Shown here piece by piece: positions 1 through 64,000 of a stretch of 64,000 nucleotides of DNA; the stretch's first letter is position 1; each line of letters begins with the position of its first letter. A program made the position numbers and the translations under genes. The notes beneath the pieces were generated by a model, which had not been told where the DNA came from, ran no database searches, and saw nothing but the letters and a program-made list of their open reading frames with translations. This DNA comes from Centroberyx gerrardi (Eukaryota; Chordata; Actinopteri; Beryciformes; Berycidae), in the NCBI RefSeq assembly GCF_048128805.1, contig NC_136000.1, positions 12,606,854 through 12,670,853 on the forward strand. The letters run 5' to 3'.

Positions 1-1005
1 AATCACCATTTACCATGGTGGCATGCAAAGGGAAGAGTTTACACACATTCTCAGGTTGGATGACTAGTTGGAGAGTAGTGTTTATGGGCTGTATGTAATT
101 GGCAGTGTGCTCTTATTGTTAGTGTGCTCCACATGGCACCATAACCACTTATTACTGTGACTGGAGCAAGCTGCCAACAGAAGGGAAAAGGGGCTGTGAT
201 GCAAGATAAAAAAAATCTGTGTCCAGTAGAAAATTATCGATAATGCAACAAACCTCACGTATGTAGCGAACCCTCAAACTCACACCTGTCAACTGTCAAT
301 ATTTGCCACCAATTAACTGTAAATGACTGTAAAACCAGTGAATGTGAATCAATCGAGAAAATACAGAATATATTTTCCAATGACTTCTCACAAAAACAGG
401 GGCTTATCCAAGCTTCGTCACAAAGTAATTATATACATGGCACTAGAAAATTGTGCTTGTCAAAATGGACAAGCACAAGCATAATATAAGCATTAGCCAA
501 TTATCCCTAATGGCAACCGCTTTTCATCTCATTCAAGATCTACTGAGTCAGCCCTCCACTCTGACCCACCTTTTATGATTGAGGGTTTGGTACTACTGCA
601 TCGCCTTTTGCTCTCAGCACTCAATATGAATTAAGGTCTGCACAGTGGGGAGCGAGATGAGGGTGGAGGTGTCGGGTCGACTGTCGACTAAGTTTACTTA
701 CAGTTGCTCTTGAATAGAAGTTGCAACAGCAAGCATTCAAACCAATTCCTGCTGCTAAAATTGGTTTTCATTCAGTATCGAATAAGCATCTTGAAAAACA
801 GAATGGGGTCCAGCAAGAGCAAGTGTTGTGGCAGCTGTGCCTTAGGAACACTAGTTATTTTATTTGATGTTCAATAGAATACAGAAAGACTTATAAATGT
901 AAGAGAGGAACAATTAATTAATATGATAAGAGCTCCCTTGGCCATTCATACAAAAACAAAACAAGGTCGTGCAAAACCATCAAGCCTCCGAAAATGAGTC
1001 TTTAC
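1..1005. other. arid3b intron between exons 4 and 5 (partial)
   Basis: This is non-coding sequence downstream of the exon-4 donor (GTAAAG at about 1005 on the minus strand). It holds a small perfect stem-loop at 451-478 and nothing else I recognise. Confidence 0.6.
451..478. repeat. short perfect inverted repeat (11-bp arms, 6-nt loop)
   Basis: TTGTGCTTGTC at 451-461 is the exact reverse complement of 468-478. It lies inside an arid3b intron and no function is apparent. Confidence 0.6.
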
Positions 1006-4000
1006 CTCGTTTCTGCATGAAGATGAACAGCTCGTCCAGAAACTCCTTCCGGTTTGGGTCACTGTCCAGTTCATAAAGCTGCAAGTTGAAAATCAGCATC
1101 AGCGACAAGTTAATCAAGTTGCACTCATCATTTCAGGCATTTTCTTGTTTACATATATATCCGCTAAATCTACTGACCTTGGCAAAGTCTCTGGATGGTT
1201 CTCCTTTTGCTTTCCCTCCATCGTTCTCCTCAACCCAGCTGGAACTTCCCCTCTGAAAACACACCAGCAGAGAGAAATGGTCAGTAAGCAAGTTCTCCAG
1301 ATTCTCCCATAGCCCCTGGTCTATTTTCTATGGTCCAGTATAGCTCAATGGGGAGAGCATGGCACTAATACAGCCAGGTTTAGGGGTTTAACTCCAACTG
1401 ATCAACCCAAACTATGTACTTATGGCACTGTAAGGCACTTTGGATAAAAATAAATCCACCACATGGCATGTTCTGTTGCTTTCTACACTGACTACCAGCT
1501 ATGGGGAAAGTTCAATATTAAACCTCAGGCAATGGACAGATATTAAAATGAAACCAACACTTGAATATTATGCCCTCCATATGATACCGTTCCTATTTAA
1601 AGCTTCACATTATTTGTCATGTTCTGCTCAAGGTCTCTGGACTTTGTGCTTCCCACCTACGGTGTCTAAACCTGTTCTCTTCCCAGCACTGAAGCCACTA
1701 TCAGACCGTCCTGCTGCAGAGTTGAACAGCTGGGCAAAGGGAGCATCTGGCTGCTTGTATCGCCTCGGTGTGTATACAGTAGTTTAATCTATTTTGAGGG
1801 AGCGTCTGTTTAAAACCAGGAACAGTACAGTAAAAGGGAGATTAATGATAGGCACCGTGCTCATTAATGTTCACCCCCCTCCCAATTACATGCTATTTGA
1901 CAGTTTAAGGTTAAAAGAATGTGAGTTGAGAGCAGGAGACTAGTGTGTGCAACAGTGTGGAAAAGCCTGCTGAGAGGTATTGTCCCCCTAACGCACACAC
2001 AGAGCCCCGTGATGCAAGTATGAAAATCAAAGATGACTGGTAGAAAATAGTACGCATCTTAAGAATAGTTTGCCTTTACATTTCAATTTATATGATGGAT
2101 TTTATATGTTTACAGTCTCTTCCATTTTTGTCCCAAACTGACATTATGATTTTGTCTCGGATTATAGTTGATCTAGTCGGAGTTTGTCAAACACTGGTTT
2201 TCTGTTTCATATTTATTATTAGTTTGCTTGCTGAAAGCTTCTCTTACATTATTGAAAAGGTCATTGCTCACATGCAAATCAGTCAGTTTTCATGCCAGGC
2301 CTGTTCCATATCAAAACATACATCATGTATGTTTTAGACATAAACATGGTGTGTTATTGTATTTGACAGAAACAAATGTTTTTCCCAGTTGCTTCAATTA
2401 TCATGCTTGTAGTTCTACAAAATAACTACTATAACTTCCCACATGTTTTTAGATTATTTAATCCATATTTGCATTTGTATTTATACTCTAGAGACATTAC
2501 TCCATCCACCAAATGGTTGGTATGGTAACCTGATCAGATCCACTGGGGCTCATAATGATACCATTTCAGTCCTTGAGCTATAAAATACACTGTAACCAAT
2601 AACAGTTGGCTTTCATTCAATGCATGACTCGCTTCATGTTTACACTAAAAACACCATTCAAACTGCAAACGCTTACATACATTCAACCTCCCCATGACAT
2701 TGTAATGGCTGCCAGTAAAAACAAGGATTTTTTTTTCTTTGTTTGTAGCTGTGCTGGCTGTATAATTCTACACATCCATGTTGGAGTTTTACACACAAAA
2801 CATCCCCCCCAAGAAGTCACCCTGGTGGCAGAGTTGTTGACACATCTAATGGCTTCAGCTTGGCCTTTCTAATAAAAGGACTTCTACTCCCCCAGCAGCA
2901 AGCCTATTGATGGGAAGGTAGATAAACATCCCAGTCTTTTGGCCATCAAGTGAAAATAAATCCCTTCCCCCCTTATTGATGAGCAAGTGAGACCTACTGT
3001 GGATCTATTAACAAAGACCTTTCAGTTAATTGCTCACAGAGCTTTCACACATGTAGCCCTGGGAATCCAGATAGTATTCAGTATGTAGGTCAGAAAGTGT
3101 TTTCTGTTGTTTAGATTTGAAAACTGGTTCATATCTTTTATTTTATATATTTTAAATACACCGTACCAGAGTATTATGAATCATATTACTATAATTCAAC
3201 ATAGTATTGAATTATAAACTTTAGTTTCACTTAATTCTGCAGGTTTATGTTTGTTCAACCAATCCAAATAAAAATACATTTGAGACATTAATTTGAAATG
3301 GCTTAACAATGTACACAACTGTCAGTGCAATGCAATGAATCCCTACTAAATTTAATACACTCAGTAAAATACTATTTGCTATAATGCTTTCCATTTGCTG
3401 CAAATGCAAACTACCTCTTATAATGAGCTTCATTACAATCGTACAGCGGTTCCAGCAGAGCTGCAGTGAAAACTTATCCCCGATCGCATTTCAATGTAAC
3501 CGCAGGGGGGGACCAAATTTTTAATCCAAATTAAATTATTGGGCCTTCAGTCTGCTGTCCAAGTCAAAATAATTTATCTGGCCCCTCGCTGTGCTGTGGG
3601 CTGGACTGAGAGCAGATAGGGGCTCTTTATCCCGCCCATGCTACACATTTAAGGGTTTGCAGGCAGACCGCACACAAGGCTTTAACAATGATTGTCCAGC
3701 GTGGCGAGGCTTGTACAGCATGTTAAACTCCTCAAAGATGCTTATTTATCCAATTAAGTGAAGGAAAAAGTAAATTATAAAGAAAACAAGAGTAAAAGAC
3801 AAACATCCCAAATAACTACAAGCTAGATGAACATGACAAACATGTGCAAAGGTTGAGACGCAAGGACAGAGGTGCTTTTACATTTTAGGCAAAGTGGCAA
3901 ACAAATTTAATGTCCTGCCTGGCTATAGGCTGCACACCATTTCAGTAAAGTCTGCTAAACTCCATAGTATTCCTACAGTAACACCTCTAACGATGCTAAA

Positions 4001-7000
4001 AACAAACCTATTGCAGCTTTTCACCCTAACTTTGATTAAAGGTAAAAAAAGGAAGAAATCAATTACTACAAACAATCATGAATGGTAATGTACAGATCCA
4101 CATAATACAATCCAGCTCCTACAAGCCTCCTTTCTAGATAATGAAAACACATCCAAAGTTGACTACATGAAGCAAATTAGGGTCAGAAATAATGACACAT
4201 CCACAGCAAATGCATTACTCTGTTGTCTCCTCCAAGGCCACATTAGAGGGTCTCTTTAGATGATAAATGAGGGTTCATATTCCATCCCAGACATTTCTGG
4301 TGGTTAGGGCAAAGGAAATGGCACAATCCAAACCATTTCTGACCCCTGGTAAGATGTTTTAAAAATAGTCTCTACTGAGGTTTTTTAATCAAAACAGGAG
4401 AAACATGTTTAATGTGCCACAGGTTGAGTGTGCTGGCCTGAGAAGACGAAAACTAGCACTCCCACCACTCCAGTAGCAGCACAATATATTGATTACTTGC
4501 AGCTGAATCAAGCTGCCATTAAGTGTTGCCAAGCGACAGCTAAATTATGCAAAGTTATCCACTGTGCTACAGCTACGTCAGCAGTGAATTGTTCTGGGCT
4601 TGGCAAGGTTTAAAAAGAAGCTAATAAACACCAAACTTTAAGTGAGAATGGAGATGAAGCTTAAATTCATCAAGAGAGCCAGCAATTTGATAGGGACAAT
4701 ATCAAAAAGTAGGCAATAATGGAGAAAAGAAACAAGGGAATAGGAAATATCTATTCGACTAGAATGAGCAGTGTGTAAAACTCCGGATAACACATACTTG
4801 TAAATCCCATTTTGCTCCAGAAAACACTGAAACTTCTGTAACTAAACTTTATGGCTACTTGTTGGTATGCCATGACGCACCAACCCTGCTGTCCCTCCGT
4901 CCACAAGCCTCATTAATCATCATGTATTGAAGTGGGGCCAGTGCAGGGGAGACGCACACAGAAGAACCAATCACATCAGCCTTCATAAGGAAGGAGAAAA
5001 AAAACACATCCACGAGGGAACAGGCGGACGAGAGCTTCTGTTACTAGTAAGTGTAGTAGAATGTGTCCAGTGGAAGGCATGCTCATAAATACTCGCTCTG
5101 GACCTCAGTAGTTAATGCCACTATTTTTACATATAGGCCTATATAGAAGACCTGGCTGATGCAATGCGACTGAAAAAGCCTCCACTCTACCTGGCAACCC
5201 TTTACAATAGTTAACCCTTTAAGCCAGTGCCTTGGCCATAAATATGCGTGTAAGGCCATTCCATTAATCCTCTGTTCCCATTCTGACTCGTCTATGTTAG
5301 GCCTCAAACAGTTAGGGTTGGACCACAGCCAAGACCAATTAGTTTGGCCAGCAGCGAGAGCACATTTAAAAAAAACCAAATGTGGGACATGAGGTGAAGC
5401 CCAGCTGAAGGAGAGATCCCTGGCCTGGCTAGTTAAATAAACACCATCAATTTTGGGCTCCTTGCCAAAGGGACACGCTCCTTCCTCCTCATGTGAGAAT
5501 GCATGTGGCAGACCAGGCAGCGGTGTGCCAAACTCTCAGCAGGGACAAGCCAACAATGAAAGAGAGACGGGACACACGCAAGCAAAATGAAAAAGGGAGA
5601 GAACTACAGATGTTCCTTTTCTTTCTGTAAGATGAAGGGATGCAGTGGCTCAATTCAGTCTGGAGTCATAATTACCATCAAATATCCAAAAGTGGCCAGG
5701 GATATTACAAACAGATGTGACATACCTATAACTGGCCAAAAATATATTGTAGAAATCATTCTAAAAGACATAAAATATACATTAAAGAAACAAAATTTCC
5801 ACAATGAAATCAAAACCAACTTACTTGTTTAAATGGCTCGTCATAGCCCCAATCTGCAAATCCACTGGGTGATGTGAAGGAGTGTTGGCCCACAGGAGAC
5901 AGCAGGTCCTTCTCATCAGGCTCCTGTTTCACAGCCGGAGGAGAGGCAGTCAGCTGCTTGACAGCAGGTGGGTGGGATGTGGAGTAAGGAGCGAAGGAGA
6001 AGGCCGGATCCTGCTGGAGTCGAGGCTTCTTCACCTGGTGCTGCGGCCCGTTCTCCTCCTCTTCATCCTCCACCTCATCATTCTCTTCAGGCTCCACTAT
6101 GTCCCGCTCCTCATCATCATCATCCATATCTGAGTCTTCATCTCTCTCCTCCTTTACAAGCTCTGGGTCTATTTTGCTGTTCATAGTTTGTTGCGCTGTG
6201 TGATAAGGCTCCCCATCTCTCCCGTTGCCAAATAATGCTGAGTCTAGTCTGGAACCAGAAGCCCTTGCTGCAGCGGCGTGCTTGGCAAACAGGAGCTGGG
6301 CTTGACGGAGGTGTTTCTCTTGCCGGCTGAGCTCCAGCTTGGCCTCCTGTTGCCTCTGCAGCTGCTCCATCACGGCCTCCAGCTTCACCCCGACTGGACT
6401 GGCCTGGTGGCAGCCTGCTCCTCCTGAGCCGCCCTCCTCAGATAAACTTGACTATGGGCAAAAAATAGAATTAATTGTAGAGGAAACAACTACTTTGAGA
6501 ATATCCCATGTCTTTCATCACTGTGCATCTAGCCATGGACAGATGGAAGTGATCTTTTCTTCTTTTTTTTAAAAAGTCCTGCAGCGATTCCTCCTCAGTT
6601 GTAATTATTGCCAGCTAAATTTAAGAAGACTACATATAGACCAATTTGACTTTTACCAAATTGCAGTTTTCATGCCCGGCATCTTCTCTGTAATTCAAAG
6701 TTACACAAATTTGCTTTTGGCTCCAAACAAATTCGTATTCAAATTCAAGTGGAAATTGTTCAAAGAGAGGCCGGGTGGGCCGAAATGCAGATACAATGTG
6801 GATCAAAGTGGGGCCGATTGGTGGCTTCAAATACATGTTGAACATACATGAAATATTCATTAATTTACGTGAGAATAAATTTATAAAAGGATACAAACAT
6901 CTCTCATGAAAATTTGTTGTGGGCCTTTTTGATGGAATCTACTTAAAATATCGACGAATAAAATTACAATTATTTTGCAAAACTCAGTCAATTAGCATAC

Positions 7001-7235
7001 TTTTCGCTACGCTGAGAAATGTAAACATGACGCGTACATTGGTATTTACGTAAAACCTCAGCTATTCCAAAACTTTAACGCAAATTATTCTGAACACTTC
7101 GTCGTTTAAGTGCAAATATCACTGATAACTTCTACATTAATCGTTCCTTGCTTTGTTACTGTAACAAACACGAGTGAACGCGTTGCCAAACAGTCGGTCG
7201 ACACTCACCATTTGCGCCTTGGAGTAATCCATCAT
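1006..7235 (-). CDS. arid3b: ARID3-family transcription factor, 5' part (exons 1-4)
   Basis: This is the 5' half of an AT-rich interaction domain (BRIGHT/ARID3) DNA-binding protein, a nuclear regulator. Coding exons read on the minus strand are 7209-7235 (MMDYSKAQM), 5825-6451, 1178-1252 and 1006-1078. The first three junctions are phase 0 with GT-AG borders. Exon 2 encodes a Q/E-rich helix (VKLEAVMEQLQRQQ), an acidic stretch (DEDSDMDDDDEERD) and ends in GYDEPFKQ. Exons 3-4 encode SRDFAKLYELDSDPNRKEF and FIFMQKRG, the start of the ARID core. The gene continues off the left edge, so the rest of the ARID and the REKLES region are not seen. ARID3 membership is clear. I choose arid3b over arid3a/c because of the SRDFAKLYELD junction, the MNS-plus-acidic segment, and its place beside cox5a, as in human 15q24. 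The 27-nt first coding exon is inferred from phase and donor; initiation at an internal ATG of exon 2 is the alternative. Confidence 0.85.
1325..1456 (+). mobile_element. degenerate tRNA-derived SINE in an arid3b intron
   Basis: A box-A-like segment (TAGCTCAATGGGGAGAGC) is followed by a box-B-like segment (GGGTTTAACTCC). The tail ACTGTAAGGCACTTTGGATA resembles the tail common in fish SINEs. It is not a functional tRNA because the acceptor stem and anticodon arm are not preserved. The family is not assigned. Confidence 0.6.
1457..5824. other. arid3b intron 2 (no further genes seen)
   Basis: This roughly 4.4-kb AT-rich intron lies between exon 2 (ends 5825) and exon 3 (starts 1252). The open frames inside it are short, lack conserved-looking sequence and do not splice in phase. 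The segment at about 3480-3690, richer in C/G and with an AATTAAATTATTGGG tract, could be a conserved non-coding element, but conservation cannot be judged from one sequence. Confidence 0.5.
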
Positions 7236-8499
7236 CACCTACAGGTCCTATCTAGTTTTTCCGTCTTTCTTCCAGCAAAACAAAGTCACATTACATGACC
7301 CCTTCTTTTAATTGAAAAGATTCCTCCAATCAAATGTGATTTAAAACCCCAGTAGTGTGGAGGTAAGCGTGATCGGAGCTGGAGGAGGGGAAATAATGTC
7401 TGCGCTTTACCTCCCTGGTCACTGCGCATGGAAACTCAAACATCTTTGATTGTCTTTGGCTGAGTGGCCTACACCCCCAACTTGGATGAATGAAAGGCCC
7501 GCCCCATGCGTAAGCTCGTAAAGTGGGCTTTCTTATGTAGCATTGCCTTCACCTCTCGGGATCCACCCACCCACTTCACAATATGTGGGACTTAAAGGGG
7601 AAAACCCTCCCTAAAACTCAAACCAGGTTATGTTATTCCCTTATGCACTTCTAAGGTTATTCCTATAGGCTATTTAACGATTCAGTCAGTATTAGTTAAC
7701 ATAAAATGCTCTCTGCCAAAAATATAGCAAAGAGAACCAAGATTTTAGAGTTCAGGACTCACAGGATAGTATCTTCTTTATTTCACAGCAGAATGTACCT
7801 ATAGGCTATATGCAGGGAAATTCATTCTGGCTGCTGTCATGGCACATTAGTCACTCTCCTATACTTTTATTTTCTTAAGAGCAGGACTAAAACTTCATAG
7901 CATCACAGATTTAAGTCTTGGTTTTCTGTACCCAGACAAAATGTGTTAGTGGCAAATGGTCAGAGGTTTGGAGGTAATCTGTTTTAGGTTGTCTGCGTTA
8001 TCATCTGATCTAATAATTGGAGTGAATTTCCCAAATGGTCCATCATTTATTCCTACAGCCAAGGGGCACCGAATCAGCGTGTGTGGTAGTCTGTCTCACT
8101 CCTAAATTGGTCTCCCTTGATAGAAATAACCAAGTTCCCAACAGCCAATTCAATACAGGCATGCCATTTATGAGTGGAAAGGGAGGAAGCTTTCAGGGGG
8201 GCAAACAGTAGAAATAGACCTATCCTGATTAGTTTCTGACTACTAAACCAACTTTAACTGCAATTCTGGCCCCTCTGTGAACCCATGTATGTTGAACAGC
8301 CTTGTTTGTGACAATGCTACTGTTTTCTTGAGAATGGGTAACTACAGCACTCCCACCCCTCTATAAAAAGACCAGGACAGATGCTGTTGTCTTTAGCAGA
8401 CTAATTACAGGGAAGCAGCAAAATTCACTTGACAAGAAAGTGAGGAAACATGAGGCCTTGAAGCCAGAGTAAGCCTCACTTTACTTAAGCATTTTTTTC

Positions 8500-8566
8500 A
8501 TTCATCCTTTATTTAATCAGGTAGTCACATTGAGATCAAGATCTCTTTTTCAAGAGACCTGGGGAC
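8500..8566 (-). mobile_element. LINE (L2/CR1-like) 3'-tail fragment
   Basis: Read on the minus strand this is CCAGGTCTCTTGAAAAAGAG, then ATCTTGATCTCAATGTGACT, then a pyrimidine-bounded ATTAAATAAAGG end. This is the 3' terminus typical of fish L2-like LINEs, and the same motif appears in forward orientation at 59980-60030. Only the extreme 3' end is present, as expected from 5'-truncated retrotransposition. The family name is from memory of the motif. Confidence 0.5.
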
Positions 8567-8744
8567 AAAAACATTCATAAAAATGACAAAAGAAATTACA
8601 CAATGCAGTCACACTCCAGCAGTCAAACAGTAGCAACATATGGGACGTAAAGCAGTTCCAGACATGGTAGAAAATGTGACATATTGCTTTAAAATCAGTG
8701 AGGACAAGAAACTGTAGCTTCAAGTGCTTTGCAGTCTGGCAAAT

Positions 8745-9717
8745 AGCAAATAATGGACTTCATAGTAAGCTATGCTGTTTACGGCAAATCAATTTATGGC
8801 CAGTTTAACTCGATTAATTTGGTTTTGGTCAACATTTCAACAAAGTAGTTTGAATACTAGGTCACAATCATAAAGAGCAAAACCCCTTTTCTCTTAGAAT
8901 GTTATGTAGGCCTTTGGGGTCCCAAGGCCACAATTTTAAAGGGACCACTGTGGTACTAAATCATTCACATTATTCCCTTTTCATGTTTTTCCTCCAATGA
9001 AAACTAGTTAAGTAGAAGTATGGCAAAGTGCCTCCTCCAGTGACCTGATCATCCCACTCAAATTTATAACTTCTCTAAAATCAGTTTTTCGCATACAGAT
9101 CAAGACTATTTCTACCAGTCATAACCCCAAACAAAAAGACTTTCTGAATCAGGTGTGCTGCAGGGGAAGCAAGGCGGGGACGCACAGCTGTACCTTTCTC
9201 AACTGGCAGGAATCAGCTGTCACTCCTATTTTGCCTTGTAAACCAGTGATTTGCGTGCAAGGCTTGTTTGAAAATTTTCAGATTGTGAAATCTCTGGAGG
9301 CGTGCTTTAAGAAACCTAGAACATTCCAGAGACCTCCTTAGGCAAAGCTGCATCAGTCTGAAAGGTTTTTATCAAGTCTTCAACAAAATTTAGGTCTGAA
9401 TCCTTCTTCCTCACATTCCATTAAAATGCAGCTTTGCACGTCATGTCATGTTGTAAGCATGTCAAAAGAAGATACTATACCTACTAATCTCATAACAGTT
9501 TTTCAGTCTTGATAAATATGTCTTCTGAAATATGATGAGCCTAAGCTTTGGTGAAACCATTGTGTGCAACTCCAAATCATTACACAATTTTTAAATAATT
9601 GAAAATAATGGCAAATGCTGAGGTGGAAAGAGCATTGAAATAATTAACTCAATTAGGATTACTTCAACAAATTTCGCAAGTCAGAATAGCTTACTATAAA
9701 GTCCATTATTTGCTTTT
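8745..9717. repeat. inverted repeat pair about 970 bp apart
   Basis: About 31 bp at 8745-8776 (core GCAAATAATGGACTT) recur in reverse complement at 9687-9717 with about 3 mismatches, and weaker similarity continues inward. They could be terminal or subterminal repeats of a decayed DNA transposon, or two opposed copies of a short repeat. No transposase frame lies between them. Confidence 0.45.
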
Positions 9718-10412
9718 TTACGAATTTTTTTTTAACATTTTGTCCATATTCCAAAATTGTCCAGGCAATTATTCGATTTACACTGTACACTTACAGGCCT
9801 AACCCTCTAATAGTTTGACAGATAAGCCTGGGGAGCATTTTCTGCTCATAACAATAAAGCTAATATTAATGTTAGAATGTGAAGGCCAGAATACGTATTA
9901 CAGTATTTCTGTAAATGGCATATCATTCTCTCAAAATACTGAAGCTCCTACTGAAAGCACTCAAGTTACCATGGACCATGAGAATTGTTCCACATTCACA
10001 AAATATGACTGTCCTAGGCCATGAAAATAAATGAGTAGTAGTCACCTTTAATATCCTTCCTGGCAATATTCCAGTTCTCTTATGTTAACAAACATATAAC
10101 CCATGTGCCGTTTCAACAAGTTTATTTTACCATCATGTAACTTTTCCCTGAAATGAAAACAGATGTAAGAGATTTAACCAGAATGAAATACAGTAAGATG
10201 ATTTTTACATTCATGACAAATGCTGCTCCCTGGTGGCAAAACATGACTCACACAAGAATACCCAGACACACTCGGTGACTGGGACAACATGCACCTTCAT
10301 GTGACCTACTGTACTCCATCAAAGCAACGTGCAAGTTGCTTTAATAGAGTACTCAAACTATTTAAAACACCCCCAAATACTTGTGCGACACTCAATAAAG
10401 ATACATTTTTCC

Positions 10413-10418
10413 TTTATT
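10413..10418 (-). terminator. cox5a polyadenylation signal (AATAAA)
   Basis: AATAAA on the minus strand lies about 225 nt past the cox5a stop codon. It is the first canonical signal downstream, so it probably sets the 3' end near 10390-10400. Confidence 0.6.
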
Positions 10419-10643
10419 AGGTTCATCAATATTTTACAAGCAAAAGAACTTAATAAAGGCCCAATTAAATATCACACATATTATATGAGGCAAAGATTGA
10501 AGTACAAGGTTTCTGTGTCCCGGGGATCCACCGTTGTTAAGAGATCTGGAAGAAACATACAACAGAATTTCTGTTAGAATGACATCTTGTGACAGATCTG
10601 AAAATAATATATTGCTGATTAGACAATTTCAACACCTACTCTT

Positions 10644-13354
<2,711 letters not shown>

Positions 13355-13837
13355 GATGCGGGAAAACCAGCTGCTACTAGCTTGGGGGACACGAACTGAA
13401 CGGATGGGATTTTGCTCCTCACGTAGGCGGTCTCCGCACTGCGCATGTGCAAACTAAAGTCCGCTCGTTGATGTTGACCTGTACTAGGATGTCTGTTCTG
13501 ACATTGACCTAGAAATGAAAAGTACATAGATAGTCTATACCAGCGCCATACACCTGTCTGATAAGGCTGTCTTTATCTTAAGATGAGTTGGCCCTATTGG
13601 AAAATGGACCAAATAAAACATGTCCATGCATACATTATTACCCTTACAGTACAGGCTACAACAATTCTATAATACATTTTAGAAGGATACCATACAAATA
13701 CTCAGCAAAACGTTAAAAAAACATGCAGCTGCTATAGGTCAACAAGTAGGCTATACCACAGAAAGTCCTACTGCAATACCATAGGAGATGAAAAATGCCA
13801 TAAAATATAGCCTAGTCGATATAAGTCACTACTGAGT

Positions 13838-13842
<5 letters not shown>

Positions 13843-13876
<34 letters not shown>
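13843..13876. repeat. (CA)n microsatellite
   Basis: This is about 17 uninterrupted CA units. Confidence 0.95.
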
Positions 13877-13879
<3 letters not shown>

Positions 13880-15100
13880 ATAAGTCCCTGTAGGAATATT
13901 ATCTGTTTTTGTTAGGGTATATTCTGTCAGCATGAAAATAAGAATGAAATATTCCTAATATTTGGGGTGGGGAAAAGGCTCACTACTGTACATTTCTCAT
14001 GAAATGCACTCCAACATTTTTGAGGTATGCTGCTTGCTTTACTTGAATAGGTCTTTCTCAGGGAACTTTATACTTTTATCCCACAAAACACACACAACAA
14101 CTTCTATTTTGTCCCAGTGTAATTGATTCTTCAATAGAAATTTGTGCTCAGTCTTTATTTCATTAGATGTTTGGTTGCAACGTTCTGTTATTTTTAGTTT
14201 CTACATAGCCCTATTTATTCTGCCAAAACAGCTTACCTACTTGAAAACTAGTTTTGTTACAATATCCATTTGTGAAGCTTTAGGCCATGTTATTTATTTA
14301 TTTCATTTTCATAATTTCACTGAACTGTATTTAACCACAACACAGAATCACAGAATAAATGTCTGCCAGATGACGTCACTTGGAGCAAACTCTCATTAAC
14401 ACTGCAGCAAAATGAATTTATGCAAGACTGCTGACAGTTTTGGGACACGTGTGAGGTTATGTGCATAACAAAACAGGCTTGTTTTTACGTGAAATGGCCC
14501 GTTTAGAGGTTAAAGTTGCAGTGAAATACTCCTAAACACTAAAATAAGAGAACTCCATGTAAAATGTATGCATTTACTTGATACTTGAGCTTAATTCGAT
14601 ATTATTACTTGATTGAATATCGATAGATAATTTTTACTTTAACCACCATACTATTCTAAAGGGGTAAGGGTCTAATTTTACTTCTGTCATAGTCTAAAAC
14701 AGCAGAGTCGAGATGCATTTCAGAGCAAGTTTATTTATTTCAGCATTAGGTACATGGATGAAAAGGAACAGCATCAATGTCAAAATCCACCATTGGACAA
14801 AACTTTCTGATTTCATGATCCTGGTTCAATCAGGCATCAATACTTCTGTTCCAAAGTTAGAAACCAGAGAAACCAGTCTGGAACAAACCTGATCCACTGA
14901 CCAGATTGACCAAATTGGAGACCAGAGAATTTATGAATATGAAGTCTCTCCCAACGTAGAAAACAGAATAAAGATTCTGTGATGTAAATTTGAGTCGCGC
15001 AATTGACTGTGCAACAAACTTTGTGTACTTAATGCTTTACTGACCTTTGCATCAACATGAGCCTCATATAATAGTCATACTTCTACTACTAGCCTACTGC

Positions 15101-15133
<33 letters not shown>

Positions 15134-15172
15134 TAATAACAAAAAACAACAATGACAACAACAACAATAATA
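15101..15172. repeat. (AAT)n / (AAC)n microsatellite
   Basis: About ten AAT units grade into imperfect AAC/AAT triplets downstream of rpp25. Confidence 0.9.
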
Positions 15173-15514
15173 AAATGTATTGTACTTTTCTTGGCAAATT
15201 TACTAAGTATTGCAAAATTAAAAGGACGAAACAACCACATTAGAAACCCTCTGTATAAGAAAGGGAAGCCTTGCACAGCCGGCTCCATTAAGACGTAGAA
15301 TCTGAATTCAAACATGTACATTTATTGTCACAAAATCATCCTGGGTAGCATCACCTTTTCCAGTTCAGTCTCTGTGGAGCTGTACATTGCTGCAACGTCA
15401 CACATTATAAGTTGGGGCAACCTCTTTCGTTTTGGCCATTCGAGACAGAAGCAAAATGTCCCAGGACATATTAATAATTCACAGATGAAATTCAGCTGTG
15501 CTCTCCTCTGTAGG

Positions 15515-15520
15515 TTTATT
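15515..15520 (-). terminator. candidate rpp25 polyadenylation signal (AATAAA)
   Basis: AATAAA on the minus strand lies 93 nt after the rpp25 stop. A further candidate lies near 14730. Confidence 0.4.
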
Positions 15521-15612
15521 AAACCTTGATACTGCAAAAACATTTTGTTAAAATATCACTCTGACCAAGCCAAATACATATTGTCAATTTTCTGATATTT
15601 CACAGTGTTGAG

Positions 15613-16287
15613 TCAGATTTTGGAAGTTGAGGGTGAACTTATCCTCCAGTCATCAGGACAGGCTCTCTTGGCATTGCCCGGCAGGTGGTGTGAGGTGGGG
15701 CTGCAGGCCGGCCGGAGCAGAGATCTGCGTCTCTCCTTATCCTCTGCGGGAACACTGAGGGTTTGAGGGGGCTGGTACCCGGGCTCCTGGGGGTCCAGTG
15801 GGTCTTTGGAGAGCAGGATACTGATAGCAGGGACTGTCCTGTGCATGGTTATACCTGGTACTCCATGTTGTGGACTCTCCCAAACCTCATTCACTGTCTT
15901 GTAGTACAGCTTGGACACCTGGTGCAGCCCTCCCACTTTACGTTTCAGAATCTCCACACAGGTGATGGTCTTGGTGACTCCTCTGCCCGATCCTGTGAAC
16001 ACGACCTGTCTCTGTGCCACCCCATCGCTGCCCTTTCCCTCCCCCTGCATGCGAGCTGTTGCAAACCGCAGTAGGTTTCGGATCTTGCTTCCTTCTTTCA
16101 CCCGCATGTGCAGGATGTCCGCTGCTAGTCCGGGGATGGGACAGGGGCTGGTGTCCTCTGTGCGGCTGACTCTCCTGAAGTTGCCCCGGCCCAGTTTTGG
16201 AGGCGAAGATGAAGATGGGACAGTAGGGCTGAAGGAAGTAGATTGTGGTTCCATTGCAATGCTGCTTGCAGCATTTGAACTCTTCAT
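15613..16287 (-). CDS. rpp25: Ribonuclease P/MRP protein subunit p25
   Basis: This is a 224-aa protein in one uninterrupted coding exon, like mammalian RPP25. RPP25 pairs with POP7/RPP20 and binds the P3 domain of RNase P and RNase MRP RNA for tRNA 5'-end and rRNA processing in the nucleolus. The Alba fold is visible: HMRVKEGSKIRNLLRFATAR at residues 60-79 is the RNA-binding strand/helix. ITCVEILKRKVGGLHQVSKL at about 108-127 follows, and ISILLSKDPLDPQEPGYQPP is the conserved C-terminal motif. The first 30 residues are Ser/Pro-rich, and the C-terminus has basic patches (KERRRSLLRP, NAKRACPDDW). The start at 16287 is the first ATG of the frame; an internal Met at residue 12 is an alternative. 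It is the neighbour of cox5a, as in human. Confidence 0.95.
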   Translation of the reverse strand: MKSSNAASSIAMEPQSTSFSPTVPSSSSPPKLGRGNFRRVSRTEDTSPCPIPGLAADILHMRVKEGSKIRNLLRFATARMQGEGKGSDGVAQRQVVFTGSGRGVTKTITCVEILKRKVGGLHQVSKLYYKTVNEVWESPQHGVPGITMHRTVPAISILLSKDPLDPQEPGYQPPQTLSVPAEDKERRRSLLRPACSPTSHHLPGNAKRACPDDWRISSPSTSKI

Positions 16288-18270
16288 CTGACCTCTGGGT
16301 TCAGTAATAGCTCAAGAAGCAATGAAAACAGTGCAGGATCCTTGAGATATGATGAAGTTTTCTTGTAGATTTAGTTTAAGGAACTAAAAGTTGATCACCT
16401 TTGTATTCCAAACTTATGTTGATCTTTTTTCAGTCTTCTGTCCATATTGCAATTCCATTTTGTCCTCTGAGCACTGTGATGATAGTTAGCAGAATGAAGA
16501 GGGCATTTCTTCCTCTAATCCCAGAGATGTGAAGGAAAAAGGTGTCCTTGCTCTATTCAGCACTAAGGACAGCTGATGCCAGCAAACACATATGAGGCTC
16601 AGACAGAGACATGAAGAGCGGGACATAGTGCTCTTAAAGGCACACGCAACATTTTGCTTCATTCAATCACGTCTGTTGCATTCCAGTTTGCTGGTTTTGG
16701 AGAAAGGCTTTTGTTGAACCTTTAAGGGCTTAGAGAATGTATTTCTCTATGTGGATGCTTGAATTATATGGCTGATTAAACATGAGTTAATGAGATTTAA
16801 CGAGGCATGGAGTTGAAACAATTCTTTGCGCTAATTTAATTTGGTTTTGATTTTTTTTTTAAACATTTTGTTGGCATTTTTATTGTGTCTTTTTGCAGAT
16901 TTAACAGCAAAATACAATCTCACGGAGGTAAAGATGTAAAGAAATTTTTAGAACAGTCATGGCAACATAGATTATGGTTTTCAAGACAACTTTGCTTCTG
17001 CACTATCATCAGAGAGCCATATGGTCCTTGAGAAATGTCTGCCTTTGGGCTATTACACCAACTTCACAGTTCTCCTCCTTTTAGCCCATAGCCTGCTGGG
17101 TTGACCCAGAAAATGCTTGCTACAAAATTTGTGTTGTGTTCTTTTGAATCAGTGATGTCTGTGAGGACAATGAAGCCTTAGAAGTGCTACTTTTTTGCCA
17201 AACTCGCTGAGAATCATATGAGCTAAACCTGTAGGGGAAGACCTGTTTCCAGATGCTAACAGACCTCTTTTCATATGCTTTCTTCAGAGGAGCTGAGGCA
17301 ACGGAGGAGGTGAGGAGGCAGCTGTGGGGCTCATATGGAGTCAGCGCACTGTTATAATGATGCATTTCTGCCTCACAGCATGGTATGTACCCCACGTTAT
17401 TCACTGACTCGCACAATGAGCACAGAGCTGTGGTTCTCAGTGTGTGCGTGTCAGTGGAGTTCAGAGCAAATACAACCCATACCTGCACATACACACTCAT
17501 GTACAGACACAATACATGCATTGCTCTCTTTGTAGTTGTGAGAGTATGAGACAATTGGTTCCCAATAGGTTCCCCCATTGCTCATGAATGCCCATTAAAT
17601 GCCTATAAGTGAATATATTCACAGCAACCTCACAGTAAAACCCCTTGGATATTGGCTGTACTTCACTGCAGTCACACCTGCATGTGCCACATTACCTGTT
17701 ATATTTTCTTTGTGTGAGCTTTTTAAAAAATAGCATACAAATTATTTTTGTATGTGGCTCTTATGGCACATCTGGTATATTTTGGATTTGTTCAATGTAA
17801 TTTTCCCTCAAAGAAGAGTATGTCACAGGCTCATGTCAACACATGGGTTCTGAATATGCACTCAGTATCACCCACTATGCACATCTTTACCAGTAGACAT
17901 TTAGAATTATGACTGTTGACATAACGAATATGGGGTTTTCATTGGCTATTAGTGTTAATGAAAAGGCCCACAGAGAGAGCTGGTATTTGTCACACCCCCA
18001 TCTTGTGGTAAAACACACATATGACACAAATATATAACTCAATACAAAATGAGTTTATACATTTACATTTTAGTCATTTTACTGACACTCTTCCCCAGAG
18101 TGAGCAGGTAAGGACCCTTTGACATCACTGTTGCTGGGATCAAACCTGAGACCTTCCAGTTATGGGACGGCTGCACTAATAGTTGAGAGCAGACTCCAGT
18201 TTGATCATCTGAACGTGAGAGTCCGATAAGGATTTGAATGTATTGAATAAAATCAGCAAATAATGTAAAA
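16288..18270. other. rpp25 upstream / parp6 downstream intergenic region
   Basis: This holds the rpp25 promoter side, then AT-rich sequence. A minus-strand frame at 17120-17578 (152 codons) is open but resembles no family I know. A SINE-like fragment lies at 18055-18185. Confidence 0.45.
18055..18185 (-). mobile_element. degenerate SINE-like fragment
   Basis: The segment TTTACATTTTAGTCATTTTA is followed about 60 bases later by GGGATCAAACCTGAGACCTT, a reverse-complemented box-B-like motif. The order matches a fish tRNA-derived SINE inserted on the minus strand. It is heavily diverged. Confidence 0.45.
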
Positions 18271-18271
18271 C

Positions 18272-18277
18272 TTTATT
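18272..18277 (-). terminator. candidate parp6 polyadenylation signal (AATAAA)
   Basis: AATAAA on the minus strand lies about 410 nt after the parp6 stop codon. Confidence 0.45.
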
Positions 18278-18618
18278 TAAAAAATGCATTATTATAAAAA
18301 AAATGTTTACAAAACACATGCTTACAGTACACAGATATGGCATCGGGGTTAGACACAGATTTAAAACACATGTAGATTGTAAAATAAGATAGTAGAAAGG
18401 TACAAACAGCTTTTACAGGTGCATAACACAACAAAACATAATGCTCCATCCATCCATGCCAATACAACTGAATATGAAAAAGAGATGCCTCTTAAGGGTA
18501 ATAGCTCAAATTTTAACTAAAATGTTAGCTCAGTCCACATGTTGTCATCTGATCTAAAAATTCTCAAATGGTTCGTCATTGTCTCTGATATAATTATTTT
18601 TACAGCCTAGGTGGCTCT

Positions 18619-18619
18619 T

Positions 18620-18664
<45 letters not shown>
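18619..18664. repeat. (GT)n microsatellite in the parp6 3' UTR
   Basis: About 23 GT units begin 22 nt past the parp6 stop. The transcript would carry an (AC)n run in its 3' UTR. Confidence 0.95.
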
Positions 18665-18666
<2 letters not shown>

Positions 18667-18685
18667 CATGCATACATGTGTTTTC

Positions 18686-21600
18686 TCAGCAAGGCTTTGT
18701 TGCAATTACTCGTATGATTTCCTTCTGGATCCTGGCATCCTGGGTGTTGATATTGACATCCCCCACCTGGCCATTCTCATACCTGAGAAAGACAAAAGCA
18801 GAAAGTTTTGGACAATTGAAATATAACCTGGAAAGTTCTTATGTTGGCAGATATTTCGCAGGCAGTATTTCTCTGCTGCTTCATGTTGTACTTACACAAA
18901 GAAGAAACGTGTGCACACATGGTCGGATATCGGGCACACCCAGATGTTCCCATGTTTCTGAAGGTCCTTTGAAGTTATGACTGTTGAGACATAGTAACAC
19001 CTTTGAAGCAATGTCACCAAATCATACCTTATATTATTAAATCAGGGCTCATTGTGACATTATGTTGTTGTAGGAGGTATCTCATATTTACCCTCACAGA
19101 GTGCAATGCAGTTCAGGTTCCTGCTTTGCAGAAACCTGGTTGGCCCTGGGTGTTCCTGAGAGAGGGAGAGAATGTAAGATGAGATAATAAAAGAAGAGAG
19201 AGGACATCCTTGCTCCAGGCGTAAAGTTGGACAAATTTTAATCTCACTGTACCTGTTCGATTGTGTTTATTCGGTTGTATTTCTTTATGAGTTCTTCTTT
19301 GGTGGGTATTTGGTGTTGTCCTTTACCCATCTCTGAGCAAAGAAAAAGGATACGTTTTGCAGAAATGAAAATCAATGAGCAATAGTATCTACAGTGTGAT
19401 GAAGTTGCCCTGTCCACAGAGTATTAATAAAAAAGCTGTAATGTGCATTCTTACCTGAATATCCAAAGGATATGCTCGAGATAGGGCTCAAATAGATGCC
19501 TTTCCCATACGCAGCCCCATGAAGCTTAAATAGGAAAGAGCCCAAAAGTGTGAAAAGTTATATAGAAAATGAACACTTTTGTCCAGTTTCAAATACATAG
19601 TTTCACGAGCCTATCTGTAGACTAAATCATTCTGTCTGTTGAAATCTTCACTGTAAAATTACATTAGGCTAATACAATAGTATAAGCCTAATTCAACTCA
19701 TGTTTATGAACTTAGCTTACCTGCAACTTTGTGTAGGAGGCATTAACTAGTCCGTTTCTCAATATAGAATGCCAGTTTTCAATGTGGGAACCACTGAAAG
19801 AAGAGAAATTAAGGTGTGAATATATAAAGCAGGGTTGACTTTATGAGTGTTGAAATGCAGGTTTATGTATATGAGCGTTGTGACTTTGATCTTACTCACT
19901 GGAAAGCAAAGGTGCTGCCATAGAGTTTCCTGGCAGTTTGAAAACGAGCCTCTTTGGATGGAGGGCTACTGATCAGCAGGAACTGGTGGGGTGTGTGCAT
20001 GAACTTCAGTTGCTATTGTGCACAAAGTGGGGAAAAATGGATGGGAGTGACACATCAGTAGAAGATAGCATGCAAAATCAAACTGTATCATCTAATATTA
20101 ATGGAAAAAACACTAACTCTTGGCAACTAGTCAACTACTATCCTAGCACTAGTAACTACTGTACAAATGAATCAGATTCAAACTATTGACTACTCTCTCA
20201 TACCCTGTTCTGTGGAAGCTTGACAATGTGTGATCTGTTGCTTGCTATAATCCTGTTGTCAAACGTACAAACAAACATCAGAATATAAATCTAAGAAACA
20301 TTCTGATACAGTCATACATTAATTGTATAAAACTGAATGTTGGTTAAATGTTGGTTTAGATTGCGTCACTCACCATTGTAGTAACGGGTGAGCGAGAGGA
20401 TCTATCTTGTCCATCTGCTTCTTAATTTCCGAATACGGACCCTGGAAATTAATTGACGTCAAGGAGACATTTACCTGCTGTCAAATTATTTTGTGACAAG
20501 GAGGAACAGCTGTGAATCGTGAAAATGAAGCCATGAGTATATAGGATTTATTTTATCGTTAGTCACCTGTGCCATCTTCCTGATTAACAAGACATTGTCC
20601 AAGGCATTCTGCAGCCTGTCGTAGCTCTTCCTCTGTCACAAGAAAGAAATGCACTACTGCTTCAAAATAGGTAACCATATTCTGAATAGGGCATTTCAAA
20701 TGAAGTCAGTAGTACTTTAGATTAGTTCAGTTAATACCTTCGGACTAAAGGCCAGGGTCTTGGGGTTGCATGGATCAACAACAGAAGGGTATGGTTCAAA
20801 TATGATGCTCTTGCGTGAAGACAGAAGGGCCGCTCTGCACATGGCCACCAGCAAGTCCACTACCTGTATAACAGAGATTATTGTAATACTGTAATCTTCA
20901 CATTAGATCTCATTACCTCACATTATGAAAGTGTGTGTGTGTGTGTTACCAACCTCTGCACCAGTGGCAACCTCCTCCGTAGCCTCAGACATAACTCCCA
21001 ATGTATAGAAGGAAAAGACACAGAGTTCCCTGGTGCAAACTGATGGCTGGAAACACGCAAATCAGAATAATGACAATACATTAACAGTCAACTACATGTT
21101 TATTATAATTTCAATAGATCATCAATGTTCTTTGTAGCAGTGTACCTTTAACATAGGGCCATTCTGAAACACATGCCGCTCATCACAGAGCACACAGTAT
21201 TCATTCAGAGTGGAGATCCTCTGCTCAGCGTACTTCATTATCTACATACAAAAAGAAAAGCATGTGATCATTAAATTCCCCACTTGCATTCTGTCCTACT
21301 AGCTTTTTTTTTTATATGAGCGCAAACTAAAAATCAAAAATGATGGTGTGGATGTTTTAATTCTATATGATTAAATTAAACTTTTATTTCACTATTAGTC
21401 TTTGTATAATATTTAGTTTTAAATCCAAAACCAGGCAAATAAATTGAAGTTCTCGTCAAACTATTTCAATTCTAAAGATATCAGAGTTGAGATTCTTGTC
21501 TTCTCTGTGATCTCATCTTTTAACTAAATTCACTTTAACCTGTATCTCTGAAGATTCTGTTTTGACCTATTGTGAAGTCACAACTAGAACTCTTATATTC

Positions 21601-24600
21601 TGTTCAGCCATATTGTGATGCCATAGCTAGAGAGTGTATGAAGATTCTGCCTAGCCAAATTATGATGTCATAACTAGAATTTTAATGCCTACAGTTCCTC
21701 TCTCACTTTGTTATTTCACAACTAGAACTTACACGTTCAAAGATTTTGTCTCACACTGTTGTGATGTCACAGTACTGAAGATTATGTCTAGTGTAATTGC
21801 AATGCTACTGTATGATGCCACTATAGCTTCCAAGCCAGTGATTAATAGTGAGCTAGCAGAAAGCTAGCGCACTCATGTTATTTCTACAAATTTTGATTTC
21901 TTCCACGTACTTTCAGCTACAGTCTCCGCTCAACCTTTAAAATGTTGAGGTAGTTTAGGAGATGTGCGGAGGAAATTCAACTTTTTGGTTCTCTTCATAC
22001 TATTTAACTTTTCTTTTATGACTGGTGGAATGTTCAGAAAGACTAGAGAGAATTGTTGCATCATCAGCTGATGATGCAACAATTCACAGTAGCTGGAACT
22101 GTTAAATTCATGGTAATCAATGCATTTCACAGCCTTCCACTACTGCTCCTACAAATCCTCCTCTTACTACACAACACCTCCTACTAGTCCCTCTACTCCT
22201 ACTGCTCCTCCTCCTTCCACTCCTCCTGCTCTTACTAATATTCCAATTACTCCTACAAATACTCCTCCTCCTCTTCGTTCTCCTCCTTCTACTACTACTA
22301 CAACTACTCCTGCTAATCCTCCTACTCTTATTATTTCTTTAACTGCCCCTGCCACAATACAGTGCAATCTAGTAACCAAATAGCAACCACTTAGTGGCCA
22401 GATTTAGAAAATGTAGGTAGTTATTGCTGCCCTTTGATGCCAACATGACTTATAGCTGAGTGGTTAACATTGCCCACATGTCTTTCATGTGGGAGATCCA
22501 GGATTGACTCCTACTCTGAACTGTTGTGTTTTTCTGCATGTTGATCAAAGTGCTTCATAGAGTTACTTTTAGCCTCTGCTACTTTTAGATATATTCCACT
22601 AAGACACATTTTTTTTACTATCCATGCTCTTAAAAGTATAGGTTTATTCAATTCCTAATATTTTTACTTTTCTGCTTCAGGTTTTATGCTTCTATATGTT
22701 AAATGTTAGGTATTCTTCTGTGTATTGATAGTCAAGTGATTCTTTTGTTAAGAAACGTGTTGTTTAAGCAATACTTGTTTAAGCAAGCCCACACATTTTC
22801 TCTAGGAAATGTCCCTTTTCTAAGTTTAAATTTCCTTTTTGACAAAGTAGAATAGTAATTAATTGCTCATGTCTTTCTGGACAAAGTTTTACCTGAACCA
22901 AGAAGCCATGATGCAGAGTGGGGGCTGTCTTACAGTGCCCGATGGCCTGGGAGGAGAAAAGCAGCTCTATCAGCTGTTTGGTACTAAGATGTGCTGGTGA
23001 CTTGACTGCTGACACCACCACTCTCTGTGGAGACAGGGACACAACAAAAAACACTATGTTACAATGTTATACACTTTCAGAACTTAAGATCAGTATGATT
23101 TTAAATAGCATAGCTTGAACGTAGGTGAGAAAGGAGATCTCACCTTTCCATTGGGTGTGTAAGTGAAGAGCTCTCCTTTGGGATTCTTGATAGTGTAGGA
23201 CGTTGTACGATTCATTAGACGGTTCAGTTTCAGCTCCGGCAGAAGGACCCTACCCCTCACAGTAGGTTCCTGGAGCCCGTTGGACCTGGATGACAGTGAA
23301 TGAGGGAGCAGTGAATAGAATACCCAATAACAGATTCATTCAAAAATAAAAAACAGTTTAATTAATTCAAAAGTCTCATACTTTGATGTCGGCGACCAGA
23401 TGCTAAGTCTTGCACGGAACTTCTTGATTGTGCCACCAGGTCTGAACCAGCTGTGTCTGGTCTTGTGTCGGACTATGATGTTCTCATTAGTCAAATCTTT
23501 CCACTCCTGAGATATGAACACTCTGAGGATACTAGGGAACAGAAATGATGGGTTGGTCTTACTGCCATCAGTAGAGGGCTAGGGCTAAAACACAGAGGGT
23601 TAAGAACTTATTCGTTCCTTCATCCATCACTGAACTAAACAGATTATGGTGATAGCTGGGACCACGTGAAGAACCTTTCTACCTTTTTTAAAACACTGTA
23701 CAAGACACTGTAAGTGATATACAGTGACACTATAATAGGTTTTGTTTGGCTTTGTTTTATGTGATAATTGTGTGCAGTTTACTGACATCATGTTACATTT
23801 CTTGGTGTTGAAGTTCAAATTTTTCAAGCAGTTACCTCGCTCCCATTTGGAGCTGCCAATGTGCAGTGATGCCTGGAGCTTCAAAGTTGACTGCCTTTGA
23901 CTGTTGTTTGGAATTGTGTGTATTTTATGCTGCAATTGCCTTATTGAAATCATTTCGTCGTCTAATCATCTAATCTTCTAATCGTTCTTATGTACTAATC
24001 ATATTACCTTTCTAATCTATTCATCTCCTCTATTAACATTTGCCAATGCCGTAAATATTATAAGGGTAGTATGAGCACTCACTTCTGTAGTTGTAGCCCA
24101 AGGCTGAAACTGTCAGTATTGGATGGCTGGAAGACCTCCACTGAAGGTGCTGTGATGAGAAACATCACTTAATTTTGTGTCACATTGATATACAGTAAAG
24201 TCTGAAGACTGTTGTTGTTGCTCACCAGGTCCGTCCAGATACTGGGACAGAGAAAGGTGCAGACGGATAACAATGGGCTCTGATGGGTTAATCTTCCAGG
24301 CCTTGGCCACTTCCTCCTTTGGACACACCCAGAAAGAATGAAACAACCCAAGATGTCACAGGAGCAAACATGTCAAAATATCCAATGTACTAGTGTAAAT
24401 TTGTAAATTGTTAACTTACATCCAGAAAGTTGACATTAATATGCAAGTCAACATCCACGTCATCAATTGTCCCATACTCCCTAGAATAGATGAGATAAAA
24501 GCGAGAGAAAATCAATTATACGGAAAAGCAGAGATCTCTTCCTTACAAGGCCATGGCAGTATGAATTGTTCAGGTCGCCTTACCTGACAGAGACTGCAGT

Positions 24601-25605
24601 GTCTGAATAGAGAGTCCTGACTGCCTCTATATCTGTGTCGAGTTGGGAGTGGCGGTGCAGGTCAGTAGCACAGCTCCCCTGGCAAGGCAAACACAAACAC
24701 ACGGTCCGAACAGCTCAACACCACAGGGGGTTAATGGATTAAGCTACTCACAGACTTCTAGAACAATACTTGAGAAGGCCATTGTTCACATTATTACCAG
24801 AAACTTTGAAAGTTTCAGTCTGCATGTCTGCATGCTGTGACACACTTGAAGAAACACTTGAAGACAACTTAAGAGGCTGTATGATCAGACAGACTTTAGC
24901 ATCTACCATATGTTACCCTGCCTTTGCTCTCCCACAAACTTAATTCTATAATATGCACATAAGCACAAGAGAACCATTTCCATTCCAACAGCAACTGACC
25001 ATCTGATATTTTGTGTATTTGAGTCTAAAATTCATATGCAACACATTCTGTAGATAATTGTTTACTCAGCTCTGTGCTATGCAAGCTATACTGCAAAGTG
25101 TCATAGCAAGATACTGAAACAAATGTTTACTTGTATTCCACACATGAACTCCTCTGTGTCACTGTCCTCATCGGTTTGGCTTTCAGTCCAGTGCTGGCAC
25201 TCTATCTCCTGTTGGTTTAATGGAAAAAGACGGTCAACCAAGAGATCCTCTTATTGACACGGTTAAATTGCTCCTTGGCTCAACCTGCCTACACAAACAG
25301 CCAAGTAGAGTGACTATGCCACTGAGACTGGCACAGAGATCAACACATCTACAAGGCCTTTAGGAAGTAAACACTACATCTCCACATTGAACTCTACAGT
25401 GCTACATATGATAGACATGACTGATATAATAGTCTTTTGACAGCCACCGTATCACATTTGATATTGGTAGTACAGAGAAGTAAATTGCCTGTTAGTACAA
25501 ACACATTAGTCTAGCCTTTTTACAGTCTACCATATCCAGACTTGTAACATTAACAATATAATGTAGGAAGAACAGGGGATAAATGTGGGCTCATTGACTC
25601 ACCAT
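18686..25605 (-). CDS. parp6: Protein mono-ADP-ribosyltransferase PARP6-type
   Basis: This transfers a single ADP-ribose from NAD+ to protein targets. I assembled 22 coding exons (minus): 25603-25605 (ATG only), 25131-25208, 24584-24678, 24420-24480, 24226-24316, 24083-24149, 23382-23531, 23144-23285, 22893-23024, 21146-21241, 20954-21046, 20738-20863, 20567-20632, 20374-20441, 20204-20252, 19900-20012, 19721-19793, 19455-19524, 19253-19332, 19092-19155, 18896-18980 and 18686-18782. They sum to 1899 nt, 632 aa (human PARP6 is 630 aa), and all junctions agree in phase. Landmarks are EYGTIDDVDVDLHINVNFLD, RHSWFRPGGTIKKFRA, CTRELCVFSFYTLGVMS, the ART H-site STFAFHGSHIENWHSILRNG (His near 477), the Y-site HGAAYGKGIYLSPISSISFG and LQSRNLNCIALCEVITSKDL. 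VNASYTKLQ and YGKGIY favour PARP6 over PARP8. The middle third (about residues 185-275) differs most from human PARP6, so this may be one of two teleost duplicates. It is head to head with pkm, its neighbour in human. Confidence 0.95.
21500..21815. repeat. degenerate tandem repeat, about 45-bp period, in a parp6 intron
   Basis: Six or so imperfect units share the pattern GATTCTG, a short spacer, ATTGTGATGTCA, then CAACTAGAAC. Unit starts are near 21549, 21594, 21641, 21688, 21735 and 21780. It is an old minisatellite. Confidence 0.55.
22050..22085. repeat. perfect 36-bp palindrome
   Basis: The left arm GAATTGTTGCATCATCAG is followed directly by its exact reverse complement with no spacer. 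It lies in the long parp6 intron (21242-22892). Confidence 0.95.
22135..22345. repeat. pyrimidine-rich (CTCCTA)-type low-complexity tract
   Basis: About 200 bases of CTCCTACTACT-like triplets with strong strand asymmetry. They create spurious Pro/Thr-rich (plus) and Gly/Val-rich (minus) open frames. Confidence 0.85.
22440..22560 (+). mobile_element. degenerate tRNA-derived SINE in a parp6 intron
   Basis: A box-A-like TAGCTGAGTGGTTAAC and a box-B-like GGATTGACTCC are about 40 bases apart, followed by a variable tail (AAAGTGCTTCATAG). It is probably of class II (Leu/Ser-like) tRNA origin and is diverged. Confidence 0.5.
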
Positions 25606-25845
25606 TTGTTCAGTTCATTGGCACCTCTTCAGCAATAATCAACAGTCTATTCTTTCCGTTCCATTGTGATTGATATGATAAAATAATAGGCTGGGAAAAT
25701 CAAGATGTATGATTTAATTAGTTTTGCTGCCTCTACGATAACTTCATGTGGATGAGCATATTACTATCAATATTTGATTCAAAAGACAGGAAAATACAAG
25801 TATGTATGGTAATGTCAATGGCACAAACAAAAATTTAGTTCTTAC

Positions 25846-25910
25846 CTTTCCTGGCTGAGAAAAACTGGAGCTTCCACATATCCCTCTTCAACAAACAAGG
25901 CACTGATAAT
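25846..25910 (-). other. candidate parp6 5' non-coding exon
   Basis: On the minus strand, CAGCCAGGAAAG is followed by a good donor (GTAAGAAC) ending at 25846. It lies 240 bases upstream of the exon holding the ATG, which itself ends immediately after the start codon. The 5' limit is not determined. Confidence 0.4.
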
Positions 25911-26762
25911 GTGAAAAAATGTCACGAAAGAAAATCAAAAGTCAACATAATAAGTCATGAAAACAGCAAATGGATATTCCTGTTAGATAGCTTGGCTGGC
26001 CCTCTGTGTTTGGCTGCCGCTCCTAGTTATCCTCTCCCCCTCTGGGTTTGAACAGCAGAAAGTCACACATGCTCAGTGCTGGACTTCAAAGTCACATGAT
26101 AGGCTGCAGAGACTGAGAGCCAGATCAGCTGAACCTGATCCAGAGAGAGGAGAAGCTGAGGAGGGATATGGGGTTTAATTTGGGGTTCATTATTCCACAG
26201 TGATAATCATTTTGAACTGTGACTCCAGTGTTTTTATTGCATGATTTTTTGCATTCGCTGTATTTCTGTTGTGTGATATAAGAGTGCCATGTCTCCCCCG
26301 GTTATATTACACTTAAGTAAAAGCGGAAGGATGAGGGGTCATGTAAAAAAAAAAAAACTTTTTCTCTCTGTAATAAGTTTGATTAGTATCATACTATCCT
26401 GCAGACTCTTAAAGGAGTCAGGTTCATGAGTCAGGTTTATAAGCGGACTCTGTTGAAGCCCAAAGATCCTTGGTGGCAGGGTTGATGGATGGTGATGTGG
26501 ATGATGTTTGGCATTTGTTCCCAGTCTTCCTGTCTGTCTGGTGCAGTGCAGTCTGACCTTAATCGGCAGTTACCCTTGTTAGCCGCCACCTGCTGCTCCT
26601 CAGTCTGGCCAGATTAGACACTTCGAGGACTGCATACATCTGTGCAAGTCTTCCCTCAACAAGTGCTTTCCTCAATGTAATCTACTTAGACACGAGTAGG
26701 TGTTGAGTGGGAGGTGTATGTTTGCCACTTGCCAGCATGAATGATTCTGAAAATCCAATTAG

Positions 26763-26797
26763 AGTACAGTAGAACAGAATAGAACAGAATAGAATAG
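26763..26797. repeat. (GAATAGAACA)-like short tandem repeat
   Basis: AGAACAGAAT and AGAATAGA units are repeated about four times. Confidence 0.7.
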
Positions 26798-27090
26798 ATA
26801 TACAACAATCAAACTTACAAGATAAATGAACAGCATATGGTTCATATAGAATGATACAGGGGTGAAACCAGTCATATGTCTCTGTACAGTATCTGCTGCA
26901 GTAGCTGAGCAGATATTCAGGGAGCACAGATTCAACAGGTCACAAACTGAAATAAATCCCTGCTCCTGTAAACTAAACAATTCAACGTGGTTCAGTTGTT
27001 CAGCGGCTTGTAACGTATACCAAGCAGAGCTGCTTTGTAATAAAATGAACAGGAAACTTCAACCTATCACCCACAAGAGAGAGCTGTTGT

Positions 27091-27096
27091 CGAGAG

Positions 27097-27182
<86 letters not shown>
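27091..27182. repeat. (GA)n microsatellite
   Basis: About 90 bases of nearly pure GA with one AA interruption. It is a purine tract able to form triplex DNA. Confidence 0.95.
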
Positions 27183-27185
<3 letters not shown>

Positions 27186-28006
27186 AGACCAGCAACAGTC
27201 TATCTGATAGTTTACATACTGTAAATTTACAAGACATTTGTTTCATTTTGATGTAACAGACTTTTTTTTCACTTCAAAACATTCCAATAAATGTGACGCA
27301 TAACATATTCCAACCTTGTATACTTCATGCCATGATATAAAGCTGCTGAGTGCATAAATAGTCATTAATAAAAAAAATAATTACAAAAACTAAATTGGTG
27401 ATGGTAACAAACAAGGTATTTGAACTGGAATAGAAACAGATAGCCTAAATTATTTCATTTGTGAATATCAGGCAAAATAAGCATGCCACATATAATTTTG
27501 ACCTGTGTTATAATACAAATATAATATACATATAATATAATACATATTATATTTTCTTTTAGAATATAAATACAAAATGTTTCATAAAATTGCTATCAAA
27601 TAAACACAAACGAGGTTGCAAAACCATATTCAGAGGAGCTTCATGTTGTTAAAACATATGCATGAGTTTGGCTTTTGTTTTGGGAGAGCTGAAGAAAGGA
27701 AGAAGTGATCACTTCATTAGTATCACCAACTTTACAGTCTTAATTTAAGCCTAGGTATTGCACTTCATAGGTAGCATGTTATCCTTATAAGGAGTGAAGG
27801 GTGAAGGTAGGTTTGGAGTTAGATTTCCACTGCCTGATGCCTATTTTATCCTGACCACATGCGAAAAAATGTGGTGGGGAGGCAGGGAGTGTCACAGGAT
27901 CTACCGATTTCAAGAATATTTAGGAAGCATATAAGGCACTTAGATTCAGACAAGATATTATATAGATAAGATATTATAGAAACAATACAATTATAGAGAC
28001 AAGATA

Positions 28007-28086
28007 TTTTGTTTTGTTTTGGTTTGGTTTGGTTTGGTTTGGTTTGGTTTGGTTTGGTTTTTTGTTTTGTTTTGTTTGGTTTGGTT
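28007..28086. repeat. (GGTTT)n microsatellite
   Basis: About 14 units of TTTGG/TTTTG pentamer repeats. Confidence 0.95.
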
Positions 28087-30154
28087 TTCACAATTTGCTC
28101 ACAACACTCACAACATAAAACAGCTTTTGAGTAGAGGGCCATTTTTTAAGGTTCTCTGAGGGCCTTTGTGGTCACAGTGAAGACTCCTTCTAACCACCTA
28201 AAATTTGTCAAAACAACTTCAAACTTCCTGCAGTAGATGAACAAACCCAATCTTTTCCATGGCACTTACACATTGCAACACATATTTTCAAGTTCTTAAT
28301 ATTCAGTGACTAGAACAGACAAGGGTGCTAAAACTATAGAAATCTGAGAGACTTACCTGCACTTCGGTAACAAAGAAAAACAAAACAAAAAACACACATA
28401 GCTTACACAAGACTCCACATTTGAATGTGTCAGTTTTTCAATGTGGTCCCTATGCTATATAGGGCTTATTATTGTTCTGATCAGCTATATGGAAATTTAA
28501 AAAAGGGGGTCATCTATAAGCTGTTAATAATTTGTGTATTACTGGGCAGGGCTGAGACAGCGCATTTTGTTTGTATTGAATAACATTCTGCAAAGCATAC
28601 ATGGCTGTTGAGCAGGGTTCACTGGGTGGGGTGGGGTGTGAGTGGATCTAGTTTTATGCTGTGGTACAGTATGTCCTAAACGTGTTGGACATCATGTCGT
28701 ATGGAGTCCTGTCCCTGCCAAGGCCATCTGATAGTGACTCAACTCTTAAAATATACCATGAGAGAACGGCAGCCATATATGTAATTAACCCTTTACACAT
28801 AAATTAACATAATTTATGCAAGAACAAACAATTAATGAAACTGAAATGTGTTTCTTTTATGCCCCCTCACACTCATATATCTGTTTTATTTGAGCATGTA
28901 CTGAGCATGTAATTATGCATGATACTGCCTACTTCTTAAGCCTCAGTTTCCTCCTTTTCCTTTTATCTATACAGTAAATTTGAGCAATTCTAGATTTGAT
29001 TTATACCATATCGTACTTCAAGTCCATATAGTTATTTCCTTAAATCATTACATGGAATCAGTTTCCATAAGAACAAATATCACATTGGATTGATTTGTCT
29101 GTGAGTTTAAAGTGAATGTGCACTTACAAGCTTTATTTGTGCAGCAGCTGCTGAAGGGATGGGAAACATTAGAAACATACATAAAATGGGGTATGACATG
29201 CATGCAGAATGGGTTAAATTTCAGCATTACCTGTTTGATTCATTTCAAGGACTGGCAGTAAAATATATTTTTGTTGAGTTTTTAATGACATGCTAATAGT
29301 GTTTAACATTGGCTTCCCCTTCCACAGTTTTGGCCTATAGGCAGTCTTACTCAGCACTATCATTATGTAATATGAACTGAAATGTGTGTTGCACCAATAT
29401 TCATGATGATAAAGAATACCTTTTCTATTTTTGTGGTAAGTGTGAAGCAGAGTGTGCATATAGGATACACACCTAATGATGTTTTACAATATGTTATAAT
29501 ACTTAACTGAGTGTAATGTAAGCATTTGTGCATACGGTATGTGTGCTATATTAGCAGCTTACTTTAGTTGGCTGCCACTTACTTGCCTGCAAAGTACTTG
29601 AATGGATGCTTAGAAATGTTGCCAACCAACACCTACTTTCTATGGATGCCAGGCTTAACTTTGCACCAGTGTGGCTGATCAATAAGCATCTGCTTTTTGA
29701 TTGCATCAGCTGAATATCTGCCATATCCTGGACTATATGTTATTCTCATGCTTAGTTGCACTTATTTGCCTGACTTCAAAACACCATAACAGTGTCTCAA
29801 GCTAGTCTCCTCTATACAGTATATGCATTAGGGCTGTCATATATCATGACTGCAAATGAAATGCAGACGCTACCTCCCCTGTTACGTTCCAAAAGTCAGT
29901 CTAAAATTATCCCATCCTGGTTTGTCCAGTGGTGTGACATGAAATCTTTACAAATAAACACACAAACAGTAAAACAATAAACGAGATGATTGTTGATTTT
30001 GAAGTGAAGGATGATTGCGCATCCACAAAAGTCAAGGACGAACAAATTGAAAGTATACAATTCATAAAATATCCAGGAATTGTAATTTGAAGCAAACTCA
30101 ATGGCCCAGCATTTGCGCAAATCAAAGCCAAAATGTAACATAATTGAGTTGTTT

Positions 30155-30222
30155 GTATGTGTGTGTGTGTTGGGGTGGGGGTGTGGAGGGGTGGGGTGGG
30201 GGGGTGGGGGGGGGGGGGGGTA
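30155..30222. repeat. (GT)n followed by G-rich tract
   Basis: A GTGTGTGTGT run passes into GGGGTGGGG blocks and ends in a G run of about 18. It has several G-tracts capable of forming a G-quadruplex. Confidence 0.9.
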
Positions 30223-30339
30223 TTTCTGTACTTTTAAGGAACAAATGTCCTTACATGCATATACAGATAAGGGAAAATTCCAAAGTGATGACATTTGACT
30301 AGACCTCACTTCTTTAGGAGTCTATTTTTGTTTATGGCT

Positions 30340-30400
30340 TTGGTTTAGAGTTAAGGTTAGATTTAGGATTAGGATTAGGTTTCGGTTGGGGTAAAGGGGC
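30340..30400. repeat. degenerate telomere-like (GGTTAG/GGATTA) tract
   Basis: Imperfect units are TTAGAGTTAAGGTTAG, TTTAGGATTAGGATTAGG and TTTCGGTTGGGG, about 750 bases before pkm exon 1. Such low-order tracts are common in fish DNA, so this is not proof of an interstitial telomere. Confidence 0.5.
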
Positions 30401-30925
30401 ACGTTATGCCTAGTGGAGAGGGTGGAGGTTGGGGTTAGAGGTCAGGGAATTAACACAGTCAGCACAGGTCCTCACACGCATCTTATAATAATATAAATGT
30501 GTGTGTGTGTATGTGTGATGTGTTGTGATGCCTGTTGAGGCTTTTTTATCTGTATGTTTTCATGCTTTTAATCCCATAGATGTCAATACATATGAACCAA
30601 CCAGTGTCACACATGGCTGTAACCCATAATTTAGTGTGACCCAGTGAACAGATTTTGATGACCCAGGCTCATGTTTAAATACCACAGGAAAGCTCTGTGA
30701 TTGGCCGGGCGAACAACACTCACATCTGTGTTGTATCCTCCCTCAATATTTTTCATATTTCTGTGTTTTATATGGAAATTCGGGATTGAACTGTGACTCA
30801 TCATGTTAAGTAAAAAAAACAAAACTTACATAAGATAAATGTGTGTTTAATTCGCTGCACAAATAGCGATAGCATTAGTGTCCCGCCCTATATCCTTATG
30901 TCGGATGGATACTGGTTGTTCACAC

Positions 30926-31013
30926 AGGAAAGTAGTCCCGGTTAGTTGGGGGAATAACTGTCGCGCGAGCGCAGCCATCGGTGCATTGGTCCCCTGCAAA
31001 GTTCACCCAGTAG
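30926..31013 (+). promoter_or_regulatory. pkm first, non-coding exon and core promoter region
   Basis: A local CpG-containing stretch (TGTCGCGCGAGCGCAGCC) ends in CACCCAGTAG followed by a strong donor GTGAGTA at 31014. Exon 2 carries the ATG after a matching acceptor, as in other vertebrate PKM genes. The exact transcription start is not visible, and a TATA-like CTATATCC at about 30889 is only suggestive. Confidence 0.5.
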
Positions 31014-32429
31014 GTGAGTAGCAGCCTGCCATCAACAGGTGGATTGAACTTTTTGGTGGAGAGAGGAAAGGCTTTTCATGGATTGTGTAGATAATATTTG
31101 ACTAGTCCGAATTATTGTTTGCATTAATGTATTGAGTTAATAGCAAAAAAGTCATTTCAAATCACTAGTAAAACTATTGACTCAATTTACAAACTCAAGT
31201 AGGGATCTTCAGTAGGCTAGCTCAAAATGTATTATATATATATACATATATATATATAGGCCTATTATAGTAGGCTACCTAGACCAATACTGCAAAATTA
31301 ATTTGCCACAAAAGCGAGCAAATGTATTTTGTGCTGCACTTTTACGTTTCTATAAACCTTTCTCCTATAGTGAAATAAACAGTAATGTATGACCTATATA
31401 GTCCATTTTATTGTCAACACGTTGTTTTGAGTACTACCTTTATAACTATTAGTCATAAATACCTGCAAGGTGGCTTAGCCCTTTCTTTGATGTGCAAACA
31501 AGGAAAAGTTTTAATATATTATTAAAAAACAACAACATTGGACTTTCATTTCTTCAATAAGCTGTTTGTTTTCCCATAGACTGTTGTGAAATTGCTCCTC
31601 TTGGTATCACATAAATATGTGCCTTTTGCCAATGGTGTGTTTCTGCAGTCCACAAATACTCTAAACTGACAACTGGCAACTTTTGTCATGCATCCTGCAT
31701 ATCTCTTGCAGGCAGTAGGCTACACCTACTGCCTGCTAAATTCTGATAACTCTGTATTGTCCTATATTGCACAATGTTTAGATTCTCAACCAGCTGCTAA
31801 CATTCAACTTGGGCTTTATAAATACAGTTTTCAGTATTCTCCTTGAGTTCTGAAGTTATTTTTTGTGTGTGAATCACCTTTCTCCTCTGTCAAAAGTGAC
31901 CGGCTCCTCTTGCTCCACATTAAGTCCCACTGGAATGCAGGAGTGTGCAGTCACGCAGGCACATACTGTCTTTGTTGCTCTTTGCACAGGCTGTTCGGTC
32001 AGCTTGCACAGCCACTTTCCACTCGTGGCTCATAGAGGCTTAAAATTCACTGTGCCATCCATGGAGAGGTTGCACTTCATCATAAGCATTTACTTTCCCA
32101 TTGAGAGAATTAATTGATCCTCATTTAATATTCCTTGGATGGACTTTCCGTACTCTTTATATTAATGTGTTCGCAATCATTCAATATTCTGTTGCCGTTT
32201 CTGTGCTCTTGTAACCTGATGGTAGTAAGTAGAGGCAATAATTCATCAGGAGCCACAGTGCCACCATCAAGATGATAAACCCAAGCATTGACCTGAAATG
32301 TATCCCGTCTTGAACACATGCAAAAAAAGAATGTCTCCTATTCTAACCTTAGTGTCAGAGGTGAGGAGTTGTCAACCAGATGCTAAGTATGTCCTAACTG
32401 ATCACTTGTTTCCCTTTCTGTCTCCCCAG
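31014..32429. other. pkm intron 1
   Basis: This 1.4-kb AT-rich intron ends in a pyrimidine tract and CCCCAG. It includes a short TA-rich run near 31235-31260. No other feature is recognised. Confidence 0.6.
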
Positions 32430-32456
32430 GACTTTTCCCACAGACACGATCCAATC

Positions 32457-35400
32457 ATGATGAAATCAAAGGATTCGGGCTCTGCCATCATCCAGACCCA
32501 GCAGCTGCATGCTGCCATGGCTGACACCCACCTGGAGCACATGTGCCTGCTGGACATCGACTCCGAGCCCGCCGTGTCTCGCAACACCGGCATCATCTGC
32601 ACAATCGGTCAGACCCAATCCCAAATACCACTGATTCAGAGTCTGATGTTACACTGACACTTCATTCAAATGATCTTAGTGGGTCTTTATTATCCATATG
32701 CTTTAGTCCTGTATCTTTCTGTAAGCTCCCTTCTTTCGCCTGTCTCGATGCAGGACCCGTCTCCCGTTCTGTGGACATGGCCAAGGAAATGATCAAGTCT
32801 GGGATGAACATTGCAAGAATGAACTTCTCTCATGGCACACACGAGGTCAGTGCAGGATGAGAAACACAAAAAATGATGTATTTCAATGGTGGTGCCTGAT
32901 TATGATTTACGATTTGCGCCTCCTAAGCTTCATGCATTTAACGGCGCAACAGCCAGTGTGACATTACACTTGCACCCTGGTAACTGTAAGTTGATCTGTG
33001 AGCTCGTATTTGCCCCTCAGTGGCTCCAGTGTCTTCTATATGTTGCAGCTTGTCCAGCCAACTGCATCATAGATCATAGTCAGTTTGAACTGACCTTAGA
33101 CTACTGACCTCTCCCCTTTAAAAGTCATGCCTTTTTACCTTTTTCACCGAGTGTCACCTGAGTGGATGAGCCTAAAAACCTGTCACCAGCTGTAGTATGG
33201 TTACCCAGAGTTGCCTTTGATATTTTAATCGTTGCCCTTCAAAGGTTAACAGCAGTGATTATTTCTTTTCGGTGTAACTCAACTCTCAGACTGACTCTTG
33301 AATTGCCTGTGCATTGGTGTGGTCGAGAATTGTAGGCACCGCTTCAGGGTTGACAACGATATGAAGTAAAGCACAGCAGGAAAGAAGTCAGTCTTATAAA
33401 CTGCAGTGTGTACATTTCAGCCTTTGCCCCCATATGTTATCAACAGCATACATGAAAGTTAAAAAATTCCAGGATAACACTAAATGAATAAGCAATTTGT
33501 TATGAGAAGGGCAGAGGAAATTTGACCTCTGTCTCACTGGTGTGTCAGTTGTCGGTACAGCTATAAATAGTCTTCTCTGAGTATCAGCCTCTTAGCAACA
33601 GTGTATTCAGTGAGGCCAACATGGGCAAGGCATTCGTTATGGCTGAAGACAGTACTCAATGTTCAGAATGGACTTTTCCTTTGTCATTCTGCTTTTTTGT
33701 ATGTTGCATGCATTTAGTACATCCATGTAATGCTTGTGGAGAGTATTTGATTTCTAGAACTTGCATTTGTATAGACTGTTGGTCAAACTTTATGACAACT
33801 ATTCGTTGAATGCCTCATTACAGTCTTTGTAAAGCTATTTATATACACCGAGCTTGGAAAGTGTCATGTGCCGAACATGTGTTGCAGTTGCCCAGTCAAG
33901 ATTTATTACATAGTTATGTAACCTGTGCTGTCCAGTGTGACAGTGTGCGACCAAGTTTGTCCCCCTCCTACTACTTTGGCAACTTAATTTTCCTCTTTGT
34001 TTGACACATTGACCCCAACAATGTAACCCCTCTCCACCTAAATTAAGAAAATGATTATATTAATGACTTACTGTTAATTATTGTAGTGTAATAATTTGTT
34101 CACTTTGGATGCTATACTGGATATATTTTAGTATTCAGTACAGTTATTGTAGTATTCAGTACAGTCAGTTTTTTTTACCTGGCTATGTGCTGAAATGTCT
34201 TTTTATCCCACAATGTTTTGCTAATCTATTATGTGACTATTTATTATTTTTTCATTTTTATCGCATGATGTGTACGTTTTAAACTAAATAGTATTGTGAT
34301 GCTCACATATTTCAGATGACATGTCAGCTGCCATGTGAGTACTTCATAAACTTAAACTTATAACACTTGTCTAATGCCTCATACCATACAGTACCATGCC
34401 GAGACCATCAAGAACGTCCGTGAGGCAACTGAGAGCTTTGTGCCCGGCACTGCTGAATACAGACCAGTGGCCATTGCTCTGGACACCAAGGGACCAGAAA
34501 TCAGGACTGGACTCATCAAGGGAGTGAGTTATAGCCAAATAGAGCTACATAAGGAAAGCTTTAAGGCCTGCTTTCTCAATTATGAGCCCATTTCCAGTGT
34601 TATTACAGAACTGTATTGATTGATTTTGTGCGCAAATAACAGCTCTCTCCTGGTCTTGTTTAGAGCGGCACTGCTGAGGTTGAGCTGAAGAAGGGCGAGA
34701 CCATCAAGCTCACTTTGGACGACCAGTACATGGAAAATTGTGATGAGAAAGTGCTGTGGCTCGACTACAAAAACATCACCAAGGTTGTGGAGGTCGGAAG
34801 CCACATCTACATTGATGATGGTCTCATGTCCCTCAAGGTTAAGGAAGTTGGTAAGCCAGTTTGTTCCATCCAGTCTGTCCATACATACAGATAGACTGGA
34901 CTGTTTTGTTTTTGTTTTTACCTTTTTGCCAAATGGTGGAAATCAAGCCTATCTTCATTCTGTACATCCTAAGGCAACAACTACCTGATGTGTGAGATTG
35001 AGAATGGCGGTATGCTGGGCAGCAAGAAGGGTGTCAACCTGCCCGGAGCTGCTGTGGACCTCCCTGCTGTGTCAGAGAAGGACATTCAGGACCTGCAGTT
35101 CGGTGTGGAGCAGGGCGTCGACATGGTCTTCGCCTCCTTCATCCGTAAGGCCGCTGACGTGCAAGCCGTCAGGAAAGTGCTGGGTGAGAAGGGTAAGGAC
35201 ATCAAGATCATCAGCAAGCTGGAGAACCACGAGGGTGTGCGCAGGTGGGTGGATGACCAACGGACAGATCTGAACCTGTAGATAATTGCCACACAGAATT
35301 ATTTCATCCCGTGATCTCGTTGCTCTGTAGATTTGATGAGATCCTGGAGGTTAGCGACGGTATCATGGTTGCCCGCGGTGACCTGGGTATTGAGATCCCA

Positions 35401-37590
35401 ACAGAGAAGGTCTTCCTCGCCCAGAAGATGATGACCGGCCGCTGCACCAGGATCGGCAAACCCATCACCTGTGCTACACAGGTCCGTGACATTATCAGTA
35501 AGAGGACTCGTTGACAGAGAAGAATCCCTGTGCACCAGCTAAAAAAAAAAGTGTATAAACATGCATGTGCAGTAAATCTCTTGCTGTTGTCCCTCAGATG
35601 CTGGAGAGCATGGTCAAGAAGCCACGTCCTACTCGTGCCGAGGCCAGTGACGTCGCCAACGCTGTCCTGGACGGCAATGACTGCATCATGCTGAGCGGTG
35701 AGACCGCCAAGGGAGATTACCCCCTGGAGGCAGTGCGCACACAGCACAGGGTGAGAGCGCCCCCCACTGGTCACATGCTCCTAGTGTTTCTTCATGTTCA
35801 GTCATGTGTCAAGGTGCATGCATGAATAACATACAACTGACCAACACTTCAGACTCTTGAGGCAATAAATGTCAACACTATGAAAGACTTTTTATATCTG
35901 TTAAAGCTAGCTGTATGGTGTGAGTTACATTTTGTACATCATGTAGAATGAGTATATAGCATAATAACTTCCATGTTGTGAGCACAGTATATGTTTGGGT
36001 TTCGGCTTGGGTTTTACTAACTGCTTGTATATTATATGTTGAACTTGCTTTGTGTATCCCTGTTTCTCCCACCCCTCCCTCCATCCATCTGCTACCAAAC
36101 CTGGCATCTATTCATGTCTCTTGCATTTTGCTGTTAACTGTGTGATCATATTGCTCAATTAGCATGTGTCTGAGGATCTGCACCGCACAGCAACAGTCCC
36201 TGGACATCATGGCCGTCGCTGTTGTTTAGCTTCAGGTCTCAGTGTGCTCTCAGGTATGCAGACCTCTGCGCTTAGGTTAACCGTCCTTTGTTTTCTTACC
36301 CTTACATTCATCTGCCACTTAGCTTAGATTTAGAGTGCATCATGGTTGTCCTATAGAATACAAACTAACTCCTGGAGGTGTAAACAAGGTGTTTGATTCA
36401 AGCCTGACACTACTCTCCCTCTCTTTCATTTTTTATTTGTCTTCACATGTTCAGATTGCCCGCGAGGCTGAGGCAGCCATGTTCCACAGGCAGATGTTCG
36501 AGGAGCTGCGCCGCACCTCTCATCTGACCCGCGACCCCACCGAGTCTGTCGCTATCGGTGCCGTCGAGGCTTCCTTCAAGTGCTGCGCCAGCGCCATCAT
36601 CGTGCTCACCAAGTCTGGCAGGTACGGATGCAAGGAGAAACGTACCTCCCACAAGTCTCTGCTTTACCCACTCAAAGCTCTGAGTCACAATATTCTCCAG
36701 CACAGCATTAACTATGAGGGAAGAAATGGGTGCATCATCGTATCTCTTTATCCACTGCTGGACCTCTAACAGAAGCCCTTGGCTCATACGAAGTGTGCCA
36801 ACTTTCACTGCACTCACAATCTGTAATCCACTTCTGACCTTTTGAGATCTGAACCCTGACATTTTAGCAGTTAATTTTAACTCCCTGTTCATTCCTCTCC
36901 ACTTGGGAGTTCACACGCACAAGCACATGATACAGAAAACATACTGTCAGCTGGGTGGATTTCATCATGATAATGGCATAATTTAGTTTTGGCATTCACT
37001 TAAATCGATGATTTTAAACATTATTTGATCCCCTTTCAGTTCAGTATATTTGTAGGAATTGTCTCACAGTGTAACTTGTACTTGTCACCTGCAGGTCTGC
37101 TCACATGCTGTCGAGGTACAGGCCCCGTGCCCCCATCATTGCTGTGACCCGCTGTGGCCAGACCGCCCGCCAGGCCCACCTGTACCGCGGCATCTACCCC
37201 GTCCTCTACACCAAGCCCGCCAATGACGTCTGGGCAGAGGATGTTGACCTGCGTGTGAACTTTGCCATGGAAGTTGGTGAGTGGTCCATCTGATTGTTTA
37301 TGGGTTTAGTTCAAATTAGTCAAATAAGGGGATTTTTGTCAGTCAAGTAAAATAAGAAGAGGGAGTGACAGAGAGATATAGAAGAATTTTGTAGGACTGC
37401 CTATGTTTACATATTAATATGGTTTGGTAGCTTCCCTGCACCGCTCTATCACTAATTCTGTACTTACTCTTCTCTGTCCATAGGCAAGTACCGCAAGTTC
37501 TTCAAGTCTGGTGATGTGGTCATTGTTGTGACCGGCTGGCGCCCAGGCTCTGGTTACACCAACACCATGCGTGTTGTGCTTGTGCCTTGA
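32457..37590 (+). CDS. pkm: Pyruvate kinase, muscle type (PKM)
   Basis: The last step of glycolysis: phosphoenolpyruvate + ADP to pyruvate + ATP, a cytosolic homotetramer. Coding exons are 32457-32607, 32754-32845, 34392-34523, 34664-34850, 34974-35244, 35331-35481, 35598-35750, 36455-36621, 37095-37276 and 37484-37590. Coding length is 1593 nt, 530 aa (human 531), and several exon lengths (271, 151, 153, 167 and 182) equal the human ones as I know them. Motifs are [28 protein letters not shown], the catalytic Lys in [66 protein letters not shown] and the C-terminal [15 protein letters not shown]. The mutually exclusive exon position is filled by one exon (36455-36621). Its VLTKSG keeps the Lys that in human M2 (K433) belongs to the fructose-1,6-bisphosphate loop, so an allosteric enzyme is predicted. 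A second ATG directly follows the first. The gene converges on hcn4. Confidence 0.97.
36163..36253 (+). pseudogene. decayed alternative (M1-like) pkm exon
   Basis: This lies in the intron between pkm exon 8 and the used 167-nt exon, where mammalian PKM keeps the M1 exon. GTGTCTGAGGATCTGCACCG matches the used exon's TTCGAGGAGCTGCGCCGC region and reads [10 protein letters not shown] frame shift later, CAACAGTCCCTGGACATCAT reads [12 protein letters not shown], like the STDLMEAMAM of mammalian M1. The end GTGCTCTCAG followed by GTATGC resembles the used exon's final GTGCTC...GGCAG|GTACGG. At about 91 nt with a TAG at 36227-36229, it is shortened, frameshifted and stopped. The homology is by eye. 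Confidence 0.5.
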
Positions 37591-38180
37591 ACTTCATCAA
37601 AGGACATTAGTAACCGCTCCCCCTCCCCTCTCCTGTAACAGCCCTCCCCCTCTAGAGGTCATCTTCTTCCCACAAGACTTTTCCTAAAGCCGTCTACGTA
37701 ACCAACAGAAAGACAACACCAGGCCACTTCTTCAAAGGACTTCTGGTGTTGTCGTTCATAGACAGTAACTCCATGATTCCTGTCACCGTCTAGTTCTCCT
37801 GCCAGAGGCTGCACTCGACTGAAAACCTTTTAATGCAAACTCTCCTGTCATGTGTTTTGGTCACTTTGCCACGTGCCTGACTGCGTTTGCATGTTGAACA
37901 GTGTGGAGATCAATGTTCCTCTGCGTTCAGTGTAAAAGGAGTCAGATGATTGTCACACAAATACACTCCAAGAACACATTATGTCTGTTCCTTAATCTTT
38001 TGTTCATTTACGGTATGAGTACCTGGGATGAACAAGTGCAGCTCTGCACTGTAATGGTTTTCTCCTGTGTGACGTACAGAACTCAACTGACATTTGGTAC
38101 ACAGTGCCCATCTGGATTGTGAAGTGGTCTGGCATGATTTTGTTTCCATCCATTAAAAGGAACACTTGGATCAACTGTGT
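37591..38180 (+). other. pkm 3' UTR with ATTAAA polyadenylation signal
   Basis: About 590 nt follow the stop, beginning with a C-rich stretch. ATTAAA at 38152-38157 is the likely signal, with GT/T-rich sequence just after it. An AATAAA further on, at about 38464, is an alternative. Confidence 0.55.
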
Positions 38181-39867
38181 TTTTCTTCCCTGTCTTATTC
38201 ACCACAACATTATACCATAACAAGAGTAGCATTTCCTCAATTCCAGTATTCAAGTAAAACACATTTTACATTATTGTTCATGCTGTATGTGACCCATGTT
38301 ACAACGGATTGCATTACACTTACAAGCTGGTTGTCTTCCTGCTGTCTGTCTGCTATTGTGTGTACTTTTGATTGTGTATGAACAGTGGGAGTACAAAATA
38401 AGTGAAATCGATCTATCTGAAAGCATGCTTTATGAGGACAGTTGTCTGCCCACCCTCCTTTAAATAAAACAACAGCGTGGCCCCACCAGTGGGAGGGGAA
38501 ACCCCAAATTACAATGAGGCCAGTGGGAGGGGGAAGGTCAAGATATATTTAGGCCATGTGTCTTTACTCAGCCACTCCAACTCCATGAACACACATAGCA
38601 AAAAGCAACTTTTGACAACAATATACTCTTACCCTAGCCCTATACAGATGTAACACTTCTACCTAAAGCTGTGTTATCGAGCATTAGATCACCATGTTTG
38701 AAATTAGGGGTAAATTCGTAGTTCTCTATAAAATGCACTGGGGAAAAAATGAAGCTTTAACAAATATACCATACACTGAATTTGTTGCTTGAAATAAAAT
38801 GTAGACGCAAACATTTATGAAAATTAAAAGTAAACAATCCACATATTGCATACGTAGGGCCACTATGCATTAGTCTGGTCCTCCTGTAGCACAAATTACA
38901 CCATCTAGTGGAGCTTTAGAGGAATACTATAGAGACATCAAGGCTGTGTGTCTGTATACCATGTGTCCAGCATGACACATGAAAAGAGTATTTTTGCTTT
39001 GGGTCGGCCTGGAAGCTTCATTTTCACACAGAAGATCAGGGGAAAGATTTATTTTTTTAAATCAAACTCTGCATAAGTCACAAATTGTATAGCTGCATCT
39101 AATCCAGCAGCCGTCACTGCATGTACATGGCAGATAATTTTCTTTGTATTGACGAGTGAAAAGAAATGGCAGATAATAATCCTGACTATTTTGAATGCTG
39201 GCACTAGACGACACTATGCAGTTACAAATGACTTATAATCCGGCTTAAAATCTGCGACTTCAACATTTGATCAGATTCTCCCTCACGCCACAATATGCGC
39301 TGCTCTTAAAAATAAATCAGCAGTTACAAAGAGCATCTTTGACCATATGTTATTTTATTGCATTGAATTCAATAGCTAAAATAAAATATGCCTAACATAC
39401 ATAGGTGATGAAATCATTAAATTTGGTGGTTAAAAGGCAGCAAAATGATAAATAAATATATAAATAGATAGATATGAATGATGAAACCCCCCCCCCGCCC
39501 CACTCCACATTAAGTAGAATGCACTCAAAGTAATGTAATATTCAACTCAAGCCGGCGTCTCTGCAGGTGCTGAGGTGGTGGGGGGGTTGGAGGAGAATAG
39601 TAATGAGGGATTGATCGAGCCCATTGGCAGTGACTGGCTAGTGACTGATGGTATCTCTCTTCCCCATGGGGTCAGAGTCAGAGCCGGCCTCAGCCTCAGG
39701 TTCAGTAACCAGGCAGCTAAAGCCACTGGACAGGATCCTCCATGTTGTGACCTGCTGACCAGCTAATCTCAGTCCCTGGCCGGTCAGAGGTCCGGAGAGT
39801 GGTATTATCTAAATACACGAAATTATTAACAAGAAGCAGGATTTAAGATATTTATAGGTCTGGTTTG

Positions 39868-39874
<7 letters not shown>

Positions 39875-39898
<24 letters not shown>
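39875..39898. repeat. poly(A) run
   Basis: About 24 consecutive A. It may be a retroelement tail remnant, but no element body is recognised beside it. Confidence 0.8.
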
Positions 39899-39901
<3 letters not shown>

Positions 39902-41049
39902 ATCAGTGATAGAGTTCTTATTGATTCAGCATAGCGTCACAAGCAGCAGTTGTTCAACAACAGATGTCAAATTTTACAATCAAATAATGTACAATGAAAG
40001 AGGTAAATATGCAGCAATATGACCCATCAGGGTTTCTCGTTAACCATGTGTCCAAGTAACCGCTTTTAGCCCTTTGATTGGTGCAAGAAACATTCAGATC
40101 AATCTTAATGCATCGCTGGCTTTAGGATGTTTGATTATCCACAATTGCTTTATTATCACCTAGCTTTAATTCTATTCTGCTCTATCTAACTAAAGACCAT
40201 CTCATTCATTGACTCCTCCCTATTGAAAAGGACAAGTGCTTCAATTCACAGTACCTTTGTATACCCATAAAAAACACAGATTATTGCATACAGTGCTAAT
40301 GGCACACAAACCTTGGCTCAGGTGTATATGCTGCACCTTCATTATCCTCAGACTGAAATGAGTTGGCATCAGTTGTGCGGCTCTCCACACGCCAGAGCGG
40401 TTGTGGAAGGACAGGATGGAAATGTGTGCATTGTCTCCCTGTCAACAACCGTTCTGTGCCAGGTCCTTTTACAGACCGTAACTAGTTATACTTCCCAATG
40501 GTCGAATGAGAATCACCATTGTTAAATAGCCTTCATGTTCAACACATTCACCTCCAACGCAAGGATGGATTTTTAAAGCAAATATCCCGCTCTTATGACA
40601 GAATGACATTACATTACATTCATTACTTCAGTTTTTTTGAATGCGAACTGATTTGTGTTACCAAACCCATTTGGGTGTGCAATATTGCTGAAACACTATC
40701 TTGGAAGACGTACCATCATCTAGGTGATCTCTGAAACGAGCAAAGTGCACAGTCTGTTTCTCCTTGAATCGCTTAAGGGTAACCTTACATTCACACAACA
40801 CACTCAACTGTGAGAAAGGATATAAAAAGGAAAGCAATTTTTGGTTTCATTCAAAACTGGATACAGTTGTTGACAATTTTCCAACTAAATGGGTGTGGCT
40901 AAAAGGTTACACAAAATTGCCTGGACAAGAGGGTTTAAACAAATACCTATAACAAATAACAAATCACAGAGTGTGGTTATAATATAATACATATAACGAT
41001 TGATATTTTCATGAGGTTGTATATATATATCCATCAATAGGTTTTGGAT

Positions 41050-41055
41050 TTTATT
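41050..41055 (-). terminator. candidate hcn4 polyadenylation signal (AATAAA)
   Basis: AATAAA on the minus strand lies about 222 nt past the hcn4 stop. Longer 3' UTRs are possible. Confidence 0.4.
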
Positions 41056-41277
41056 ACTATATTCAAAGTAGCAATGTCCTGTAGAAAAAAATATCCAACA
41101 TTGTCCCTTACTACCCATGATCCATTCACTCTGAATAAAAAAGAAACCACTGATCTCCAATATGATTAGAATAACACACCCTCCTACTTAAAAATGAGCA
41201 AAGTAGTGGTAAAAACAATGCAGATGAGGAAATTATCTTCCCATAGTTCAGGCATTAAAGGAGGGTGTGTTTTAACC

Positions 41278-53661
<12,384 letters not shown>

Positions 53662-54110
53662 TTTGGAGAAAGAAAAGAGATGCGCTCTAAGGATAACCCG
53701 TGAAAACAGAGAGATGAATCATGAATCTCATACACTTAGGGTGGCACTGGAGGCAAAACAGTGACGGCGCATCCGCAGGACAGGTCGTATCTTATTTGAC
53801 ACTTGGGACGTGCCTCTCTCCCCCGGTTCAAACATTGAGATGCGTCAACAATACGTGGCCGCTTCAGTCCGACAGTCATGTAAAAACAGTGAACGGGAAA
53901 CGCATGTAAATCCAGGTATCCCCAAACAGTGTAGATGAGAGCGCATCAGGATGCAGCATGCTGAGCGTCGGACGTGCCGGAGTGGGAGAATGCTGCTGAG
54001 GACCTCAATGACAAAGCATGATCTCCTCCTACCCAAAATATCGGAGCTCTCTGTCACTAGAAAATGATGACACACATTCACGCAGACGGTACCAGCATTC
54101 AAAGAGCGCT
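53662..54110 (-). promoter_or_regulatory. hcn4 5' UTR / proximal promoter region
   Basis: The region just upstream of the hcn4 start has more CpG than its surroundings and contains no in-frame upstream ATG exon that I can support. The transcription start is not determinable from sequence alone. Confidence 0.4.
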
Positions 54111-55154
54111 GACATCACTGATCCATCATCATCCTGCTTTCTAATAACGTGAATATTAATGGAGCTAATCTATCGGGTTGCCATAGGAGCCAGGATGGCA
54201 CATGCGCTCACCCCACCCAGTCAGGACACCGAGGGGATGATTCAAGGATGCGATCCAGCCTCGTGGAGTTGGTGGTTAAATAGTTTAGTAAGGCTGCATA
54301 TCTACAACATTCACTGTCAGTTCTTAGTGCATCACTTGCGTTCGTGATCACGGTCCCAACACGGCGGGCTCTGCAGCCATGCATATTCACTAATTAGAGA
54401 AATTGATGGCAATATCTGTCCGTTAATTCCATTTGCATGTTTGTAGGCTACAGTTGGTTTGACATTGAGGTCTGAAGCACAAAAACAAATAAATAAAATA
54501 AAATTTAAAAAAGTAGGTGAAACATAAAACATAAAATAACTTATAGGCCAATACTGCAGTTCACTTAGGCCTAACTAAGTTGCAAAAACAACTCAAAACA
54601 GCTGATTGAAGTAAATAATTCAGAGACAGATGATCAAATGTTATACTTTTGCCTGACCCCCGCTCACCCCCTCCACCCTTATAGCTTACAGCTCCATAGA
54701 GAATGAATTGACTTGTTGACTGACTGTAAATAGGATCATTTTCTGGGCTAAATGTAGGCTACATTTTACAGGTAGGCTATATTTATAGGTTATGAACTAA
54801 TAACAAGACTTCAATAATAAATGTAGGCCAAATGTTTAAACAAATATTCAATGAATTCTAAATATCTGTCCTTTTATTAGCCTAGCCATTTATTTATATA
54901 GTTGTGTAGGCCTATAATTATCAAAAAGTGTATTTTCATTTGGATACAAAACAGTTGCATTTATCAGTATTCTTTCATTTGCAAGAGTTGATAAAGTAAA
55001 AAAAAAAAAAAAATAAGAGCATTTAGAAACCACATTGTACTACTATTAGCCTACTACTAGCCTACTAATAGCCTAATAATATTAGAAAAGCATTTCCTGA
55101 GGAAAATGCGTGGGACTGCTGGAAGCTGAAAAGCTGTTAAGTATGATTTTGTTT

Positions 55155-55179
55155 AAAAAAAAAAAAAAAAAAAAAAAAA
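55155..55179. repeat. poly(A) run
   Basis: About 25 consecutive A, with no recognisable element body beside it. Confidence 0.8.
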
Positions 55180-55320
55180 GCAGACAGCATCATAACTAGC
55201 CTATACTTGACGTGTTAAATTAAGTAGCCTATAAACAAGCCTCCAGCTCAGCACCTCAAACTTACTGAGGGATGTCAGTCAAAACACGTGATTGACATCT
55301 CTCATGTCTATTGATTGTTT

Positions 55321-55392
55321 CTAGGTGGTTGCCAGAGTGTTTCTGTGTGGTTGCTAGGGTGCTACCTGGTGTTTGCTACGGTGTTAGGTCGT
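55321..55392. repeat. GGTTGCTAGG-type minisatellite
   Basis: Imperfect units GGTGGTTGCCAGAGTGTT, GTGTGGTTGCTAGGGTG and GGTGTTTGCTACGGTGTT, a simple repeat type common in fish. Confidence 0.65.
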
Positions 55393-56924
55393 TCAGGAAG
55401 TAGCCTAAATGAACTATATAGTTAGGCCTACGTGTCGAAGTAAGGTCCAAAACAACCAAAATCCGTCATAACTCAGTTTATGCAAATTTTATGAAATAGC
55501 TCAGTATACGTAACATTTTGCACATTTTAATATATGAACTGTATATGTCCATATATGAACCATATAGAAAAGTCATGGCAAACTTATACAAGTAATTCAG
55601 CATATTTTAAGTATGAAACTTATAGCATAAAAACTATAGGATGAGGTACGCACAGAAGAGGTCCAAAAAAACATCAAATCTTATTAAGTATGCAGATTTA
55701 TTTATATTTTTATGAAATTGCACACTTATGCAAGAGAACAGTGTGGTGTTGCTTCAGTCAGCAATCTCACTAACAACTAATGATGACAGCACTGTTATCT
55801 ACCAAAACATTAATCTAGGCCCTATCATACATTGTCTTAATCTTATTAAATTAAATAGTAGCCTACATGTTTAAAACTCAAACTTTGCCATATAGTCCTA
55901 TTTGGCCAGGTTCAGGTGAAGCTCATCAAATTTAGAGCAGTATTCACATGAGTTTATCTTCAGTGCCGTTTGTTTCTTACTCTGGAGGAAAACACATCAT
56001 CTCACTAATGCAGAGCAGGCTACTACATTGATTTTGGCCAAGCTGTTAACATTTTACTTTACTTAATCATCTAAAGTGGACTGAGGAATTATTTTATGTT
56101 ACTTTGTTATTGCTTATAACTTACATTTCCACATCTTGGGCACAACCCTTGAGCCTTGAGCCTACCTTGAGTGTTGGAGGAAGGTCTTAGTCATTATTGA
56201 ATGAAGAGTTAGGGAATGCAGTAGTTCCACAATGCAGAATGCTCGATACTTCCCTTGTTGTTAATGGTGGATTTGTCAACTATTTCTACCATTTAATGGG
56301 AGGATTGTGAGGCAGTCCAGTGGTTGTCATGTTGATGTCAGACACTTCTCTGAGCCCAGACCCTTCTACAGCCCCTGAACAACAAACTATAACAATTACA
56401 CTCAAACAGTCAGGCTACAGCCGATTTAGTCATCTATTCCCTGGAGTATGGGCTGTTAAATTAGTCTGAATCAATATTGTAGGTGTGCCTGCCATGTTTC
56501 ATTCCTTCCCTGAACGAGACATTTTCAGTCATATAGAAAAATAATACAATACTTCCCTGTTAAAATAATAAAATAAATAGTAAATCAGTGAAAGGTTAAT
56601 TTTGGTGGCAAAGTTATTTCTGATTATGTTTTGAAACATATACTTTTTTAGTGTGACAGCACAGTGAATATGTAGTGTTATGTTATTGCTTTATGATTTC
56701 CTGCAAGCTTCACTGAGTTGGTTTAATCAATATAGCAATTTCATATGGTGTTATGCCTATTGCCATGGGCAAATAGATTGTTTTTGCCATAGCTATAATA
56801 TGGGATATTTCATCATGTGCAGTAACCAAATCCAAATGTAAATTCATCAGACCTCAAACAAAGCCAATAGTCTACTATTTATATTGTCAAGATACTCCTA
56901 TACACAATACTTTAACTTTACTTA

Positions 56925-57560
56925 ATGCATTTTTTCACATGTGACATGTGCTATCCACATGTGAAAAAACTCTGTGATTTCATATGTGGTTAGTGCATGT
57001 CACATGGGACTTCTAACATGTGTTTTTGGAACAAATCAAATGTGATAACGTGTGGAATCGCACATGCGAATTCCATGTAAAACCCATCCACATTCTCCTT
57101 GCACAAGCAAGCATAAAACCTTAAAAACCAGGGTTTATTTTACGGTTTATTTATAATTTACAGTTGAGAGAGAGAGACAGGAAGGACAGAAGGTTCCAGA
57201 AGCTTCCAGACCAGATTCGGACCCAGGATGTTGCTGTTACCTGTTTACACTGCAGCCAACTGAGATTCCATCCCAATGCAGTTGATCATTGTTTCTCTTT
57301 AAATTATAAGGTTGATTTATACAGATTATTATAATCATGAAGATACAGTGTCATGTTTGTTTTTCACATGCTTATACGATTACCTTCCCATTACATGTTC
57401 ATGTGTGAAAATATGCCATCATCACATGTGCTTACATGATTCCACTTGTGTAATTTTGATGGTGTCACATACCAAAACATGTACTTTACATGTGATCCCC
57501 TCACATGTGATAATATATCACAAAATGTCACATGTGAAACACGTCATAGCAAGTGAAATT
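56925..57560. repeat. CACATG/CATGTG-dense tract, probably a decayed mobile element
   Basis: More than a dozen CACATGTG, CACATG or ACATGTG motifs occur in about 620 bases. A 14-bp-arm hairpin lies at the left edge (TTTTTTCACATGTG at 56930-56943, complement at 56956-56969). A SINE-like fragment interrupts the middle. Clustered short repeats in both orientations resemble transposon subterminal regions. No transposase is present. Confidence 0.5.
57165..57275 (-). mobile_element. degenerate tRNA-derived SINE inside the CACATG tract
   Basis: On the minus strand a box-A-like AGTTGGCTGCAGTGTAAAC precedes a box-B-like GGGTCCGAATCTGGTC. The fragment appears to be inserted in the surrounding element. 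Confidence 0.45.
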
Positions 57561-58669
57561 CATGTGGTTTTTCCATACTTCTTAAGGAACAAGGAACAAC
57601 AGACAATTTCAATCAGGTGTTACATGATAAATATATCATTTACCAATTTGTCATTAAACACTGTACATCTAATAGGCACCGACCTGTTGATCACTGTACA
57701 TTTATATGCTGTTATCATGCTGGTTTCACATGTCACGGGCTTTGCTCCCACTGTCACTAAAAGCTTTTTTTAATCAGTGGATTATGCTGCATCATTTACG
57801 TTTCATGAATATGTACACATAAAAATTGATCGCCACTTGAAGCAGCTTAAGTAGCTGTAATCAGTTTGTTAATGAGGCCGATATCATTCAGGGTAAAACC
57901 AGTCAAAAGTAAGGCTACAGGGTGAAACCTTCAAAATAAAGCTGTAAATTATTTTGGTAAGAGTTGTGATCTTTCTTGTTTCCAGTGGTTTGGTTTTGCC
58001 AGAGAACACAGAGTCATGGGTTTCTCTTTGTTCTAGCAACAGGTTCAGTGAATTATACCTCTACTGCTATTTGATTCCCATTCTGACATATTAATGCAAG
58101 ACAGGATATTTAGGTACATAATGGAAATGGACAACAGATGGCATGGGAGGCCCATATCATCAACAGACTACTCTAAAGATATGAAAACACATTACAAGCT
58201 GTCATTATTCTGACTCACTAAAACAGATAAGTCATAGGAAATGTTTCCTAAAGCCCATCACTGAAACAGCTTGCCTGCATTATTGTATCAAGTCCTGATT
58301 TTCCATTTTACTGGACAATGGTGCCGCCAGCAGGCCCGATAAACACTGCCCCCCTTTGGTGGACTGCTGCAATTTATTTGGCAGCAATAATGTGTTGTGT
58401 GCTGCCCACTGCTGTTCATGGCTTCATTGAGGCAGAATCAGACTGGAGAATAATGTCTGTGAGCAATTATTTCATATCTTATGTCTGTGTAAAATTATAA
58501 AATGGTTAAAATCAATGTAAGACCATCAGTAAGTGTCAATATTGTCATTGCTTGGCAGGTACAGCTTGAAAATGGTTTACCGTCCAAATGGAACAGGGTC
58601 AATTATGAACACTGTGAACCTATTTCATCGTATTGGACTTTGTTTGCAGATAATTGCACCACAATCACA

Positions 58670-58704
58670 CATCAGTCATCACACTAGATGTGTGATGACT
58701 GATG
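58670..58704. repeat. perfect stem-loop, 15-bp arms
   Basis: CATCAGTCATCACAC at 58670-58684, loop TAGAT, and its exact complement at 58690-58704. It is intergenic. Confidence 0.9.
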
Positions 58705-59029
58705 GATGTTTAACCTTTCACATCCACTTAACTGTTATTTTGTGGTATTCCTATTCATTTTGAACTAGAAAACGCAGCTACAGCCCTGCAGGAAATCACC
58801 CTGGGTTTCTTTCACAGTCACCTTTTCACATGTTTTCACATGTAATCTCACTGGAGCCGCACATCGCAGTAACATCACAGATATTCTATGTGGGCAGAAA
58901 AACTCTGGATAGTAAGGGCGTAGGGAAGACTTTATTTGCATGCTGAAATTTAGTCGTAAATTTGTCCTTTAAGTTGTTAAGGGGCTGGCTATCCAAAGAA
59001 CCGTAACCTTAAGGAACAAATTCATAACT

Positions 59030-60055
59030 CATAACTATGACCATCCCCAAAGTCTGCACCTCTTTTGGCCGCCACTCATTCCAGTGCGCTGCCTCTAGTG
59101 ACCGGAACGAGTTGCAAAAGTCCCTAAAACTCACACCTTCATTCCACTGCCTTCCTTTAAAGGATAAGGCCGGTGTTTTTTAATGCATTGCTTACCGTCA
59201 ACAAATCCTATGAAAATAACAAAATCAGCAATGATTTTGTTTTGCCAGCAAATCTCGTCCATGTAGCCGCTGCCCAATGAAACCATGTCCCAGCAGCCAT
59301 AGAACTCCATTGTATTAAAAAAACGATTAAAAACATGTCAAAGAGCCATGCCGTTGCTCAGGGCAACATATTTCATCATCACAATGCACCGGGCCAGCCG
59401 ACTTTTTCCTCAAACAACTTAATAAGCCGGCTGTAAACACTTTGCGATATCAGGAAAGTAGTTCCGTAGCACCGAAAATAGTCCCCGGCGTAATGAAGAA
59501 TTTGTTCCCGTTTGAATTTGATTTGGTAATAACTACAACAGCCTGACTTTTCGTGGTAACAGTTAGCGAGTTTTAAAATTGAAACTATGTCTTTGTGAGC
59601 TGTATTTCAAGGTTTTTAGCTTACAATTGGAGCCAATGACTTCCAGGTTGACGGTATACATGGAAAGTCAGAAAGTAACGGGAGTAGAGCAAATGCATTG
59701 TTGATTTTGTTGTTTTCATAGGATTTGTTGACGGTAAGCAATGCATTAAAAAACACCGGCCTTATCCTTTAACAGCTCATTAGAAGACATTTCTGATTAC
59801 TGCACCTGCTTCTGAATTTTTGCTTCTTCTGGCCCTGCTACTATACATACTATAGATTTCTGCTGTTGTATATATTATGTATATTGTGATGTTTCAAACT
59901 GACTCATGTTGTTTGTTTATTGTGATTATGTTTTTACTATCTGTATCAACTTGTATACTGTTATTGCCTCTTGGCCAGGTCATCATTGTAAATGAGAATT
60001 GGTTCTCAATTGACTTACCTGGTTAAATAAAGGTTAAATAAAAAAAATAAAAAAC
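59030..60055 (+). mobile_element. LINE (L2-like) 3' end, split by a MITE
   Basis: Left of the MITE, 59060-59156 reads HSFQCAASSDRNELQKSLKL and then TPSFHCLP, like the C-terminus of a non-LTR reverse-transcriptase ORF. Right of it, 59773-60055 continues and ends in GCCTCTTGGCCAGGTCATCA and ACCTGGTTAAATAAAGG plus an A-rich tail, the 3' end typical of fish L2-type LINEs. It is truncated at the 5' side. The family is assigned from motif memory. Confidence 0.55.
59161..59768. mobile_element. MITE-like element, 608 bp, long terminal inverted repeats
   Basis: The left end AGGATAAGGCCGGTG through about position 59233 is repeated in reverse complement at 59696-59768 with only about two mismatches. 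Both ends are flanked by TTAA (59157-59160 and 59769-59772). The rejoined flanks give an uninterrupted LINE sequence, supporting a TTAA target duplication. The interior has no transposase frame, so it is non-autonomous. TTAA suggests piggyBac-type insertion, but the AGG terminus is not the usual CCC, so the superfamily is open. Confidence 0.8.
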
Positions 60056-60463
60056 ATAGAGTGTAAGGGTCAGGGTTGCTCTTTGATAGCCTTGCTGATA
60101 TTTGCTCCCTCTGTAAGAATAATGAAGGGTCTTGTTCTAGAAAATGTAGGTAAATGATTAGCTTTTTGAGAGATTTAGGTAACTAAAAGTTGACTAAACA
60201 GTCTCAGAGTCAGAGTTAACTTTTCTTTGTGTAACTATAAGGTCAGGATATTTAATCAAGGTTTGCTGATCCTTGTTCCTATAGTGTGAACTGAACTTCA
60301 TCAGCAGAGCTACTTTTACCACACGGTCTCCATTGTGAACCAGTCAAAATCTCACTAGATGGTGCTGTTTTCCATATGCAATATTTAAGAAGATTTAAGA
60401 TGTTATTTTCAAGCATTTATTCCATATGACAGACTGTGTGCATCATTGATGTCACATCTGAAC

Positions 60464-60491
60464 GTGTGTGTGTGTGTGTGTGTGTGTGTGC
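60464..60491. repeat. (GT)n microsatellite
   Basis: About 13 GT units, close to the likely nptn 3' end. Confidence 0.9.
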
Positions 60492-60560
60492 ACATGTCTG
60501 CAACAGTTTTGTTCATGTTAAAGACACTCAACTCAACGAATAAACATTCTTTTTGAGATA

Positions 60561-61794
60561 TTTATTCTTAAAAATGAATTGGGATCTTGGGATTGCTTTA
60601 CATGTGTCAGTCCTGACGTGAGCCTTCTCTCGATGCGTCCCACGTCAGCTATAGAGAATTCATGCAGCTGTGTAGTATGCCATCAACGCTCTAAGGTGAT
60701 CCTACTAGTTTAAAGCTTTGTCACAGAGAAATCAAAAGCTGCGATATTTTTCAATATATTGATATGAATAATAATTGCATAGGATAATAGCCATGCTATA
60801 CAATACACATAATTTAAAAAACAATATGTTAGAATGATTTGAGTACAGATTTCCTAAAGTAGGTTTATACAATTTTTCCACTTTTCTCAACATTTAAGTG
60901 CATCATACAGCATGAATAGTCTTTATATTAATGGTGATTTCATACAGAGTTATAGTGATTTAATACATACAGTACATACAGTAAAATAAACCTCAATCAA
61001 ATTTAGAGGGACATTGCAAAGCCCTTAAAATGTAATATATATATATAATCTGATAAAATGATAAAGTACCAACTTATAAAATGGTATGCAGCGGAATGAT
61101 AAAACTGTACACAACTGTCATACCAGATTATGGTGGCATTTTCTTTTACATTGCCAAGTTTTGTTTTCCCCTAGAACACACGGTACAGATTATCTACATG
61201 AAGCCACTCTCAGAGAAAAAGAACAAAAAGCCATTTCTGTATCAAACAGAAGGTCAACATCTTGCATGCATTACTTCAGAATTAGTAAAAATGTTAAATT
61301 AGCGGATAAGAGGGAGGGAAAAAAAATCATAAACGTCAACAACTGCATGCAGCAACAATGGTTATAATGTTAACATTTCCATAATGGTTTGAGTCTCTCT
61401 TGACCCCTCACCCTCACACAATAAAATCATAAGGCATGCCTCATACAGTACAGCCATTTAGCTCCTCCACAACCATACTTTAATGGCAGATAAATATTAT
61501 TAACAATAGCTATGGATTCCCTTCTTGTTTACCTTCATATGGTCAAAACATACGTAATGTTACCTGCAAATACAGAGACAAATCAACTCATTAGGGCAGT
61601 CAATACTGGAACAACTCATTGGTTATTTTATGTGACAAGAGCTTTCAGTGGTAGTTTCATATTTAGTAGATCATCTCTGAATTTGTGGCCAGAGGCTAGT
61701 AATATATATATTTAGCAGCAACTTGACACTGGATTTACAGTTTATTTCTTCCTCCGAGGAGAGAGATTAAACACTCACTTAGTAGACAGTCGGC
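60561..61794 (-). other. nptn 3' UTR (probable extent)
   Basis: This is non-coding sequence after the nptn stop. Minus-strand AATAAA motifs lie at 61741-61746 (49 nt after the stop) and 60561-60566. The distal one would give a UTR of about 1.2 kb; which is used cannot be told from the sequence. Confidence 0.45.
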
Positions 61795-62336
61795 TCAGTT
61801 TGTGTTCCTCTGGCGGAGGTTCTTGTCTTTGTGGTTGTTGGTTGAATTGGTTTTCCTTTAGCAGGAAGTAAATGATAAAATTAGGTCTAGTCTCGAGTGA
61901 AAGATGTGTACACTCAGTAGCTGAGCACATGAACATACTGTGAGTTCTACTTTTCACAGTGGAGGACAACACCAGACCTGGGTCGAATTAGTATTTGCAA
62001 ATAATTTCGTAGTTTTTGTTTTAACCTACTTATAGTCTTAGAGAATCATGGGTGGGGTTTACCTCATTAGGTCAATTTAGATGGTAGGAGGTAAGTTGTC
62101 AATCACAGGGAAGAAATATTAATTTATCACTAGCCACTGTTACATGCCTCTTCAAGGATTTTAGTTATTTGCGAATGCTGTGCGACCCAGATTTGGATTA
62201 TACATTGAGCTATATAGACTGTCAAGAGTAGATATATGTTTATTGGCTACAACAAAACACACATGACCGAGCTAAACAACGATAAGGTGGTGACTGTAAC
62301 GTATTTGTACTTACACTGGTCCGGCTGGTTCATCAT
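61795..62336 (-). CDS. nptn: Neuroplastin, last two coding exons (C-terminal tail)
   Basis: Neuroplastin is a single-pass immunoglobulin-superfamily adhesion protein of neurons and partner of plasma-membrane Ca2+ pumps and monocarboxylate transporters. The final exon (61795-61855) encodes KTNSTNNHKDKNLRQRNTN and stop, identical to the mammalian C-terminus as I know it. The preceding 22-nt microexon (62315-62336) encodes (D)DEPAGP(V). The GT/G junction forms the Val codon where human has Met. The microexon contains a second AG acceptor exactly 12 nt in, so splicing could include or omit DDEP, as in mammals. Upstream exons (immunoglobulin domains, transmembrane segment) must lie beyond 64000. 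hcn4 is its neighbour in human too. Confidence 0.93.
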
Positions 62337-64000
62337 CTGAGGCAACAAGGGAAGATATGGAGAAATGAAGACCAAAAAATAAACCGGAAGAAAGTTGCAC
62401 ACGTTGATGAATTGACAGTTGTTTTTAACAGAGAGCATGAGAAATGTGTGGCTGATACATGGTGCACTTGACCTTCAGGCGTTTAAGGATTACTTTAATT
62501 CAACTCTACTGTAGTTGGTCTGGGGCATCTGTGAAAGAGCATGACTATGTGCAGATTGTAGTCATGGGATGGAAACGTGAATGAGGAGGCTGAACAGTGA
62601 GCAGGCCATATGGCGTATGAAAAACCATCTTTTACATTTGGCATGAGGTTGCTCACAGACACACAGAATGCAGTAAAAACCAGCACAACACCACATTAAA
62701 ACGCATGAGTAAGTGAGGACAATTATGTACAGGCAAAGGTTAAGTTTAAAAATACTTTGTTCATGCACAGACAAGCACCGCTCACAAAGATCTGTTCACT
62801 CAAACAGATTACTGAAAAGCAGCTCCATCAATATCAGCCTTCTAGATAATAAAGTCATTGACTCTGTATGGAAATAGTGACAGTAGAAATGCTTGGTAAA
62901 CACACAGTACTTTCAATTCATTATAGTAACATGCATGCCATTTGAGAACTGCTGTAATGCTGTGTTTGATGCAACTATATGGAACCAATGTTGGTGAAAA
63001 AAAATCTAAAAACAAGCAAAAATTGTTGCTCAACATGTTTAATTGCATGTGACACTCAGGTAAAACATACGGTGCAGAAGTGAAAGAAGATTGTGCGTGT
63101 GGGTAATATGCTGTGAACTGGAAGGAGATGAGACTGGATGCTTATTGAAATTCATGAGGCATGCAAAGTCTCTCACTTACCACAAACATGGTTTAGGTTA
63201 TGCGATTTGGGAAAGGGGGAGGATGGGAGATATCACAACAATCTGTTAAAATATTCAATACCCAACGCTAACCTGATTTCAAGAATTATAACCAAAGTAT
63301 GAATTATTCAATTTAACATTTTGAGTAAGGATTCTGGTGTATGACTGCTCTACAACTGCAATATAATGCACCATGCTACTGAAAGGCTATGAGTATTTTT
63401 ACTGTAAGATTGACTTGGTAATAATAATAGTGATAATAAGTAATATTTCACTTTGGTGTAACATGGTTCGTTTTCACCAGCCTTACCCCCATGTAAATGC
63501 ACCTACAAGTAGCTCATGTCAGATATAAAAATAAACAGATAGCCTACCTTTTATTCAGAATTGTCTATTCCATTGAAATGCTTACTACTGTAGTTAGTTT
63601 ATACTGCAGAACTACTATTTTAGCTGAGGCCCCGAACATGAATGACAGTGAATTAAGACCCCGGAAACCCACTTTACATGTGGGAAAGGCTGCTGAAAAC
63701 TATGTATGTTATTACAAAGTGAAATATCCCATTAAAGCCTACCAATTCAGCAATAGTCCACGTTTCACCATGGGATGAATAGTAATGACAGTTTATTCTA
63801 CCTGAGTGATATTAACTGTTATTAACTGTCATCGGGCGTCACTGACAGTTGTGAACCGTCATTCACCTGCTGCACGTTGAATCCAAACCGGCAACATGTG
63901 ACAACATCAAAATTCCGTTTGAGAGGAAAAGGTCACCAAAATACCAGTAATGCATAATTTATGATATAGCCAGACTCTTGAAAATGAAGTAGTTAGCATT
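62337..64000. other. nptn intron (continues past the right edge)
   Basis: This is the intron upstream of the microexon. I looked for the expected KRKRPDEVP-coding exon on the minus strand and did not find it, so the intron is longer than 1.66 kb. The open frames here are unremarkable. Confidence 0.6.

Follow-up and report, generated by a model that had tools for sequence, protein, structure and literature searches.

A probable relic of the M1-type alternative exon in intron 8 of a pkm gene of the fish Centroberyx gerrardi

Choosing between PKM1 and PKM2 sets metabolism to the muscle type or the growth type, a standard textbook example of a switch, and in the human gene the M1 exon precedes the M2 exon. 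Duplicate genes can lose alternative exons: a 2002 study of mitf reportedly deals, to go by its title, with a gene duplicated into two copies, each of which saw different alternative exons decay. That gene encodes a transcription factor, whereas the case described here concerns a mutually exclusive exon of an enzyme. Among the closest described systems is the vertebrate PKM pair itself (human exons 9/10; zebrafish pkma1/pkma2; PMC6177464). As given in the available part of Stone et al. 2018 (PMC6177464), transcripts of zebrafish pkma include either exon 9 or exon 10, and pkmb of zebrafish and other teleosts has 11 exons, is without alternative splicing and groups with PKM2. The teleost duplication is placed at about 250-350 million years in the portion of PMC1890551 consulted.

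The pkm gene examined here likewise has one intact M2-like exon that is nearer human M2 than M1, as in teleost pkmb (PMC6177464). The available text of that paper mentions no remnant of the lost exon, whereas a stretch within intron 8 of this gene is very probably one, namely a decayed M1-type member of the pkm mutually exclusive exon pair. Set beside the vertebrate pair as described in the same available text, it agrees in position, phase, M1-like 3' residues and the M1-before-M2 order, and the paralogue on another contig resembles the intact case; it differs in that M1 is truncated, without acceptor and out of frame, only the M2-like exon being intact. No described pkmb M1-exon relic was found in the literature searched. 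The absence of alternative splicing in teleost pkmb is already published (PMC6177464, as far as its available text goes).

The window, meaning the whole analysed stretch of 64,000 nucleotides, is C4:12606854-12670853, and searches of the fish's own genome covered the 779-Mb assembly of 278 contigs. On its + strand the window carries an intact pkm gene, whose exons, when joined, translate without interruption as far as TMRVVLVP and a stop. The parts of the gene that matter here are as follows.
32457..37591, + strand: pkm coding region, here named pkmb (joined exons, open frame; start codon assumed)
35598..35750, + strand: pkm exon 8
35751-36454, + strand: pkm intron 8, 704 nt
36455..36621, + strand: exon 9, M2-like, intact, 167 nt (from translation and splice sites)
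37095..37276, + strand: pkm exon 10

Exon 9 is the sole intact exon of this gene's alternative region and shares 42/56 residues with human M2 and 37/56 with human M1. The neighbour of pkm on the - strand encodes ion-channel and cyclic-nucleotide-binding domains and is presumably hcn4; the Ig-domain gene beyond it, which we take to be neuroplastin-like, extends a gene order resembling human 15q24. Rfam at gathering thresholds gave no match anywhere in the window, and collections of viral and prokaryotic contigs yielded no pkm from a vertebrate.

The sequence-only reading of this DNA had supposed a second pkm, and a search of the fish's own genome with the human M1 peptide located it: the four scored matches among the best candidates were two on contig C1, the window exon and one on C12. 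The C1 gene holds two open tandem 167-nt exons with a spacing of 631 nt. The first shares 39/56 residues with human M1 and 37/56 with human M2, and so is only slightly nearer M1; the second shares 36/56 with M1 and 41/56 with M2. Judged from their sequence words (HSTD and LASA in the first), order and position, the first is named M1-like and the second M2-like. An intact M1-like exon in the paralogue, which had been put forward as something to look for, is therefore present, open and ahead of the M2-like exon. It is mainly because the C1 gene retains both exons that it is named pkma here and the window gene pkmb. Both loci show a tail-to-tail arrangement of pkm and an hcn4-like gene, the two being close neighbours in the window and about 40 kb apart on C1; queries with rpp25, arid3-like and neuroplastin-like sequences gave no match in the 90 kb of C1 sequence searched.

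The stretch in intron 8 lies where an M1 exon is expected, after exon 8 and before the M2-like exon, in the same orientation. Two extents can be given for it.
36125..36253, + strand: probable relic of an M1-type alternative exon, about 129 of the ancestral 167 nt (5' limit inferred)
36163..36253, + strand: 91-nt fragment lying between an AG and a GT, free of stops when read from 36163

The shorter of these had been singled out as exon-like from its letters, and the likeness proved real. Against the first C1 exon, the stretch scores with z values of 8.6, 8.0 and 7.1 over shuffled introns under three scoring schemes, and 0/5000 shuffles reach its score in each scheme with either of two nulls. 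The local alignment sets nt 26-158 of the C1 exon on window positions 36152-36254, with 74/103 columns identical and gaps of 9, 11, 7 and 3 nt. Of the proposed bounds, 36163 and 36253, the donor end holds and the 5' start does not: homology reaches 36152 in the local alignment and about 36125 in an end-to-end alignment, a limit that derives from our fixing the start of that alignment by hand at 36125. The end-to-end alignment shows another 10 nt lost ahead of the donor; the deletion claimed relative to 167 nt is borne out as four local gaps and one before the donor; in all, the acceptor and about 40 nt are gone. In a five-way MAFFT alignment, where the gaps are placed differently, the relic is identical to the first C1 exon at 73/134 columns, to the window M2-like exon at 65/133, to the second C1 exon at 54/134 and to the C12 exon at 60/134.

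Controls behaved as chance would have it. The second, M2-like C1 exon gave scores reached by 1851, 4821 and 4507 of 5000 shuffles (three schemes), the C12 exon by 667, 2066 and 2854 of 3000, the reversed first C1 exon by 2449 and 2778 of 3000, and C1 exon 8 by 429/3000. When 480 real blocks of 704 nt from the same fish were searched on both strands, the strict score was reached by one, which holds part of the C12 exon, and the permissive score by three, two with the homologous C12 exon and one with hcn4 coding sequence.

The reading frame of the stretch needs some care. A stop codon had been claimed, and a TAG is indeed present; it sits in the frame of the shifted middle, not in that of the two conserved end blocks, and the frame from 36163 is free of stops. 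The middle is shifted as had been said, and the 11- and 7-nt gaps jointly restore the frame, which is why that block seemed frame-shifted. Its supposed likeness to STDLMEAMAM fell away: the block, IMAV, aligns in our own reading of the alignment with IGAV of the first C1 exon. The end block is the most M1-specific part (human M1 KCLAAALIVLTESG; C1 paralogue SLASAFIVLTGSG). With 91 to about 129 nt remaining, the relic has neither the 167-nt length nor frame compatibility with exons 8 and 10. Placed between exon 8 and either exon 9 or exon 10, the 91-nt segment introduces a premature stop in both arrangements, and the relic therefore cannot be a productive M1 exon.

Splice signals are unevenly preserved around it.
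36254..36259, + strand: retained 5' splice site, CAG/GTATGC, PWM score 4.37
36161..36162, + strand: first AG after an AG-free stretch, inside the former exon; at most a cryptic acceptor
35988..36160, + strand: AG-free zone of 173 nt, spanning the former acceptor region and the initial part of the former exon
36015..36021, + strand: TACTAAC, a putative branch point far upstream that may have served the lost exon
36057..36096, + strand: pyrimidine-rich tract, 34/40, a density equalled just before exon 9 (36413)

By a simple PWM, the donor at 36254 is the best of the 53 GT in intron 8, the next scoring 1.75 and the authentic exon 9 donor 4.09; 0.74% of the 3761 GT on the + strand score at least as high. 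The local match to the first C1 exon ends within 1 base of it. At the other end, the AG-free zone is tied for third longest of 4098 + strand AG intervals, and a zone this long arises in 4/5000 dinucleotide and 26/5000 mononucleotide shuffles of the intron; at ten acceptors of window pkm exons the AG-free stretches run to 19-51 nt, and on C1 they are 268 nt for the first exon and 45 nt for the second. Since no AG occurs from 35988 to 36160, there is none near the inferred ancestral acceptor, expected at about 36124, and part of the AG-free zone is therefore dead exon. A long AG-free zone is the mark of a predicted distant branch point, and such branch points accompany alternative splicing and have been reported in mutually exclusive exons, according to the available parts of PMC1431707 and PMC7969005. 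The zones here (173 nt for the relic, 268 nt for C1), with a branch-point-like word upstream, resemble those exons as far as described there (PMC1431707, PMC7969005), except that the window zone also covers part of a dead exon and its branch point is a candidate only. TACTAAC occurs once on the window + strand and twice on the - strand. The words ACTAACTGC, CATCTGCTAC and TTCATGTC stand in the same order in the relic and C1 AG-free zones, and the likeness of the two upstream introns is only suggestive (43-542/3000 shuffles; shared 8-mers 165/2000). As a side observation, the C1 first-exon donor, GTAGGCAGG, and the relic donor (36254-36264), GTATGCAGA, differ by one base in a UAGG word, and intron 8 has an additional TAGG at 36273. 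Such a word is bound by hnRNP A1 beside human exon 9, as UAGGGC in intron 9 (PMC11117501, in its available part).

These signals bear on whether the segment is still spliced at a low level as a poison exon, with the AG at 36162 as acceptor and the GT at 36254 as donor, so that part of the pkmb transcripts would undergo nonsense-mediated decay. The strong donor would serve this, as would the position of the AG at the very end of the 173-nt AG-free zone, which contains TACTAAC and a pyrimidine tract, and inclusion would bring a premature stop with exon 9 and with exon 10 alike. However, that AG lies inside the former exon, the ancestral acceptor site has none, the bases just upstream of 36162 are not pyrimidine-rich, and the codon-position pattern and deletions resemble decay. 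We consider continued use as a poison exon unlikely; most likely the relic is now simply skipped as intron.

The lost exon could instead have been a local duplicate of the M2-like exon rather than an M1 exon. Nothing else in intron 8 matches exon 9 as well as the relic does, its score being reached by 1-4/1000 dinucleotide shuffles under four schemes and by 4, 13 and 24 of 5000 local-composition shuffles under three; it scores 119 against a null of 73.5. Coding stretches of other window genes score equally against exon 9 under permissive scoring, and the match to exon 9 by itself would be sequence evidence of moderate strength. The first C1 exon scores higher (154), whereas the second C1 exon gives no signal, and part of the relic's likeness to the window exon arises because that exon itself resembles the first C1 exon (131/167). 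The claim that the window gene lost its M1 option is supported in the same way, the relic resembling the first C1 exon and not the second.

Diagnostic columns can be used to ask the same question. In the five-way alignment, 12 of 25 agree with the first C1 exon, 5 with an M2 exon and 8 with neither. The last block carries most of this (n=11: 7 M1-like, 1 M2-like, 3 neither), while the middle part favours M2 (n=7: 2 M1, 4 M2, 1 neither). In pairwise alignments the diagnostic sites vary with the reference, from 9:1 for M1 when aligned to the first C1 exon, to 10:2 for M2 against the window exon, where most sites are thus M2-like, and 5:3 for M2 against the second C1 exon. In alignments anchored on the donor, the GT at 36254 ranks 2nd of 7514 GT sites against human M1, and human M2 gives no qualifying alignment at that GT among the same 7514 sites; with the window's own M2-like peptide, position 36253 ranks sixth of 7514. 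The corresponding nucleotide alignment to the window exon prefers a GT 22 nt downstream (7, 90 and 129 of 5000 in three schemes). Frameshift-tolerant protein alignment to the first C1 exon is weak (23, 127 and 360 of 2000 at three frameshift costs); with the human peptides, 223 and 660 of 1000 shuffles reach the M1 score, and 56 and 566 the M2 score. The human exons at DNA level, too distant to decide, give signals that are at best weak (M1 236-1223/2000; M2 73-648/2000). Our confidence in the M1-type relic is slightly lowered, and the weight given to an M2 duplicate raised, because the first C1 exon is only a little closer to human M1 than to M2; even so, such a duplicate seems improbable beside a decayed M1-type exon.

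A fragment recently copied or inserted here from the C1 M1 exon, for instance through gene conversion, would also be M1-like, and the C1 copy exists to supply it. We regard this as highly improbable: just 74 of the 103 aligned columns are identical, with four local deletions and one before the donor, the fragment sits at the expected place between exon 8 and exon 9, it is a single match in the genome search, and some words are common to both upstream introns. Chance likeness in a GC-balanced patch of intron is scarcely credible, for although the human M1/M2 DNA signal is at best weak and window coding stretches elsewhere reach similar permissive scores, 0/5000 shuffles match the first C1 exon as well, the second exon, the C12 exon and the reversed control give nothing, and the local match stops within one base of the best donor in intron 8.

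Taking the stretch as a decayed M1-type exon, a course of events can be proposed. The two pkm genes may go back to the teleost whole-genome duplication. The pkma copy would then have retained the M1/M2 choice, so that the M1 exon of the pkmb copy may have become dispensable; it would have been inactivated by acceptor loss and deletions, the M2-like exon staying constitutive. The relic bears several internal deletions, some not multiples of three, its expected acceptor AG is gone and its good donor is kept. Identity by codon position between the relic and the first C1 exon is 26/34, 26/35 and 22/34, compared with 46/56, 53/56 and 28/55 for the constrained M2-like exon pair; the fall at second positions and the lost periodicity indicate neutral decay of the relic. 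By sequence, the duplicate gene on C1 appears to keep the exon lost from the window gene, as duplication-degeneration of an alternative exon requires, and the relic exemplifies the loss of alternative exons known from other duplicate genes. With M1 dead in pkmb but intact in pkma, there is direct sequence evidence that a single member of a gene pair can lose an alternative exon which its partner retains.

Neutral rates in fish are a few times 10^-9 substitutions per site and year. At such rates the divergence suggests, as a rough estimate, that M1 was lost tens of millions of years ago, the identity of the relic, and hence the date, being inflated by the aligner's choice of columns. We infer that the loss came long after the duplication, since an exon freed from constraint at that early date could no longer be recognised. 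It is possible, and we put it forward only tentatively, that M1/M2 switching in pkmb went on working through most of the period that followed the teleost duplication, and that M1 disappeared from this lineage at a recent date. If so, the uniform lack of alternative splicing in teleost pkmb would reflect repeated independent losses, caught here part-way, and the donor and upstream branch-point region would have outlasted the exon. The relic can still be read, which opens both the sequence of acceptor loss and deletions and the age of the loss to testing in a range of fishes.

Several smaller observations concern the related exons. Window exon 9 begins AAMFHRQ, as in M1, and its DNA (36455-36621, set beside C1:25132162-25132329) matches the first, M1-like C1 exon at 131/167 and the second, M2-like one at 127/167. 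An old gene conversion between tandem exons is a possible source of this mixed likeness; an M1/M2 chimaera was considered and rejected, the split statistic being non-significant (307/5000). The third related gene, at C12:13018671-13018838, gave a single exon match (ICREAEAAIFHQQLFEELRRL...) and is one that we take to be pklr. In the 5' part of the C1 pkm (C1:25141258-25141859), two separate tblastn matches, both including pkm residues 46-81, lie within about 600 nt and are perhaps a duplicated exon or an over-extended match.

Published primer sites can also serve as a guide to naming. Trout and zebrafish sites given in the available parts of PMC6243097 and PMC6177464 were scored on C1 and on the window, with a mixed outcome. 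The trout pkmab pair is nearer C1 (18/19 and 21/21; window 16 and 18) and the trout pkmba pair nearer the window (16/19 and 19/20; C1 15 and 15); the pkmbb primers tie, with 13/20 and 15/20 at both loci, and the pkmaa primers fit poorly at both. For zebrafish, the pkmb guide is nearer the window (21/23; C1 17), two pkmb genotyping primers tie between the loci, the pkma2 genotyping primers are slightly nearer the window (17/22 and 17/20; C1 15 and 15), and the two TALEN sites point opposite ways, with 15/21 and 19/19 in the window and 16 and 17 on C1.
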